The notes beneath the pieces were generated by a model that worked only from the letters and a program-made list of their open reading frames with translations, was not told where the DNA came from and did not search any database. Below, piece by piece: positions 1-64,000 of a stretch of DNA of 64,000 nt (the stretch's first letter is position 1; each line of letters begins with the position of its first letter). Position numbers and translations under genes: made by a program. Source of the DNA: Desmonostoc muscorum LEGE 12446 (GTDB lineage Bacteria; Cyanobacteriota; Cyanobacteriia; Cyanobacteriales; Nostocaceae); contig NZ_JADEXS020000001.1 in NCBI RefSeq assembly GCF_015207005.2, positions 6,781,001 through 6,845,000 of the forward strand, read 5' to 3'.

Positions 1-608
1 ATTTCACCGGCTTCGATGGTTATATGATCGATGTCGCCAAATAGTGGCAGAACTACTACAGTTGCATCAGCAGGAACACCTGCCCAGACATCGCTATGGC
101 ACTTTGAGCTAGCAAAGGGCAAAGCCAACTTCATCGGGTCAGTTTTGCCATAAACCATACGGAGATTGACTGGTAAATCTACTGCATCGATTAGGTCATT
201 TGCTCCTAGTTGATAAAAAGCCTCAGCTACGCTTTTTTGAAAGAGGTTAAATGCCAGAGTGTGTTCTCGCTTGGGCATTAAAAGACCAGTGCCGGTGTAG
301 TTCGGCAAAGTGTTTCTTGCTTCCATCAGTCGTTCCAGCATTTCAGCTTCCGAAAGAATAATGGGACTATTCAGACAAGCTGATATGTAACCCGCAGCAG
401 CAACTCGGATTTGCTGGAATAACTCAGGCTTTAATGTGTGTTCAAACAGCAGTCGATACTGGTGTCTCGTAGCCATTTTATCAGCCAGTTCATCAAAGAG
501 GCGATCGCCAAGCTCAGAAAATGCGTAGGCGTAGCCCGTCGTAGACATCCCACGCTCATGTTCTAAGCTGGACACTGGTGATTCTACTGGCAGTTTTGCT
601 AACATCAT
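1..608 (-). CDS. Partial protein of unknown family, possible Fe(II) dioxygenase
   Basis: An open frame runs off the left window edge, so only about 202 N-terminal residues are visible. Two ATGs are adjacent (606-608 and 603-605) behind a GGGAG ribosome-binding site. The protein starts MMLAKLPVES. The last visible part holds KCHSDVWAG followed by hydrophobic strands (VVVLPLFGDI); an H-x-D in such a setting resembles the metal site of Fe(II)/2-oxoglutarate oxygenases, but the matching distal His would lie outside the window. I do not recognise the family. It is divergent from the methyltransferase/HDO pair at 1087-2552. Residues around MSTTGYAYAF are encoded by a copy of a repeat that is common in the intergenic DNA here. 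Confidence 0.7.
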   Translation of the reverse strand, partial: MMLAKLPVESPVSSLEHERGMSTTGYAYAFSELGDRLFDELADKMATRHQYRLLFEHTLKPELFQQIRVAAAGYISACLNSPIILSEAEMLERLMEARNTLPNYTGTGLLMPKREHTLAFNLFQKSVAEAFYQLGANDLIDAVDLPVNLRMVYGKTDPMKLALPFASSKCHSDVWAGVPADATVVVLPLFGDIDHITIEAGE

Positions 609-1086
609 TTCTCCCAAAGTTCTTATAAATTAGCTAACAGGACTTATGCATCCAAAGCTAGTTCGTTGTCAAAACGAATCTGGCTATTATAAATTAACAA
701 GATTATTCTGTTCACACTTCGTAAAATATACGGGTTTAATTTTCTTATTTATCTTAATTAAAAGAGCGAATATTAATCATTTTAATAAAGCAGAGATAAA
801 TAGCTATATGTGAAGTAGATTTTAAATTTGCAATATCAAAAATTCATGAAGCTCAATTGTATTTAGTCTTGGTTTTTTGAAGGAACTGCGAAGCTGATAG
901 TATTTTTGTGATTATTACTTGTAAAAATATGCTTTTTAAACACAAAAATAGAAGCTTATAAAAATCGGTGAAATCAACGTTAACAGTTAAATCCTTAAAT
1001 GTTAGAACATATATATCCGTTTTTGAAACTTATAAACCTAGATTGATTTAGATAAACATAACTCAAATATAAATAAATAGTTAAAA
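609..1086. other. AT-rich divergent intergenic region
   Basis: This 478-bp region lies between two divergent genes and must hold both promoters. It is strongly AT-rich with many A/T runs. I see no RNA gene, clear operator or coding frame. Confidence 0.5.
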
Positions 1087-1857
1087 ATGTCAACATTGAA
1101 TCATAAAAACTCAACTAGAAACTTATATAATCGCACAGCATCAGATTGGATTAGAGGAGAACCTATTTCCTTATCTGACTTTACAGCCCGTCCTTTGGTA
1201 CTAGGACTTTGTGAACCTGTTAGTGGATTGCGAGTACTAGACATAGGTTGTGGTGAAGGTTATTGCAGCCGAGAATTACGCCGACGTGGAGCTGCACAAG
1301 TGCATGGAATAGACCTTTCTCAAAGCATGATTGAAGCAGCAACCTTGCAAGAAGTAGAAGATGCTTTGGGTATTAGCTACCAAGTAGGATGTGCTACCAA
1401 CCTCAAGCAGTTTGATGATGCTGAAATTGATTTAGTTGTTGCAGTGTTTCTATTTAATTATTTAACAATTGCTCAGACCGAAGAATGCATGAAGGAAGTT
1501 GCACGCATTCTTCGTCCCGGCGGTCGATTTGTATTCAGCGTTCCCCATCCATCCTTTCCATATATGCGGGAGCCAGGATATCCATTTTATTTTCAAGTTC
1601 AGGGTAAAGGCTACTTCAGCAAGCGAGATCAACAGTTTCCTGGCCGTATTTGGAAACGAGACGGTTCCTGGCTAAATGTGCAATTGATTCACAAAACTCT
1701 TGAGGATTATTTTAATGCCCTTAAAATTGCTGGCTTCAATACGATGCCAATCCTACAAGAATTGCGTGTGACTCCAGAACATATCGCACTAGATGAATCA
1801 TTCTTTAGCCCCTTACTTGACCAACCCCTCCATCTAGCCATACAAGTATCACGATGA
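1087..1857 (+). CDS. Class I SAM-dependent methyltransferase
   Basis: A 256-residue protein with a Rossmann methyltransferase core. Motif I is VLDIGCGEGYCSREL (about residues 50-64), then an acidic end of strand 2 (GIDLS) and the post-motif segment EVARILRPGGRFVFSVPHP typical of small-molecule methyltransferases of the UbiE/Methyltransf_11 group. The substrate cannot be read from sequence. Its stop overlaps the start of the next gene (ATGA at 1854-1857), so the two are almost certainly co-translated. Partnership with a dimetal oxidase-like enzyme suggests a small natural-product or cofactor pathway rather than RNA or protein methylation; that is inference. Confidence 0.85.
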   Translation: MSTLNHKNSTRNLYNRTASDWIRGEPISLSDFTARPLVLGLCEPVSGLRVLDIGCGEGYCSRELRRRGAAQVHGIDLSQSMIEAATLQEVEDALGISYQVGCATNLKQFDDAEIDLVVAVFLFNYLTIAQTEECMKEVARILRPGGRFVFSVPHPSFPYMREPGYPFYFQVQGKGYFSKRDQQFPGRIWKRDGSWLNVQLIHKTLEDYFNALKIAGFNTMPILQELRVTPEHIALDESFFSPLLDQPLHLAIQVSR

Positions 1858-2552
1858 CACAGACACTTTCTTTAGTTAAAAATTCCTTCCAAAAAATAAC
1901 CGATAATCATCCTCTATGGAACCATGAGTTCCTAATGCAGTGTCGTACTGGAAATTTATTCCTACCAGACGTACAGATACTAGCTGTTCAAATGTATAAA
2001 TTCTCCAAAGAATTTAATCGTATCCTGGCTAGCATCTTGTCTTGCTGCCAAGATGAAAGTACTCAGTTAGTCATTTTGGAAAATCTCTTTGATGAAATGG
2101 GACAAGGAGATGCAAGTCAGTGCCACCCAGAATTGTTTCGTCAATTTACCCGCGCACTTGGTATCCACGACGAAACTTTAGCAGCATTACCTACTGCACC
2201 TGAAACTCGCGCCCTCATTGATACCTACTTACATATGCCGTATAAGTATGGCTATTTAGCTGCACTGGGTGCTGTCTGTTATGCTTCCGAAGGGATTGTT
2301 AGCTCACTGTATACACAACTATATAAAGGAATTGTCGGTGCTGCCCCCTTACCTAAAGAATCACTGATCTTTTTTGAAGTTCATATTAATATCGATGATA
2401 GTCATGCAGCGAAGCTAGCAGCAGTAATTGAAGCTCAACTTGGCATGACTGAAGATGATATAAATATAAAACGGGCTATCTTAGAAGCTATGAATGCCCG
2501 GTTCCAATTTTTTAACGGAATTCAGCGTCAAATCTCTAAATATAACTTATAA
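1854..2552 (+). CDS. CADD/TenA-like haem-oxygenase-fold dimetal enzyme (HDO family)
   Basis: A 232-residue, all-helical protein. Conserved metal-ligand pattern: Glu81 in LFDEMGQGD, His91 in QCHPELF, Glu146 in CYASEGIV, and His177-x3-Asp181-x2-His184 in HINIDDSH. The H-x3-D-x2-H set and its distance from Glu146 match the iron ligands of Chlamydia CADD, whose family includes the self-sacrificing p-aminobenzoate synthase and the SznF/UndA-type oxidases. Residues around Glu81 are exactly in register with CADD. Translationally coupled to the upstream methyltransferase. I infer an O2-activating diiron (or Fe/Mn) enzyme; substrate unknown. A TenA thiaminase is less likely because the catalytic Cys context is absent and the carboxylate/His set is complete. 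Confidence 0.8.
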   Translation: MTQTLSLVKNSFQKITDNHPLWNHEFLMQCRTGNLFLPDVQILAVQMYKFSKEFNRILASILSCCQDESTQLVILENLFDEMGQGDASQCHPELFRQFTRALGIHDETLAALPTAPETRALIDTYLHMPYKYGYLAALGAVCYASEGIVSSLYTQLYKGIVGAAPLPKESLIFFEVHINIDDSHAAKLAAVIEAQLGMTEDDINIKRAILEAMNARFQFFNGIQRQISKYNL

Positions 2553-2779
2553 CCTAATTCATTGCTCCTAGTTAATTCATAGCTGTAGGTAAAAGGAAAG
2601 GGTAGAAATACGGTTGTGAATTTACTAGTTCGTGGTATTAAAATGCGAACAGTTTTCCCAATTTTTTGGTTTTTTAAAACTGTAATCAGACATTTTAAAG
2701 TTTAACTACAGGAAATATTGTCATTTTAGTCTCGGTCAAATTCACGAAGCAAAATTAGGCGCAGCAAGGGGAGACTTCC

Positions 2780-3331
2780 ATGTATGGATTAGTGAACAAG
2801 GCGATTCAAGACATGGTTTGCAGTCGCTTTGGCGAAGAAACTTGGAAAGTAATTAAGCACAAAGCAGAGGTGGATGTAGATGTTTTCCTCAGTATGGAAG
2901 GTTATCCTGATGACATCACCCATAGGTTAGTCAAAGCTGCTAGTAGTGTTCTGGGTTTATCTCCCAGAGAAATTATGCAAGCCTTTGGGGAATTCTGGGT
3001 TCAGTACACAGCCGAAGAAGGCTATGGCGAAATGATGGATATGAGTGGAGATACACTACCTGAATTTTTAGAAAACCTGGACAATCTTCATGCTCGTGTA
3101 GGAGTTAGCTTTCCCAAACTCCAGCCTCCATCATTTGAGTGTACTGATATGGAGGAAAACTCCCTCAACTTACACTATCGCTCTGATAGAGAAGGCCTAA
3201 CGCCAATGATTCTTGGTTTAGTCAAGGGATTGGGAACTAGGTTTGATACACAAGTTCATATTACCCAAACCCAGAGTCGAGATGAAGGTGGTGAACATGA
3301 TGAATTTTTAGTGATTTATAAACCAAATTGA
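2780..3331 (+). CDS. H-NOX (haem NO/O2-binding) gas sensor
   Basis: A 183-residue HNOB/H-NOX protein, the usual length for the stand-alone domain. It starts MYGLVNKAIQDMV. The proximal haem ligand is His104 (DNLHARV), and the haem-propionate motif YxSxR is Y133-R-S135-D-R137. Trp73 in the distal pocket corresponds to the Trp known from the characterised Nostoc H-NOX; the Tyr needed for stable O2 binding in other family members is not obvious, so NO (and CO) sensing is expected. A purine-rich site (AAGGGGAG) precedes the ATG. It is followed 15 nt later by its kinase, and H-NOX proteins of this type control kinase autophosphorylation when NO binds. Confidence 0.95.
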   Translation: MYGLVNKAIQDMVCSRFGEETWKVIKHKAEVDVDVFLSMEGYPDDITHRLVKAASSVLGLSPREIMQAFGEFWVQYTAEEGYGEMMDMSGDTLPEFLENLDNLHARVGVSFPKLQPPSFECTDMEENSLNLHYRSDREGLTPMILGLVKGLGTRFDTQVHITQTQSRDEGGEHDEFLVIYKPN

Positions 3332-3346
3332 CCGCAGGACAGCAGC

Positions 3347-4858
3347 ATGGCTCCTCCTTACCTGACGCTTTCACCAGAGTTACTGGCGAAAGCTTTTCCT
3401 TTCCATTTTGCATTTAGCCGCGATCGCGAAATTGTACAAGTTGGTGATGTTTTAGAACGTATTAGTCCGGAACCTCTAGTTGGTAAATTGATTGAGCAGC
3501 ATTTCCAGATCAATCGACCAAAAATTTTGGTCGATTTTGATGCTATTAGTAAGCAGTCTCGCGCCCTGTTTATCTTAGAGTTTTTGCACAATGGAATGCA
3601 GCTCAAGGGTCAGATGATGTATCACCCAGAGCAGGAGGTGATATTTTTCTTAGGTTCTCCCTGGATTACGGATACAACTAGTCTTGCTCCTTTGGGTATC
3701 AAGCTCAAAGATTTTGCCATTCATGACCCAATTGTTGATTTTCTATTTTTATTGCAAGCTCAGAATACCGCTTTGGCTGATGCTAAAAAATTAACAGGTG
3801 AACTCAAACAACAAAGATCGCAATTACGCAGTGCGCTACAAATCAAGGAAAATCTAGCGGAAATTGCCGAAGCTCAAGCTAAAAAATTGGAAAACTCTCT
3901 CAAGGAACTCCAGCAAACTCAAGCCCAATTAGTTCAGGCTGAAAAAATGTCTAGTTTAGGGCAATTAGTTGCGGGAGTTGCTCACGAAATTAATAATCCT
4001 GTTAACTTTATTTACGGCAATTTGAAATATGCAAGAGACTATACGGAATCTTTGCTGAAGCTGGTGCATCTTTACCAGCAATTTTATGCCAATCCCATAC
4101 CAGAAATTCAAAAATATATTGAGGAAATTGAGTTAGATTTTCTACTAGAAGATTTGCCCAAAATCCTCAATTCGATGGAAGTAGGAGCCGAAAGAATATC
4201 GGAAATTGTGTTGTCTTTGAGGAACTTCTCGCGCCTTGATGAAGCGGAGAAAAAAAGTGTTGATATTCACCAAGGACTGGACAGTACACTACTAATTTTA
4301 CAAAATCGCTTTAAGAGTAGCGTCGATCATCCTGGTATCAAACTAGTTAAAAATTATGGAAATTTGCCTTTGGTAGATTGCTATCCTGGTCAACTCAATC
4401 AGGTATTCATGAATATTATTAGTAATGCAGTCGATGCTCTTGAGAACCATAACAGTAAACGAAGAATCGCAGAAATTCATGCTGATCCTAATATCATTAC
4501 AATTACTACAGAAGTCATTGAAAGTAACTGTGCGATCCGAATTACTGATAATGGTTCAGGAATGACAGAAGCAGTTAAAGAACGATTATTTGATCCATTT
4601 TTCACAACTAAGCCTGTTGGTAAAGGTACAGGATTGGGTTTATCAATTAGCTATCAAATTATAGTTGAAAAACATGGGGGAATGCTCAGATGTATATCAG
4701 AACCAGGACAAGGAACTGAGTTTTTGATTGAAATTCCTTTATTGATGAAAAGGCAAGCACTTACATCAGAATTTGTCAATCATAAGTCAGAATTTGGAAG
4801 TAATACAGGCTTGATGCCTAGCTACAGAAATTACGACTCTGGATGCAAATTAGTATAA
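3347..4858 (+). CDS. H-NOX-associated sensor histidine kinase
   Basis: 503 residues. The N-terminal ~150 residues resemble the HNOBA (H-NOX-associated) sensory domain (begins LTLSPELLAKAFPFHF). A coiled-coil linker follows (about 150-205, rich in Gln/Lys/Glu), then a HisKA dimerisation domain with phospho-acceptor His213 in GVAHEINNP, and an ATPase domain with N box NIISNAVDAL, G1 box DNGSGM and G2 box GKGTGLGLS. No transmembrane segment is seen, so it is cytoplasmic. Only 15 nt from the H-NOX gene: one operon and one signalling unit. No response regulator is adjacent, so the output partner must be encoded elsewhere. The C-terminal ~40 residues after the ATPase domain are not recognised. Confidence 0.93.
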   Translation: MAPPYLTLSPELLAKAFPFHFAFSRDREIVQVGDVLERISPEPLVGKLIEQHFQINRPKILVDFDAISKQSRALFILEFLHNGMQLKGQMMYHPEQEVIFFLGSPWITDTTSLAPLGIKLKDFAIHDPIVDFLFLLQAQNTALADAKKLTGELKQQRSQLRSALQIKENLAEIAEAQAKKLENSLKELQQTQAQLVQAEKMSSLGQLVAGVAHEINNPVNFIYGNLKYARDYTESLLKLVHLYQQFYANPIPEIQKYIEEIELDFLLEDLPKILNSMEVGAERISEIVLSLRNFSRLDEAEKKSVDIHQGLDSTLLILQNRFKSSVDHPGIKLVKNYGNLPLVDCYPGQLNQVFMNIISNAVDALENHNSKRRIAEIHADPNIITITTEVIESNCAIRITDNGSGMTEAVKERLFDPFFTTKPVGKGTGLGLSISYQIIVEKHGGMLRCISEPGQGTEFLIEIPLLMKRQALTSEFVNHKSEFGSNTGLMPSYRNYDSGCKLV

Positions 4859-5068
4859 GTGTAGCGCTGGTAAGATTGGCTTCACCAAAATTGGGCGATC
4901 GCCAGATAAAAACCGCTGGCAAAAGTTACTGATTGCTAAACTTGAATGTTAGTAGCAACTTATACTAACAATATTGTAAAAACAGTGCATCAGATTACTG
5001 AGTTATGAGTTATGATTTATGAGTTTTATTCCTAACTTTTAATTCCTAACTTTTCAGTTATAGCGATC

Positions 5069-6271
5069 GTGAATCTACGCCGCCTGATTCCAATTTTTGA
5101 TAATTCCGTCTCCAACTGGGCATTAGAAGCGCGGTTATTGCGCTGGTTAACATTGATTTGGCTGTTCGTCGGCTTGATCATGCTATTTTCAGCATCCTAT
5201 CCCGTCGCTGATGCGCGTCATAATGATGGATTGTACTACTTTAAGCGGCAACTGCTTTGGGTTTTAGTTGCCTTAATCGGATTCAATATTATTGTTAATT
5301 CGCCATTGCAGAAAATTTTGGGACAATCCCATTGGTTTTTGATGGTGTTTTTGACGTTAATTTTCATAACGCTGATCCCAGGATTGGGAAAAAAGGCTTT
5401 TGATGCAGCGCGTTGGATAGCGATCGGGCCAATTCCCATTCAACCCTCGGAATTGATTAAACCGTTTCTGGTGCTACAGAGTGCGCGGCTTTTTGGTCAG
5501 TGGGAGCGAATTGGTTGGCGGGTTCGCTGCGGTTGGCTGGTTATTTTCGGTTTGGTACTTTTAGGAATTCTTGCCCAGCCTAATTTAAGTACAACAGCAC
5601 TTTGTGGTATGACGATTTGGCTAATTGCCTTAGCCGCTGGGTTACCTTACAAGTATTTGGGAGGAACAGCGATCGGTGGAGTGATGTTGGCACTATTGAG
5701 TATTAGCATCAAAGAGTATCAGCGGAAGCGGGTGATGTCATTCCTCAATCCTTGGGCGGATGCCACAGGAGATGGTTACCAGTTGGTGCAAAGTCTACTA
5801 GCTGTTGGTTCTGGTAGAACTTGGGGAGCCGGATTTGGGCTTTCACAACAAAAGCTGTTTTATTTACCAATTCAAGACACTGATTTTATTTTTGCCGTGT
5901 TCGCCGAAGAGTTTGGTTTTGTTGGCAGTATTGTGCTGTTGGTACTTTTAGCTATATTTGGGACTATGGGATTAATCGTGGCGCTGAAGGCGAAAAATTC
6001 AGTGCATCGATTGGTGGCGATCGGTGTGACGATTTTGATAGTAGGACAATCATTGCTGCACATTGGTGTGGCCACAGGTTCTTTACCAACTACTGGCTTA
6101 CCCTTGCCGATGTTTAGTTATGGTGGTAATTCCATGATTGCCAGTTTAATCGCTGCTGGATTATTGATTCGGGTAGCACGCGAAAGTAGCGAAGCTGAGG
6201 TGGTACCGTTGCGAAAACCTCAGTTGTCAAATGGGCAAAGACGCAAAGCTTTTCATAAAAATCGGAATTGA
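5069..6271 (+). CDS. ftsW: FtsW/RodA-type peptidoglycan glycosyltransferase
   Basis: A 400-residue SEDS polymerase with about ten membrane segments. Diagnostic motifs are LIPGLGKKAFDAARWIAIG, the PSELIKP segment, the periplasmic QDTDFIFAVFAEEFGFVG loop, and the C-terminal TGLPLPMFSYGGNSM signature. The start is GTG at 5069 just after a GCGATC site; no better start or strong ribosome-binding site is visible. It polymerises lipid II into septal peptidoglycan with a cognate class B PBP. FtsW is preferred over RodA because the short N-terminal tail and overall order look like cyanobacterial FtsW, but paralogue identity needs a phylogeny. The transcription unit appears monocistronic here. Confidence 0.88.
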   Translation: MNLRRLIPIFDNSVSNWALEARLLRWLTLIWLFVGLIMLFSASYPVADARHNDGLYYFKRQLLWVLVALIGFNIIVNSPLQKILGQSHWFLMVFLTLIFITLIPGLGKKAFDAARWIAIGPIPIQPSELIKPFLVLQSARLFGQWERIGWRVRCGWLVIFGLVLLGILAQPNLSTTALCGMTIWLIALAAGLPYKYLGGTAIGGVMLALLSISIKEYQRKRVMSFLNPWADATGDGYQLVQSLLAVGSGRTWGAGFGLSQQKLFYLPIQDTDFIFAVFAEEFGFVGSIVLLVLLAIFGTMGLIVALKAKNSVHRLVAIGVTILIVGQSLLHIGVATGSLPTTGLPLPMFSYGGNSMIASLIAAGLLIRVARESSEAEVVPLRKPQLSNGQRRKAFHKNRN

Positions 6272-6411
6272 GCCAGCAAAAGCTCTTTGCAAGAATCAAT
6301 ACCTTAGCCAAAAAAAGAGTATGACATTTTATATTGTTAGCATTTAACAAAAATTGTTTTTTTCCTTGAATTTTTGAGCTAGTGACAGCAGAAATTAAGC
6401 CTTATATTGGT

Positions 6412-6858
6412 TTACAGCTTTTCAAACGATCCTGTAATCACTGACCCGGCAGGAACAGTTTGAATTATGAGTACTTTTTTACCTTTATTGACAATCACGC
6501 CGATTGCAGTAGTGGAGAAATTAGAACTGTCAGTATAGGTGAAAGACGCGGTGCAATTTGGCTGTACTTGGTAAGTTCCTACAAATGTTCTAGAAACGCT
6601 CGTACCGTTGAAACTGACAGTGTTATTGCCACTAAATCCTCCGTTGCCATCGAAGATAAATAAGCCTATCCCACCAAAAGCGCCAGGGGTTAAAGGTGCT
6701 AGATCTGAAACGATTGTTCCAGCTGCTTGCGCTCCATAAACTGAGTTCAATGTACTCAGTCTACATACTGGAGCAGCTTGTGCCTTAGCAAAGACAGTTT
6801 GTCCAATAAAACTAACTGCGGTAAGAATTGCTGGTAGAACTAAAAACTTAACTTTCAT
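6412..6858 (-). CDS. Small secreted protein, paralogue of 7203-7649
   Basis: 148 residues with a clean Sec signal peptide (MKVKFLVLPAILTAV..., cleavage likely after AKAQA, about residue 28). The mature part is a small beta-rich domain with two cysteines (PVCRLS, PNCTAS) and Gly/Asn-rich turns such as FDGNGGFSG. The same architecture occurs in cyanobacterial secreted proteins of unknown role. It is a near-identical-length tandem paralogue of the next gene (same ends MKVKFLVLPA and VITGSFEKL). A weak GAGA ribosome-binding site precedes the ATG. No function can be assigned. Confidence 0.8.
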   Translation of the reverse strand: MKVKFLVLPAILTAVSFIGQTVFAKAQAAPVCRLSTLNSVYGAQAAGTIVSDLAPLTPGAFGGIGLFIFDGNGGFSGNNTVSFNGTSVSRTFVGTYQVQPNCTASFTYTDSSNFSTTAIGVIVNKGKKVLIIQTVPAGSVITGSFEKL

Positions 6859-7202
6859 GATTTTCTCTGCTAAATGAAAACTGACAAATTTGATTGGTAG
6901 ACTTTTGCCTTCGTTCGACTTTATCCATTTTTACGAAATCCAAAACCTGATGCTGAAACCATTGTGGAACGCTAGTTTTACTTTTTGCACTGGAGCGAAA
7001 ATCAGTAAAATGGAAAAAGTATTTGCCAAAAAGCCAGGATTTTTGCCGAATCAAGAAAGCTGAGTTCTTAATTTTGGATCAAGTCGAGCTTAGAGGATGT
7101 TTGAAAAGTCTTCTTGTCGTTAGACTGATCTTTCCCAAACAGATGGTTTTTATCTTTTGAATTGTTGAGGTGATGACAGTAAAAACTCAGTATTATCTTG
7201 GT

Positions 7203-7649
7203 TTACAACTTTTCAAACGACCCTGTGATTACAGTTCCGGTAGGAACAGTTTGAATAATGAGTACTTTTTGACTATTGTTGACAATCACGCCTGTTAAAG
7301 TAGAGGAGAAATTAGAATTGTCAGTGAAGTTAAAAGACGCGGTGCAGTTTGGCTCTACTTTATAAGTTCCTACAAATGTTCCAGAGATAATCGTACCGTT
7401 TAAGCTAAAAGTTTGCTCGCCTTTTAATCCTCCCTTGCCATCGAAAACAACTAAGCCCACGAAACCAAAAATGCCAGGGGTAAAAGGTGCTGGAAGTGAA
7501 ACGAGTGTTCCAGTTGATTGCGCTCCATAGCTGGAGTTTAATGTACTCAGTTTACAGACTGGAGCAGCTTGTGCCTTAGCAGAGACAGTTTGTCCAATAA
7601 AACAAACTGCGGCAACAATCGCTGGTAGAACTAAAAATTTAACTTTCAT
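7203..7649 (-). CDS. Small secreted protein, paralogue of 6412-6858
   Basis: 148 residues from the ATG at 7649, which has an AGGAGAG ribosome-binding site and aligns exactly with the start of its paralogue. An upstream in-frame ATG at 7685 adds 12 residues (MKFPSFYLGEKI) ahead of the signal peptide and is rejected. Signal peptide MKVKFLVLPAIVAAV..., mature start near APVCKLS, two conserved cysteines, C-terminus VITGSFEKL. It and the downstream copy arose by tandem duplication that included flanking DNA. Unknown function; likely periplasmic or extracellular. Confidence 0.8.
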   Translation of the reverse strand: MKVKFLVLPAIVAAVCFIGQTVSAKAQAAPVCKLSTLNSSYGAQSTGTLVSLPAPFTPGIFGFVGLVVFDGKGGLKGEQTFSLNGTIISGTFVGTYKVEPNCTASFNFTDNSNFSSTLTGVIVNNSQKVLIIQTVPTGTVITGSFEKL

Positions 7650-7685
7650 AATTTTCTCTCCTAAATAAAAACTGGGAAATTTCAT

Positions 7686-8378
7686 TGGTAGACCTTTCGC
7701 TTAGAGGATGTTTGAAAATTCCTCTTGTCAATATTTAATATTCATGGCTTTTTTTCCTGTTTACTGATTGTTTAGATATGACAGCAGAAACTCAGCCTCT
7801 CTACTAGGGTGTGGTAGTTAAGGCTTAAAAACCTGCAATGCTTGGAAATGACCGCAAAGCTTTTTACTCGAAAGTGAATCGCTAGTGTTTAGCTTTCACT
7901 TGATTCATCCTGATCTTAGTGTCCATGATTAATAGATAAACTACGTCTACGTTGAGAACCGTAGTTTTTTGTAATTAGGGTAAAGCTCATAACTAAAGCT
8001 ACAAGCAAACTATATATAAGCCCTTACATAAAACTCCAGCTTTCAAAATGGAGGACGTTTATCGATTTTCTAAAAGGTTGTTTCAAAAGTCTTAAAGTAT
8101 ACTAAAAACCCCGCTTCCATTCCTCTCCCCGTTTCGGAGAGAGGCTTTGAAACTCCCCTTCGGTTGTAGGGAAGGCTTGCTTGGAGCGTTAGCTCTGGGA
8201 GCTTTTGGTGTTAGGAATAATACTTTTCAAACATCCTCTAACAAACAATAAGATTACACTAAGTAGGTAGGCACGATCAAATTAATATATGTTTAGTTTT
8301 GTAAAAATGCTGAAATAACCTATTTGTAGCTAGACTACCTCTATTTTTGGCAAAGGTATTGCAGAAATTAAATAGATT
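7686..8378. other. Intergenic region with MITE-like repeats
   Basis: 693 bp without a convincing gene. It holds a solo element end (GAGGATGTTTGAAAA near 7703), a full short element (8074-8239), and the leader of the interrupted methyltransferase gene. Confidence 0.5.
8074..8239. mobile_element. MITE-like element with AGAGGATGTTTGAAAAGT ends
   Basis: About 166 bp bounded by imperfect inverted repeats: AAGGTTGTTTCAAAAGT on the left and, reversed, AGAGGATGTTTGAAAAGT on the right. The same end sequence recurs near 7090, 7703, 55317 and 55753. The interior carries GC-rich inverted segments (CCTCTCCCCGTTTCGGAGAG). No coding capacity, so any movement would need a transposase in trans. Confidence 0.55.
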
Positions 8379-8573
8379 ATGGAAGACCTCAAGCAAACAA
8401 TAATCAGCTACTCCAGCAGAGACCTCGAACAGCGCAAAAATTGGTATTCTCCGGCAGGCGGAGCTTATAACAAGGCAAGACCCCGCTATCCTCAGGATTT
8501 GATTGAGCAAGTTGTGGAAGTTGCTCAACTCTCCACCGATTCAAAAATTTTGGAACTGGGATGTGGCCCTGGA
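8379..8573 (+). CDS. Methyltransferase, 5' exon (interrupted by group II intron)
   Basis: This encodes the first 65 residues (MEDLKQTIIS...) of a class I SAM methyltransferase and stops inside motif I: ILELGCGPG. The next bases are GTGCG, the group II intron 5' consensus. Splicing to 15577 gives LELGCGPG-TATVAFAQLG, a perfect motif I with the following helix, and a continuous 274-residue frame (195 + 630 nt including the stop). The unspliced message would end a few codons into the intron (VRFV then stop), giving a 69-residue stub. The family resembles ubiquinone-type or trans-aconitate-like methyltransferases; the substrate is unknown. Confidence 0.9.
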
Positions 8574-9145
8574 GTGCGATTCGTTTAACCTAAATGAGTA
8601 GAAATACTCAGGGACGGTTAGCTTGGTTTATAAAAACCATGACAACTGAATGACCATGTAGGTGTAAACCCTACCCCGCAGGTGCAGCGGTGAAAGCATC
8701 TTCCCTACGGTAGCGACTAGCCATCAATCCGTAAAGCGGGAGGAAAAGGAGTTCTAACTAGTAGCCTAATCTGGTTTCCTCCAAGCAAGAATCCATGAGT
8801 AGCGCAAGCGAAAGATACGTCTGAACCATCGTCACGCATAACCAGCGAAATAAGGCTATATGCGCTGGAGCCAAAAGGCAAAGGATAAAAAGGGACTGGC
8901 ATTTTTCCATGTCTGACCAGTAAGCACTCCCAAAACCCGGTGGATAGTATCAACTCTAAAGATTCAATCAATGGTCATTCGGAACGAAGTAACCTCTCGT
9001 TCTCTCTCAGTCAGGTCGATAACTGAGTAGGTGCTAACCGCATGAGGCGATAGGCAGGATTGAGTCAGAAGCGAATGCCTCACTGTAATGGTGAGGATAT
9101 GCTGACGGACTCACGATGAATTGGATTGTAAAGTCATAAGTAGCA

Positions 9146-9769
9146 ATGAATATGTCTAAAACGCGACCAGTCAATCTTAAACTAGCAGAAAAAGCAATCC
9201 ACCCGGATAAGCCAATTCTAAAGGCAAAGAACGACAAATCGACGGTGGAATGGAAACACAACAACTGGCGAAAGTTAGAAAAACGTGTTTACAAGTTGCA
9301 AAAAAGAATTTACAGAGCCTCATCTCGTGGTGATGTCAAAGCAGTACGCAGACTCCAGAAGACACTGATGAAGTCTTGGTCAGCAAAGGTCTTAGCGGTC
9401 AGAAGGGTAACACAAGACAACCAAGGTAAGAAAACGGCGGGTGTAGACGGCATCAAATCGCTGACTCCAAAGCAACGTTTCACCTTAGTTGCCAAATTAA
9501 AACCAAACTCAAAATGTCGCCCAACTAGGCGGGTATGGATTCCCAAGCCCGGAGGAGAAGAAAAGCGACCATTGGGTATCCCTACAATGTACGACCGAGC
9601 CTTGCAAGCACTTGTCAAGATGGCGTTAGAACCAGAATGGGAAGCGCGATTTGAACCTAACAGTTATGGGTTCAGACCAGGACGCTCATGCCATGATGCA
9701 ATTGAAGCAATATTCATTGCAATCAAGCAAAAGCCAAAATATGTGCTGGATGCTGACATTGCTAAATGC
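9146..9769 (+). pseudogene. I1 reverse transcriptase/maturase, N-terminal fragment
   Basis: 208 residues starting MNMSKTRPVNLKLAEKAI. They contain the cyanobacterial group II RT N-terminal domain, the RT0/RT1 region (KTAGVDGI, WIPKPGGEEKRPLGIPT), RT2 (EPNSYGFRPGRSCHDAI) and the start of RT3 (KYVLDADIAKC). The frame is cut after Cys by the GTGCG of intron I2; intact relatives continue CFD. The other piece of the protein resumes at 12174, but about 130 residues including RT4-RT6 and the YxDD catalytic box are absent. So this maturase cannot be active as polymerase, even after I2 is removed. Confidence 0.9.
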
Positions 9770-10227
9770 GTGCGCCGTGACAGTTAACGCGGTATCCCCA
9801 ACCAAGTTGGGAGAGACTAAGAAGAACGTCTCTAAGTCGACCAACTTACCTGGAGTTGAAAGACAAAAGGGACAACAGCATGTTGGTAAAGCCGGAAATA
9901 GAGAGAAGGCGTTAAAACTAGAGTCCGGCAAGACTTGTGTGACATGGTGAAGCTTAAACTACCTGAAGCCCAATTCTGACGGTATACGCGATTGCCTATT
10001 CCTACAACGCCTAAAAAGGAATAATCGTTTGTGTGTAGTTTTAAACATTTGAACCACACAACTTCTTCAAACGAAGTCAGCCAGCGATGAGATGGCTTAA
10101 CGAATGAATGGGACACCTAAATCACACTGTTACGTACTGAGTTAATAAAGCGCGGGATGACCTACGGGGGGCGATCCCTATGGTTACAGAGTTCCTATAG
10201 TAGTCCGAGGACGGGAAAGCCGCCTAC

Positions 10228-12063
10228 ATGGCGAAGAGGAACAGGTATTCTTCACACTCATATCGAGAGGTACGCGAGATGCGAAACGCCGAAACGATTT
10301 TAAGTGTAATCCGAGACAGAGGCTACCGTGGTTTACCTCTGGATGATATCTACAGACAACTTTTCAACCCCAATTTATACCTCTTGGCGTACAGCCGCAT
10401 CTACAAAAATGATGGGGCAATGACGCAAGGAATTACATCAGAGACTGTTGATGGGATGTCCATCAAAAAGATTGAAAACCTCATAGAGGATATTCGCTAT
10501 GAACGTTTTCGGTGGACACCAGTACGGCGAATTAATATTCCCAAGAAAAATGGAAAAACTCGACCTCTGGGTATTCCCACTTGGAACGATAAATTGATTC
10601 AGGAAGTAATACGTTTAATATTAGAAGCGTACTACGAGCCTCAATTTTCTAACAGCAGTCATGGTTTTCGACAAGAGCGCGGATGCCATACGGCGCTAAC
10701 AGTAATAGACCGTACTTGGCAAGGAACTAAATGGTTTATCGAAGGAGATATTCGCGGTTGCTTTGACAATATAGATCATAAAATCTTAATGTCAACCTTA
10801 CGCGAGACAATCCAAGATAATCGTTTCTTGAGATTGATTGAAAACTTACTCAAGGCAGGTTACTGTGAGCAATGGAAATATTATTCCACCCTGAGCGGAA
10901 CGCCGCAAGGCTCGATTTTATCACCCATACTCGCCAATATCTATCTTGACAAATTCGATAAATTTATCGAACAGATACTCATCCCAGAATATACACTTGG
11001 TAAACATCGGGCAGAAAATCCAGAGTATTCAAAACTCGTAAAACTTGCTTGGTATTACAGGAAAAACGGACAAGTTGATAAAGCGCGTCAACTGGAAATT
11101 AAATACCAGAAAATGCCTTCTAAAAATGTTCGTGACCCTAAATACAGAAGGTTAAATTACGTCCGCTATGCAGACGATTTCCTACTTGGTTTTATTGGCT
11201 CATTCCAAGAGACAAAAGAAATTAAGGAAAAACTCAAGACATTTTTAGCTGACAATCTTCAGTTGGAACTGTCACCAGAAAAGACCCTGATTACTAATGC
11301 TAGGAATGAGGCAGCAAGCTTTCTAGGTTACAAAATTCTAGTCCAATATTCTGACGATAAGCATACCAATGGTAAACGCTCAATCAACGGAATTATTGCA
11401 CTAAGAATCCCAGCAAGACTTATAGAAGAAAAATGTACCCTATACATGAGGAATGGTAAACCCATTCATCGCCCTGAATTAATAAATGATGATGATTTTA
11501 CTATTATCAACATTTACCAATCGGAATTTAGAGGGTATGTACAATTCTATAGCCTTGCCCAAAATATTGCATGGCTGCGAAAACTTCAATGGATTATGTC
11601 GAGTTCGCTGATGAAAACCCTTGCCTGTAAACACAGAACTAGCGTGGCTAAAATCTGCGCCAAGTATAAGAAGACGGTAAAGCTTCCACAAGGCTTGAGA
11701 AAGTGTGTGGAAATAACTGTCCCAGTAGAAGGTAAGAAATCCCTGGTGGCTCGCTTTGGCGGCATCCAATTAAAACGCAACCTAAAAGCAACCATTCTAG
11801 ACCTGCCAACAAATAGAAAGCCCGCGTTCAGAAATGAACTAATTAAACGGCTTCTTGCTTCGGAATGTGAGATTTGCGGGGCAAAAGGTGATATTGAGGT
11901 TCACCATATTCGTGCCCTTAAAGACCTCAAAGCCAAGGGTAGAAAGGAAAAACCGCAATGGATGCAAATTATGTCCGCACGTAGAAGGAAAACTCTCATG
12001 GTTTGCCCTCAATGCCATGATGCAATACACGCTGGTAAACCAACATCTAAACGAGTCTCGTGA
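10228..12063 (+). CDS. Group II intron I2 reverse transcriptase-maturase with HNH endonuclease
   Basis: 611 residues, apparently intact. RT motifs in order: RRINIPKKNGKTRPLGIPT, HGFRQERGCHTAL, WFIEGDIRGCFDNIDH (first catalytic Asp), GTPQGSILSPILANIYLD, and VRYADDFLLGF with the YADD box near residue 314. A long insert sits between RT4 and RT5, and a thumb/maturase X domain follows. The C-terminal HNH domain has CEICG...EVHHIR...CPQCHDAIH, a zinc-bound HNH. It would assist splicing of I2 and drive retrohoming by target-primed reverse transcription; as the only intact RT in the nest it could act in trans on I3. The ATG lies 16 nt after the Shine-Dalgarno-like GAGGACGGG. Confidence 0.93.
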   Translation: MAKRNRYSSHSYREVREMRNAETILSVIRDRGYRGLPLDDIYRQLFNPNLYLLAYSRIYKNDGAMTQGITSETVDGMSIKKIENLIEDIRYERFRWTPVRRINIPKKNGKTRPLGIPTWNDKLIQEVIRLILEAYYEPQFSNSSHGFRQERGCHTALTVIDRTWQGTKWFIEGDIRGCFDNIDHKILMSTLRETIQDNRFLRLIENLLKAGYCEQWKYYSTLSGTPQGSILSPILANIYLDKFDKFIEQILIPEYTLGKHRAENPEYSKLVKLAWYYRKNGQVDKARQLEIKYQKMPSKNVRDPKYRRLNYVRYADDFLLGFIGSFQETKEIKEKLKTFLADNLQLELSPEKTLITNARNEAASFLGYKILVQYSDDKHTNGKRSINGIIALRIPARLIEEKCTLYMRNGKPIHRPELINDDDFTIINIYQSEFRGYVQFYSLAQNIAWLRKLQWIMSSSLMKTLACKHRTSVAKICAKYKKTVKLPQGLRKCVEITVPVEGKKSLVARFGGIQLKRNLKATILDLPTNRKPAFRNELIKRLLASECEICGAKGDIEVHHIRALKDLKAKGRKEKPQWMQIMSARRRKTLMVCPQCHDAIHAGKPTSKRVS

Positions 12064-12078
12064 TAACAGAGTACTGGA

Positions 12079-12113
12079 GAGCCGTGTACCTGGAAATCTC
12101 GTAAGCACGGTTC
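12079..12113 (+). ncRNA. Group II intron I2 domain V
   Basis: A 35-nt hairpin: 5' strand GAGCCGTG with the AGC catalytic triad, a GGAAA-type apical loop, and 3' strand CACGGTTC. It begins 15 nt after the RT stop. A domain VI-like hairpin and the 3' splice site (CTACCCAC) follow. Confidence 0.85.
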
Positions 12114-12173
12114 GGAGGGGGCTAGTTAGAAAAGGAGCTAATAATTGGAAACCTCGCTAGCTAGCTACCCACT

Positions 12174-13093
12174 TTAAATGGCATGGGACTTGAACTTAAA
12201 CCAAGTAAAACGCGCCTTGCCCATACTCTGAATAAATACGAAGGGCAAGAAGCGGGGTTTAATTTCCTGGGGTTTAACGTCAGGCAGTACCCAGTAAGCA
12301 AATACAACACAGGTTGTAATACAAATGGGAAATCTCTTGGTTTCAAGACGCTCATCACCCCCAGCAAAGAAAAGGTCAAGGTGCATTACAAACAAATTGC
12401 CGGAATAATAGAACAGCATAAACCCGCCCCTCAAGCGGCACTGATAGCCCACTTGAATCCAGTCATCACTGGATGGGCTAATTATTTCAGCACAGTAGTC
12501 AGCAAGGAAACGTATTCCGAGCTAGACATGAAAGTGTACCGGAAGCTAAAAAGCTGGGGCAAAAGAAGACATCCGAATAAGTCAGGTAAATGGGTAGCCA
12601 ATAAATACTGGCAAACCATTGACGGGGATAACTGGGTATTTGCAACTCCGCAGGAGGGTAAAAACCCAATGCAACTACTAAAACATAGCGCCACAGAAAT
12701 CAGGCGATATGTGAAGGTTAAAGGCGAAGCCAGTCCTTATGACGGAAACCTTATTTACTGGAGTACAAGAATGGGTAATAACCCCGAAGTCCCAAGGAAA
12801 GTGGCAACACTCCTGAAACGACAGAAAGGTAAATGTGCCCACTGCGGACTATATTTCACAGAATACTCGGTGATAGAAATTGACCATATCATTCCTAAGT
12901 CAAAAGGAGGAAAGAGTGAATATAAAAACCTTCAATTACTACACCGACATTGCCACGATGAAAAGACCGCCTCTGATGGCAGTCTGGGTAACAAATCTGG
13001 CTGTAACAGCGCCAAACCTAAGCCTGAACTAACAGGTAATCGAGGTACTCATGACAAGAGCCTTATTATTGAGGAGCCGGATGAAGCGAAAGT
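12174..13093 (+). pseudogene. I1 reverse transcriptase/maturase, C-terminal fragment
   Basis: Reads LNGMGLELKPSKTRL onward: RT7, the maturase X domain (HLNPVITGWANYFS) and a full HNH endonuclease (CAHCG...IEIDHIIPKSKGG...HRHCHD). It is the C-terminal half of the protein begun at 9146. Frame is lost relative to that piece: direct I2 excision would give CFKWHGT and a stop. At the right end the frame enters domain V of I1 and is cut after EEPDEAK by intron I3. Joining 13093 to 15522 continues V-SRPVLKTSGSREGTA and a stop at 15570, the usual ending for this RT class. The ATG at 12183 does not mark an independent gene. Confidence 0.9.
13074..13093 (+). ncRNA. I1 domain V, 5' part (split by I3)
   Basis: The 20 nt GAGCCGGATGAAGCGAAAGT form the 5' strand, AGC triad and GAAA-type apical loop of I1 domain V. 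The remaining 14 nt (ATCACGTCCGGTTC) lie at 15522-15535. Joined they give exactly 34 nt with GAGCCGGA paired to TCCGGTTC. Intron I3 occupies the break. Confidence 0.88.
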
Positions 13094-13477
13094 GTGCGCC
13101 GTGGTACGCACTGATAGAATTGCCAACACAGTTGGCTGGAGTTTGGGGTAATCGACTCCAAGGCGAACAACTTACCTAGACTCGAAAGAGCGAGGGGACA
13201 AGAGCATGTTCGTAAAGCGGAAAGTAACAGAAGACGTGTATGTTACGGTTCCGCAACGCCTGAACGATATGGTTAAAGCCAAACTGCTTAAACCCTAATA
13301 TCCTGCGGTGGAACTGCACATCCTTCGGTAGCACGTCCGTACACCGATGTTATCGGTAGCCATTAAATCAACTTTCGTTAATGGTACACCCTGACCGATA
13401 AGCGATGAGTAATGAACTCATTCAAGGATATGAGTAGGAACCTAAGTCGTTCTTTATACGTTCATCAGTGACGGAAC

Positions 13478-15440
13478 ATGGGATTGCCTAAAGGACGCGA
13501 GTCCTATGGTGACGGAGTGACAATAGTAGTCGTGGGAGTATCGCCCCACCAGGGAAAACGGGAGAACCGTTTACAGGGCGAAGTGTCACAGGTAATTAGA
13601 TGTAACAGAAATCGAGAGGTACGCGAGATGCGAACAGCCGAAACGATACTGAACATCATACGTGAGCGCGGACAACGTGGGTTGCCAGTAGAAAACGTGT
13701 ATCGACTGCTATATAACCCAGATTTGTACCTACGCGCCTACGCCAAGCTAAACAGCAACGCAGGTGCAATGACACCAGGCGCTACGCTGGAAACAGTGGA
13801 TGGGATGTCCCTGGAGAAAATTAATACCATCATTGAGGCTCTGAGATATGAGCGATATAGATGGACACCAGTGCGACGTATTTACATCCCCAAGAAGAAC
13901 GGTAAATTAAGACCTCTTGGTATGCCTTCCTGGTCAGATAAATTACTTCAAGAAGCAATTCGATCCATACTAGAAGCCTACTATGAGCCTCAGTTTAGCG
14001 AACACTCTCACGGTTTTCGACCCCAACGCGGATGTCATACAGCACTGAAAGAAATTACCCAAAAAGGTCGAGCTACTAAGTGGTTTATCGAAGGAGATAT
14101 CAGCGCGTGTTTTGACAGAATAGACCATTTTATCCTGTTAAAAATACTACAAGATAAAATCCACGACAATCGCTTTATTCGACTAATCAAGGGATTGCTG
14201 GATGCAGGGTATTTAGAAAATTGGAAATACAATTCCACTTATAGCGGGGTTCCGCAGGGTGCAGTTGTAAGCCCAATACTTTCCAATCTGGTGCTAGACA
14301 AATTGGACAAATACGTCGAACAGGAATTAATACCAGCATACACACGAGGTCAACGAAGGAGTGTTTTCCCACCGTACAATGTGCTGACCAAAGCAGCAGC
14401 CAAAGCACGAAAAATAGGAAATTTGTCAGAAGCGCGGAAACTGAGCCAACAGGCACAATCGATTCCGTCCCGTGACCCCAATGACCCAAACTTTCGTCGC
14501 CTTTGGTATACAAGGTATGCCGATGATTTTCTGTTAGGAGTAGTAGGCTCAAAATCTGAAGCTGTGGAAATCAAACAGAAAATTGCTACGTTTCTACGTG
14601 ACTCTTTAAAACTGGAACTCAGTGAAGAAAAGACGCTCGTTACCCATGCTCGTGACGAAGCTGCTAAATTCCTGGGTTATGAAATCCACATACTACACGC
14701 CGATGATAAGCATGACCATCGTGGTCAAAGATGTATCAACGGTAGTGTGGGTCTTCGGGTTCCAAAAAGCGTAATTAAAGACCACTGTGTTAAATATATG
14801 CGCTCTGGGAAGCCTATACACCTGACGCAAAGAGTCAACGATAATGCCTACAGCATAGTTAGCCAGTATCAAGCGGAATATCGAGGATTAGTCCAGTATT
14901 ACCGCATGGCTTACAACCTCCACACTCTCTCCTTACTGAAACGAGTTATGGAGCTTTCTTTAGTAAAAACTTTGGCAAAGAAGTTTAAAACTACATGCCA
15001 GAAAATTTACAGACAGTATCGCACAACCATTGATACCAAAGATGGTACTTACAAGGTATTACAAATTACAATGGAGCGCGATAACAATAAGCCTTTGATA
15101 ACTCATTTTGGTGGTGTCTGTTTGCGATGGAATAAGTGGGTCAAAATAGACGATAACCTGGCTAATCATATCTGGAACGGGCGTAGTGAAGTCATTCAAC
15201 GTCTTTTAGCCCAAAAATGTGAAATTTGCGGAGCAACGGATAATATTGAAGTCCACCATATCCGCAAACTAGCAGACATTAAGCCTCATGGATGTAAAGA
15301 ACGTCCAGAATGGATGGTAAAAAATGTCAGCACGTAAACGAAAAGCCCTCGTGGTTTGTCGTCAGTGTCACGAGAAAATCCAATACGGACGCTACGATGG
15401 TGAAGCTCTCAAACGTTTTGATTACTGGAAAGCTACGTGA
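13478..15440 (+). pseudogene. Group II intron I3 reverse transcriptase-maturase, HNH frameshifted
   Basis: The open frame runs 13478-15337 and is homologous throughout to the I2 RT. RT motifs: IPKKNGKLRPLGMP, HGFRPQRGCHTAL, WFIEGDISACFDRIDH, GVPQGAVVSPILSNLVLD and TRYADDFLLG. The ATG used by I2 (ACATGGCGAAG) is AGG here, so translation would start at GTG 13583, ATG 13628 or the far-upstream 13478. Near 15318-15325 a run of six A shifts the frame: KNVST-stop replaces the expected K-MSARKRKALVVCRQCHEK..., which continues in the other frame to 15440. The second half of the HNH (CRQCH) is therefore lost unless slippage on the A run restores it. RT and maturase regions look intact. Confidence 0.85.
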
Positions 15441-15464
15441 TACGGAAACGGTCATGCGTAGTTT
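15430..15464 (+). ncRNA. Group II intron I3 domain V
   Basis: Hairpin AAGCTACG...CGTAGTTT, 35 nt, with an AGC triad and a GGAAAC apical loop. It overlaps the stop codon of the out-of-frame HNH end at 15438-15440. Base changes relative to the I2 domain V keep the pairing (compensatory A-U for G-C). Confidence 0.75.
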
Positions 15465-15521
15465 GGAGGGGGGTGGTTGGAAAAGTGCCAATACTGGTAA
15501 CTCGCTGGCTACCTACCCTAC

Positions 15522-15576
15522 ATCACGTCCGGTTCTGAAGACGAGCGGTTCTCGTGAGGGAACCGCTTAGTTTAAC
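15522..15576 (+). ncRNA. I1 domain V 3' part, domain VI and 3' splice site
   Basis: ATCACGTCCGGTTC completes I1 domain V. The following GAGCGGTTCTCGTGAGGGAA...CCGC segment folds as domain VI, and the intron ends TTTAAC. The RT stop codon (15568-15570) lies inside domain VI, so coding and ribozyme functions overlap. Confidence 0.8.
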
Positions 15577-16206
15577 ACTGCAACAGTAGCATTTGCTCAA
15601 TTGGGTTGCTCAATGATCTGTTTGGAACCCAACCCAGATTTTTTCCAGTTAGCTCAACATAATTGTCAACCGTATTCTAATGTAAAGATTGAAAACACAT
15701 CCTTTGAAGAGTGGGAACTCAAGCCATTTGAATTTGATGCCGTTTTAGCAGCTAGTTCTTTTCATTGGATATCACCGGAAGTAGGATATCCGAAAGCCGC
15801 AAATGCTTTAAAAGAAACTGGCTACTTAATTTTGTTGTGGAACAAAGAACTTCAACCCAACTACGAAGTATACCAAAGTTTATCCCAAATATATCAATTA
15901 CATACTCCATCTCTCGATCGCTATGAAGACCGAGAAACTCAAGAATATATCTTGAGAGAATTAGGAAATATGGCTATTGATTCCGGGCAATTCAAAAACC
16001 TAATATCCGGAAACTTTGTATCAAAAGTAACATACACTGTTGATGAATATTTAACACTTTTAAACACTTATTCGGCATACATAAAATTAGATCCACATAG
16101 CAAAAAGTCTTTATTTTCAGCATTGAAACATCGCATCGAAGATGATTTTGAAGGTAGTTTGCAACTTTCGTATATCTCTGCTTTTCACATAGCCCAAAAA
16201 GTATAA
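15577..16206 (+). CDS. Methyltransferase, 3' exon
   Basis: 209 residues continuing the gene begun at 8379: TATVAFAQLGCSMICLEPNPDFF (end of motif I, strand 2 acidic residue), then FDAVLAASSFHWIS and LKETGYLILLWNKE (motifs II/III). Reading from 15577 is the same frame as an internal ATG at 15601, but a protein starting there would lack SAM-binding motif I. Full function requires removal of all 7003 intron nt. The C-terminus (ISAFHIAQKV) looks natural, so the host gene itself is not decayed, which argues that splicing still occurs or was lost only recently. Confidence 0.9.
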   Translation, partial: TATVAFAQLGCSMICLEPNPDFFQLAQHNCQPYSNVKIENTSFEEWELKPFEFDAVLAASSFHWISPEVGYPKAANALKETGYLILLWNKELQPNYEVYQSLSQIYQLHTPSLDRYEDRETQEYILRELGNMAIDSGQFKNLISGNFVSKVTYTVDEYLTLLNTYSAYIKLDPHSKKSLFSALKHRIEDDFEGSLQLSYISAFHIAQKV

Positions 16207-16243
16207 GTATCAAATTTTTGCATCCTCAGAAGTTCTGCCCCGG

Positions 16244-18547
16244 TCAAAAACCCTTAAATGGGTTACTGCTGGGTGGGAGAGTAGGTGGAGTTGGGTTAAT
16301 GGGAGGTATGGGAGTAGGCTCTGGTCTTGGGATGAATTGGATCGCAAACCCTCTCTCTTGGGGTGGCTGGTTACCAGATTTATCACTAACTTGCAGTATG
16401 ATTTGAGTCGGAAAGGCTCGATTGACTGTAAGCTGCTTTGAGCCACTTAGTTGAACGTCTCCGTAGGGCTGAAGTTTAACCTGAATATTTTCTTTTTCTC
16501 CTTCTACTCTCCAACTCAGAGTAGCAGTTGTTCCTTCGTTGAGTTCTCTATTTGGTTCTTCACTACCGTTGATTGTGAAAGAAACAATCTGAAATGGTTT
16601 CGGTAATATTGCTATTTTAGATTCAATCTTTTTAGAATCAGTTTTTTGACTGCCATTATTAGGAAAAGCTTTGATTTCAAAGGCAAATTTTCCAGATTTA
16701 TATGCTGGTAAAGGAATATTTGTACATTGCAGTTGTTGATTTTGTTGTGTGCAGAGTTTTTGCAGCTTCGGGTCGGCAATATTACCTTGATTAAATTTAT
16801 AAGTAATTGGTTCACCATAGGATGTACCATCATCAGCACTACCGATAACTTGAATTTGTGCCAGCAATAGAGGACGAGCGATCGCCCAACTGAAAAGAAT
16901 ATTTTGACCTTTTGTATACTGTGTTTTATCTGCTTGAAAAGTAATCACTTGAGGAATTTCTTTCTCAGCTATTTCTACTTGAGTTGTTTGGGTTGCTACT
17001 TGGTCTTTTCGAGAAAATAATTGTATCCCATTACGATAAAAAGCTTGTAACTCAAAAGTATAATTCCCTCTAGTTCTCACGCCAGTTTTGACATCGCTAC
17101 AAATTAGCTCTTGTTTTTCTTGCACCTGACAAGGAGGTATTTCATTAGCGCTTCCTTTGCCTAGTGACTCAGGAATGCCATTGCTGAAGTCATAGATAAT
17201 AGGCTGAATTGGTTGTGAACCTTTGGTTGTCAAAACCAGCTTTTGTAACTGTTTATAGTTGTGAATTTCCCACTTCAAAGCTACCTCATCGCCTTCAGTT
17301 ATTTTACGCACGCTAGTATTGGTATCAAAACTTTCTAATCTCAAAGGTTCGGGGTTTAAAATTCGCCAAATAATAAATCCTATGCCGCCTAATAAGCCTA
17401 AAATTCCTAAAATTAACAGGAGAAATTGCCACCAAGGACGAGGTTTCCATATCAATGTTCCCTGAGGCAATGTGTTAGATAAAGGTAAACTTTGTTGGTC
17501 TTTGATGTCAACTTTAAAGTTGATAACTAGCCCTGTACCAAACCACGGTCGTCGCCACCAAGGTCTGGGTTTGATTGTCAAATTGCCGATCGCGCTTCTA
17601 CTAGGTAATAATCTCACCTCAGTAGGATCAAAAGTGTAAGTATACAGTTCTTCTTCGTCTCGACTTTTTAAGCTCAATGCCAGTTCGCGGACAATATTAC
17701 CCCGGTTAGCTAGTGATAATTCATACTTGCCAAGACTCCGGCTAACTTGTCCCAAAATGGTATTAAGTTCTATATCTAGGCGATAATTTGTGGGAATTTG
17801 GATGTATACCAAATCTAGTAGCACTAAGTCTGGAGAGTTTTCCGAATACAAGCGGATTGTCGGAGAATAACTGCCGGCGATGGTATCCGCAGGTGGATGA
17901 AATTTCAACAATATTTGACCTTGAGCAGCAGGGTTAAGTTCGAGTGCTGTCACGTCAGACACTAAGCCTTGTCCCTCAAATCCAGTGGTGGGATAATTAA
18001 TTGTGAACCAGTCGTCGTCTAAATCTGGGCAAGTCAAGCGGAAACGGTCTACACGAAAAGAACGATTATCAACTATTACTTCGACTTGCAAAGGTTCACT
18101 AAAGTTGAAAATCAGGGTTTTATTGGGATTAGTGTTAGGTCTAATGAAAAATGTCGGGTCGTTCACCCGAATTGCGGTTTGTTCTTTTTGGAGAACTTTA
18201 ATTTCGTTGCGGAAGGTTTTGGGAGTGTCTTGGGGATAATGCAGAGGCGAATCTACGACTAGGGTATAGTCATAGGTTCCTACGGAAGCATCAGGGGCAA
18301 TTTGAAATTCAAATTTTACTTCGTCGCTATTTTGCCCTGGATCTAACGATAAACTTTCTCTAGGAGAACTAGACCAGCCTGTTAAATTTTGAAATACCTC
18401 ATCAAAAACAAAATATAAATCAATAACAGCACTTTGATCTCCCTGATTGCTCACTACTACATAGAGAACAATGGTATCTCCCGGCATCCCAAATTGGATA
18501 TCAGCTGGGTTGATATAAACTTGCAGTGGATTGAATTTAGCTTGCAT
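16244..18547 (-). CDS. Membrane protein with Ig-like/CARDB-type domains, Pro-rich C-terminus
   Basis: 767 residues from ATG 18547, which has a GGGAG site and lies 13 nt after the upstream stop; an upstream in-frame start (18604) would overlap the preceding gene and is rejected. The N-terminal ~370 residues are beta-rich repeats of the alpha-galactosidase-NEW3/CARDB kind (MPGDTIVLYVVVSNQG...). One membrane segment (WWQFLLLILGILGLLGGIGF, about 372-397) follows. Three or so further Ig-like modules (VALKWEIHNY, ILFSWAIARP, ATLSWRVEGE) come next, then a Pro-rich tail (PTPIPPINPTPPTLPP). Function unknown. Co-directional and nearly touching the WD40 gene: one operon. Confidence 0.8.
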   Translation of the reverse strand: MQAKFNPLQVYINPADIQFGMPGDTIVLYVVVSNQGDQSAVIDLYFVFDEVFQNLTGWSSSPRESLSLDPGQNSDEVKFEFQIAPDASVGTYDYTLVVDSPLHYPQDTPKTFRNEIKVLQKEQTAIRVNDPTFFIRPNTNPNKTLIFNFSEPLQVEVIVDNRSFRVDRFRLTCPDLDDDWFTINYPTTGFEGQGLVSDVTALELNPAAQGQILLKFHPPADTIAGSYSPTIRLYSENSPDLVLLDLVYIQIPTNYRLDIELNTILGQVSRSLGKYELSLANRGNIVRELALSLKSRDEEELYTYTFDPTEVRLLPSRSAIGNLTIKPRPWWRRPWFGTGLVINFKVDIKDQQSLPLSNTLPQGTLIWKPRPWWQFLLLILGILGLLGGIGFIIWRILNPEPLRLESFDTNTSVRKITEGDEVALKWEIHNYKQLQKLVLTTKGSQPIQPIIYDFSNGIPESLGKGSANEIPPCQVQEKQELICSDVKTGVRTRGNYTFELQAFYRNGIQLFSRKDQVATQTTQVEIAEKEIPQVITFQADKTQYTKGQNILFSWAIARPLLLAQIQVIGSADDGTSYGEPITYKFNQGNIADPKLQKLCTQQNQQLQCTNIPLPAYKSGKFAFEIKAFPNNGSQKTDSKKIESKIAILPKPFQIVSFTINGSEEPNRELNEGTTATLSWRVEGEKENIQVKLQPYGDVQLSGSKQLTVNRAFPTQIILQVSDKSGNQPPQERGFAIQFIPRPEPTPIPPINPTPPTLPPSSNPFKGF

Positions 18548-18560
18548 GTCATCGACTCCC

Positions 18561-20792
18561 TTATTTGATGCGGTGTAGTTTGACCTGAAAATCTTCACTA
18601 CCACTCACAATCATGGTTCCTTGATTAGTTTTCAAGTCGATACTATTGATTTTTTTAGAGCTTTGGTAAATTGTTTTACCTTCTGCTGCCTTTGTTTTAT
18701 CAAGTTGATGTTCGGCGGTTAAGTACCAAACTACAACTCGTCCATCATCGCCACCACTTACTAGCAGATTACCATCTTCACTAAATGCCAGACTACGCAC
18801 AGATGTTTTCGACGCTGACCAGCGGTCTACTGCTGAGCAATTTAGTTCATTTACTTGTACTTGGGGATTGGGATTTTTGAGAATTTGGCAGCGATTTAAA
18901 TTCCAAATTGTGATGTATCCCGCAGAATCAGAGGTGGCGAGGATTTTTTCTGTGGAGTTAGGTACAAAAGCTAATGCCCAAATATAGTCTTCACGCCCTA
19001 CTCTTTCATCTAATTTTTCCAGATTTTGCACTGATAAAGCTGGAAATTGTTTATTAGTTTGAGTTTGATTCCACTGCCATAATATGAAGCGCTTGAAGTT
19101 TCCAGCAATTACGAGAGTTGTTGCATCTGGACTAAGAGTTAAGGCGCGGACTTGGAAACCTGATAGTTTTAATGTACTTTGTACATCGATCGCTTGCGGT
19201 TCTGGCAGAAAGTTAGTGTTAGACGCTGGTCTTGACCATAATCTCACTTTACCACTGCCATAACCACTAAATAAATTCAGTGAGTTGGGAGTGAAGGCTA
19301 AATCAAAAACGCGATCGCCTTTTGCTTTTGGATCTTTAAGATCTTGAAGTTCGCTAATCTTAGCACCTGATGGTACATCCCTCAGTTCAATTACACCATT
19401 ATCTAGACCAACCGCAGCGCGATCGTTTTGTAATGGCATGAAGCGTAAGACTTGTACGGCGTCATTGGTAATGGCCATCAAACCTTTGGGCTGTTGCGCT
19501 TTATCACAAGCTAGTCGATCAGGAGATGTTACTCTATCATCGGGGTCTAAACGATCGCCATCGATGCTCCAAAGTCTCAATGTGCAATCATCTGAACCAC
19601 TGACAACAGACAAACCAATGCCACTAAAACGTACTGAGTTCACAGAACGTGTGTGCATAACACCTCTGGGTTGTACTATCCATGCTATCAGTGCTGCTAG
19701 TAATGCGATCGCCGCTAATTGTAACCACAGAGGTATAATGGGCAAAACCCGCACTTCTAACATCTGGGTGGCGGGGTCTGTACTACCTAAACGTTGGTCG
19801 GATAATTCCGATTTGGCCTCCAGCAGCAAAGTTTTGCCTATTCCTACCCAAGGACGTTTTGTTTTCACATCGAGGATGACTTTAGTTGTCTCTCCTAAAT
19901 TTAAATTGGCGGCTTCGGGAAACTTCTTGAAACTACACTTTCGTTCGTCTCTACCTTGAACTTGTACATCTAGTTCCTGATTTAAATTACTAGCATTTTT
20001 AAATAGCAATTCAAAAGAGGCTGTATCAGATTTCCAGTCGGGTAACCATGCCGATTTACTGGGAATTTTTAGCTGTTTTTGTGTGGTGGTAAATTCTACA
20101 AAACCCACAGGTAAAACTTCAATATTGCCTTGGGTACTAGTCGGGTAACCATTATTGCTAACAGCTTCTATGGCAAAAGGATAGTTTTGACTGGGCGCTT
20201 GCACTACAGAAGGAGGTTGGCATTGGAATGTGGCTTCTGCTATGCCACCCGGATCTACGGCTAATCGCCGTTCTGCACTGTTAGTCAGCCAAGAGGGATC
20301 GACGCCTGTAAAACGTAGCACCACATTTGTTGGTTGTTGACTCAAGTTCCGCACCCGTACTGGTATATCTATAGAATTGCGGGGATAAACTTGAAACTCT
20401 CGCACAGGTAATTCTAAAGTTAAATGTGTTGGTCTATTGTCTCGTTCAATTTTCAGCCGCAGCACAAGTCTGCATTGTTGTGCTAACTGTGGTGAAAAAA
20501 TCTTCACCATCAGGTTAACAGTGCCGACAAAACCCACTATCGGCGTATTGAATATGATGACTTGGAATATCGTACTACTGCCTGGTGGCTTAGCTGCTGC
20601 CACTTCTGGTTGAAGTTTGTACCAGCGATATCCTGGGTTGCGAGTTTCTCCGGCGGCGGTAATTTCTATCTGAAAATTCACGAAGCGATCGCTGTCATTA
20701 TTGACAGTTACCTCAAAGGAGGCAGGAGTATCTCCTGGACGAAAGGTTAGGTTCTCAGTGGAAAGGGTGGCATTTATAACACTTTTTTCCAT
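18561..20792 (-). CDS. Membrane protein: Ig-like N-terminus, one TM, WD40 C-terminus
   Basis: 743 residues. Residues 1-345 are beta-sandwich modules (LTFRPGDTPASFEVTVNNDS; VYPRNSIDIPVRVRNLS) like those of the next gene. A single membrane segment (LWLQLAAIALLAALIAWIV) is near 350-372. The rest is a WD40 propeller beginning HTRSVNSVRFSGIGLSVVSG and ending MIVSGSEDFQVKLHRI. It probably acts as an envelope-anchored scaffold with one module on each side of the membrane. No enzyme motif is seen. It heads a two-gene operon; no clear ribosome-binding site precedes its ATG. Confidence 0.82.
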   Translation of the reverse strand: MEKSVINATLSTENLTFRPGDTPASFEVTVNNDSDRFVNFQIEITAAGETRNPGYRWYKLQPEVAAAKPPGSSTIFQVIIFNTPIVGFVGTVNLMVKIFSPQLAQQCRLVLRLKIERDNRPTHLTLELPVREFQVYPRNSIDIPVRVRNLSQQPTNVVLRFTGVDPSWLTNSAERRLAVDPGGIAEATFQCQPPSVVQAPSQNYPFAIEAVSNNGYPTSTQGNIEVLPVGFVEFTTTQKQLKIPSKSAWLPDWKSDTASFELLFKNASNLNQELDVQVQGRDERKCSFKKFPEAANLNLGETTKVILDVKTKRPWVGIGKTLLLEAKSELSDQRLGSTDPATQMLEVRVLPIIPLWLQLAAIALLAALIAWIVQPRGVMHTRSVNSVRFSGIGLSVVSGSDDCTLRLWSIDGDRLDPDDRVTSPDRLACDKAQQPKGLMAITNDAVQVLRFMPLQNDRAAVGLDNGVIELRDVPSGAKISELQDLKDPKAKGDRVFDLAFTPNSLNLFSGYGSGKVRLWSRPASNTNFLPEPQAIDVQSTLKLSGFQVRALTLSPDATTLVIAGNFKRFILWQWNQTQTNKQFPALSVQNLEKLDERVGREDYIWALAFVPNSTEKILATSDSAGYITIWNLNRCQILKNPNPQVQVNELNCSAVDRWSASKTSVRSLAFSEDGNLLVSGGDDGRVVVWYLTAEHQLDKTKAAEGKTIYQSSKKINSIDLKTNQGTMIVSGSEDFQVKLHRIK

Positions 20793-20961
20793 ATTATTTA
20801 TAATATTTATTTATATTCTGCATGATTAGCAGTGTTAGTAAATTAATTTTTACCAAAAATCACCATATATCTTTTTGGCTGTCAAATAATAAAATATATT
20901 TGGCGGTAAATATATAAATTTGTTAAAGATAGGCAAACTTCGCCCACAGTCTACTACTAAC

Positions 20962-21009
20962 GCTGCTCAGATACCCGACTTACTTCAAGAAGTCGGGTAT
21001 CTGAGCAGC
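20962..21009. repeat. Long perfect hairpin repeat
   Basis: Arms GCTGCTCAGATACCCGACTT and its exact complement enclose an 8-nt loop. It lies between the kinase stop and the WD40 gene start. There is no T run, so it is better read as a dispersed palindromic repeat than a terminator, though it could block read-through. Confidence 0.7.
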
Positions 21010-21040
21010 AAATCAAAATTAATCGCACAAATCACGACTA

Positions 21041-22978
21041 TTAGCTGTAAATGCGATCGCCATTAGACAAACTTTGCTCGTTGTTTGAGTTTTTAGGAGA
21101 TTGCAATTGAGTATATATAAAGGTTACTACTGCTAAAGTCGCTCCAATTGCTAAGATGACTCCCAAGATTCGCAATAAATTGGGAGTATTTCCCGTAGCT
21201 GGCTGGTCATTTGGCCTTGGTTGGTAAATAGTGTCATCAGTTCGCGCTTGTGGTCTGCTTTGAGGAGTTACAGGTCTCGGTTGATACAATGTCCTATCTA
21301 ATGGCACTTCTGGTCTGTCCGTCGGAGATGCAGATCGCGGTTGATACAATGTTTTGTCTGTTGGTACTGGTGGTGTACTTGGATTAGAAATAGGTCGTGG
21401 TTGATACAGTGTTTTATCTGGTGGTACTTGAGGTGTACCTTGATTGGATGCTGGTCGCGGTTGATACAGTGTTTTATCTGGTGGTACTTGCGGTGTACCT
21501 TGATTGGATGCCGGTCGTGGTTGAAACAAGGTTGCATCCGGTTTGCTACCGTTCGGGTTATTCACGGGACTATGTTGAGGATTGTTGCTCTCAGGTTGAT
21601 TTTGCTCAACTGGGTTAAATGGTCTAGGAATAGTTTCGTGATTTGACCCTTGATTGTACCCAGAAGGAGGCCGAGGAATAGTTTCCTCAGGTTGGCTTTG
21701 CTCAATCGGGTTGAATGGTCTAGGAACAGTTTCGTGATTTGAGCCTTGATTATAGGCATCTGGAGGACGAATGATTGTGTCGTCGCTTGATTGTCTAGGA
21801 ACAGTTTCGTGATTTGAGCCTTGATTATAAGCAGTTGGAGGGCGAATAATTGTGTCGTCGCTTGATTGTCTAGGAACAGTTTCGTGATTTGAGCCTTGAT
21901 TATAGGCAGCTGGAGGACGAAGAATGGTGTCGTCGTTCGATTGTCTAGGAAGGGTTTCGTGATTTGAACCTTGATTGTAGGAAGGTCGTGGCTGCACATT
22001 AGCCTGTCCGGGTACACTAGTAGTGCCTGTGACAAATTTGGCAGCAGCTTGCAAAGCCTGATTCAGTTCTTCTACGGTGGCAAATCGGTTAGCTGGGTTC
22101 TTGTGGAGACATTTCATAACCACGGCTTCCAATTGTTCAGGCAGATTCTCACAGCCTGGTTGCTCCCGCAGTGGTTTTGGTGGCTCATAGGCATGAGCTA
22201 ATACCCAGGAAGCTTCGCTGATATGACTACCCTTAATGCTAATCCCAAATGGATCGGCTGCACTCAGCATTTCATAAAGGATAATCCCTAAGCTGTAAAT
22301 ATCACCTCTAGCATCGAGGTTTTTATCACTTTGGATTTGTTCCGGAGGTGCGTAACGAAATGTACCAATGAATGTACTCGTGATATTTGTAATGTTGGTG
22401 TTTTCCGAAGATTCACTACGGATTTTGGCAACACCAAAATCTAGAACCTTTACCCACTCTCCCAAATCTGTAGGCACTAGAAATATATTATCTGGTTTCA
22501 GGTCACGATGAACTACCTTAATATGCTCAGTGCTTTTTCCTCCATCTCGTTGCAGAGTCACTCCTTGATGGGCAAGCTGTAGACCCTTGCAAACTTGCGC
22601 CATAATTTTTACAGTGCGATCGACAGACAGCCGCTTTTCACGCAGCAATAATTGTCTGAGGGTTTGTCCCCGTAAATATTCCATCACGTAAAATGGAAAG
22701 CCTTCGGGAGTGACTCCACAATCACTAATTTTCACGATGTGGTCACTTTGTAAAGCAGCACAAACTGCCACCTCACGCTCAAAACGCTTTCTCATTTCTT
22801 GTGAAGCCACCAGCGTATCTTTGAGCAACTTTAACGCTACCTCTTGACCTACACGGGTGTCCATTGCCAGGAAGACTTCTCCCATGCCACCTCCGCCTAA
22901 CCGTCGGTCTAAACGATACCGCTGGTTATCACCTACGAAGCGGCCATTCCAAGAATTTGAAGAAGGTGGGGATTTCAT
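21041..22978 (-). CDS. Membrane-anchored Ser/Thr protein kinase with Thr-rich repeat linker
   Basis: 645 residues. Hanks-type kinase domain (about 20-310): Gly loop LGGGGMGEVF, VALKLL lysine, HRDLKPDN near 157, DFG near 180, and RYAPPEQ. Then a repeat region: five or more units of the form AYNQGSNHETVPRQSSDDTI and six of the form DKTLYQPRPASNQGTPQVPP. A single membrane helix (LLRILGVILAIGATLAVVTF, about 600-622) and a short tail follow. The topology suggests a cytoplasmic kinase tethered by a C-terminal TM. The repeated Thr-x-x-Ile/Tyr units look like autophosphorylation/FHA-docking sites (inference). It lies upstream of the WD40 operon on the same strand. Confidence 0.92.
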   Translation of the reverse strand: MKSPPSSNSWNGRFVGDNQRYRLDRRLGGGGMGEVFLAMDTRVGQEVALKLLKDTLVASQEMRKRFEREVAVCAALQSDHIVKISDCGVTPEGFPFYVMEYLRGQTLRQLLLREKRLSVDRTVKIMAQVCKGLQLAHQGVTLQRDGGKSTEHIKVVHRDLKPDNIFLVPTDLGEWVKVLDFGVAKIRSESSENTNITNITSTFIGTFRYAPPEQIQSDKNLDARGDIYSLGIILYEMLSAADPFGISIKGSHISEASWVLAHAYEPPKPLREQPGCENLPEQLEAVVMKCLHKNPANRFATVEELNQALQAAAKFVTGTTSVPGQANVQPRPSYNQGSNHETLPRQSNDDTILRPPAAYNQGSNHETVPRQSSDDTIIRPPTAYNQGSNHETVPRQSSDDTIIRPPDAYNQGSNHETVPRPFNPIEQSQPEETIPRPPSGYNQGSNHETIPRPFNPVEQNQPESNNPQHSPVNNPNGSKPDATLFQPRPASNQGTPQVPPDKTLYQPRPASNQGTPQVPPDKTLYQPRPISNPSTPPVPTDKTLYQPRSASPTDRPEVPLDRTLYQPRPVTPQSRPQARTDDTIYQPRPNDQPATGNTPNLLRILGVILAIGATLAVVTFIYTQLQSPKNSNNEQSLSNGDRIYS

Positions 22979-23664
22979 CTGGGGGAACCCATCCTAGTTA
23001 TTTTAAAGTGTTAAGTTTAGTTTAGAAATAGTACTATGGGAATCCGCTTTGATTTTTGAACCGATTTACGTAGGTAGTAGAGACGCGATTAATCCCATGT
23101 GTGGGGAATCAGCCTGTTCCAGTAGAAGGTGAGTTTTTTCAAAAATCAAATAGGAGTCCTCTAGTATTACGTAATAATTCAGAAGTCAGAAGCAAAGTCT
23201 TTTGGCTTGGCTCGTCATTTCTTACAGTATTACAAATTTTTTGGTTGTTTGATTGTTTATTATGTAAAGTCTTAGTAATTTATATCACTCATGTTTATCC
23301 ACTTACACTCAGCTTAGCATACTACTAACTTAAAATAATGCTAATAATTTGATAAAATGCTTAAAATTAAGACTTCTGATAGTTGAAATTGGTTCCTGAA
23401 AAATACTGAGCTGGGGATTGGGGAGTGGGGAGTGGGGATTAGGGATTAGGAATTGGGGGGGAATTAGTAAGTAGGAATTAGAAATTTTCAGTATAATATA
23501 TTGTCCATTCCCCCAGTCCCCAGTCCCCAGTCCCCATTCCCCAGTCCTGTTGTATGCCACGCCGATAGTCTGTCCTAGAGAATATTTAAAGTTTTGCAAA
23601 ATATATTCTGTGAATGTGTCCTGGCGTACATGATTAAAATGTGCTATTGCCATGAGGAACGAGG
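22979..23664. other. Divergent intergenic region with G-rich low-complexity repeats
   Basis: 686 bp between the divergent kinase and DUF4255 genes. From about 23406 to 23548 there is GGGGATT/GGGGAGT repeat sequence and its inverted counterpart CCCCAGT, which can fold back on itself. A 75-codon open frame at 23101 is not convincing. Promoters for both genes must lie here. Confidence 0.5.
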
Positions 23665-24945
23665 ATGAGTAACGTACTCTCTATAGCCGCCGTGACAGCA
23701 GTACTAAAAGTTTTGCTGGAAAACGGTTTAGTCAGCGATCCGATCGCTGCTAGTGTTGGTGATGTGATTGTAACTGCCCTACCGCCCGATCGAATTTCAG
23801 TTGAAGCCGATGAGCGCGCTCAACTCAACCTCTTTCTCTATCAAGTGACGCAGAATCGCAATGTCGATTGGGTATCTCAGGAATTTCGTAGCAGGCATTC
23901 ACGTCTGGATGGAAATTTGCCATCTACAACTCCACCACTAGCTCTCGATCTCCACTATTTATTAACAGCCTACGGAGCTAAGGATTTTCAGTCAGAGCTT
24001 TTACTGGGCTACGCAATGCATTTGTTACATAAAACCCAATGTATTACAGCGGATATTATTGAAAATACTCTGATCAATGCATCTACAACCAATACCTCAA
24101 GTGCTTTTTCCCAAGCTGTGGCTAGCATATCTGTATCCGATTTAGCTGAGCAAATTGGGCAAATCAAACTGACTCCAGAGTTTTTTAACATGGAAGAAAC
24201 TTCTAAGTTATGGTCTGCTTTACAAACACACTATCGACCTTCAGCTACCTATCTGGCATCAATGGTATTGATTGAGAGCAGCAAATCTGAGAATCTAGAA
24301 GGCTTCTACATGATGCCCTTGTCTCAACCGAATATTGAACAAGTGACAACTCTGGCAAAAACTGAACATCAACAAATGATTGTTGCTGGCACAACATTAA
24401 TGATTCGCGGTAAGCGGTTACGCGGTGATATTACCAGAATCCGATTGGGTAACACCGAGACATTACTAGTACCTCAAGATGTCAAAGAAACGCAAATCAG
24501 CTTGTTAGTCCCAGTAGATTTGTACCCAAGTGTGCAGAGTATCCAAGTGGTACATTTGACAATAGGCAACACAGGACAAACGGAGCATATAGTTGAATCA
24601 AATGTTGCAGCTTTTGTTCTACATCCAACAATTACGGCATTTGTTGGTCAAGTGGAAAATAACGGTGGCAATTTCCGCTCAGCAGAAATTACCGTTAAAT
24701 TCCATCCCAAAGTTGGCAAAGCACAGCGTGTAGTTTTGCTACTCAGTGATGTATCAGCCCAAAATCAGGTAGCTTACTCTTTTTTGGTTGCACCACGCAC
24801 TGAAGATACTGATGCAATTACTATTCCGATTAAAAATGTGAAGCCAGGAACTTATATTGTGCGGGTGCGGGTAGATGGCGCAGAAAGTCCATTGCACAAA
24901 AATCAGTCTGGACAATATGATTCGCCACAGGTGACAATTTCATGA
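23665..24945 (+). CDS. DUF4255 (Pvc16-like) contractile injection system cap protein
   Basis: 426 residues. The N-terminal ~190 residues match the DUF4255/Pvc16_N pattern: an opening VLSIAAVTAVLKVLLENGL, then VTALPPDRI, LNLFLYQVTQNRNVDW and LALDLHYLLTAYG. The C-terminal half is beta-rich Ig-like (LMIRGKRLRGDITRIRLGNT). In phage-tail-like injection particles (PVC/AFP, and the thylakoid-anchored cyanobacterial type) this family caps the tube and sheath and sets their termination. It overlaps the AAA+ gene by ATGA, so they are co-translated. No sheath, tube or baseplate genes are in the window, so this pair is either a cluster edge or a satellite locus. Ribosome-binding site GAGGA. Confidence 0.85.
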   Translation: MSNVLSIAAVTAVLKVLLENGLVSDPIAASVGDVIVTALPPDRISVEADERAQLNLFLYQVTQNRNVDWVSQEFRSRHSRLDGNLPSTTPPLALDLHYLLTAYGAKDFQSELLLGYAMHLLHKTQCITADIIENTLINASTTNTSSAFSQAVASISVSDLAEQIGQIKLTPEFFNMEETSKLWSALQTHYRPSATYLASMVLIESSKSENLEGFYMMPLSQPNIEQVTTLAKTEHQQMIVAGTTLMIRGKRLRGDITRIRLGNTETLLVPQDVKETQISLLVPVDLYPSVQSIQVVHLTIGNTGQTEHIVESNVAAFVLHPTITAFVGQVENNGGNFRSAEITVKFHPKVGKAQRVVLLLSDVSAQNQVAYSFLVAPRTEDTDAITIPIKNVKPGTYIVRVRVDGAESPLHKNQSGQYDSPQVTIS

Positions 24946-26927
24946 ATGCTACAACCATCGATTGGGATCAAGCAAACTACCGCTACCTATCAGCAGCCCT
25001 AGCCGTAGTACGTGGAATTTTAGAAAATCACACTGCCAGTTCGCAAAATCAATCTGAGGCGAAAAACCAGGAAAATTTACAGCAAGCACTCCAAGAAGCT
25101 GCTGCTGCTATGCCTGCACCATCGGCATTGGATAGAGTCTGCAAAATGTTTAGCCTCTCATCCTTTGAACGTGATTTGTTGCTGTTGTGTGCAGGTATGG
25201 AATTGAATGGAGATTTTTGCAAATTATGTGCTAGTGTAAACGGCGATCCACAGCGAGGTTACCCAACCTTAAGTTTAGCTTTAGCAACTTTACCTCGCGT
25301 CCACTGGGATGCGATCGCCCCAAATGCTCCCTTACGTCATTGGCGGTTGATTCAGGTTGGTGATGCTCATGCTCTCACCCTCAGTCCCATAAGAATTGAC
25401 GAGCGGATTTTGCATTATCTCACAGGTATCCAATACCTTGACGAACGCTTAGCTGGCATCATTGAACCGTTACAAGAAATTAGCGATTTAGTCCCGTCCC
25501 ACCAAGAACTGGCAGAGCGAGTTGCAGCTGTGTGGTCGCAAGCTTATAAGATAAATAGCTTGCCAATTGTACAACTATGTGGTGTAGAAACTATCAGCAA
25601 ACGCGCCGTTGCCGCCAGAATTTGTCAACTCCAGGGTTTGAATTTGTGGGTAATGCCTGCACAAGTAATTCCCCAAGCACCGAGCGAGTTAGATAATCTC
25701 ATTCGCTTGTGGACTCGTGAGACAATTTTAAGTAGGTGTGCCTTACTTCTGGATTGCAACGAACTCGATAGCAATGATACGGTGCGGCTAAATGCGATCG
25801 CTCATTTCATCGAACGCGCCAACGGCTTTTTAATCATCACCAGCCGGGAACGAATGCGCCTACCACAACGCTTGGTAGTTAGTTTTGACGTACATCAACC
25901 AACAATCAAGGAACAAGGTGTAGTTTGGCAAGATGCACTAACAGCCATTGCACCGCAAATGAACGGCCAAGTCAAAACCTTAATAGATCAGTTTAATCTG
26001 AGTGCTGCAACCATTCGCGCTGCTTGTGCAGAAGCCGCAGGACAACTAGCACAAACACCAGAAAACGATATTGGTGAGATTTTATGGGATGCTTGTCGCG
26101 TGCAAGCACGTCCGCGTTTGGATGAACTCGCCCAACGAATTGAGCCGTCTGGTGATTGGGACGACTTGGTATTACCAGAAGCCCAAAAACAAATTCTCCG
26201 AGAAATGGCGGCGCACGTGCGGCAACGCAGTACTGTATATAACAATTGGGGTTTTGCTGGCAAAGGTGGGCGAGGATTGGGAATCAGCGCCTTATTTGCA
26301 GGTGCCAGCGGCACAGGTAAAACCTTGGGAGCAGAAGTGCTGGCACATAGATTGCGCCTAGATCTGTATCGCATTGACTTGTCATCGGTAGTCAGTAAAT
26401 ACATTGGCGAGACAGAAAAGAATCTGCGGCGGGTGTTTGATGCCGCAGAACAAGGCGGAGTGATTTTGTTGTTTGATGAAGCTGACGCCTTATTTGGTAA
26501 ACGCAGTGAAGTCAAAGATGCACGCGATCGCTATGCCAACATTGAAGTCAGCTACTTATTGCAACGTATGGAAAGCTACCCAGGTTTAGCAGTTCTCACT
26601 ACTAACCTCAAGAGTGCAATTGATACAGCCTTCCTCCGACGGATTCGTTTCGTGGTGCAGTTCCCCTTCCCCGACACAGCACAACGAGCCGAGATTTGGC
26701 GACGCGTCTTTCCAGCCAACACACCAACCGCAGACTTAGATGCCCTACAACTGGCGCGGCTAAATGTCGCTGGCGGTAATATCCGTAATATAGCCTTAAA
26801 TGCTGCTTTTCTCGCTGCCGATGCTGGCGAACCAGTGCAAATGAAACACGTATTACGGGCTGCTCAAACAGAATATACCAAATTAGAGAAGCCTTTGACT
26901 GAAGCCGAAATTGGCGGGTGGATTTGA
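24942..26927 (+). CDS. AAA+ ATPase, Pvc15-like
   Basis: 661 residues. The N-terminal ~430 residues are helical and specific to this family (SSFERDLLLLCAGMEL; RVAAVWSQAYKINSL). The C-terminal AAA+ domain has Walker A GASGTGKT near 455, Walker B VILLFDEADALFGKR near 506, an Arg finger region FLRRIRFVVQFPFPD and sensor 2 (LNVAGGNIRNIALNAA). In contractile injection systems an ATPase of this type next to the Pvc16-like gene aids cargo loading or particle assembly. The 4-nt overlap with the DUF4255 gene supports that role. CDC48/SpoVK-like is the generic alternative. Confidence 0.88.
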   Translation: MNATTIDWDQANYRYLSAALAVVRGILENHTASSQNQSEAKNQENLQQALQEAAAAMPAPSALDRVCKMFSLSSFERDLLLLCAGMELNGDFCKLCASVNGDPQRGYPTLSLALATLPRVHWDAIAPNAPLRHWRLIQVGDAHALTLSPIRIDERILHYLTGIQYLDERLAGIIEPLQEISDLVPSHQELAERVAAVWSQAYKINSLPIVQLCGVETISKRAVAARICQLQGLNLWVMPAQVIPQAPSELDNLIRLWTRETILSRCALLLDCNELDSNDTVRLNAIAHFIERANGFLIITSRERMRLPQRLVVSFDVHQPTIKEQGVVWQDALTAIAPQMNGQVKTLIDQFNLSAATIRAACAEAAGQLAQTPENDIGEILWDACRVQARPRLDELAQRIEPSGDWDDLVLPEAQKQILREMAAHVRQRSTVYNNWGFAGKGGRGLGISALFAGASGTGKTLGAEVLAHRLRLDLYRIDLSSVVSKYIGETEKNLRRVFDAAEQGGVILLFDEADALFGKRSEVKDARDRYANIEVSYLLQRMESYPGLAVLTTNLKSAIDTAFLRRIRFVVQFPFPDTAQRAEIWRRVFPANTPTADLDALQLARLNVAGGNIRNIALNAAFLAADAGEPVQMKHVLRAAQTEYTKLEKPLTEAEIGGWI

Positions 26928-26990
26928 TTTTATTTGAAAGGACTGACGCGGGGACGCGGGGACGCGGAGAATTTTGAATTATAAGTAATT

Positions 26991-27266
26991 AACGTGAGTT
27001 CGATGAACCTCTCCCCAACCCCTCTCCGAGACGGAGAGGGGCATAATATCATGTCCGGTTAAAGACTTATCATTAAGGCAGCAGAGGGGCAGGGGAGCAG
27101 AGGGGAAGGGTTTTTGGGTTTGTGCATAGATTCGGGAATCATAACTAATTAGCTGGACATAATATAAGATTCTGAGTTGGGCACGAAAAATTAGCGTTTT
27201 TAAGCCTCTCCCCGCTTCTCTTAGAGGAATGGAAGCGGGGTTATTTGGAATCTGTCGAACTCACGT
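26991..27266. mobile_element. MITE-like element with ACGTGAGTTCGA inverted ends, hosting a nested element
   Basis: Terminal repeats ACGTGAGTTCGA (left) and TCGAACTCACGT (right) bound 276 bp. Inside, 27043-27166 is bounded by a second pair: ATATCATGTCCGGTTAA and, reversed, ATATTATGTCCAGCTAA. A solo copy of the outer end (AACGTAAGTTCGAT) occurs near 30377, and a copy of the inner end at 34894-34921. Non-coding. Confidence 0.6.
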
Positions 27267-27293
27267 GTAATTAAGCGAACTTGATATTACTCC

Positions 27294-27325
27294 TGAATTC
27301 TGAATTCTGAATTCTGAATTCTGCT
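27294..27325. repeat. Heptamer tandem repeat (TGAATTC units)
   Basis: Four copies of a 7-bp unit CTGAATT in tandem, the short tandemly repeated repetitive type known from Nostocales. Related tracts occur at 53930-53952 and 63966-63992. Confidence 0.75.
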
Positions 27326-27435
27326 GTAATTTCCAATCTTCACAAAATCCTCACATATTTTCGATAAGTTGAAATTAGAGTCCAAGTGTCGATACTTAGG
27401 CTAAATCTGCCTGGTTAACATCGAGGGGTTTTGTT

Positions 27436-27660
27436 ATGGATACTCTTGTTAAATATGACATTGAAGTTATCAAAGATGAAGCGCGTGAACTCGTTAGAAA
27501 AGGAGTAATTCGTCGTAACGAGCCAATTTATGCTTTGTGTAGATATATTCCCGGCCGTGATTGGGTTTGTGTGGAACTTGAGCTAGAAAAAAATGAATTT
27601 TTGCTTCGGGATAAAATTATAGATCTCTTAGGTCGTGAAGATTGGACCGAAGATTTATAA
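27436..27660 (+). CDS. DUF4327 family small protein
   Basis: 74 residues: YDIEVIKDEARELVRKGVI, then EPIYALCRYIPGRDWVCVEL and LLRDKIIDLLGREDW. This pattern is the DUF4327 family found almost only in cyanobacteria; its function is unknown. It has its own upstream region and precedes ppsA by 180 bp. An AGGGG motif lies 9 nt before the ATG. Conserved Cys residues (LCRY, WVCVE) could be structural. Confidence 0.8.
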   Translation: MDTLVKYDIEVIKDEARELVRKGVIRRNEPIYALCRYIPGRDWVCVELELEKNEFLLRDKIIDLLGREDWTEDL

Positions 27661-27839
27661 AATTGCGATCGCCTGTGTATCTCTTTAGTCACAACAAGAA
27701 CAACAAAGTTGTCGTCACCTCACAAGTTCCTCAAATTATCTTTCTATAACCAAAGGTGTGAAACTCAAGAGGGAATACAAAGGTGACACAAAGCCCTCTG
27801 GAGTAACAGTAGCGAAAATGCATTGAAGGAAATTTTCCC

Positions 27840-30287
27840 ATGCTTGAAACATTTGTTACTCAAAATACACCAAGCCAGAATGTGAAACAACAAGCCCTAG
27901 TACTACCACTAAATGCAGTCGGGATAGCAGATATCCCCCTTGTGGGTGGTAAAAACGCTTCATTGGGAGAAATGATTCAGCAGCTGATACCCAAAGGCAT
28001 CAAGATTCCTACAGGATTTGCGACTACAGCTTATGCTTATCAGTACTTTATCTCTTCAGCAGATTTAGAACCAAAATTACGGCAATTATTTGCAGATTTA
28101 GATATAGAAGATGTGAACAATCTCCATTCTATTGGAAAGCAAGTACGAGCTTTAATGCTGCAAACTCCCTTTCCATTAGAATTGCAACAAGCAATTATCG
28201 AAGCTTATCAAGACCTTGAGAAGCAATATGGTACTAATACCGATGTTGCAGTCCGTTCTAGTGCCACAGCAGAAGACTTACCTGATGCTAGCTTTGCCGG
28301 TCAGCAAGAAACCTATCTCAATGTCCACGGTTTGCAAGGTGTACTAGAAGCTTGTCACAAGTGTTTTGCCTCAATTTATACTGACCGTGCTATTTCTTAC
28401 CGCCAACTTAAAGGCTTTGATCATTTTAGCATTGCCCTCTCGGTAGGCGTACAAAAAATGGTGCGTTCTGATCTGGCAACATCTGGTGTGATGTTCTCCA
28501 TCGATACTGAAACAGGTTTTCAAGATGTAGCATTAATTACTGCCGCCTATGGTTTGGGAGAAAATATAGTTCAGGGGGCGGTGAATCCAGACGAATATTT
28601 AGTATTTAAGCCTACTCTGAAGCAGGGATATCAGCCAATTTTAGAAAAGCGCCTGGGTACAAAAGAAATCAAGATGATTTATGATACTGGCGGCTCGAAA
28701 TTGACCAAAAATATACCTGTTGCGGCAAGCGATCGCTTAAAATATGCCCTTAGCGATCAAGAAATTTTACAATTAGCCCAAGCTTGCTGCCTGATTGAAG
28801 ACCATTACTCACAAGTACGCGGTGTCTACACACCAATGGACATCGAATGGGCAAAAGACGGCATTACCAATGAACTTTTTATAGTGCAGGCGCGTCCCGA
28901 AACAGTACAATCTCAAAAATCTAAAAATGTTCTCCGCACTTATCACTTACAACAAAAAGGTGAGGTGTTAGTCACAGGGCGGAGTGTGGGTGAAATGATT
29001 GGACAAGGTAAAGCCAGAGTGATTCTGGATGTGCAGCAAATTAACCAGTTTCAACCTGGAGATGTGCTAGTCACAAATCGCACCGATCCCGACTGGGAAC
29101 CAATCATGAAACGTGCTAGTGCAATCATCACCAACCAAGGTGGGCGTACTTGTCATAGTGCAATTATTGCCAGAGAAATAGGGATTCCGGCCATAGTTGG
29201 TTGTGGTAATGCTACTACTATATTGAAAACAGGACAACAAATTACCGTTTCTTGTGCTGAAGGTGAAACTGGCAGAGTTTACCAAGGTTTATTGCCCTTT
29301 GAAGTGCAAGAATTACCGTTAGAAAATGTGCCCCACATTCGTACCAAAATTATGATGAATGTGGGTAATCCAGAAGAAGCATTAAGTTATGCTGCTATCC
29401 CTAATGATGGAGTGGGATTAGCACGGATGGAATTTATTATTGCTAATCATATTAAGACGCATCCATTAGCGTTAATTCATTTTGATGAATTACAAGATCA
29501 GGTTGCCAAATCTCAGATTGCCGAATTAACTGCCCAATACGAAGATAAAAGCGCATACTTTATTGATAAACTAGCTCAAGGTATTGGCACGATCGCAGCT
29601 GCTTTTTATCCCAAACCTGTCATTGTGCGCCTGTCAGACTTCAAGAGTAACGAATATGCTAACCTTTTGGGTGGCAAGCAGTTTGAACCCCACGAAGAAA
29701 ACCCAATGCTAGGGTGGCGCGGTGCTTCTCGCTACTACGATGAACGCTACCGTCAAGGCTTTGCTTTGGAATGCCTAGCAATGAAAAACGTGCGCGATCG
29801 CATGGGTTTAACTAATGTAATTTTAATGGTGCCATTTTGTCGCACTCCCCAGGAAGGCCAGCGCGTGTTATCAGAAATGGCAAAACATGGTTTGGTGCAG
29901 GGAGAAAACGGTTTAGAAGTCTATGTGATGTGCGAATTACCTAGTAATGTGCAATTGGCAGATGAGTTTTGTAAAATCTTTGATGGGTTCTCAATTGGCT
30001 CCAATGACCTAACACAATTAACATTAGGAGTAGATAGAGATTCGGAATTAGTAGCCCATTTATTTGATGAACGCAATGAAGCTGTGAAGCTAATGATTGC
30101 CAAAGCCATAGCCACAGTTAAAAAGCACGGACGCAAAATTGGTATTTGCGGACAAGCACCCAGTGACTATGCTGAATTTGCTCAATTTTTGGTTCAGCAA
30201 GGTATTGATTCTATCAGTCTTAATCCTGATTCTGTACTAAAAACTCTTTTAGAAATAGCGAGTACAGAACTAATACCATTTCACTAA
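27840..30287 (+). CDS. ppsA: Phosphoenolpyruvate synthase
   Basis: 815 residues, normal for PpsA. The N-terminal ATP-binding domain has LVGGKNASLGEMI and the AVRSSATAEDLPDASFAGQ loop. The swivelling phosphohistidine domain has the catalytic His in GGRTCHSAIIAREIG. The C-terminal PEP/pyruvate TIM barrel ends with SIGSNDLTQLTLGVDRDS and GICGQAPSD. It converts pyruvate plus ATP to PEP, AMP and phosphate, for gluconeogenic flow. A GAAGGA ribosome-binding site precedes ATG 27840. Pyruvate phosphate dikinase is excluded by length and by the PpsA-type CGQAPSD end. Confidence 0.95.
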   Translation: MLETFVTQNTPSQNVKQQALVLPLNAVGIADIPLVGGKNASLGEMIQQLIPKGIKIPTGFATTAYAYQYFISSADLEPKLRQLFADLDIEDVNNLHSIGKQVRALMLQTPFPLELQQAIIEAYQDLEKQYGTNTDVAVRSSATAEDLPDASFAGQQETYLNVHGLQGVLEACHKCFASIYTDRAISYRQLKGFDHFSIALSVGVQKMVRSDLATSGVMFSIDTETGFQDVALITAAYGLGENIVQGAVNPDEYLVFKPTLKQGYQPILEKRLGTKEIKMIYDTGGSKLTKNIPVAASDRLKYALSDQEILQLAQACCLIEDHYSQVRGVYTPMDIEWAKDGITNELFIVQARPETVQSQKSKNVLRTYHLQQKGEVLVTGRSVGEMIGQGKARVILDVQQINQFQPGDVLVTNRTDPDWEPIMKRASAIITNQGGRTCHSAIIAREIGIPAIVGCGNATTILKTGQQITVSCAEGETGRVYQGLLPFEVQELPLENVPHIRTKIMMNVGNPEEALSYAAIPNDGVGLARMEFIIANHIKTHPLALIHFDELQDQVAKSQIAELTAQYEDKSAYFIDKLAQGIGTIAAAFYPKPVIVRLSDFKSNEYANLLGGKQFEPHEENPMLGWRGASRYYDERYRQGFALECLAMKNVRDRMGLTNVILMVPFCRTPQEGQRVLSEMAKHGLVQGENGLEVYVMCELPSNVQLADEFCKIFDGFSIGSNDLTQLTLGVDRDSELVAHLFDERNEAVKLMIAKAIATVKKHGRKIGICGQAPSDYAEFAQFLVQQGIDSISLNPDSVLKTLLEIASTELIPFH

Positions 30288-30450
30288 AACCCTGATACAT
30301 ATAGATTTCGCGTAGGGAACATTGCCGTGCCCCTACCAACGTATTTGTATCATAATTAAAGTGAAACGGTATAAGGTAACGTAAGTTCGATAGATTCTGA
30401 AGAAACCCTCCTCATAGCATTTCACCAAATACGTGATACAGATACATCGT

Positions 30451-30476
30451 TAGGGGCGTACAGCTGTACGCCCCTA
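30451..30476. repeat. Perfect 26-nt palindrome (TAGGGGCGTACAG half)
   Basis: Half-site TAGGGGCGTACAG and its exact complement. The same palindrome class (GGGGCG-N-AGCT-N-CGCCCC) recurs at 51447-51474 and, degenerate, at 53089-53114. It lies between convergent ppsA and the desaturase-like gene and could also end transcription. Confidence 0.7.
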
Positions 30477-30554
30477 CAGTCGATTCATCTATTGCAAAGA
30501 TTTTTGGAAAAATCCAAATTTAGATCCGTTCGCCCTGCCTTTGTGCGTATTTAA

Positions 30555-31466
30555 TTATTCAGGTTTAACAACTAGGCATTTACCTCTGAGCATATCTTTG
30601 AGGATTACTAAATATTCACCGAATGAAATATACACTGTTTTTTCTGGTAGAATATTTGTTTCAGGAAATGGTCGAGTGTAAATATTAGACATGGAGTGAT
30701 GTAATGAATGTTCTAGACAATGATTATGGGTAATAAAGAGAAAAAATCTTTCTAAAATACCAGAAGGTTTCAAGTTTCTGGTTTGTAAATTACGTTCTTT
30801 CAAGTCTCCTTCCACAATCAGATTTCCATGTTCTATCAGTTCACAATGATGAACCATCAAAGATCCCATCCAACAGGTAATAAAATAAGAAGTTGCAATT
30901 TGACCTGTGGTTACTCCTAATAATAAATGCGAAGTATACCCAACTCCTCCCCAAATAATAATCCGCATCCAAATAGAAATTATTAATTTTTTTAAGCAGT
31001 ACTGCTGTTTGAGTTTTGGATGCTGCGATATTTGAAAATTTGCCACGATTAAAACAAATATGTTTCCCAAGCAGATTTCCAAAAAGTTATAAATAATTCG
31101 CAGTGATTTATTCTTTATATTTCCTAAAGGATGAAACTCTATATCGTCGTAAGTATTTACTTGCGAATGATGATAAGGATGTACTAGGTCAAAAGTTTGT
31201 GGATCGAGAAAAATTATCCAAGATAATATTAAGTAAAAAAATTTATTGTTGATACGTGGTAAATATTCATGCCAACATTCATGCATAAACTGTGCCAACA
31301 AACAAAGAAGATAAACTCCGGGGAAAAGCATAAACAAGAGTGAAAAAATATTTAATGAAGCATAAATATAAGGCAAAAAAAACAGATATGCCAACCAAAG
31401 CACTAAGGTAGATAGAAGCTTTACAATTTGTTTTTCTACTATTGAAATAGTAGTCATAGCTGTCAT
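30555..31466 (-). CDS. Fatty acid desaturase-like membrane di-iron protein
   Basis: 303 residues with four or more membrane helices and three His boxes: HECWH (near 60), HPYHH (near 98) and HCLEHSLHH (near 252). This is the membrane fatty acid desaturase/hydroxylase superfamily; the spacing and shortness suggest a carotenoid-, sterol- or lipid-modifying member rather than DesA/DesC. Low GC and AT-rich codon use compared with neighbours may indicate transfer. The TetR gene 480 bp upstream is on the same strand and is a candidate regulator (inference). Confidence 0.75.
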   Translation of the reverse strand: MTAMTTISIVEKQIVKLLSTLVLWLAYLFFLPYIYASLNIFSLLFMLFPGVYLLCLLAQFMHECWHEYLPRINNKFFYLILSWIIFLDPQTFDLVHPYHHSQVNTYDDIEFHPLGNIKNKSLRIIYNFLEICLGNIFVLIVANFQISQHPKLKQQYCLKKLIISIWMRIIIWGGVGYTSHLLLGVTTGQIATSYFITCWMGSLMVHHCELIEHGNLIVEGDLKERNLQTRNLKPSGILERFFLFITHNHCLEHSLHHSMSNIYTRPFPETNILPEKTVYISFGEYLVILKDMLRGKCLVVKPE

Positions 31467-31741
31467 ATCGAATTCCTCACAATAGTTAATTCAACAAGAA
31501 TCAACACCTCATAAAATAGAAGTGTTTTCGGTTTTGACCGTTCATTAGATATTAATCAGAAAGTCGAAAAAGAAGCTATCTACATTCAACAATCATCCAA
31601 GATTATTAGACATAATACTTAATTCTTGAGTGAGAAAATATCCGGTTCAATTTTGACAATACCTCAATTTTTATAGACATAATGCTGAGAATATCTATGA
31701 AACCTTGCTCATGTCGTATTAAATACTTGTATATACCGTTA

Positions 31742-31888
31742 AGGACTTCCAAATAAAAAAATACTCAACCACTTCTTGTGGTATGGGCGTCTCGCCCGTA
31801 AGCAAAGGCGGGCAAGACTTCGGCGTGAGCGCTCAGTCGAACGCTGCCCATCCTACAAGATTGGATAATTTATTTGTTGGAAGTCCCT
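31742..31888. mobile_element. MITE-like element with AGGGACTTCCAA ends (copy A)
   Basis: Left end AGGACTTCCAAATAAAAAA and right end, reversed, AGGGACTTCCAACAAATAAA. The interior holds hairpin-forming GGGCGTCTCGCCC and the shared AAATAAATTATCC scaffold in inverse orientation. Same family as 35032-35155 and the fragment at 51412-51491. Confidence 0.55.
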
Positions 31889-31944
31889 CTAAATCCCCTT
31901 TATTAAGGGAGATTTTTGAGAATGTAGATTATCCTCTCGCAAAC

Positions 31945-32553
31945 TTAAAGGGGAGTGATGCTGATACCACGTACAAATATATCTACACAAGTTTCAATAT
32001 AGTCCTCACAGCTATAGTTGCCTTGATTGAATTTTGCAGTACGACAGAGCATTCCAGCTAACAGCATTCTTGTAAACATATCCACTGCTGGAAATGGATC
32101 AACATCTGCTCTAACGATGCCTCGTCTTTGACTAGATTGCAAGTAAGCTACCAGTTTTTCCCTTAATGGCTTGGCTGCTTCTTGAATCACTTGTCTGGCT
32201 GCCTCAGGATGACGTTTGGCTTCTCCAATGAAGGTGCGAATTAAGTCTTCATGTGCCTCTAACATAGTATTGTAAAGCTCGGCATACCGTTTTAAGTCAA
32301 TTCTCAAATCCTGCGTCCACGCTTGGGGATGTGCAAGAGCTTCTGTCTGGAGTGCCAAAGCATTTTCGATTACTGCTCCCAAAAGTTGTTCTTTGTTAGC
32401 AAAGTGGCGAAATAAAGTCACTTCATTCACACGAGCAACACGAGCTATTTCACGGGTAGTTGCTCCTTGAACCCCTAAACTAGCAAATACCTGCGAGGCG
32501 GCTTCGATCAAACGTCTACGAGTAAGGGCTGATGAACGGATAACTTTATTCAT
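31945..32553 (-). CDS. TetR/AcrR family transcriptional regulator
   Basis: 202 residues. The N-terminal helix-turn-helix reads ASLGVQGATTREIARVARV then EVTLFRHFANKEQL, the TetR signature at about residues 25-60. The helical C-terminal ligand domain is unspecific. Such proteins repress neighbouring efflux or lipid genes until an effector binds; the nearest candidates are the desaturase-like gene downstream and the FUSC-type exporter at 33254. No operator dyad stood out by eye. Confidence 0.9.
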   Translation of the reverse strand: MNKVIRSSALTRRRLIEAASQVFASLGVQGATTREIARVARVNEVTLFRHFANKEQLLGAVIENALALQTEALAHPQAWTQDLRIDLKRYAELYNTMLEAHEDLIRTFIGEAKRHPEAARQVIQEAAKPLREKLVAYLQSSQRRGIVRADVDPFPAVDMFTRMLLAGMLCRTAKFNQGNYSCEDYIETCVDIFVRGISITPL

Positions 32554-32781
32554 TTATGCTGGCAAGTACCACTGATACCTCTAGGTTATGTTGAAAAAGA
32601 TAATTCATAATGCAATTACCAAAATTTACAAAATTACACCAGATTGCAACAGACGTGAGGTACAGATAATCATAGGGGCACAACATGCTGTGCCCCCACC
32701 TGTGTACTTCATTTACCTGAAATACGCTGTAAGTATCAGATTCTCAGAAAAACTCTTTCCCACTCCCCACTGACAAATTTG

Positions 32782-33021
32782 CTATACAAATAAAAAGAAA
32801 GCAATGAGAATCGCACTCAGAGTAATAGCGAATACAATAGCGTATTCCACTCTGCGGCTCAAAAATCCCACAGCGGCAACTAGGACGATCGCTAGCCCCA
32901 TAATGCCAACGTACTGTTCTTTTTGTAAACTGCGTGCAATCAGTGGATCTTTGTTTATACCAGGTGGTGGAGTTTCTTGAATTGTTCTTGGGGATGGTAA
33001 GTCTTGTACTAAGAATTTCAT
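32782..33021 (-). CDS. Small two-TM membrane protein
   Basis: 79 residues: a Pro-rich cytoplasmic N-terminus (LPSPRTIQETPPPGIN) followed by two hydrophobic helices (GIMGLAIVLVAAVGFL and YAIVFAITLSAILIAFFLFV) with RRVE between. Similar short proteins occur across cyanobacteria without known role. ATG 33021 has a purine-rich GGAG motif upstream (RC of CTCC). Function not assigned. Confidence 0.65.
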   Translation of the reverse strand: MKFLVQDLPSPRTIQETPPPGINKDPLIARSLQKEQYVGIMGLAIVLVAAVGFLSRRVEYAIVFAITLSAILIAFFLFV

Positions 33022-33253
33022 AAATTTACTCCTGAAAATTCTTTGATTTTTTGAATATTTTTATGATCGCCACAGATAGAAAAAATGCGATCGCTCTATT
33101 AGTCAATATTTTTAACCATATATAGCAGAATTCAGGAGCAAAGCCAAAGACGCTGCGCGGCTTGGCGTCAGAATGGGCTGCGATGATGAAGTTCGTCCAT
33201 GTAAAATGCTGTAAGAGACGATCTCTGCTTTGTCATAGTCGCTGGCTTAAATA

Positions 33254-34897
33254 ATGTCATTTACAGATAAACGTCCTCTGGGTTGGTTGTTGCAGCAATT
33301 TCAACTCAAGCCAGGTAAGCCTGACATTTTCTCTGGATTACGTAGCCTTTTGATACTGGGCGTACCGATTGGAATTGGATTTCTTACTGGTCATGCTACT
33401 ACAAGTGCGATCGCTATGCCCGCCGCAGGCATCGCCACTATGGCAGCTTGGTTTGTTGGTATGGTAAATGTTGAGGGAACTTACCGCCAGAAAGCGATCG
33501 CAATGACAGCAGCAACCATTGGGATAACTGTAGTATTCTTCATTGCAAGTCTGGTTAGCGGTAATCTCTGGTTAACTGTGCCGGCGACTTTCTTGGTAAT
33601 ATTTATCGCAGGCTTAGCAAGTCTCTATGGCAACGTGGCTGCATCTGTGGGCTTAGTCACTTCCATGATGTTTGTCATCGCCCTTGCTAAATTCGCTTCA
33701 TTCTCTAATTTATCTACTCTTATCCAACAATCTGCCCTCTGTTTAGCTGGCGGAATCTGGACAACTGTCTTATCATCAGGGCTTTGGGTGGTGCGTCCTG
33801 ATGCTCCTGTAAAGCAGGTAGTCGCTAAGTGTTATGACTCGCTGAGCAAATTTGTGGATTTGGCAAGGGAGAGAGCATTAAATCCACAGGACGAAGGAGA
33901 GTGGACACAGCGATTTTTACAAGCCCAGGATATCGTCATTCAAGATTTGACATTTGCCCGTAGCGTCTGGACAGCTATGTGGACTAGGCAAAAAGGAGCT
34001 AATCTGCGGGGAAATTACTTACTCGTGTTAATCGAGGATGTAAATCAAATTCTCAATTCTGTTGTCGCATTGAGTGAATTGTTAGCGATCGCATCCACAG
34101 ACCCACTTTATTCTCAGCTACAAAGAGAAATTGAGCAAGCCATAGAACAGTTGACAATTGCTGTGCAAACCTTATCACAAGGAATTGCGAAAGAAAAAAA
34201 CTTAGTTCATCTGGGAGATTTAGATCGGACAATTGAAGCACTAAAATACCAATGGCAAGTTATCCGCGCTCAACTCCTCAATCAAACTGTAAACGTCCAG
34301 ATAGATGAATATGGCGAACTACTCAACCTCAAAAAGATTACAGCCATTCTGACAAACCTGGCACAGCAAATTCATATTGATGCAGAGATTGTTACAGATT
34401 TAAGACAGGGAAAACAGCGCCGGATTACCCAGCGAAATATTTCTCCTCCAACTCAGCCAGAGGATTCTGGAATTATTGACACACTGCGAAATAATTTTAC
34501 TTTTGATTCAGTCCTGTTTCGTCATGCATTGCGTTTAGCACTAGTAACAACCCTTGCTGAATTACTGGCCTCGGTATTGCAATTACCAAGAGGTTACTGG
34601 ATAACGCTAACAGCTTTAGTTGCACTCAAGCCCAACTTTGGTGGCACCTCTGAGACAACAGTGCAAAGAGTCATCGGTACCATTTTGGGCGGAATTATCG
34701 GCATAACTCTAGTTTTACTATTTAACAATCCATTGGCAATCGTACTTTGTTTCTTGCTGCTCGTGTTTACTGCAATGTCAGTGCGATCGCTAAGCTACAG
34801 CATATTTATCATACTGCTCACTCCCGCCATCATCGCAAAAATCGGAAAAACCTCTTTCCCCCTGCTCCCTGCTCCCTGCCCCCTGCGCTCTAAATAA
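33254..34897 (+). CDS. FUSC-family membrane transporter, C-terminally truncated
   Basis: 547 residues. The N-terminal membrane block (LGVPIGIGFLTGHATTSAIA) and a long cytoplasmic helical middle (about 190-400) are followed by the second FUSC block beginning RHALRLALVTTLAELLASV and GYWITLTALVALKPNFGGT. Intact members carry further membrane helices and a cytoplasmic tail after this point. Here the frame runs into FPLLPAPCPLRSK, encoded by low-complexity CCCTGCTCCCTG repeat, and stops. The following bases (TAAGTCTTTTACCGAACATG) match an element end at 27043-27070. The protein is therefore likely a broken aromatic-acid/efflux transporter. Confidence 0.8.
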   Translation: MSFTDKRPLGWLLQQFQLKPGKPDIFSGLRSLLILGVPIGIGFLTGHATTSAIAMPAAGIATMAAWFVGMVNVEGTYRQKAIAMTAATIGITVVFFIASLVSGNLWLTVPATFLVIFIAGLASLYGNVAASVGLVTSMMFVIALAKFASFSNLSTLIQQSALCLAGGIWTTVLSSGLWVVRPDAPVKQVVAKCYDSLSKFVDLARERALNPQDEGEWTQRFLQAQDIVIQDLTFARSVWTAMWTRQKGANLRGNYLLVLIEDVNQILNSVVALSELLAIASTDPLYSQLQREIEQAIEQLTIAVQTLSQGIAKEKNLVHLGDLDRTIEALKYQWQVIRAQLLNQTVNVQIDEYGELLNLKKITAILTNLAQQIHIDAEIVTDLRQGKQRRITQRNISPPTQPEDSGIIDTLRNNFTFDSVLFRHALRLALVTTLAELLASVLQLPRGYWITLTALVALKPNFGGTSETTVQRVIGTILGGIIGITLVLLFNNPLAIVLCFLLLVFTAMSVRSLSYSIFIILLTPAIIAKIGKTSFPLLPAPCPLRSK

Positions 34898-34921
34898 TAA
34901 GTCTTTTACCGAACATGATAT
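34846..34921. mobile_element. MITE-like element fragment ending the FUSC gene
   Basis: The stretch from AAAAACCTCTTTCC to AACATGATATCA aligns, in reverse orientation, with 27043-27116 (end repeat ATATCATGTCCGGTTAA, then GACTTAT, then the GGGGCAGGGGAGCAGAGGGG tract). It supplies the last ~14 codons and stop of the FUSC frame. Only one end is recognisable. Confidence 0.6.
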
Positions 34922-35031
34922 CAGTCGTCAGAATTCAGTTGGCAATTGGAGTCCGACACTTCGAGTGAGCTTCAGTGCATCGCTGGCGGATGAATAACTG
35001 GGTTTAACACCCCACACCAAATTTTCAATTT

Positions 35032-35155
35032 AGGAACTTCCAAAAAATAAATTATCCCAAATTATTTTTACATTTTTCGGGTAGCACAGCTGTGCTACCC
35101 TACGTTCGCGGAGCGTCCCGCGGGGATGAGATGTTTTTTTAATTGGAAGTCCCTA
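35032..35155. mobile_element. MITE-like element with AGGGACTTCCAA ends (copy B)
   Basis: Left AGGAACTTCCAAAAAATAAA, right (reversed) AGGGACTTCCAATTAAAAAA. The scaffold AAATAAATTATCCCAAATT is shared with 51412-51491, but the centre is a different perfect palindrome (GGGTAGCACAG plus complement, 35079-35100). Confidence 0.6.
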
Positions 35156-35214
35156 AAACCCGGCTTAGTTTTAAAAAGCGGGGTTTTGCTATCATCACTT
35201 CAGATAAACTTTGC

Positions 35215-35239
35215 TTTTCCCCGCAAGGGGATGGAAATT
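35215..35239 (+). CRISPR. Solitary CRISPR-repeat-like hairpin upstream of cas6
   Basis: TTTTCCCCGCAAGGGGATGG followed by AAATTG has the CCCCGCAAGGGG stem and GATGGAAA 3' handle of a common cyanobacterial CRISPR repeat class. Only one unit is present, about 40 bp before cas6, with no spacer array. It may be a decayed terminal repeat or a Cas6-binding leader hairpin. Confidence 0.4.
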
Positions 35240-35276
35240 GAGTAAAATATTCAACATGTTTGCATAACAATCAGCG

Positions 35277-36407
35277 ATGGTAAGAGCAGCTACATCTACT
35301 AGGCGCAAAACCAAGCTAAAATCACCTTTTGTTCCCACATGGGCAGATGATACTGAATTGGTGGGATTGGTGTTTGACCTTGAGCCGACTACTTCCACTT
35401 CCCTCTATTCCCAATACACTATCGGTCTTCATGCTTGGTTTCTTGACCAAGTACGGCAATTCAACCCAGACCTTTCTGCATATCTCCACGATGGAGAATC
35501 AGAAAAACCGTTCAATATTTCGGCGCTGGAAGGTCAACTCCTCGCCAGTGGAAGACAACTGCAACTAGAAGCTAAGCAAATTTACCACTGGCATGTCAAT
35601 GCTTTGTCTCAAAAAGTGGTAGAGTTTCTCAGCCAATGGTTAACCCAATTGCCACAAACATTGGACTTAAGAAATGCTCCTCTTGAGATTAAACAGGTGA
35701 GTATTGCTCATCCACCTACTACTTACAGACAATTGTTAGAGTTCCCCAAAGAAAAACGCTCTCAAATCAATCTCAGCTTTGTTTCGCCTACCAGCTTTCG
35801 CCGCAAAGGCCATCATTTTCCTCTCCCGGTGCCAGTTAATCTTTTTCACAGCTACCTGCGCCGCTGGAATGACTTTTCGGGAATGCCAATGGAACCAGAA
35901 TCTTTTCTTGATTGGATAGACGAAGGAGTAATCATCCATCAGCACCGCTTGGAGTCAGTGAAGGTAGCAGCTGGCAAAAGAGGTTCGGTGACTGGTTTCA
36001 CAGGAGCAATTTCTTGTGGTTTGAGTAAGCCCGCTTTAGCTAACTCTGAGTTTACTCAGTTATTTTATGCTTTGGCACGACTGGCACCTTACTGCGGTAC
36101 GGGACACAAAACGACCTTTGGATTAGGACAAACCCGTTTAGATTGGGTGGAACCTGAGATGAACGTACCCACTCAAGTGCTGACAAATCTGTTGGGAGAA
36201 CGCATTGATGAATTGACAGCGCTATTCACCGCCCAACGAAAACGCACAGGAGGCGATCGCGCTGATAAAATTGCTTCTACATGGGCAACTATCCTAGCCC
36301 GCCGGGAAATGGGAGAATCATTGCAGGTAATAGCCGAAGATTTAGAAATGCCTTACGCAACTGTAAAAACTTATGTAAAATTAGCCCGTCGAGCCTTGAG
36401 GGAGTGA
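35277..36407 (+). CDS. cas6: Cas6 CRISPR RNA endonuclease, stand-alone, with HTH-like C-terminus
   Basis: 376 residues. It shows the Cas6 RAMP pattern: N-terminal ferredoxin-like fold (ELVGLVFDLEPTTSTSLY), mid motif FVSPTSFRRKGHHFPLPVP, and the Gly-rich loop YCGTGHKTTFGLGQTRL near 270-286. It cuts CRISPR precursor RNA at repeats. The C-terminal ~90 residues (from about 290) extend beyond the usual Cas6 fold and end QVIAEDLEMPYATVKTYVKLARRAL, a sigma/LuxR-like helix-turn-helix. No other cas genes or array are in the window. It may serve arrays elsewhere or have been recruited to another RNA role. Confidence 0.87.
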   Translation: MVRAATSTRRKTKLKSPFVPTWADDTELVGLVFDLEPTTSTSLYSQYTIGLHAWFLDQVRQFNPDLSAYLHDGESEKPFNISALEGQLLASGRQLQLEAKQIYHWHVNALSQKVVEFLSQWLTQLPQTLDLRNAPLEIKQVSIAHPPTTYRQLLEFPKEKRSQINLSFVSPTSFRRKGHHFPLPVPVNLFHSYLRRWNDFSGMPMEPESFLDWIDEGVIIHQHRLESVKVAAGKRGSVTGFTGAISCGLSKPALANSEFTQLFYALARLAPYCGTGHKTTFGLGQTRLDWVEPEMNVPTQVLTNLLGERIDELTALFTAQRKRTGGDRADKIASTWATILARREMGESLQVIAEDLEMPYATVKTYVKLARRALRE

Positions 36408-36508
36408 TGGGGAGTGTGGGGAGATGGGGAAAGAGGTAATTTTTTATTTTCCCCCTTGCCCCCCGCCCCCTGCCCCTCTGCCTCTTCCCATGCCCAATGC
36501 CCAACTTC

Positions 36509-37831
36509 TTATTCTGCACCGAAGTTTGCTGATTCACAGTATAAACGATACAGTTCACAGGAAAAGTTGGCGCGATCGCCCGCCAGTTTTATTAGCCCAA
36601 TACTTTCTAATTTATAAGCAAGTATATATTCCAATTTTATACACTCTTGTGCAGCAATTAACTTTTTAACCGCAGCACCCAATTCTGGCTGCTCTTGAAG
36701 TGCTGTTAACAGCCGTCGTAAGTGGTCGTTATAAATTCCTGATTCAGTGGCTGCTTGTTGCAATAGCTGGTTTAAGGTCACGTTTCCCTGAGAAACGTGA
36801 TACAAAGCTAGACGCACTAAATAGGGATGTCCCCCTATCATTGACATCAGTTGCTTTGCTCGTTTACCATCTCTCCAATCTAGCCCATGACGTTGTGCTA
36901 AATCCTGCACCTGTTCCATTGTCAATGGGGGTAGCTTTAGCGGTAAGCCGATATTAAACGGCGATTGGTTGAGCTTTAAAGGAACATAAATTTCTGTTGA
37001 ATAAGCTACAAGCAGCCGGAGTTTTTGCCAAATTTCTGTTTGTTTGGCTTGCTCGTGCCAAGAACGCAACAAGGGCAAAAATTCTTGAGCAATTGCCGGA
37101 TACTCAAACACCCGATTTACTTCGTTCAACGCCAAAACAAGTGGAAAAGTAAGATTTTCTAGCAAATATCTCTGAAAATAGTTCGTGCAGCTAACTTTGC
37201 TGCCGATTTCTTCGTCCCAATAATCATCAAGCCTGGATTGTAGCTCTAACTTACTACTGATATTTGCACAAAACCAGCGTAAAAATTTATCGAGGTTGGC
37301 AAATATTGCTGAGTCTGCTTGCTGAAAGTCTAAATTCACACTGCGGTAACCAACAGATGCAGCGTAATCAATAATTCGTAGCATGAGCGAGCTTTTCCCC
37401 ATTTGGCTAGAACCTTTGATGCGAATAACACATCCTGGCTCAGTAATTTCTCTATAAGCGAGTTCCTCAATTGGGGAACGAGGGATATAAAAGCGGGAGG
37501 ATAGCATTACTGGGCCACTGGGGAATTCTAAGGTAGGAGGGGTATTGCTGGTGTGTTTCTCGATTAGTTGCTGTTGTGCTTTGGTGAGGGGGCGTACCTC
37601 TAGGGTGTGACGGAAGTTGGCTTTGCTAATCGGTTCTCCAAAAATTTCACTAAGTACATGCCACAACTGGGAAGCAATTTCTCTGATACTTTGTGCCCCA
37701 TAGTGGGCTTCATCTGCCATGTACCTGTAAGTTTTTCCCTCCCAGCACGAGCGCAACACTAATTCTTGCAGCGGTGTCAAAGGTTTTTTTTGGTTGACTA
37801 ATAGAACTTGTAACACTTGATCGATGTTCAT
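36509..37831 (-). CDS. vMAP-type N-terminus plus AAA-like P-loop domain protein
   Basis: 440 residues from ATG 37831, chosen because the family begins MN-DQVLQVL; an upstream in-frame ATG (37864) adds 11 unrelated residues. N-terminal helix-turn-helix-like vMAP domain (LTPLQELVLRSCWEGKTY, about 18-70). Then an AAA_35-type ATPase with P-loop IKGSSQMGKSSLML near 137-150, FPLVLALNEVNRVFE as Walker B, and a C-terminal winged helix (GGHPYLVRLALYHVS). Such proteins are thought to be conflict or signalling ATPases with exchangeable effectors; here no effector domain follows. Convergent with cas6, 100 bp apart. Confidence 0.8.
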   Translation of the reverse strand: MNIDQVLQVLLVNQKKPLTPLQELVLRSCWEGKTYRYMADEAHYGAQSIREIASQLWHVLSEIFGEPISKANFRHTLEVRPLTKAQQQLIEKHTSNTPPTLEFPSGPVMLSSRFYIPRSPIEELAYREITEPGCVIRIKGSSQMGKSSLMLRIIDYAASVGYRSVNLDFQQADSAIFANLDKFLRWFCANISSKLELQSRLDDYWDEEIGSKVSCTNYFQRYLLENLTFPLVLALNEVNRVFEYPAIAQEFLPLLRSWHEQAKQTEIWQKLRLLVAYSTEIYVPLKLNQSPFNIGLPLKLPPLTMEQVQDLAQRHGLDWRDGKRAKQLMSMIGGHPYLVRLALYHVSQGNVTLNQLLQQAATESGIYNDHLRRLLTALQEQPELGAAVKKLIAAQECIKLEYILAYKLESIGLIKLAGDRANFSCELYRLYCESANFGAE

Positions 37832-38455
37832 TTTCTGGATGTGTAGGTCGCATTTTACCTTCATTGAGATCTAGGCAACTCCGACAACCCAAAATGTAGT
37901 CAATGTTCGGCTATGTTCTGGAGTTAGCAGCAGTGTTTTTTTGAAAAAGCCTACAAAATAAGTATTGACAATTAAATTTTTATCTGAAACATTTACTATA
38001 CAATAATTACAATCTTTTCAAAATTCCGTAATTTACAAAAATAAACATTTTTTTAGTTAAATTTTACACTACACTATGGTTTAATTTATATATTTACAAT
38101 CCAAAATGTAGGTAATTTTTGTAATTTAAGGGATATCTTTAGGGAAATTAAACAACAATTTTTTCTTTACTAAAGTTTTGGTCTCATTAAAAAATGTTGT
38201 TAGGCTAATCATAAACTCCTAAACCTTATATATTTATTCTCCACAGAAAAAATATTATCTTAGCTAATCTGGTATTGCAGACATCCAATATTAGTAGGTG
38301 ATGTCTAGGGTGATCCGGGTCTATCTACACAGATGAAATTCAGTAAAGTTGAGTTCTAATGCTAAACAGTTGACAAATTATGCTTATATGAAATAATTAA
38401 CATCTATGTGTTTTGATGTTCTGTAAAATTATTTAAATTTTATTTATGCTCCAAT
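37832..38455. other. AT-rich intergenic region
   Basis: 624 bp, very AT-rich, between divergent genes. No gene, repeat or RNA recognised; promoters of the vMAP protein and the MscS gene are presumed here. Confidence 0.5.
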
Positions 38456-40039
38456 ATGAACATATTAATAATTCTTGGTGAAGTCAGCCTGATAATTTTT
38501 GTTTTTTTATTAATCAACTGGCTTGTAAACAAGGCATTCAAGCTGCTCATTAAGTCGTCTATATTTAAGAATGAGGATAGGAGCATCAAAACCCTGCGGC
38601 GGAACATCACAGGGTTGTTGTTAGTTGTTTGTTTGGTGTCGTGTGTTGGGATTATAGGTGCCAATGGTTATTTAGTTTATCGTGGCGAAAACCTTCAACA
38701 ATACACACTAAACCTGATTCGCCGTATTCCATTAGAGTTTTGGAGAACTCTAGGAATTGGCGTTGCTAAAAGTATTGGCATTTTGATTTTAGCGGCGATC
38801 GCGCTGAAATTCATCAACTATTGGCTGAAAATAGCTAAGATTCGCGCCAAGAACTTACAAAGAAGTACTGCTGACGATGAAAGTATTGATGCTTTCTTCC
38901 GCGCCCTTAATCAAAGAGTCAGTGGCGGAATTTGGCTGTGGGCTGCAATTTTGTGTGCGGAGTTTCTGAAATTACCCCCTGTAGTTTCGCAATATTTGTA
39001 CATCGCGCTGCGGATTTATCTAATTATTGCCGTCGGGTTGCTGATACTCAAAGCAGTGGCGGCGGTAGTTGATAGCCTAGATGCTTTGAGCATCAGATAC
39101 TCTAGCCCTGATAACCTGCTGAGATTCTACGATCGCCTCAGGCACCTGATACCCTTTTTAAAGCGGTGTCTGGAATTTGTAATTTATGTCTGCATGGCGA
39201 CATTGGTAATTCAGCAGGTACAGTTAATCGCCAATGTCGCAGTTTTTGGCGAGCGAATTATCAAAATCATCGCCATTATCTTCGTTAGTCGGGCGTTGTT
39301 TGAGGTCATCTACTTATTTATTGAAGAGGTGCTGTTCAAAAACCAGAATCTGACTGATATTCAAAGAAGTAGACGCCTGACCCTGGTTCCTCTGTTCCGT
39401 AGTTTTTTACAATATTTAATTTACTTCGGCGCGATCATTTCCATTCTCTACACCGTCAAAATCGATCCAACTCCCATACTTGCAGGTGCGGGTATTGTCG
39501 GCATAGCTGTGGGTTTAGGGGCACAAACACTGATTAACGATATCGTCTGCGGCTTCTTTATTCTGTTTGAAAACTACTACTTAGTGGGTGACTATATTGA
39601 AGCTGGAAAAAGTGAAGAAAGAATTGTCGAAGGTATTGTCGAGGCAATTGAACTGAGAACCACTCGTGTGAGACATCCCAATGGTCAATTACAGATTATT
39701 CAGAATGGGAATATTGGCTCAATTACTAATTACTCCAAACAATATATCTTTGCAGTAGTAGAAATTGGTGTCCCTTATGATTCCAACTTAGTTGATGTCT
39801 ACAAAGTGATTGAGGAGGTGGGACAGCAGTTAAAAGCAGACTATCCAGATGTACTCGAAGGTACACAGGTGGATGGAGTGGAAAGTCTTGGTGAATCTAA
39901 CTTGTTGCTGCGGACATTGACGAAAGTCAAACCAGGAAAACATCTGCAAATCCAGCGCATTCTTCGCAAGATTTTTACACATGTCCTGCTGCGGGAAGGA
40001 ATTGTCATTCCCAGTCGTGTTGAAACTGCTGAAGATTAA
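38456..40039 (+). CDS. MscS-family mechanosensitive channel (large form)
   Basis: 527 residues with an N-terminal set of five or more membrane helices and the MscS core: pore helix PILAGAGIVGIAVGLGAQTL, then NDIVCGFFILFENYYLVGDYI and the beta domain ELRTTRVRHPNGQLQIIQNG (about 345-430). It opens under membrane tension after osmotic downshock. It lies 123 bp before a second MscS-type gene on the same strand. The start ATG 38456 is weakly supported; no strong ribosome-binding site is visible. Confidence 0.9.
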   Translation: MNILIILGEVSLIIFVFLLINWLVNKAFKLLIKSSIFKNEDRSIKTLRRNITGLLLVVCLVSCVGIIGANGYLVYRGENLQQYTLNLIRRIPLEFWRTLGIGVAKSIGILILAAIALKFINYWLKIAKIRAKNLQRSTADDESIDAFFRALNQRVSGGIWLWAAILCAEFLKLPPVVSQYLYIALRIYLIIAVGLLILKAVAAVVDSLDALSIRYSSPDNLLRFYDRLRHLIPFLKRCLEFVIYVCMATLVIQQVQLIANVAVFGERIIKIIAIIFVSRALFEVIYLFIEEVLFKNQNLTDIQRSRRLTLVPLFRSFLQYLIYFGAIISILYTVKIDPTPILAGAGIVGIAVGLGAQTLINDIVCGFFILFENYYLVGDYIEAGKSEERIVEGIVEAIELRTTRVRHPNGQLQIIQNGNIGSITNYSKQYIFAVVEIGVPYDSNLVDVYKVIEEVGQQLKADYPDVLEGTQVDGVESLGESNLLLRTLTKVKPGKHLQIQRILRKIFTHVLLREGIVIPSRVETAED

Positions 40040-40162
40040 TTTACTACTCTTTTTTAACCAGATAGAATTCCGGAGTCATTCAATTTTGGATTTGAGATTT
40101 TTCCTGCAATCCCAAATCCAGCACCAAAAGTTTTACATTAGAAGATTTGAGGTAAATAGCAA

Positions 40163-41815
40163 ATGATTTATACCCTCATTGCCCAAGCGGCAGAATCTAC
40201 ATCAAAAGCGCCCGTAGCACCGGCGCCACCGACTTTCCCGACGGCAGCACAAATCACTGCTTTCTTATATACATTTGGTGCATCTGTAATTGTTTGCTTT
40301 GTCATTTATATATTACTCTTCTATATACTGCGATCGTTTCTGAGGCGCACAGAAAAAGATACAGGTCTGCTAATTCTTGCGATTTCACAAATTCCGGCGA
40401 TCGCAATTTTTCTGTTTTTGAGTCTCAAAATATCGCTGTTCCAATTAGGTTCAGGAGGAATCATCGATTGGATTGGCCAAGGACTCACAGCTTTGCTAAT
40501 TGCTGCTTTGACTTACTTGATAAGTCTGTTATTTACCGAAGCAGCAGTTGCCTACTTGAAAGACTACGCCCGCAAAACTGAAGCTGTTTGGGATGACGTA
40601 TTAATTCCACTACTGCAAAACTTTATCCCAGTAATTACATATATAATTGGCATCTCTCTGTTTTTCAGCAGCCTGGGAGTTGACTTAAGCGGAATTGGTT
40701 TAGCAATAGGTAGTATCACCGTAGTTTTGGGATTAGCAGTCAAAGATATTTTAAGCGATTTTTTCAGCGGGTTGGTCTTGTTAGTTGACACACCCTTTAA
40801 ATTTGGAGATGTCATCTCCATGCCGGATGGTTCAATTGCAATTATCAAACAAATTGGTATCCGGGTAACAAAACTATATTTGATTAACGAGCATTGTGAG
40901 GTTTATGTACCGAACACATCGTTGGGAGGTCAAAATATAGTCAACCTCAGTCGTCCTACAACTCACTACGCTTATACAATTCAAGTGTCAGTCAGAGTTG
41001 ATGCTGATGCAGTGGTAGCAACAAATATTTTGCAAGAAATTATCATCGGGCATCCAGATACCTTAGGTGATATCGATGAAAAACTTGGATGCTTAGACAG
41101 TTTTGCTGCATTAAGAGAAGCAGAGGGCGATAAACTTTCAAAGAAAGAAGCAGGACGGCTGCGTTTATTAGTTGAAAAAGATGTCAACAACCAACTGCAA
41201 AAACTTGAGGAGGCATTTGAAGGGTTCGTGATGGAAATTAAGCAGCTAGAAAAGGGGGGATTAAATCCAGAAGAACTCAGAAGTATCCAGAAAAACTATC
41301 TAGAAGTATTGAACATTGTTGGTCTGGCAGTCATTACAGAACGTAAAGGCAAACGACTGCGATCGCGCCTAGAAGAACAACAAACTGGAAAAGCAACTTT
41401 GATTGGCTTGATTCGTGAATGGTATCAAACTTGGTTAAAAGACCCCGATCTAGTATTTGAAGACCAAAATATTCTCCCAGATGAATGGGAGCAAAAGATT
41501 GAACTGTTGAAAATTAAACTGAATAAAATATTTCAGAAAATTTCTAATCCTGGAGTAGATGAAACTAGATTAGATGACTACTCAATAAAATTTGTTGAAT
41601 GGTTACATGACAATTTTAAAGAGTCTAATACTGCCTGGAAAGAACCACAAGTTCAGCTAACTGATATCCAAGGCGCTGCGATGCAATTTTCTGTGAGGTT
41701 CTACGTTGATAATATTCAATTAGAACACTGGCGGCGTGGTAACCGCGTCCAAAATGAGGTACGTCGAGAAATGGTACGGCGGTTAAGACAAGCTTATATT
41801 TACACACTAGGATGA
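40163..41815 (+). CDS. MscS-family mechanosensitive channel with extended C-terminus
   Basis: 550 residues. Membrane helices lie in 30-170, and the pore helix is FSSLGVDLSGIGLAIGSITV with VKDILSDFFSGLVLLVDTPF after it and FGDVISMPDGSIAIIKQIGI as the beta domain. A ~200-residue helical insert (about 290-470, LRLLVEKDVNNQLQKLEEAF...) separates this from the C-terminal end, longer than E. coli MscS. Paired with the upstream channel; the two are not close paralogues. Followed at once by a strong hairpin at 41829-41865. Confidence 0.88.
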   Translation: MIYTLIAQAAESTSKAPVAPAPPTFPTAAQITAFLYTFGASVIVCFVIYILLFYILRSFLRRTEKDTGLLILAISQIPAIAIFLFLSLKISLFQLGSGGIIDWIGQGLTALLIAALTYLISLLFTEAAVAYLKDYARKTEAVWDDVLIPLLQNFIPVITYIIGISLFFSSLGVDLSGIGLAIGSITVVLGLAVKDILSDFFSGLVLLVDTPFKFGDVISMPDGSIAIIKQIGIRVTKLYLINEHCEVYVPNTSLGGQNIVNLSRPTTHYAYTIQVSVRVDADAVVATNILQEIIIGHPDTLGDIDEKLGCLDSFAALREAEGDKLSKKEAGRLRLLVEKDVNNQLQKLEEAFEGFVMEIKQLEKGGLNPEELRSIQKNYLEVLNIVGLAVITERKGKRLRSRLEEQQTGKATLIGLIREWYQTWLKDPDLVFEDQNILPDEWEQKIELLKIKLNKIFQKISNPGVDETRLDDYSIKFVEWLHDNFKESNTAWKEPQVQLTDIQGAAMQFSVRFYVDNIQLEHWRRGNRVQNEVRREMVRRLRQAYIYTLG

Positions 41816-41828
41816 TAAAATAGAGTCT

Positions 41829-41865
41829 TTGAAGCTCGCGTGACTTCTAGTCACGCGAGCTTCAA
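41829..41865. terminator. Strong bidirectional terminator hairpin
   Basis: Stem TTGAAGCTCGCGTGACT with exact complement and a TCT loop sits between the convergent mscS-type and rluE-like genes, overlapping the latter's stop by four nt. There is no long T run on either side. Confidence 0.7.
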
Positions 41866-42449
41866 TTACTGAAATTAGGCAGAGATTTCAGTTCAGATGC
41901 AGTGAGGTCGCGCCATTGACCAGGTTGTAGGTCATTTAATTGTAAGTGGGCAATGCTGACCCTCACCAATCGCAAAGTTGGAAACCCCACAGCCGCAGTC
42001 ATGCGCCGTACTTGGCGGTTTTTTCCCTCTGTCAAAGTCATTTCCAGCCAAGCTGTTGCTACATTTTTGCGAAATCTAATTGGCGGGTTGCGTTCCGGTA
42101 GCTGTGGTTCTTCTGGTAACAGTCTAACTTCTGCTGGCTGAGTGCGGTAATCTTGAATTTCCACACCTGTTTGCAACCTTTTTATCGCCTCTGCATCAGG
42201 AATTCGTTCTACCTGTACCCAATAAGTGCGTTGATGAGCAAAACGCGGATGGGCGAGGCGATGTTGCAATTGTCCATCGTTGGTTAACAAAAGCAAACCT
42301 TCACTGTCCCAATCTAAGCGTCCCACAGGATAGACATCAGGCACATCAATATAATCTTTGAGAGTGCTATGTGTGGGAGTCTCTTTTGTAAACTGGCTGA
42401 GAACACCATAGGGTTTGTAAAAAATAATATATCGATAGTGATTAGGCAT
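41862..42449 (-). CDS. RluE-like 23S rRNA pseudouridine synthase (RsuA family)
   Basis: 195 residues. Family motifs: [14 protein letters not shown], the catalytic [17 protein letters not shown] with Asp46, and [20 protein letters not shown]. There is no N-terminal S4 domain, as in RluE, which modifies U2457 of 23S rRNA. RsuA/RluB relatives are longer. It isomerises a uridine in rRNA near the peptidyl-transferase or decoding region; the exact site is inferred only. Monocistronic. Confidence 0.88.
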
Positions 42450-42965
42450 GGGGCATTGTAATTTATGATGTCAGTAATTCTTGGCTTGATGGTTGATAAT
42501 AAGTATGGCTCAGGTTTCTAAAAGGCGATCGCCCCATAGATATATCTAGCCTTAAAAGCCTGTAGAGCAAGCTTATCAGCAGTGCGTAGGTGTAGCCATA
42601 CCCAGCCCGCTATTCTCAGTAAAATCCATATTAAATCTGACTGCTGGATACCGAGTATTTTCATTTAAAAATAGATAAATATACAAGTAAGGCAAAGTAA
42701 AAAAATTATCATTCAAGTAGTGACACTCAACTTAGCAAAGATTATAGTGATTAAATTAACTTCATTTACTGTGTAATCAAACTAGTTGTTTACTGCTTGT
42801 AACCATTTTAAAAGTGTGATTACAGTAAAAAATTAGTCTTGATAAATATGCAATAAATTATACTGAAAACCCAATTTTCGGCTGATTTTTTGTGCCTGAA
42901 AACAGTAATACCGACAGGTTAATATCTCAAGTTTCCAAAACAATTGATTTAAGTAGGTAGAACTT
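42450..42965. other. Intergenic region upstream of the RTX-type gene
   Basis: 516 bp. A degenerate GTGCGTAGGTGTAGCC repeat near 42583 and an AT-rich remainder. The promoter of the next gene is expected here; no RNA or gene recognised. Confidence 0.5.
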
Positions 42966-44864
42966 ATGGCAACTTTCAAGGGTACTAACGCTAATGATGT
43001 CCTCAACGGTACCGCGAGCGCTGACATCATCTATGGCTACGAAGGCGATGACTTCCTCAGTGGTGGAGCAGGTAACGACTTACTAGATGGTGGCACTGGT
43101 AACGATACGTTGAGAGGTGAAGGGGGTAACGATACTTACATCGTTGATAGCATTGGGGATATTGTCAGTGAAGATGATGGCTTTGGTGGCGATGCGGGTG
43201 GTATTGATACAGTTAAGTCTTCTATTACCTACTACACCTTGGGTAGCTATGTCGAAAACCTCATCTTAACCGGGACGGCAGCCATAAATGGCTATGGGAA
43301 TGCACTAAATAATGTGATTACAGGCAATAGTGGCAATAATTACATCTCTGGGAAAGATGGTAATGACACCCTCTATGGTCTTCAGGGAGACGATATTCTC
43401 ATTGGGGAAGCTGGAAACGACAAACTCTATGGTGGTGAGGATAATGACAACCTCTCCGGGGGAGAGGGAGATAATAGCTTATACGGCGAACTAGGTAACG
43501 ATTTATTCAATATTTCTGATTCTTCTGGAAAAAACCTCTTAGATGGTGGCTCTGGGAATGATTCATTTAGTGCTGCCTACACCACTGGCAACAACACCCT
43601 TAAGGGAGGAAGTGGGTATGATTCTTTGGATATTTCTTATTCTTCTGGGAAAAATCTCTTAGACGGTGGTTCTGGAACTGATTCATTTTATGGTGGCAAA
43701 AGCACTGGCAACAACACCTTCAAGGGAGGAACTGGGAATGATTCTTTCTATGCTTTTTATTCTTCTGGGAATAACCTTTTTGACGGTGGCTCTGAGAATG
43801 ATTCATTTAGTGCTGACAACACCACTGGCAATAACACCCTTACAGGAGGAACTGGGGATGATTATTTCGATATTTCTTATTCTTCTGGGAAAAACCTCTT
43901 AGACGGTGGCTCTGGGAATGATTCATTTAATGCTGCCTACACCACTGGCAACAACACCCTCAAGGGAGGAATTGGGAATGATAATTTCAATGTTTATTCT
44001 TCTTTTGGGAATAACCTTTTTGACGGCGGCTCTGAGAACGATTCACTTTCTGCTCAGTACAGCACTGGCAACAACACTCTCAAGGGAGGAATTGGGGGTG
44101 ATCATTTCAATATTTCTTCTTCTTCTGGGAAAAACTTTTTAGACGGCGGCTCTGACAACGATGCATTTTTTGCTAGCTATACCACTGGCAACAATACCCT
44201 CAATGGAGGAAATGACGATGACTCCTTCTATTTGGAAGCCCCATTTGCTGCTCCCTCTTCCTTAGTGACTCAAACTGTAGATGGGGGTACAGATGACGAT
44301 TATTTGTCCGTCGATTACTCCCTTGCTAGTACGGCAATCACCTCGACCTTTAATCCAATCACTAAACAAGGTTTGATTACGGCTGGTAACAATCAGGTTA
44401 GCTATAAGAATGTTGAACGATTATATATTCATGGCACAGTCTATGATGACAATATTGTGGGGGGTAATAACAACGATGAGCTACACGGGGATGATGGCAA
44501 CGATTTCCTAATTGGAGGGAAAGGCAATGATTATTTGTATGGGTCTGGTGGCACTGATACCTTTGGCTTTAATACATACAATCAAGGCGTTGATTATCTT
44601 CAGGACTTCGACGCGAGTGTTGAGCATATTCACGTATCATCTGCTGGTTTTGGCGGTGGGTTAGTAGTAGGTGGACTTTTGGCTAGTCAGTTTACCATCG
44701 GTTCAGGCGCGACAACAAACGCTCAGCGATTTATCTACGACAACACTATAGGTCAACTATTCTTTGACCAAGATGGTAGCGGTGATGTCTTTACTCAAGT
44801 ACAATTCGCGCAATTAATCAGTGGACTCTCACTAACTGAAACCAATTTCGTTATTGTTGCCTAA
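42966..44864 (+). CDS. RTX/hemolysin-type calcium-binding repeat protein
   Basis: 632 residues built of GGxGxDxUx nonapeptides: GYEGDDFLSGGAGNDLLDGG at the start and HGDDGNDFLIGGKGNDYLYG near 505-530. Between them is a special block (about 180-420) of 40-residue units of the form SSGKNLLDGGSGNDSF plus TTGNNTLKGG. The C-terminus (TIGQLFFDQDGSGD, then ETNFVIVA) is the uncleaved type I secretion signal region common in cyanobacterial RTX proteins. No signal peptide, consistent with type I export. It should fold as a beta-roll on Ca2+ outside the cell. No secretion genes adjoin it; its biological role is unknown. Confidence 0.9.
   Translation: MATFKGTNANDVLNGTASADIIYGYEGDDFLSGGAGNDLLDGGTGNDTLRGEGGNDTYIVDSIGDIVSEDDGFGGDAGGIDTVKSSITYYTLGSYVENLILTGTAAINGYGNALNNVITGNSGNNYISGKDGNDTLYGLQGDDILIGEAGNDKLYGGEDNDNLSGGEGDNSLYGELGNDLFNISDSSGKNLLDGGSGNDSFSAAYTTGNNTLKGGSGYDSLDISYSSGKNLLDGGSGTDSFYGGKSTGNNTFKGGTGNDSFYAFYSSGNNLFDGGSENDSFSADNTTGNNTLTGGTGDDYFDISYSSGKNLLDGGSGNDSFNAAYTTGNNTLKGGIGNDNFNVYSSFGNNLFDGGSENDSLSAQYSTGNNTLKGGIGGDHFNISSSSGKNFLDGGSDNDAFFASYTTGNNTLNGGNDDDSFYLEAPFAAPSSLVTQTVDGGTDDDYLSVDYSLASTAITSTFNPITKQGLITAGNNQVSYKNVERLYIHGTVYDDNIVGGNNNDELHGDDGNDFLIGGKGNDYLYGSGGTDTFGFNTYNQGVDYLQDFDASVEHIHVSSAGFGGGLVVGGLLASQFTIGSGATTNAQRFIYDNTIGQLFFDQDGSGDVFTQVQFAQLISGLSLTETNFVIVA
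43501..44220 (+). repeat. 120-bp tandem coding repeat in the RTX-type gene
   Basis: Six imperfect units of 120 bp (40 codons) are in register, each with a TTCTTCTGGGA segment and an ACCACTGGCAACAACAC segment. They expand the protein in whole beta-roll turns. Extra open frames in the other phases here are by-products of the repeat. Confidence 0.85.
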
Positions 44865-45027
44865 TTGTAATACCAAATCTCGGCATTGCAGATTTACAGC
44901 GATCGCATCACATAAACTATCTTCAAAGTGCGATCGCTCCGACACCAGGAAATGCGATCAATTATTGTAGAGACGCGATTTATCGCGTCTGCGGATTTAT
45001 CGCGTCTAAAAAACTTTTGCAACAAAT

Positions 45028-45705
45028 CTATTGTCGTTCAAAGACGAATAAAATTGAGACTGGTTTTTTAGTCTTTGGGTGACAGGGTTCGATTAATTTC
45101 AACAAACGATAATTTTTCAGATGAAACTCACGAATCCATGATTCAATTGTTCTAAAGTACCAGGGAGCAGGATGAAACGACTCTAATCCGATTCCTTGCC
45201 AAGAAGTCTCCCGCCAACCATCAGAGTATGGAAAATCACCGCAAGCCATCAGAGGATGAAGTGTTTGAACGATTATTTTTCCCTTATCCGGTAACAAACT
45301 TTTACCTGCCTGGGCTATCTCGCCAATAGCGCTTTCCCCAAGCAGTGAAAAATTGCAGATGAAGCAGTCAAACTCGTTAATGCTGCCAAATTTCTGCGAC
45401 GGAAGATCCGAGTAGGAAGACACAACAAAGCGGATATCGCCAAGGCACCGCGCTGATTCAACAAGCTCGGCAATGCCATCAACTCCCCAGCCATCAAACC
45501 CGCGACAGAACAGTTCACGGCATAACCAACCTTCCCCACACCCGATGTCTAAAAAAGTTCGCGGTTCAAGTTCAACTACGGCTTCTACAATCGCTGTGTC
45601 TGTGACTAAAGCACGGCTTTCAAGAAGTTGGTCACCAACTACACGCGTCCACGGTTTGGCATTCACTGCCCATGAATCGAGAATTTGTTGTTCGTTTTTG
45701 TCCAT
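45028..45705 (-). CDS. Class I SAM-dependent methyltransferase
   Basis: 225 residues: TFLDIGCGEGWLCRELFCRG as motif I (about 53-72), GVDGIAELVESA as motif II region, FDCFICNFSLLGE, and LLPDKGKIIVQTLHP as the post-motif. Closest in layout to small-molecule methyltransferases; similar in style to the 1087-1857 protein but clearly a different gene. Substrate unknown. Monocistronic. Confidence 0.85.
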   Translation of the reverse strand: MDKNEQQILDSWAVNAKPWTRVVGDQLLESRALVTDTAIVEAVVELEPRTFLDIGCGEGWLCRELFCRGFDGWGVDGIAELVESARCLGDIRFVVSSYSDLPSQKFGSINEFDCFICNFSLLGESAIGEIAQAGKSLLPDKGKIIVQTLHPLMACGDFPYSDGWRETSWQGIGLESFHPAPWYFRTIESWIREFHLKNYRLLKLIEPCHPKTKKPVSILFVFERQ

Positions 45706-45754
45706 AGTTCATAGCATTTTGGATTTTAGATTTTAGATTTTGGATTGGGAATAA

Positions 45755-45866
45755 TATAGCAAAAGCCTTGGTGGTTAGGACATTAACAGATGATAAAATC
45801 TAGACACAAAAAGATTTTTCACCCAGTCCCCAGTCCCCAGTCCCCAGTCCCCAGTCCCTTGCTATA
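45755..45866. mobile_element. MITE-like element with TATAGCAA ends (copy 1)
   Basis: 112 bp starting TATAGCAAAAGCCTTGG and ending TTGCTATA. The interior (GTTAGGACATTAACAGATGA, then CCCCAGT repeats) matches 56507-56611 in reverse orientation at high identity. Non-coding. Confidence 0.65.
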
Positions 45867-45948
45867 TTGGTGAATGTAGGTTTAGTGAATCCATGTGTCG
45901 CAATCATTTTTCAAATTCATATGAATTGATACAATAAAAACCTACAAG

Positions 45949-48111
45949 TTAATTTAATTCACCAAATTTAGGACTCCACCAGCCTTTTTGTGTAGAAAAA
46001 TAAGCCACTTCCTGATGTTTCTTGTCCTGACGTGATTGGGGGTTAGAACACCGTAACATTGTTTTGTTTTGTCCTTCCTTAATGTAGCTATATTCTTCTA
46101 ATGGTTTTTTACATACTGGGCAAGAGTATGAAGTTAGCTTAGCTTGAGGTTTTGGAATACTTTCATCCTTGGGTACTTTGTTTCGAGGTTGTTCCCAAGT
46201 TTTATTAAAGTCACTCCAAAAAAGGACGATGTTTTCACAACCGCTAACACATTTGAGAAAGTATTTCTTTTTGACTTTGCTGCTGGGAATTTTAGCGAGA
46301 AAATTTTTGCATTCAGGGCAGCGAGTTTTGGAAGTTTCATATTTGCGTTCTCGCCCTGGTGAAGCTTTGTTTCCAGATGTAGGACTCACGGCTACAGTTT
46401 TGGCTTTGGCTAAAGCTGGGGCAAAGTATTCTTGATTCCAAGTGCTTAAATATTGTTGCCAGCCTTGTTTGCCAACTGCGATCGCATCTAGAGCATCCTC
46501 CATCTTAGCTGTAAACTCTGCCTCTAGTAAATCCGGTAAGGCTTTCTGTAAGAATGCGTCAACTTCTAACCCCAAAGCCGTTGGTTGCAAATGATCCTTT
46601 GTCAACTGCACATAATCCCGCTTCTTCAAGGTGGCGACGGTGGGAGCGTAGGTACTGGGGCGACCGATACCTTTGCGTTCCATTAGTTGCACTAGTTTCG
46701 GTTCACTGTATCGAGGCGGGGGTTGTGTCTGTTTCTTCTCATGCTGTGCATTTTTTAAGGTGAGTATCTGTCCTTGTTGCAACTGCGGTATAACTGTATC
46801 TTTACTGAGATTATTCCAGTACCGGGCATAACCGTAAAACTCAACTACCTGTCCATGACAAAGCCATAGCAGATTTCCAGATTGAGTGATTACTTGAGTT
46901 TTCCGGAGTTGGGCTGCACGACATTGAGAAGCGATCGCCCGTTTCCAAATCATCACATACAGGTTAAAATCATCACCTGGCAGCTCTTCTCGTAACTGGG
47001 CTGAAGGACGAAAGACATCTGTTGGGCGGATAGCTTCATGTGCTTCCTGAGCCAATTTAGCACTGCGATGTTTGGCTAAGGACTGGGGTACATTCTGCGG
47101 GTCATTTTGCTCTAACCACTGACGCGCACTAGCACAAAATTCGGGACTTAACATCACCGAATCTGTTCGCATATATGTAATTAACCCAGCCTCATAAAGC
47201 TTTTGGGCAACTTGCATGGTTTTGTCTGGAGAAAACCTCAGCTTGGAACCGGCTGCTTGTTGGAGGGTGGAGGTGGTGAATGGAGGAGGTGGTTGACGCT
47301 GAACTATTTTCCCTTCAACCTTTATCACCTGATGAGGATGGCGACGTGCTTCTTCAACTAACCTATTTGCTTCTGCTTCAGATAGAACACGCTTGCTTTC
47401 TGGTACCTGCGTAGTATTTACTGCGGCATCATCATCAGTTTCAGTTTTTTGTTCTGGTGTTTCTGAGTCAGAATTCGCCGTTCCTTTGTAGAAAGCCCGA
47501 AATCCTTCGGCGTAATCTACCCAAACACTCCAGTAGTCTTGGGGTACAAATATTTGAATTTCTTTTTCGCGCTGACAAATCAAGTGTAATGTGGCGCTTT
47601 GAACTCGACCGACACTTTTTGCTCCATTGTTTAGTGCCCAAACCAGGGGACTTCCCTTGTAGCCGACTAGTTTATCGAGACAATCGCGGCATTGTCCCGC
47701 ACCTACCAAGTTTAAATCTAGTTTTCTGGGTTTGGCGATCGCTTCTCGAACTGCTGATGCTGTAATTTCTGTATAAATTACTCGTTTTGGTTCTTTTAAT
47801 CCCAGTACTTCTTTGATATGCCAAGCGATTGTTTCTCCCTCTCGGTCTGGGTCGGTTGCAATGACAACTTCATCAACCTGTTTGACTGCGGCTTTTAATT
47901 GCTGAATGGTTTCCTTGGCTCGTTGGTCGCGGGGAATATAATTGCATTTGATCCGACTGCCATCCATGCTAAAGCCCAACGAGTCTTCACCTTCATCACT
48001 GAGTTCGCGGATATGGCCACAGCTAGCACGAACAATCCATTCTGAACCCAGGATTTGACTGAGTTTTTTGACTTTTCCGGGAGATTCTACCACAAGGAGG
48101 CGTTTGGGCAT
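45949..48111 (-). CDS. topA: DNA topoisomerase I (type IA)
   Basis: 720 residues from ATG 48111, where the family consensus MPKRLLVVESPGKVKK begins; the frame opens 15 codons earlier but that leader is unrelated. TOPRIM domain with ATDPDREGETIAWH, nucleophile Tyr313 in LITYMRTDS, and RPSTYAPTVATLKKR. Two C-terminal zinc-ribbon modules: CPECKNFL...CVSGCE and CPVCKKPL...CSNP. It relaxes negative supercoils by single-strand passage. Slightly shorter than the main cyanobacterial TopA, and the usual GRVQTPTL reads GRVQSATL, so it may be a second, paralogous enzyme. Confidence 0.9.
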   Translation of the reverse strand: MPKRLLVVESPGKVKKLSQILGSEWIVRASCGHIRELSDEGEDSLGFSMDGSRIKCNYIPRDQRAKETIQQLKAAVKQVDEVVIATDPDREGETIAWHIKEVLGLKEPKRVIYTEITASAVREAIAKPRKLDLNLVGAGQCRDCLDKLVGYKGSPLVWALNNGAKSVGRVQSATLHLICQREKEIQIFVPQDYWSVWVDYAEGFRAFYKGTANSDSETPEQKTETDDDAAVNTTQVPESKRVLSEAEANRLVEEARRHPHQVIKVEGKIVQRQPPPPFTTSTLQQAAGSKLRFSPDKTMQVAQKLYEAGLITYMRTDSVMLSPEFCASARQWLEQNDPQNVPQSLAKHRSAKLAQEAHEAIRPTDVFRPSAQLREELPGDDFNLYVMIWKRAIASQCRAAQLRKTQVITQSGNLLWLCHGQVVEFYGYARYWNNLSKDTVIPQLQQGQILTLKNAQHEKKQTQPPPRYSEPKLVQLMERKGIGRPSTYAPTVATLKKRDYVQLTKDHLQPTALGLEVDAFLQKALPDLLEAEFTAKMEDALDAIAVGKQGWQQYLSTWNQEYFAPALAKAKTVAVSPTSGNKASPGRERKYETSKTRCPECKNFLAKIPSSKVKKKYFLKCVSGCENIVLFWSDFNKTWEQPRNKVPKDESIPKPQAKLTSYSCPVCKKPLEEYSYIKEGQNKTMLRCSNPQSRQDKKHQEVAYFSTQKGWWSPKFGELN

Positions 48112-48236
48112 AGCACCTGCGCTGAATAGTGCTTTATATTGGACTGGCGATCGCACTAAGCAATTACCTATCTTAGTATAAAGGTACTATAATACTTAGC
48201 TCTTTTAAGAATTTTTACACTCAACTTGGCAGTCAA

Positions 48237-48386
48237 TATAATTCGTAATTGATAATTCGTAATTCGTAGTTACAATCAGTGGAGGCTTGAACCCACCACT
48301 GAATTGTTGCACCACCAAATCAAAGATTTGCTGGGGGCTTGTACCCATTTAATTACGAATTACGAATTACGAATTACGAATTAGTA
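48237..48386. repeat. Inverted blocks of AATTACG heptamers
   Basis: TAATTCG-type units at 48237-48272 face AATTACG-type units at 48353-48386, enclosing about 80 bp that includes CCACCACTGAATTG. This is a heptamer-repeat island common in Nostocales intergenic DNA. The larger gap 48112-48514 holds nothing else recognised. Confidence 0.65.
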
Positions 48387-48514
48387 ATTATTTGGTCAAT
48401 CTTTTACCTATGAATAGGCTTTTTTATAATACCAATTTGAAAAATAATTGCGATAAATAGATTCACCAAGGCTACTCGCAAGGCAAAATTTAAATATTTG
48501 AGTATCTACCATCA

Positions 48515-48892
48515 TCAATCAGCAGCAGCATAATCAGGCAATGCTATCAGTTCCGAACTCACAGCATTGAGATAGTTTTGATCGTCCAAAATTTGTGGTT
48601 GTAATTTCTTTGCATTTATGGCAGCTATGACCAAATCTTTTGCAATAATATTACTACTTAGAGTTTTAAATACTAGCGTTCCTCCGCTGGGAATACCATG
48701 TTGCAAAAGACCGCCTTGGTAAGCATAAGCAACTAGATCGAAAGGTTCAATGTGACTAATACTACTCAAGTTGCCGGGTAAGATTATTGCTTGATTAGTA
48801 TTAGTTGCAACTGTTTGCGCGGCACTAATTGCAGGCATCAGAGTAATTGAAGCAACAAGCAGTAAAGAATCTAGCAAAATAGAGAATTTCAT
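48515..48892 (-). CDS. Small secreted protein of unknown function
   Basis: 125 residues with a signal peptide (MKFSILLDSLLLVASITLMP, cleavage near AISAAQ). The mature part includes IEPFDLVAYAYQGGLLQHGI and SGGTLVFKTLSSNIIAKDLV, a composition typical of small periplasmic cyanobacterial proteins. No Cys pair and no enzyme motif. Ends YAAAD. Isolated gene with intergenic repeat DNA on both sides. Confidence 0.65.
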   Translation of the reverse strand: MKFSILLDSLLLVASITLMPAISAAQTVATNTNQAIILPGNLSSISHIEPFDLVAYAYQGGLLQHGIPSGGTLVFKTLSSNIIAKDLVIAAINAKKLQPQILDDQNYLNAVSSELIALPDYAAAD

Positions 48893-49518
48893 AGGGTAAT
48901 CCTGAATTGAAGTAAAGAGTTATTAGTTTTAGTAAGTTTTAGTAGTTTAAAAATAGAAAGGGGAGAATTAGGGGAGAAACAAAAATCAACAGTGGCGATG
49001 CCTGGGTTTGTCTACGCCTACGCACTTCATAAAAAATGTATCAATGCCTCAGTCTACGAAAAAGCGCGTTTTTGCGGCCAACATAGCTGCAATTTATGTT
49101 TGGCAGCTTATATTTAACTCGTTATGGCGATAACATAGCTCTGGCGAATCTTCTTCCGAATTCCCAGTACCTAATTTGTAAATATGAGCGATCTAAAAAC
49201 CTCAATTCATCAACCTGGACTAGTTCTCACGCCTGGTTCAGAAGGCTGCTGGGATAATGCATCGTGGTGTGAATTAACTATGCATAGGTTGTTTCAGGCT
49301 TTTCTTAATTATCGTGCGATGCCTACGGCGGTAAACTACGTAAATAGGCCATGCTGTGCCCTTACGAAAGATGCGGTTTTGAGACTTATTCATATTTGGT
49401 ATTTATTGTCAATGCGTAAGTCCTAGTTAACTATGGATTTAGTTAATACACTTTGAGATGATGAAGATTAGATACACTTGAAAATGTGATTTTCAACGCT
49501 ATTACGGAGTATTTTCAA
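48893..49518. other. Intergenic region with a possible gene remnant
   Basis: 626 bp. An 80-codon open frame at 49184-49426 starts MSDLKTSIHQPGLVLTPGSE and then loses coherence. The first ~25 residues look protein-like and may be the 5' remnant of a longer gene, but this cannot be shown by eye. A GATGCCTGGG...CTACGCCTACGCA repeat lies at about 48998-49025. Confidence 0.3.
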
Positions 49519-50379
49519 ATGCAATATAAAACAGTACAGCAACATTCTATCCTTGGCAAAGAAGTGCTACAAGGTTGTAATCTCATGCAACTGACAACCG
49601 AACAAGTACGTGAATTGAAAACCGCGCTTTGGGAGCATGGCGTGATTGTCGTTAGAAACCAACATCTAACTGCATCAGAATTGAAGGAATTTGCTAACCA
49701 AACTTTTGGTCAATTCAGCTTGAATTATCCACCCAAACCTCTAGACCCAAATATCGATGCAAATTTACAAAGTTCACATGTCGCTATTTTAGGAAATCCT
49801 CAAAAAAATAGCCAAGAAATTTTCGGCAAGTTTGCTTGGCAATGGCATCATGACAAAGATTTGCTTCCCATAACAGAAGGTATGGATATGAATGCTTTGT
49901 ATGTAGTAATGCTTTATGGAGTCGAAATACCGCCAGAAGGAATCGATGGTCAACCCCACACAACAGAATTTCTCAGTATGATTGAAGCCTATAATAATCT
50001 CGATCCTGAGCATCAGCAACAGTTAGAACAAATGTCTATGTACCATTTGCCACCAAGAAAATATCCGCCAGGAGAGGATGTGCCAATGAAAATGCATCCC
50101 ATTGTTTCCACCCATAAAGTATCTGGAAAGAAAGGATTATATCTTGGCTCAGATACATCAATTGTTGTTGGTATGGAGGATAAATTGGATTTAGCAAAAC
50201 AGTTTTGGCAGGAAACATTTGAAACTGTTCTGGAACGCACACCAGTTTATGCTCATGTTTGGCAGCCAGGCGATCTTGTTTTTTGGGATAATTCACAAGT
50301 CATGCACACAGGTGTTCCCTACGATGCCAGCAAGTATAGGCGCGTTGCCTTGCGTGTAGGAGTGGTAGACAAGACCTAA
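49519..50379 (+). CDS. TauD/TfdA-family Fe(II)/2-oxoglutarate dioxygenase
   Basis: 286 residues from ATG 49519 (GGAG nine nt upstream); a start 11 codons earlier is possible but less well placed. Facial triad: His and Asp in WHHDKDLLP near 109-112, and distal His in SQVMHTGVPYD near 263; the 2OG-binding Arg is in YRRVALRVG. It couples 2OG decarboxylation to hydroxylation of an unknown small substrate, possibly a sulfonate, phenoxy acid or amino acid. No transporter is adjacent to indicate the substrate. Confidence 0.9.
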   Translation: MQYKTVQQHSILGKEVLQGCNLMQLTTEQVRELKTALWEHGVIVVRNQHLTASELKEFANQTFGQFSLNYPPKPLDPNIDANLQSSHVAILGNPQKNSQEIFGKFAWQWHHDKDLLPITEGMDMNALYVVMLYGVEIPPEGIDGQPHTTEFLSMIEAYNNLDPEHQQQLEQMSMYHLPPRKYPPGEDVPMKMHPIVSTHKVSGKKGLYLGSDTSIVVGMEDKLDLAKQFWQETFETVLERTPVYAHVWQPGDLVFWDNSQVMHTGVPYDASKYRRVALRVGVVDKT

Positions 50380-50479
50380 GATTTCCGTTTAAAAATAACT
50401 TCTGTTTAGCGTTGTTCCAGATGATCATAAAATTAATTAAATGCTTGTATAGCATCAATTACTTTTGACAAATGGCAAC

Positions 50480-50671
50480 ATGATTAAACTCGACCAGTTT
50501 TTAAAGTTGGTGGGTATAGCCCCAAGTGGAGGCCAAGCCAAACTGATGATTATTGATGGTAACGTTAAAGTCAATGGCACAATTGAAACCCGGCGAGGAC
50601 GGCAATTAGGATTAAGCGACGAAGTAACAGTAGCAGGGCAAACTTTTAAGGTTGGCGATGTCATCGAATAA
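50480..50671 (+). CDS. Small S4 RNA-binding domain protein (YbcJ-like)
   Basis: 63 residues from ATG 50480; a TTG five codons earlier is rejected. The whole protein is one S4 fold: IKLDQFLKLVGIAPSGGQAK, LMIIDGNVKVNG and TRRGRQLGLSDEV. The YbcJ/YaaA group binds structured RNA, perhaps during ribosome assembly; no catalytic part. A strong terminator follows 15 nt downstream. Confidence 0.85.
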   Translation: MIKLDQFLKLVGIAPSGGQAKLMIIDGNVKVNGTIETRRGRQLGLSDEVTVAGQTFKVGDVIE

Positions 50672-50685
50672 TTGACGATTGTTAC

Positions 50686-50719
50686 AAAAAACCCGGTCAT
50701 TCTCATGACTGGGTTTTTA
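50686..50719. terminator. Rho-independent terminator, usable both ways
   Basis: Stem AAAACCCGGTCAT/ATGACTGGGTTTT with TCTC loop and A/T runs on both flanks. It lies between the convergent S4 gene and hsp20. Confidence 0.85.
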
Positions 50720-50766
50720 GCTATTTCAATCAATCAAAGGAGGTAGAGTAATTTGCTCACAACCAA

Positions 50767-51219
50767 TTAAGCAGTGGGTTGTTCCAAATTAACTTTGACA
50801 ACTTTGTTCCTTTCTTTATCGGCTTTAGGCAGTGTTAGGTTCAAAATACCGTCTTTGTATTCGGCAGTCACTTTGGTATTTTGAACCCTAGCAGATAAAG
50901 GAATTATCCGTTGAAATTGACCATAGTAAAATTCGCTCTTAATAGTACCTTTTTGTTCAGTTTTAGTTTCAGATTTACGTTCACCGCTAATGTGAACAGC
51001 ATCTTCAGTAACTTGAATATCTAGGTCTTTAGCTGACATTCCTGGCAGTTCTAGTTTGAGATGAATAGCATCATCAGTTTCTTGTAGTTCAGCAGCGGGA
51101 ACTCTAACTAAGTTTCTTTCAACTGAGCCAGATGGTGTTATAGTTTCTTCAAACAAGTTGTTAATTTGACGTTGTAGAGTGTCAATTTCTCTCCAGGGAT
51201 TCCAACGAACTACTGTCAT
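50767..51219 (-). CDS. Small heat-shock protein, Hsp20/alpha-crystallin family
   Basis: 150 residues. The N-terminus RWNPWREIDTLQRQINNLFE is typical of bacterial class A sHSPs. The alpha-crystallin domain (about 45-140) contains LKLELPGMSAKDLDIQVTED and ends DGILNLTLPKAD, the conserved A-x-x-x-n-G-V-L-like signature in modified form. It holds unfolding proteins and protects membranes and photosystems in heat or light stress. No CIRCE element was seen upstream. Confidence 0.93.
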   Translation of the reverse strand: MTVVRWNPWREIDTLQRQINNLFEETITPSGSVERNLVRVPAAELQETDDAIHLKLELPGMSAKDLDIQVTEDAVHISGERKSETKTEQKGTIKSEFYYGQFQRIIPLSARVQNTKVTAEYKDGILNLTLPKADKERNKVVKVNLEQPTA

Positions 51220-51411
51220 AACTCTTCCTCAGATTAATTAGCTATGTGTTTATTTTTTTTGGCACTTGGCTTTGTGCTTACTTTTGATATTATGCCTAGT
51301 TTCAAATGCTGTAAATTCGGTTATTCTCACCTAAGAAATGAGGATTACCGCACCAACTTAGGCACTAAAAAAGATTACGGTTTGCTCTACTGGTTAGGTT
51401 CGGTAAACCGG

Positions 51412-51491
51412 AAAAAAATAAATTATCCCAAATTATTTGTACATTTGTAGGGGCGCATAGCTATGCGCCCCTACGACGGGATATTTTTTTA
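51412..51491. repeat. MITE-scaffold fragment carrying a perfect 28-nt palindrome
   Basis: AAAAATAAATTATCCCAAAT matches the scaffold at 35043-35065, but the centre is GTAGGGGCGCATAG plus its exact complement (51447-51474) instead of the GTAGCACAG palindrome there. The end (GGGATATTTTTTTAA) again matches. Confidence 0.6.
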
Positions 51492-51718
51492 AGGCGATCG
51501 CTCTTTGAGTGCGGCACAGTTCATCGTGTATAATTGGCGATGCCAACGGCGAGCTTCGCTTACGCACCATCACTCATACCGAAACACAAAAGCTTAAGCT
51601 GAGTCCAGCTTTGAGCATGGCTCTTGAGGGGGCTACCTCATGGCATTCTTAAAGAAAAGGCTTAGCGAATAAATTATTTACTGTTCTATCAAATTAATCT
51701 TGTTAAGTTACTCAGCAG

Positions 51719-52501
51719 GTGCAGTTTTCACCTGATATTGTGACGCCCAACAGGAGTATAGAAACGTTGCTGAGGCTTTCTTCAGAATCTCCTCTATTTA
51801 TTGTATTAATCATTATTAGTTTTTTAGTAGTAACTTTGTCAACTTGGTTATCATCTCAACCATTTACTTTCAGACCCTTTGGGTTGAATGATATTATACA
51901 AACACTGACATTGCCATTGTTTATTTCTTTGTTGGTAGAGCGTTCTTTAGAAGTTTTTATAACTACTTGGCGAAGTGCATTTATCGAGAGTTTAGATATT
52001 GAAATTCAGCGGCAAAAAGTTCTGATTGATGAAAAATTAAAGTTAGCAAAAGAGCAAAATCAACAAAGTAACATTGCTAAATTGAAATCTAATCAAGCCA
52101 GTATTTTACCGCCTGAAGGAATGAGTTTAGAACAACAAATTATCCAAAATTTTATCCAAAGCCAAGAAGAAGTATTATTAGTAGTCAAACCAGAACTCGA
52201 TGATTTAAATGCAAAAGAACGCCAAAGAGCAGCTTATAAGGCTGATACGCGAACAATTGCTCTATGGACATCGCTTTTATTGGGTCTTTTAATCAGCGCA
52301 ATTGGTATTCGTTCAATTGAACCATTGGTAATTATCGATTTAAATAATCAAATTCAAGTAGTTATTTTCCGTTCTTTAGATGCTTTATTAACAGGAGGTT
52401 TAATTGCAGGAGGTAGCGAAGGAATTCATAAAATCATACAAGTTTTTATCAACTTTATGGAAGCGACATCTCAACAAATCAAAGACAAGGGGTCGCCGTA
52501 G
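51719..52501 (+). CDS. Membrane protein of unknown function
   Basis: 260 residues from a GTG start with little Shine-Dalgarno support. Two N-terminal hydrophobic stretches (LFIVLIIISFLVVTLSTWL; LTLPLFISLLVERSLEVFI), a central charged coiled-coil (KVLIDEKLKLAKEQNQQSN), then two helices (ALWTSLLLGLLISAIGI; SLDALLTGGLIAGGSEGI). The C-terminal GGSEGIHKIIQ segment resembles a motif seen in several bacterial membrane proteins of unknown role. No function assigned. Preceded by 230 bp with short repeats. Confidence 0.7.
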   Translation: MQFSPDIVTPNRSIETLLRLSSESPLFIVLIIISFLVVTLSTWLSSQPFTFRPFGLNDIIQTLTLPLFISLLVERSLEVFITTWRSAFIESLDIEIQRQKVLIDEKLKLAKEQNQQSNIAKLKSNQASILPPEGMSLEQQIIQNFIQSQEEVLLVVKPELDDLNAKERQRAAYKADTRTIALWTSLLLGLLISAIGIRSIEPLVIIDLNNQIQVVIFRSLDALLTGGLIAGGSEGIHKIIQVFINFMEATSQQIKDKGSP

Positions 52502-52665
52502 AAGCGACTGGGGTTAGGTTTGTGCAACAGCAGTTTTTGAGATGCTGGCGATCGCCAACCATTAAGCTTGTAATCAAAAATACAAATATCTGTGGATTAT
52601 CCTGAGCCAATATATAGTTCCAATCAGGCAAACTAACTCTATAATCCTCTGATAGGAGTCAGTTT

Positions 52666-53061
52666 ATGGTTCGGGAAATACAAAAATCTCGCGTTTTAGA
52701 AAAGGCTCAGTCAAGAGCTGCTGGATTAAAGGAAATTGATCCAAATATAGATTTTGGGAATGGTCGTAGCTTAAAAAGCTTAACAGAACTAATTGAAAAG
52801 TTACGTAATGAAATTAATGCTTATAACAAAACTCTACCACTGATTGATACTTTGCGAACTGAGATGAAAGAGTTAGATAAAGAATTGAATAGTCTACTCG
52901 AAACAATGCTGATGGGAGTTGCTTTTAGGTACGGTAAAGACAGCTGCGAATATATGATGGCGGGTGGTGTTCGGACAAGCGATCGCATCCGCAAAAGCAG
53001 GAAAACTCGTTTGAAACGTGCTGCACAGAAAAAAGCTGCACAGAGTAATCAAACAACTTAG
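52666..53061 (+). CDS. Small coiled-coil basic protein of unknown function
   Basis: 131 residues. Central heptad-like region LTELIEKLRNEINAYNKTLP and MKELDKELNSLLETM, then GKDSCEYMMAGGVRTSDR, ending in a strongly basic tail (RKSRKTRLKRAAQKKAAQ) that could bind nucleic acid or lipid. GATAGGAG is the ribosome-binding site. Followed by a hairpin with a T run at 53089-53123. Confidence 0.65.
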   Translation: MVREIQKSRVLEKAQSRAAGLKEIDPNIDFGNGRSLKSLTELIEKLRNEINAYNKTLPLIDTLRTEMKELDKELNSLLETMLMGVAFRYGKDSCEYMMAGGVRTSDRIRKSRKTRLKRAAQKKAAQSNQTT

Positions 53062-53088
53062 TATTATTATATTGTTTTAAGCAATTCG

Positions 53089-53123
53089 TAGGGGTGTATA
53101 GCTATGCACCCCTAATTTTTTTT
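53089..53123 (+). terminator. Terminator made from a palindromic repeat
   Basis: TAGGGGTGTATAG hairpin with its near-complement, followed by eight T. The hairpin belongs to the same palindrome class as 30451 and 51447, here in a position that ends the 52666-53061 transcript. Confidence 0.7.
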
Positions 53124-53173
53124 GTAAAATACAATACATAAACTTGAATTTAGTAGTAAAGGAACCAAAAAGC

Positions 53174-53911
53174 ATGGCCGTTTATAGCCCTCAAGCCATC
53201 CGTCATATCTTAATCGGGCTGGGATATTTAGCTCCTGAGATTGATCCTAACCCCGATCCTCAATTTGCTCCTTGGAAACGGAATAACAACCCCTTGACAG
53301 ACGATGTTACCGAGGAAGCTATTAAAAAGTTTCAAAAACAGTACTCACAAAAACTTGCAGTTAATGGTAACGCTGATTCCCAGACTAGAGAAATAATGGA
53401 AGATACAATCAAAGGGCTTCAGAATAGATTGAAGTTTCACGGTTTTGCAACCAATGCAGAAATTCCTTCAAATCAGCCTTTTTATGGGCCAGCCACTTAT
53501 AAAGCTGTGAGAAAATTTCAGAAATCTCTAGGTTTAACTGAAAATGGTATTGCCAATGTTGAACAGCGTCAAATTCTACAGCAACCGACTCTGACACCCC
53601 CTAAGCCTCAGCCTGAGACTCAACTCAAGCTGATAGATTTGTATTTGCAATTCAAAAAGAATCCTCAAAATCCTTCTTATATTGCAGCACTAAATAACTT
53701 ACAAAAAAATCTCCCCAAGGATATTTTACACAAAGTTACTAACAAATGGAGAGGGACAAACGATCAAAATCCTGAAATTGTGAAACTGACAAATGTATTC
53801 ACTTATTTTGATGGCAACAATCTCAACCAGCGGGATGCATTCGATTACTTACAAAGTCAGATAACTCCAGCGATCTATAAAGAATTTATTGCTCTCTGGA
53901 ATAAGAAGTAA
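53174..53911 (+). CDS. Peptidoglycan-binding-domain protein
   Basis: 245 residues from ATG 53174 (AAGGAA upstream); a TTG 30 nt earlier is rejected. Two PG_binding_1 repeats: PQAIRHILIGLGYLAPEIDP with EEAIKKFQKQYSQKLAVNG, and LQNRLKFHGFA with TYKAVRKFQKSLGLTENGIA. A helical C-terminus follows (LYLQFKKNPQNPSYIAALNN). No signal peptide is visible, so location is unclear. It could be a cell-wall or spore-like hydrolase partner, or act with injection or envelope machinery; that is only inference. Confidence 0.82.
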   Translation: MAVYSPQAIRHILIGLGYLAPEIDPNPDPQFAPWKRNNNPLTDDVTEEAIKKFQKQYSQKLAVNGNADSQTREIMEDTIKGLQNRLKFHGFATNAEIPSNQPFYGPATYKAVRKFQKSLGLTENGIANVEQRQILQQPTLTPPKPQPETQLKLIDLYLQFKKNPQNPSYIAALNNLQKNLPKDILHKVTNKWRGTNDQNPEIVKLTNVFTYFDGNNLNQRDAFDYLQSQITPAIYKEFIALWNKK

Positions 53912-53958
53912 ACAAATACGGGAGAATGCAGAATTCAGAATTCAGAATTCAGTAATAT

Positions 53959-53987
53959 GGTGCGTTAGGCTAAAGCCGTAACGCACC
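53959..53987. repeat. GGTGCGTTA palindromic repeat
   Basis: GGTGCGTTAGGCT and, reversed, GGTGCGTTACGGCT enclose AA. A widespread cyanobacterial intergenic palindrome. It follows a CAGAATT heptamer tract (53930-53952). Confidence 0.7.
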
Positions 53988-54035
53988 CTGTGTTATTGAT
54001 AAATTAACTATCAAAGAGGTAATAGTTAGAAGTTT

Positions 54036-55259
54036 ATGAAAAATGCGATCGCTCGTCAAACTACATTCTTATTTCTATCCTCTATGCTACTCATAGCCTG
54101 TGGCAAAACTGACGTTCCTAATCCCAATTTTCCAAATAAACCAGCAACAAATACATCTAATATTATTCCCATAGGAATCGCTTTTGCCCAAACAAGCAAT
54201 GTAGCATTACTCGGTCAAGAGGGAACTGATGGAGTAAAACTTGCCGAAAAATATTTTAATCACAAAGGAGGCATTAATGGCAGACCAATTAAGTTAGTAT
54301 TTCAAGATACTGGTGGCGATGAAGCTGGAGCTATTAATGCTTTTAAAAGTTTAATTAATCAAGATAAAGTCGTTGGTATCGTTGGACCTACGCTATCACA
54401 ACAAGCTTTTGGCGCCAACCCCATAGCAGAACGCAATCGAGTTCCCGTCATTGGAGCATCAAATACTGCTAAAGGCATTCCCGAAATCGGTGATTATGTT
54501 GCCCGCGTTTCTTCATCTGTGGCTGTGGTTGCTCCTTATTCTGTGAAAGCTGCACTGCAACAAAATCCTCAAATTAAAAAAGTAGCGGTATTTTACGCTC
54601 AAAATGATGCTTTCAATAAATCAGAAACGGAAATTTTTCAGAAGACAGTTAAAGATTTAGGATTGAATTTAGTCACAGTCCAAAAATTTCAAACTACAGA
54701 TACAGATTTTCAAGCTCAAGCCAGTGACGCTATTAATTTAAAACCAGATTTAGTGATTATATCCGGGTTAGCTGTAGATGGAGGTAATTTAGTTAAACAA
54801 CTACGAGAACTTGGTTATAAAGGATTAATTATTGGTGGGAATGGTTTTAACACATCGCATATATTTTCTGTGTGTAGAGCGCTTTGTGAAGGCGTGATTG
54901 TTGCTCAAGCTTATAGTCCTGTTTATCCTAGTGAAATTAATAAGGCATTTCGCAAAGCTTACGTTGAACAATATCAAAGAGAACCACCCCAAGTCAGCGC
55001 TCAAGCTTTTGCAGCGATGCAGGTGTATGTCGAAGCTCTCCAATCTTTGGATAAAAAAAGCAAAGTTAGTAACTTAACACTGGCACAATTGCGAACAGAA
55101 TTGAATCAAGAGTTATTAAAAGGAACATATCAAACTCCTCTCGGTGAAATTGCTTTTACGCCAACGGGTGATGTGATTCAAAAAGAGTTTTATGTTGCAC
55201 AATTGAAGATGGAATCAAACGGCGTTAAGGGAAAATTTTCATTCTTAAACATCAAATAA
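54036..55259 (+). CDS. ABC transporter substrate-binding lipoprotein (amino-acid/amide type)
   Basis: 407 residues. Lipoprotein signal with lipobox LLIAC, acylated Cys22. Type I periplasmic binding fold of the LivJ/Peripla_BP_6 kind: PIGIAFAQTSNVALLGQEG, GGINGRPIKLVFQDTGGDEA, IVGPTLSQQAFGANPIAERN and QVSAQAFAAMQVYVEAL. It would deliver branched-chain or other neutral amino acids, urea or amides to a membrane ABC permease not encoded nearby. A GAGG motif precedes the ATG. Isolated binding-protein genes of this kind are frequent in Nostoc. Confidence 0.92.
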   Translation: MKNAIARQTTFLFLSSMLLIACGKTDVPNPNFPNKPATNTSNIIPIGIAFAQTSNVALLGQEGTDGVKLAEKYFNHKGGINGRPIKLVFQDTGGDEAGAINAFKSLINQDKVVGIVGPTLSQQAFGANPIAERNRVPVIGASNTAKGIPEIGDYVARVSSSVAVVAPYSVKAALQQNPQIKKVAVFYAQNDAFNKSETEIFQKTVKDLGLNLVTVQKFQTTDTDFQAQASDAINLKPDLVIISGLAVDGGNLVKQLRELGYKGLIIGGNGFNTSHIFSVCRALCEGVIVAQAYSPVYPSEINKAFRKAYVEQYQREPPQVSAQAFAAMQVYVEALQSLDKKSKVSNLTLAQLRTELNQELLKGTYQTPLGEIAFTPTGDVIQKEFYVAQLKMESNGVKGKFSFLNIK

Positions 55260-55316
55260 GTGTTAAAAATCTATAGTCTACTATCATTAGATTAATACTT
55301 ATACCAATTCTGTATG

Positions 55317-55753
55317 AAAGGATGTTTGAAAAGTCATGATTGATGTATCAAATATTTTTTACCCCACCCTAACCCTCCCCTTATAAAGGCAGGGCTGTTT
55401 CATTCCATTTCAAACAAGATTTGTCAAGATCGTTAGCAAGAAAATTGTAAGTAAGCGTGACGAAGAGATGAACATTTAAGCACTGAAATATCAGTAAAAT
55501 AGTTGGTTTCATCGGCACGCCAGTAACAAAATAACTAATTTTTAATCGCTAGAACCCTTGATTTTTAAAGCTCTTTGGGGAATGAAACAGCCCTGCCTTA
55601 TAAAGGGGAGGGAACCGGATTTTCTTGTTTGCCACCAATATATCGGGGAGCCACTGCGTTGCGGAGGTTCCCTCCGTTGTAGCAAGTGGCGTGGGATTAA
55701 GGGGGGTAATAATTCGATTAAAGTCACAGCTAACTACTTTTAAAACATCCTCT
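55317..55753. mobile_element. MITE-like element with AGAGGATGTTTTAAAAGT ends and internal inverted repeat
   Basis: 437 bp bounded by AAAGGATGTTTGAAAAGT (left) and, reversed, AGAGGATGTTTTAAAAGT. Inside, 55373-55406 and 55579-55612 are inverted copies of a 34-bp segment (CCCTCCCC...CAGGGCTGTTTCATTCC), which suggests an element within an element. No coding frame of note. Confidence 0.6.
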
Positions 55754-55766
55754 CAAGAACTTTGGA

Positions 55767-55946
55767 CTACTTCCCTTTATTTTTATCTAACTTTTCTTGA
55801 ATAGCATCTCTACAGAATTGTGCAGGGTTCTCTTGTTTCTGTATCTCTTCCTTCATTTCCTTGGTAGCTCTAAAAGTAACATTCTCGGTTAAATCTCTGC
55901 TTGGTGGATTATCGAAATTTTCGGGCTTACCTTTGGACTTAGACAT
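55767..55946 (-). CDS. Small ribbon-helix-helix-like protein
   Basis: 59 residues starting MSKSKGKPENFDNPPSRDLT. The core ENVTFRATKEMKEEIQKQEN then PAQFCRDAIQEKL looks like a ribbon-helix-helix: a strand followed by two helices, as in antitoxin or plasmid-type repressors. It would bind DNA as a dimer. No toxin gene is adjacent. The short length means it is easily overlooked; codon use and the lack of internal stops support it moderately. It starts 124 bp from the divergent 56071 gene. Confidence 0.6.
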   Translation of the reverse strand: MSKSKGKPENFDNPPSRDLTENVTFRATKEMKEEIQKQENPAQFCRDAIQEKLDKNKGK

Positions 55947-56070
55947 TTATGTAGAAACGTAACTATAGCTTGAAGTCGGCGCAAGCGTCGGCATACAGTC
56001 TTAAATCGGTGGTGCTATCACTCGCAAAAATGGTTCACCACCGATACCACTTTTTGAAAATGGTAATTCT

Positions 56071-56448
56071 ATGTTTACACGTTCAGAACTCGAAATAAAG
56101 ACTGTTCCTGAATTACAGGACTTATGCCGTCGATATGGTATCCGTCCTACAGGAAGTGCAGCATACAAAGCTAGCTACATCACTTCCCTACTATCTTTCC
56201 CGTTGATAGCTGTAAACCAGATGGAGGAAGGCAGAGGATTAAAGTCACCAACACTTGCTTCTATTCAGGTGTTTGGTTCAGCGATAGATGAGATGAATTC
56301 TCCAACCGCAGAACAAATAGCGCTGATTAGAATTTCCCTGGAGGGTAAGAGAATGCGTTACCCAGATAGATACAAGCAGGAAGAGTTACTAGCTTGGCAT
56401 ATGGCGAAAATGAAACTTGAACAGGTGATAGCGCTACTCGGTAGGTAA
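56071..56448 (+). CDS. Small SAP-like protein of unknown function
   Basis: 125 residues. The N-terminal 35 residues (KTVPELQDLCRRYGIRPTGS then YKASYITSLL) have the helix-extended loop-helix look of a SAP DNA-binding motif. The rest (TAEQIALIRISLEGKRMRYP, EELLAWHMAKMKLEQVIALL) is helical. DNA- or RNA-binding is plausible. It lies divergent from the ribbon-helix-helix-like gene, with a short AT-rich region between them. Not recognised beyond this. Confidence 0.6.
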   Translation: MFTRSELEIKTVPELQDLCRRYGIRPTGSAAYKASYITSLLSFPLIAVNQMEEGRGLKSPTLASIQVFGSAIDEMNSPTAEQIALIRISLEGKRMRYPDRYKQEELLAWHMAKMKLEQVIALLGR

Positions 56449-56506
56449 TCTCTCGATTCATGGCATCCCATCACAGCACTCCTCAATGGCGTGCTTTTTT
56501 ATGTTT

Positions 56507-56611
56507 TATGGCAAGGGACTGGTGACTGGGGACTGGTGACTGGGTGATAAGTCGTTTTGTGTCTAAGTTTTATCATCTGTTGATGTCCTAACCACCTTGG
56601 CTGTTGCTATA
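56507..56611. mobile_element. MITE-like element with TATGGCAA/TTGCTATA ends (copy 2)
   Basis: 105 bp. TATGGCAAGGGACTGG on the left and GGCTGTTGCTATA on the right; the interior (TTATCATCTGTTGATGTCCT) matches 45755-45866 in reverse orientation. It differs in the number of GGGGACTGG units. Confidence 0.65.
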
Positions 56612-56843
56612 CCTGCAAAACTGCTGGGATTTGGGAGTCATTTGGTAACTTGATAAAATTTTTTGCTGCTTAAAGATCTTTTTACTACCGAAACTAACTA
56701 AAATTTTTGATTGGCGAACCATTTAAACTACTTATCTTGACGTTGCAAAAAAGCAATAAACTGTTACAACATCAAAGATGTAGAATTTTTGTTGAATTCA
56801 AAGAGCATCTACAGTTTCATTTCATCGTCACAAGGTACTCAGC

Positions 56844-59057
56844 ATGACCGCAATCACCCCAAAGGCTTCTTCAGCGCTTCCCAATTTTTCTGAAGGTATT
56901 CAATATTTTGGCGAAGCACTACCAGATTTTGAAACTTACGGTGCCACACCTGCGATAGAATCGGGCAAAGTAGCGATCGCATCTCCCACAGATCCCGCAG
57001 CAGTATATCAAACTTTATTAGCTGCCGATGCCTTACGCTATCTAACTTTGCAAATTACTGGTAGTAAAGCCTCTGGACATCCCGGCGGATTCGCCAGCCA
57101 AGCAGAAGCTTATGCATCTCTTGTCATGCTGGGATACAAGAACATTATCACCGAAGTCGGACACCACGCCCCCGGATTTTATAGTGCCATGTTCTTGGAT
57201 CGCTCTTTAGAAGACATGGGAATTTCTACAGTCCAACAATTGCGCGATCGCTTTCGAGAAAAGCACGGACTTTTAGGACACCTTTCTGGTTATATACCTG
57301 GTATTCTCGCACCTGCGGGGCCTTTGGGACAAGGACAACACTTTGCAATGGCGGCTGCACTGTTGCACAAAGATAAGTTATTCCCTTTTACAGTTGGCGA
57401 TGGTGGATTGGGTGAGCCTTATATTGTAAGTGCGATCGCTCATTTCCATACTGCTTATCCTGCTGTCACTAACTTTTTGCCGATACTGGTGTGGAATGGT
57501 TATAGCCAAGAACACCACAGCATGGTTTCCCTCAAAACCAACCCAGAAATGCAAGCATATTGGCAAGGTAACGGTTTTGATGAAGTGGTGTTAGTGGATG
57601 CTAAGGATTTCGACGATCAAAACCAACCAGGGGATTACGTTGATAGTACTGTGTTTTCCTTTGAAAAACGTCTAGCGTTTACCCAAGCTGTACTTTCGGG
57701 TGTGGATAAAGCAGCGCGATCGGCACTAGGTGGTAAGCTTACTGTTTTTATTATTAAACAACTTAAAGGTGCAGGAGTCCACGCGCGGGGTGCAAAATCT
57801 CACAACCTTTATCCTAAAGATACGCTGGATGCACCGCATATTGTGAGTGCATTGCAAACTCGCGCTTTATCTCCTGAAGCTTGGCAATTAGTCAGAACAA
57901 ATGCCGAACGCGCAGGCGGTGGCCCCGCAGCCAAAACAGTGGTAACAGAATTTGAATTACCATTGCCAGAATTAGGCGAATTACCTTTAGAAGAATATGC
58001 AGTAGGCGGCGAACCAAAAGTTTCTACAACTGCAATGGGACGATTGGTAGGAATAGTTGGAAATAAAGATCGGAATTTCCTTGTTACCAATGCTGACGGT
58101 AACGAAGCATCAGGAATTGCTAACATTAACCAAGCATTAAAAATTATCCACCCCACAACCGACGATTTATATAACCAAGCGCCAAACGGACAAGTTTATG
58201 AACCTTTGAGTGAAGATGCTTGTGCAGGTTTAGCCGCTGGTTTGTCCTTAATGGGTGCGAGAACTTTGTGGTGTTCTTACGAATCTTTTGCCATCAACGG
58301 ATTACCAATTTGGCAAACTGTCACCCAAGCAATGGCAGAATTGCGGCGTCAAACTCCCTCGACTATTACTTTATTCACAGCGGGTGCATTAGAGCAAGGG
58401 CGTAACGGTTGGACTCACCAACGTCCGGAAATTGAAGCTTACTTTGCTTCACTCATGCGAAATGGAAATGTTTTTCCATTATTTCCGCCCGATGCTAATA
58501 GTATCCAAGTTTGTTATGACTGGGCATTGCAAACTAAGAATAAGGGAATTGTGATTACTGCAAGTAAATCGCCGTTACCAATTCGCACAAGTTTAGAAGA
58601 AACTCGTCAAGGGTTAGAAGATGGTGCGGTGGTATTGCATGAAGTTCCTGGTGATAAACAAGTTGTATTTGCTGTGATTGGGGATTTAACATTAATACCT
58701 GTATTTGAAGCTGCTGCTTTCTTAGAAAATGAAGGTATTGGTGCCAAGATAGTTTCTGTGATTAACCCCCGACGTTTATATCGTCCTCATGATACTGCTT
58801 GGGATACTTGTTCAGAAGCAGATGGCGGTTTCTTAGATGATGCGAAATTTGCCGAATTATTTGATGGCGATGCGCTAATTGCTGTGACAGGTGGTGCAGC
58901 GGCGATGCTGGAACCAATTTTGTTACGGAGTACAGCCAAGCGTGATACTTTTGCGTGGAAACGTGGGGAAACTACAGCCAGTGCTGGAGAGTTGATGGCG
59001 TTTAATGGATTGACTGCTGAGGCTTTGACGAAAAGAGCGATCGCGTTAGTGCATTAA
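56844..59057 (+). CDS. Transketolase-family thiamine-diphosphate enzyme
   Basis: 737 residues. Transketolase-like order: SGHPGGFASQAEAYASL, GPLGQGQHFAMAAALL, the ThDP/Mg motif GDGGLGE...WNGYS, a pyrimidine-binding domain with DACAGLAAGLSLMG and ESFAINGLP, and a C-terminal domain ending ALTKRAIALVH. It differs from canonical TktA (GHHAPGFYSAMF replaces the usual SAGHGSMLLY region), so it may be a specialised paralogue or approach phosphoketolase chemistry, though the XFP signatures are not met. It should transfer two-carbon ketol units among sugar phosphates. A decayed copy of its 3' end lies 350 bp downstream. Confidence 0.82.
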   Translation: MTAITPKASSALPNFSEGIQYFGEALPDFETYGATPAIESGKVAIASPTDPAAVYQTLLAADALRYLTLQITGSKASGHPGGFASQAEAYASLVMLGYKNIITEVGHHAPGFYSAMFLDRSLEDMGISTVQQLRDRFREKHGLLGHLSGYIPGILAPAGPLGQGQHFAMAAALLHKDKLFPFTVGDGGLGEPYIVSAIAHFHTAYPAVTNFLPILVWNGYSQEHHSMVSLKTNPEMQAYWQGNGFDEVVLVDAKDFDDQNQPGDYVDSTVFSFEKRLAFTQAVLSGVDKAARSALGGKLTVFIIKQLKGAGVHARGAKSHNLYPKDTLDAPHIVSALQTRALSPEAWQLVRTNAERAGGGPAAKTVVTEFELPLPELGELPLEEYAVGGEPKVSTTAMGRLVGIVGNKDRNFLVTNADGNEASGIANINQALKIIHPTTDDLYNQAPNGQVYEPLSEDACAGLAAGLSLMGARTLWCSYESFAINGLPIWQTVTQAMAELRRQTPSTITLFTAGALEQGRNGWTHQRPEIEAYFASLMRNGNVFPLFPPDANSIQVCYDWALQTKNKGIVITASKSPLPIRTSLEETRQGLEDGAVVLHEVPGDKQVVFAVIGDLTLIPVFEAAAFLENEGIGAKIVSVINPRRLYRPHDTAWDTCSEADGGFLDDAKFAELFDGDALIAVTGGAAAMLEPILLRSTAKRDTFAWKRGETTASAGELMAFNGLTAEALTKRAIALVH

Positions 59058-59060
59058 AAG

Positions 59061-59093
59061 TGCGTAGGCGTAGTCAGCCGTAGGCATCGTCTT
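59061..59093. repeat. GTGCGTAGGCGTAG palindromic repeat
   Basis: GTGCGTAGGCGTAGTCAGCC then GTAGGCATCG is a widespread Nostocales repeat, related to copies at about 520-548 (inside a gene), 48998-49025 and 62332-62364. Confidence 0.65.
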
Positions 59094-59254
59094 TAATTTT
59101 AACGTGAATATACGTATAGAAACGCTGAAAAGTTGCGTTGAATGCGTATATTTGCGTTTTTTTATTTAAGAGAAATTTTTGTGCATGAGAAAGAGAAATA
59201 CAGTGCTATTAGCTGAAATTCTTTTTTTAATCAGAATTTTTTGCTTATTTTGGG

Positions 59255-59411
59255 TTTAAAACCTGATTTAGGAGTCCAAAACTTGATTTAGAAGTTCAAA
59301 ACTTGATTTAGAAATCCAAAACCTGATTTAGGAGTCCAAAACTTGATTTAGAAGTTCAAAACTTGATTTAGAAATCCAAAACTTGATTTAGGAGTCCAAA
59401 ACTTGATTTAG
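59255..59411. repeat. 20-bp tandem repeat with 60-bp higher-order period
   Basis: Eight units of ACTTGATTTAGGAGTCCAAA starting at 59261 and every 20 bp. The variable part cycles GGAGTCC, GAAGTTC, GAAATCC, so the true period is 60 bp. It sits between the transketolase stop and its decayed duplicate. One phase is open, but no start or ribosome-binding site is seen. Confidence 0.85.
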
Positions 59412-59506
59412 CCAGGACAAAGCGCGATACTTTTATGGAAAATATGGCGTTAAATGGGTTGACTGTGGAGGGTTGAGGAAAGGTGCGATCGAATACTGCA
59501 TTAGAG
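59412..59506 (+). pseudogene. Decayed copy of the transketolase 3' end
   Basis: GACAAAGCGCGATACTTTTA, ATGGCGTTAAATGGGTTGAC and GGTGCGATCG...GCATTAG align in order with 58935-59057 (AAGCGTGATACTTTT, ATGGCGTTTAATGGATTGAC, AGCGATCGCG...GCATTAA) with a deletion between the first two blocks. It is a remnant of a 3' duplication. Confidence 0.7.
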
Positions 59507-59658
59507 TTGGGCTTTGTACGTAGAATAGTTTAAATTTTTAACCGCATATGCACGCATATGAATGCACATGATTGGCATTTTGTTGCGTATATTTGCTGTT
59601 TTTGAAAAATTTAATGATGTCTTAGTATATGTAATAATTAATTTAGATTACCAATTAT

Positions 59659-60705
59659 ATGCTTAATGAGACAACTAAAAGGCTCGTAGATGAAATTACA
59701 AAAAGTTTGGCAGCAAGCAAAGAATCTATTTCTTCTTCTTTTGGAGAACTGTTAAATTTATTAATTGATAAACTACAGCTATCTCAAGATAAAAAATTTG
59801 TATTTCTTTTAGTAGGTAAAACAGGTGTTGGCAAATCTAGTACTGTTAATTCACTGCTAAATCAGGAAATTGCTAGTGTCGGGAAATATGATGCTACAAC
59901 AATGGAAGTTCAAGAATATGAGCATACAATAAATGGTGTTAAATGTTCAATAATTGATACTCCCGGATTGTGCGACGATATTCCAGAAAAAGGGAATAAC
60001 CAAAAGTATATAGAATTAATTCAAAAGCAAGTCAACCAAATAGATTTACTTTGGTTTGTAACTCGTCTTGATGATGCAAGAGTTGGTGAAGACGAAAAGA
60101 AAGGTATACAAATTATTTCAGAAGCATTTACACCAAAAGTTTGGGAGCATTCTGTAATTGTCTTCACACGCGCTAATAAAGCTGACGATTATTTAGAAGA
60201 ACTACAAGAAAGAACTAAACGTATTAGAGATGAAATTGCAAAACATACAGGTCAATAAATTGCAAAACAAATTCCTTCAGTTGCAGTAGATAATAAAAAC
60301 CAAACAACACCAGATGGCAAAAGATGGTTAGAAGAATTATATACACAAGTATTTATACGAATGTCTGAAAGAGGTGCTATACCTTTTTTGATGGCAACCG
60401 CTTCTAGAATAGATAAAACACAATTTAATAAAACTAATAAAGAGCCAAACTGGACTTTTTACAATCCCTTTATAGATGGAGTAAAAAAGGTAGATAAAGA
60501 ACATGATAATCATCAATTTAACAATAGTGATTTTGTATTTACAGTTATACAAAAAGAATTAATTAAGAAAAAACTGATAGAGGTCATTCCAGCTTTAGCT
60601 GCTGCGGGTGCAAGTGCTGGAGCAGTCGTTGGTGGCCCTATTGGTGCTGCAATTGGTGGTGTAGTAGGTGCTGCTGTAGGAAGTATTTTTTACTTTTTCA
60701 CATAA
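59659..60705 (+). pseudogene. AIG1/Toc34-like GTPase, interrupted by one in-frame stop
   Basis: A 348-codon frame broken by a single TAA at 60256-60258; both sides are in the same phase. The N-terminal part holds the G domain: P-loop GKTGVGKSS from residue 53, IDTPGLCDD (G3), and VFTRANKADD (G4, NKxD). DLLWFVTRLDDARVGEDEKK recalls septin-related AIG1/Toc GTPases. After the stop, IAKQIPSVAVDNKN continues to a Gly/Ala-rich hydrophobic end (GGPIGAAIGGVVGAAVG) that may insert in membranes. A recent nonsense mutation or translational read-through are both possible; the 199-residue product lacks the membrane tail. Confidence 0.78.
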
Positions 60706-61015
60706 AAGTAAATGACAATAAATATTCCTTCATTACAAACTGTAACCATCCATATAATCTTTATTAGTAGACAAATCACTCATTGACAACTTATTATACC
60801 GAAACTTTTACAGGGTAAGACTTACAAGGTATTACACTTTGATTTTAGATGAAATACTTACAAAAAAAGGCTTTCAATGATTTTGAACCCGATTTTGCAT
60901 AAAGGGAGCGGTAGAACCAGAATTACCACCCTAACTAAATCAAACGTCTTACCCTACCATCACAGCGTAGTTTATAATAGGATAATACTAAAAATACTCA
61001 ATTTAGAAGTTAATT
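60706..61015. other. Intergenic region
   Basis: 310 bp, AT-rich. No gene, repeat or RNA recognised. Confidence 0.5.
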
Positions 61016-61321
61016 ATGGTAATAAAATTTGAAGAAATATATAGAGATATTGATACTTTACCAGAAGAAGCTCAAATCTTACTACTTGATTTTATTCAGT
61101 TACTCAAAAAGCGTTATCCACAACCAGAATCAGAAAATGATAGTCAGGAAAAAAGTCTCTATGAAAAGTTTGATGAAATTGGATTAATTGGTTGTTGTTC
61201 TGTGGAAGAAAATTTATCAACAACCTATAAAGAAGTTTTATCTAATACATTAATAACTAAATATGATCATCGCTTAACTCTTGCTTTTGCATTTTCGCAA
61301 GTAAAATTCTACAAAATCTAA
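61016..61321 (+). CDS. DUF2281-like antitoxin-type small protein
   Basis: 101 residues. The N-terminus FEEIYRDIDTLPEEAQILLL then DFIQLLKKRYP is the DUF2281 pattern of antitoxins paired with PIN or RelE toxins. The later part (FDEIGLIGCCSVEENLSTTY, KYDHR) also fits that group. The last ~12 residues run into DNA that also encodes the reverse-strand ORF 61274-61387 and may be a shifted end. No toxin is adjacent, so the pair looks broken or orphan. Confidence 0.6.
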   Translation: MVIKFEEIYRDIDTLPEEAQILLLDFIQLLKKRYPQPESENDSQEKSLYEKFDEIGLIGCCSVEENLSTTYKEVLSNTLITKYDHRLTLAFAFSQVKFYKI

Positions 61322-61387
61322 TGCCTCTTGTTGCTTATCAGGAGGTAATATTCTTACCTTATCTATAATAATTTCCTCAATGCTCAT
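61274..61387 (-). CDS. Very short DUF2281-like ORF, convergent and overlapping
   Basis: 37 residues: MSIEEIIIDKVRILPPDKQQ then EALDFVEFYLRK. It is the same LP-x-x-x-Q-x-x-x-L-D-F motif as the gene it overlaps tail-to-tail by 48 nt. Probably a truncated antitoxin gene or its remnant; typical members are 60-90 residues. Confidence 0.45.
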   Translation of the reverse strand: MSIEEIIIDKVRILPPDKQQEALDFVEFYLRKCKSKS

Positions 61388-61457
61388 TTTCTATAGTCTC
61401 TGGTATCAACTATAAAATTGGATTTCAGTTTAAAGCGTCAGTATTTCCCATATTTGA

Positions 61458-62225
61458 TCATGACTCAGATGTTGAGAGCGATCGCTCAATCGCCGACACA
61501 TCTAAACCTGTGACTGTCGCCACCTGTTCTACCGTCATCCCACCCGTCAGTAAGTTGCGTGCCGTTTGTAATAACTGCGACTCTGCTTTGTCCGCTCGTT
61601 GGCGTTCCTGTTCTTCAGGTGTTGGCAGTAATTCTCCCTCCAAAGTTGCCCAGCGTAACCAAGTCGCATCAATTCCTTTATAATTTCCCTGCCAGCGCTG
61701 CAACGCCAACCCTAAGGATTCACTCACCAATTGATTTTGTTCATTAGCAACCAGTGGCTGATAAACTCTCTGTTGGATAGAAAAACCTGCCCAATCATCT
61801 GGGTTAAACGGGTCATACCAGAAATATTCTGGTACACGCATTTGATTTTGATAAATCAGCTTTTTCTCGTTTTTGTCTGCGGCGGCTGTGCTTTCAGAAA
61901 GCAACTCAATCACAACATCCGGGGCTTTTTCTTCTTCCCAAACCACCCAACTTTTGCGTTCACCTTTCGGGACACCCAACACTACAAAAAAGTCTGGCCC
62001 TTTAAAGTCTTTGTTGCGTAACTGCGCCAGACTGTAATAGACAAACATATTGCCGCCGACAAACCCATCTTCTCGCTGTAACAACCAAGGGATTAAGGCA
62101 TCTATCAGCAAATTCATCGCAGCTCTGTGACGTGCGCTTTCCATTGGGACACCATCATCATAGGGAAGTTCTGCTTCGCTAGGTGGAATTTCAATCAGGG
62201 GTACAGGTAAGGTGGTTTCTGACAT
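61458..62225 (-). CDS. Uma2-family (DUF820) PD-(D/E)XK endonuclease-like protein
   Basis: 255 residues. The nuclease-fold core has GPDFFVVLGV, then APDVVIELLSEST (catalytic Asp and Glu) and a following Lys region (KNEKKLIYQN), YLxxGVxEYW-like RVPEYFWYDP, and a C-terminal helical extension rich in Glu/Arg (PTPEEQERQRADKAESQLLQ) with VEQVATVTGLDVSAIE. Uma2 genes are highly multiplied in cyanobacteria; their targets are unknown. Isolated gene. Confidence 0.88.
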   Translation of the reverse strand: MSETTLPVPLIEIPPSEAELPYDDGVPMESARHRAAMNLLIDALIPWLLQREDGFVGGNMFVYYSLAQLRNKDFKGPDFFVVLGVPKGERKSWVVWEEEKAPDVVIELLSESTAAADKNEKKLIYQNQMRVPEYFWYDPFNPDDWAGFSIQQRVYQPLVANEQNQLVSESLGLALQRWQGNYKGIDATWLRWATLEGELLPTPEEQERQRADKAESQLLQTARNLLTGGMTVEQVATVTGLDVSAIERSLSTSES

Positions 62226-62800
62226 GGCTGTTCATCAATGGGGTAGCCCGCAGCAAATATATATATAGTACTAGAATTAATCGGCGTTAACGATTTTATG
62301 TAGCAGATAATGCTGAGGTGTTGTTAAAAGCGATGCCTACGGCTGGCTACGCCTACGTCCCATCACTTTAGAATAAAAATATTGGAATTATAGCGTTAAT
62401 TCATTAACGGCGATCGCGTAATTTATCTTCTACCAATGGGACAAACTTGTATGCTGTTTTAAGTTTTAATCAGCACCGTATTTCTTCACAAGTTCCTCAA
62501 ATTCTTGTTGTAACTTCAAGCTAGAGATGTTCAACTATTGCTTTAATTAGCTTGAGAATTCACGGCCTTTTCATAGTACTTGTGTTGTATATAGGTAGTA
62601 ATTATCACTAGAATTTTTACTACATATCTCATATACAACATATACAATCAGTCAGATCAAAAGAGAAAACGGCGTTGCTAATTTAAAGTATGAATTAGTC
62701 TCACACATTTGCCTTTAGGCGCATATCGAAAAATTTCAATTCATACTCAGATTCAGCAACACCAAAATTTGAACTTGGAATTACTTAGGAGCTACAGATC
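62226..62800. other. Upstream region of the divergent psbA gene
   Basis: 575 bp. It holds a palindromic repeat (GATGCCTACGGCTGGCTACG near 62332), HIP1, and a long dyad (62583-62640). The psbA-type promoter is expected in its right part. Confidence 0.5.
62583..62640. promoter_or_regulatory. Nested dyad upstream of psbA-like gene
   Basis: The outer arms TGTTGTATAT and ATATACAACA are exact complements 58 bp end to end; inner arms GTAGTAA and TTACTAC are also exact. It ends 160 bp before the start codon and could be an operator or an RNA hairpin in the leader. Confidence 0.4.
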
Positions 62801-63871
62801 ATGAGTACCATTGTTCAACCTCAAAGAGAATTTAATTTTTTTGATTTCTGGGATAGTTTTTGTCGCTGGATTACTAGCACAGAAAATCGGATTTACATCG
62901 GCTGGTTTGGTGTGTTGATGATTCCCACCTTGCTGGCTGCCACCACCTGTTTTATTTTGGCTTTGATTGCCGCTCCCAGCGTAGATATGGATGGCATACG
63001 TGAGCCAATCATGGGTTCACTGATGGATGGTAATAACTTAATTACAGCCGCAGTTGTGCCGACTTCCGCTGCTATTGGTTTGCACTTTTATCCTATTTGG
63101 GAAGCTGCATCGATGGATGAATGGCTCTACAATGGTGGGCCATATCAGTTGATTGTGCTGCATTTTCTCATTGGTATTTGGTGTTACTTAGGGCAACTTT
63201 GGGAATTGAGCTATCGTTTGGGAATGCGACCCTGGACAGCAATTGCTTATTCTGCACCCGTCATCGCCGCTACTTCCGTTTTGCTAGTTTATCCCATTGG
63301 TCAAGGTAGTTTTTCTGATGGTTTACCTTTGGGAATTACTGGGACTTTCTACTTTATGTTGGCTTTCCAAGGCGATCATAATATCCTCATGCACCCGTTC
63401 CACATGTTGGGTGTAGCAGGTGTATTCGGCGGCGCACTGTTGAGTTCTTTGCATGGTTCTTTGGTCGCTTCAACACTAATTCGCAATACCGATGAAAATC
63501 AATCAATTAATGCCGGACATAAGTTGAGTCAGCAGAAAGTCACCTACAAATACTTAGCAGGACACTATAGTTTTTTGGGACGGTTGTTGATTCCTACCTT
63601 CGCTAGCAAAAATCATCGTGCTTTCCATTTTTTATTAGCAGCATTCCCAACTATAGGTATTTGGTTCGCAGCAATGGGTGTATGTTCGATGGCATTTAAT
63701 CTCAATGGCTTGAACTTTAATCATTCCATCTTAGATAGTCGAGGTGAAGTTATTAGAACCGACGCTGATATACTCAATCGTGCCAATCTTGGTATCAGTG
63801 CAATGCACGCTCCTAATGTCCATAATTTTCCTTTGGTTCTGTCTAGTGGTCAACCTATTCCAGTTAGTTAA
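62801..63871 (+). CDS. psbA: Divergent (rogue-type) photosystem II D1 protein
   Basis: 356 residues, five-helix D1. Kept: TyrZ and Asp170-equivalents ([10 protein letters not shown]), His190 ([10 protein letters not shown]), His198, the non-haem-iron His215 and His272, His332 and His337. Changed at the Mn4CaO5 cluster: Glu189 is Asp (FQGDHN), Glu333 is Ala (MHAPNVHNF), Asp342 is Val and Ala344 is Ser (FPLVLSSG). The pheophytin-bonding Glu130 region GREWELS reads GQLWELS. The C-terminal extension is only about eight residues. This matches the rogue D1 class, which should assemble into PSII that cannot evolve oxygen. GGAG precedes the ATG. Not simply a standard psbA. Confidence 0.9.
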
Positions 63872-63965
63872 AGATTGCATTTCTGGATTTTTCTAGTTTT
63901 TTTACCTGCCTATAATTCTGGAATAATTTAATATTATAGTCAGGTTTTTCTGATCTCAGTTAGAG

Positions 63966-63992
63966 CAGAATTCAGAAGTCAGAATTCAGGAG
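63966..63992. repeat. CAGAATT-type heptamer repeat at window end
   Basis: CAGAATTCAGAAGTCAGAAT is a short tandem heptamer tract. The rest of 63872-64000 shows no gene. Confidence 0.6.
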
Positions 63993-64000
63993 TGAAACCA

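Follow-up and report, generated by a model that had tools for sequence, protein, structure and literature searches.

The locus studied here raises the question of how a methyltransferase gene in Desmonostoc muscorum LEGE 12446 came to be interrupted by 7003 nt of sequence, and whether it could still yield an enzyme. Within the window, the 64,000-nt stretch of DNA that we analysed, the 5′ exon (positions 8379–8573, plus strand) ends in the motif ELGCGPG and the 3′ exon (15577–16206, plus strand) was assigned from the joined frame and from comparison with orthologues. Joined, they encode 274 amino acids with no internal stop or frameshift (Methyltransf_25, E = 1.4e-12), and the outer intron site lies just 3′ of SAM motif I. 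Among the 38 other genomes searched, eight, all from the same genus, have uninterrupted orthologues, with at least 273 of 274 residues matched at 71–89% identity; in each of the five displayed, the junction reads GCGPG↓TAT (the arrow marks the insertion point here and below). The original prediction that the exons join at 8573/15577 into an uninterrupted methyltransferase, its frame outside the introns free of decay, is borne out by the open 274 codons and by the intron-less relatives with which it had proposed a comparison. The eight orthologues, with the five matching junctions, rule out that the two exons belong to different genes joined by chance, a reading for which we found nothing in favour.

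The sequence between the exons is a group II intron (8574–15576, plus strand; 7003 nt, or 2171 nt without its inner introns) with the GTGCG and TTTAAC ends that had been described. It has the 5′ GTGCG, a 3′ AY, domain VI (DVI) and a 34-nt domain V (DV), the last only after removal of the second inner intron, and its positions 60–587 are 92% identical to an intact relative in locus L188. The pairing between its IBS1 and EBS1 is weak (5/6, one of nine such matches in domain I). The IEP is split into an N-terminal part (9146–9769, plus strand), containing RVT_N and the start of RVT_1 and running to the RT motif DIAKC, and a C-terminal part with GIIM and HNH regions identified by domain search, which together with the end of domain IV occupies 12174–13073 (plus strand). 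Comparison with intact relatives places a scar at 12173–12174 (plus strand), directly after the first inner intron, where about 113–122 outer RT codons (FDRIN...YADD...EW) have been lost. Because this RT core including YADD is missing, the outer IEP as predicted cannot be a working RT. The outer intron therefore lacks the intact IEP that is usual for, but not required in, splicing, and its splicing could be helped in trans.

Inner intron 1 (9770–12173, plus strand; 2404 nt) splits the outer RT codons at DIAKC↓F, a site that is the same in homologous copies. It matches Rfam RF00029, with DV/DVI at 12077–12173 (45.8 bits), starts with GTGCG, ends in ACT where AY is usual, and encodes a 611-residue IEP (10228–12063, plus strand) in which RT, maturase and HNH domains were found. 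Its probable EBS1, ACATTT (10045–10050, plus strand), lies in a hairpin loop and pairs at 5/6 positions with the IBS1 AAATGC, being one of seven such matches within 9770–10228. The intron predicted for the junction 9769/12173 stands, with the correction that the 3′ exon starts one base later than claimed, at 12174, since homologous copies read TTC or TTT followed by GAC or GAT in frame. Removing inner intron 1 does not restore the outer RT, owing to the deletion that adjoins it.

Inner intron 2 (13094–15521, plus strand; 2428 nt) interrupts the outer DV in its distal stem, after position 20 of 34. The 5′ 20 nt of the outer DV (13074–13093, plus strand) comprise stem, GAAA tetraloop and GT, while its 3′ 14 nt lie with DVI at 15522–15576 (plus strand). 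Once inner intron 2 is removed, a 34-nt DV with 8/8 lower-stem pairs is restored, albeit with an A-A mismatch in the DV; the DV and DVI, once joined, form two hairpins (−36.7 kcal/mol), and intact relatives match the outer 3′ end in a single unbroken alignment (for example, 246 nt at 82% in L181). The restored DV and the one-piece alignment confirm the proposed junction 13093/15522 and, as inner intron 2 lies inside the outer intron and its removal restores the DV, the two form a twintron. Inner intron 2 also matches Rfam RF00029 (DV/DVI at 15428–15521, 46.2 bits), has a GTGCG start and an AC end, and has homologues in the DV of other introns. RT and maturase domains were found in its IEP (13478–15337, plus strand), in which an extra A in an A run shifts the frame and truncates the HNH domain; a relative in L084 has an open frame of 653 aa. 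Its EBS1, ACTTTC (13371–13376, plus strand), lies in a hairpin loop and pairs at 6/6 positions with the IBS1 GAAAGT of the outer DV; it is the only 6/6 match within 13094–13478 and is supported by comparison across relatives. The IEPs of the two inner introns are 55% identical and represent related lineages. The two Rfam DV/DVI matches and the restored outer DV bear out the proposed arrangement, in which a single outer intron holds two inner ones, the first within its ORF and the second within its ribozyme core. The description of both inner introns as complete, each with its own RT gene and DV, fits inner intron 1 and is less apt for inner intron 2 with its truncated HNH.

The same genome contains a second composite (L020), in which the cassette of inner intron 1, outer RT end and inner intron 2 sits in a diverged outer intron. 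Positions 9770–15521 are identical to the L020 copy except for a 46-nt gap and a 1-nt gap, whereas the domain-I regions of the two outer introns are 70% identical. The 5′ half of the window intron is nearest L188 (89%), and L181 is nearest both to its middle block (76%) and to the 5′ half of L020 (78%); the 55-nt 3′ piece of L020 has higher identity to L188 (90.7%) than to L181 (87.0%), a misfit with a purely L181-like L020. Since an identical cassette is found in a diverged outer intron, the window outer intron is probably a recombinant. It is not a complete intron that simply received two insertions: its RT core is lost and its middle part apparently derives from another outer intron.

Two other readings of this duplication have to be weighed. 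An identity of 5.75 kb at two places of one contig is what would be seen if the assembler had copied the L020 cassette into the window locus, but the 46-nt deletion and one A distinguish the copies, the contig spans 8.86 Mb, and comparable insertions with different flanks are present in other genomes, making such an artefact highly improbable. The block from the 5′ end of inner intron 1 to the 3′ end of inner intron 2 could also be a single mobile composite intron using those outer splice sites, because the block shared with L020 ends exactly at the inner intron 2 3′ end and at most 21 nt from the inner intron 1 5′ end. We regard this as very unlikely: both copies sit between the RT motif DIAKC and the 3′ part of the DV of an outer intron, whereas insertion at the RT site would leave FDRI codons next, and gene conversion between outer introns that both carry inner introns gives the same ends.

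Nostoc, Calothrix, Komarekiella and Scytonema have relatives of inner intron 1 inserted at these same RT codons. The 5′ flank reads DI(A/E)KC in 14 loci and five more were assigned by the 3′ side only, some of these loci being near-copies; one relative (L095) lies outside any RT gene, and for L104 and L134 the insertion site was not called. From 597 matching plasmid records, four (L196–L199) were fetched and read, of which L198 and L199 are RT-motif insertions, L199 at the same place as L089, and L196 is neither a DV nor an RT-motif insertion.

In Cyanobacteriota, Planctomycetota, Bacteroidota and Pseudomonadota, relatives of inner intron 2 were found, each time within the DV of an outer intron that differs between them. 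From 254 relatives, 80 were kept and read, and 66 of these allowed us to score the DV formed across the intron (14 did not). A DV score of at least 9/10 was reached in 15 of the 66 loci (172 starts tried), compared with 70 of 99,550 random pairs. Exchanging DV halves among loci gives no informative control, as these halves are conserved. Additional to these 15, the DV insertions L113 and L197 (the latter on a plasmid) score 10. Four loci (L108, L114, L118 and L131) were judged DV insertions by their flanks yet score below 9, the halves of L108 and L118 pairing poorly, and for L139 and L140 the DV label comes from the 3′ flank only. In the tree, all 22 DV-labelled rows fall in one 28-row branch (SH-aLRT 95) and all 11 RT-motif rows in one 12-row branch (SH-aLRT 100), with 7 label changes compared to a shuffled mean of 29.4, although near-copies favour such clustering. 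Five rows of the DV branch are without DV support, comprising L106 (at RT YADD↓F), L135 and L136 (in other sequences) and L130 and L143 (site not called). With these named exceptions, the introns are related and share a DV target in different outer introns, as a DV-specialised lineage would. A search of the phylum with the inner intron 2 IEP (E 1e-120) matched 2 of 386 genomes, its own included, with at most three candidates scored in most genomes listed, and the lineage looks sporadic at this depth.

The EBS1 of DV-branch introns tends to pair with the target tetraloop. Over 19 distinct combinations, 92 of 114 EBS1–IBS1 positions are paired, compared to a permuted mean of 84.0 (p = 0.006, by a statistic that ignores kinship); the pairing is imperfect in many cases, and all five GAGA targets come from a single branch of the tree. 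The EBS1 pairs better with its target than with the intron's own DV in 10, equally in 5 and worse in 3 of 18 distinct combinations (sign test p = 0.09), which is suggestive at most of avoidance of the own DV.

By these sequence comparisons, the window exemplifies two recurring types of intron that invade other introns at specific sites. Our preferred explanation, which we hold to be very probable, is that site-specific invasion produced this nest of three group II introns. Inner intron 1 would be a member of a lineage whose insertion site in other group II introns is the RT codons D-I-x-K-C↓F, and inner intron 2 a member of a related lineage that inserts in their DV, 3′ of the tetraloop, its EBS1 predicted to pair with the tetraloop and the next two bases of the target. 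Both presumably arrived by retrohoming, and the block of inner intron 1, outer RT end and inner intron 2 would later have been exchanged between the genome's two diverged outer introns, gene conversion by way of the identical inner introns being the likeliest route. The outer intron would need a maturase in trans or splice without one, and the enzyme would be made only once all three introns were removed.

The mutual invasion may instead be real but now a decaying pile-up, in which splicing of the outer intron has ceased and the methyltransferase is defunct. The deleted outer RT core, the HNH frameshift in inner intron 2 and the A-A mismatch in the outer DV all fit such decay, and in two relatives (G010 and G015) the methyltransferase is split over two frames or broken, so that it is dispensable in some strains. 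Yet its 274 codons remain free of stops and frameshifts, the outer DV and DVI are still able to fold, two places in the genome have open frames of 594 aa for related IEPs, and dN/dS is 0.12–0.26 against five of the eight fetched orthologues (L171–L173 were left out), though most of that divergence may predate the intron insertion. We consider decay possible but the weaker supposition. More broadly, it is likely that bacteria harbour two related group II lineages parasitic on group II introns, one directed at DV, the RNA active site, and the other at the DIxKC↓F codons of the protein active site.

If this is true, targets would never run out, because every group II intron must keep its DV and RT-motif sequences, and a DV invader would be hard to lose, since the intron it has entered would no longer splice without it. 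Invaded outer introns would also escape standard annotation because their DV is interrupted, which suggests why they are overlooked: one published intron pipeline leaves out twintrons (PMC4028801), and another could not detect the outer intron (PMC8919778). The locus offers a testable rule on the regions of a catalytic intron that can act as a lasting homing site, bears on the fate of an intron whose active site another intron occupies, and predicts that introns in a bacterial coding gene are spliced in a strict order; natural EBS1 variants facing GAAA and GAGA tetraloops are available.

Earlier work has described twintrons, introns that home into intron ORFs, and one plastid twintron with its inner intron in DV. 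Among the literature matches listed, in which subscription journals are thinly covered, we found no account of bacterial lineages that specialise in DV or in these RT codons. The following comparisons draw on the pertinent passages of each source. In Methanosarcina acetivorans, an archaeon, group II introns likewise home repeatedly and site-specifically into group II introns, with up to five nested (Dai and Zimmerly 2003, via PMC4424553). The Porphyridium plastid twintrons differ in having a single inner intron, in domain IV (PMC4476101). The Euglena psbF twintron resembles ours in that an inner group II intron lies in the DV of an outer one, but it is from a plastid and the review passage is silent on any DV-targeting lineage (PMC8393795). 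Sequential splicing has been shown for the Trichodesmium twintron Tr.e.I7/I8 (Pfreundt and Hess 2015, PMC4649490), which has one inner intron, in domain I, whereas here there are two, at RT active-site codons and in DV. In Thermosynechococcus elongatus, F3 introns lie in F1 introns (Mohr et al. 2010, PMC2882425; the term "domain V" is absent from the text as searched). There, as here, cyanobacterial group II introns home to a conserved site within another group II intron's RT ORF, and inner copies are identical while outer copies are diverged, but the inner introns of T. elongatus are without ORFs and lie between two start codons.

In this genome, 9.6 Mb in 12 contigs, a methyltransferase gene is interrupted by the outer group II intron (8574-15576). 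With 8379-8573 and 15577-16206 joined, the reading frame runs for 274 codons with no internal stop and encodes a product that Pfam assigns as a methyltransferase. Uninterrupted orthologues covering at least 273 of the 274 residues at 71-89% identity are carried by 8 of 38 other genomes, all eight of the same genus, and the original observation that the joined exons restore one methyltransferase gene is thus borne out. In another of the genomes compared (G010) the gene lies in two frames and in G015 there are matches to pieces only; dN/dS is 0.12-0.26 for the five orthologues extracted of the eight fetched. Two small-protein genes next to each other at 6348-6906 and 7136-7697 (minus strand) stand in copies with 83% identity.

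Inner 2 (13094-15521) encodes an intron-encoded protein (IEP) with reverse transcriptase (RT) and maturase domains and splits domain V (DV) of the outer intron, leaving 20 nt on its 5' side and 14 nt on its 3' side. Without it, the halves form a 34-nt DV, and a single continuous alignment links the outer 3' end to the intact relatives L181 (246 nt, 82%) and L188 (107 nt, 86%), confirming that inner 2 sits in the outer ribozyme core. The HNH domain of its IEP ends early because a homopolymeric A stretch carries one additional A; in a relative with 99% DNA identity (L084) the IEP is open to its end, at 653 aa. Inner 1 (9770-12173) has Rfam matches to DV/DVI and a 611-aa IEP with RT, maturase and HNH domains. 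The description of both inner introns as complete therefore fits inner 1 and, given the truncated HNH, inner 2 less well.

Inner 1 is inserted in the outer RT gene directly 3' of the DIAKC codons. In its relatives the downstream exon opens in frame with TTC or TTT, then GAC or GAT, which places the 3' end at 12173; the predicted junction 9769/12173 was right about the invaded gene and one base short at its 3' figure. Compared with nine relatives, the outer RT of the window lacks 113-122 codons, from the motif Cys to the LNGMGLEL stretch and including GTPQGG, SPLLANI and YADD, and the sequence 3' of inner 1 picks up exactly at a TTA codon. A 2-nt TT microhomology could have caused this deletion, as could recombination between two inner-1 copies. 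At L021, on contig C2, an inner-1 copy is followed by an undeleted RT end with FDKINH, and with FADD replacing YADD; the outer DV is uninterrupted there and the 5' side is truncated. At 5500-5960 of this locus a short-repeat region (CAGGATTAAATGCAAC and the complementary sequence) stands in place of the first bases of the inner-1 copy and its 5' flank; it is likely to be one end of a further mobile element.

Both insertion sites recur. An IEP-alignment scan of genome_contigs, described as covering 84,980 species, gave 254 relatives, and the DV completed across the intron could be scored in 66 of the best 80 (172 starts tried). Scores of at least 9/10 were found at 15 of the 66 loci compared to 70 of 99,550 random position pairs; the 15 belong to Cyanobacteriota (7), Planctomycetota (4), Bacteroidota (2), Pseudomonadota (1) and an unplaced bacterium. 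Two further DV insertions score 10, one on a Microvirga plasmid (L197) and one being the second intron of L113, an alphaproteobacterial MAG, where the inner-2-type intron (6331-8782) lies within the DV of an inner-1-side group II relative. Similarly, a DV-type intron in Fischerella (L117) starts within the DV of an intron of the inner-1 type. Flanks at L108, L114, L118 and L131 resemble DV insertions with scores of 6-8, and at L139 and L140 the 3' DV part alone is present. Because sequences 3' of DV vary between loci, the common feature is DV itself and not one outer family.

For the inner-1 type, the 5' flank ends in DI(A/E)KC at 14 loci (the window, L020, L079-L083, L085, L087-L090, L094 and L198), which include near-copies (L080-L082; L090 and L094) and so represent fewer independent insertions; the flank of L082 is off by one base. 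The site is recognised from its 3' side alone at L021, L091-L093 and L096. This tally leaves out L097, L146 and L199, the places of L083, L085 and L089, and assigns L104 and L134 to no site; the inner-1 relative L095 lies outside an RT gene. The invaded outer RTs are of at least two kinds, that of the window (also L021 and L096) and one with VIELDIEKCFDRINHSAIMDEL. On Calothrix sp. NIES-4105 plasmid3 (L199, 238-6914), two introns, read by eye, appear to split one group II RT gene, an outer-type intron between GFRPG and RSAHDAQ and an inner-1-type intron between DIEKC and FDRI, possibly another three-intron assembly.

The only 6/6 complement of the inner-2 IBS1, GAAAGT, within 13094-13478 is ACTTTC in a hairpin loop (13371-13376). 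Across 22 introns the aligned EBS1 loop ends in TTTC in all 13 with a GAAA target and in TCTC or TCTT in all five with GAGA; four have other target letters. The GAGA introns form one tree branch, hence their loop type may reflect a single change. EBS1-IBS1 pairing covers 92 of 114 positions in 19 distinct combinations (permuted mean 84.0, p 0.006). For inner 1, the loop ACATTT or GCATTT pairs at 5 or 6 of 6 positions, wobble allowed, with the Lys-Cys codons (AAATGC or AAGTGC); script scoring covered the window's copy.

In a quick, unrooted IQ-TREE of 78 IEPs (71 different), all 22 DV-labelled rows, weak and one-sided labels included, fall within one 28-row branch (SH-aLRT 95), whose other rows are L117 (DV of the inner-1 type), L106, L135, L136, L130 and L143. 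All 11 RT-motif rows fall within one 12-row branch (SH-aLRT 100), the twelfth being L095. Site labels change 7 times against a shuffled mean of 29.4, a clustering that near-copies favour and that, on an unrooted tree, does not by itself mean a single origin of DV targeting. L106, basal in the DV branch, is inserted in another RT gene between YADD and FVILH (around 1166 and 3571). L098 and L099, from different phyla, are inserted at similar conserved coding stretches (YLFD/FLDL and YILD/FLML), and from these sites other intron branches may have fixed targets too.

L020 (C1:880001-900000 of the same genome) holds another such composite, flanked by putative TnpB-like and aminotransferase-like genes, named from their translations. 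It is identical to the window from the inner 1 5' end to the inner 2 3' end, save a 46-nt gap and one base. To the left the match continues up to a mismatch 22 nt out, with 57-82% identity in ungapped windows; to the right mismatch begins at the first base. Among nine relatives, the 5' half of the window's outer intron is closest to L188 (89.3%; next 79.2%), whereas its middle block is closest to L181 (75.5%; next 68.8%), as is the L020 5' half (78.2%; next 72.1%). In our reading, the cassette block would have entered the outer intron of the window from one resembling that of L020, although the 55-nt 3' piece of L020 is closer to L188 (90.7%) than to L181 (87.0%). Gene conversion via the identical inner introns would be the simplest mechanism. 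The outer DV folds without mismatch in L020 (-18.3 kcal/mol) and with an internal loop in the window (-15.0). At L179 (2576-9870, G003) three outer-type introns stand closely in a row, the second beginning about 2.5 kb after the first, at its 3' end.

DV is the catalytic centre of a group II intron, and outer splicing must therefore wait for removal of inner 2. Beyond the anatomy, recurrence, pairing and mixed affinity of the outer intron established here, a likely order would be inner 2 first, inner 1 whenever and the outer intron last, the latter presumably with a trans maturase or without any. Candidate trans maturases are 594-aa open frames at two places in the genome, with 66% identity in the N-terminal part.

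Among the literature matches listed there is no bacterial intron lineage whose specialised target is DV or the DIxKC codons before F. Cyanobacterial twintrons (PMC2882425, PMC4649490) and homing into ORFs or sequences of other introns (PMC2882425, PMC4424553) are already published, as is a plastid twintron with its inner intron in DV (PMC8393795).
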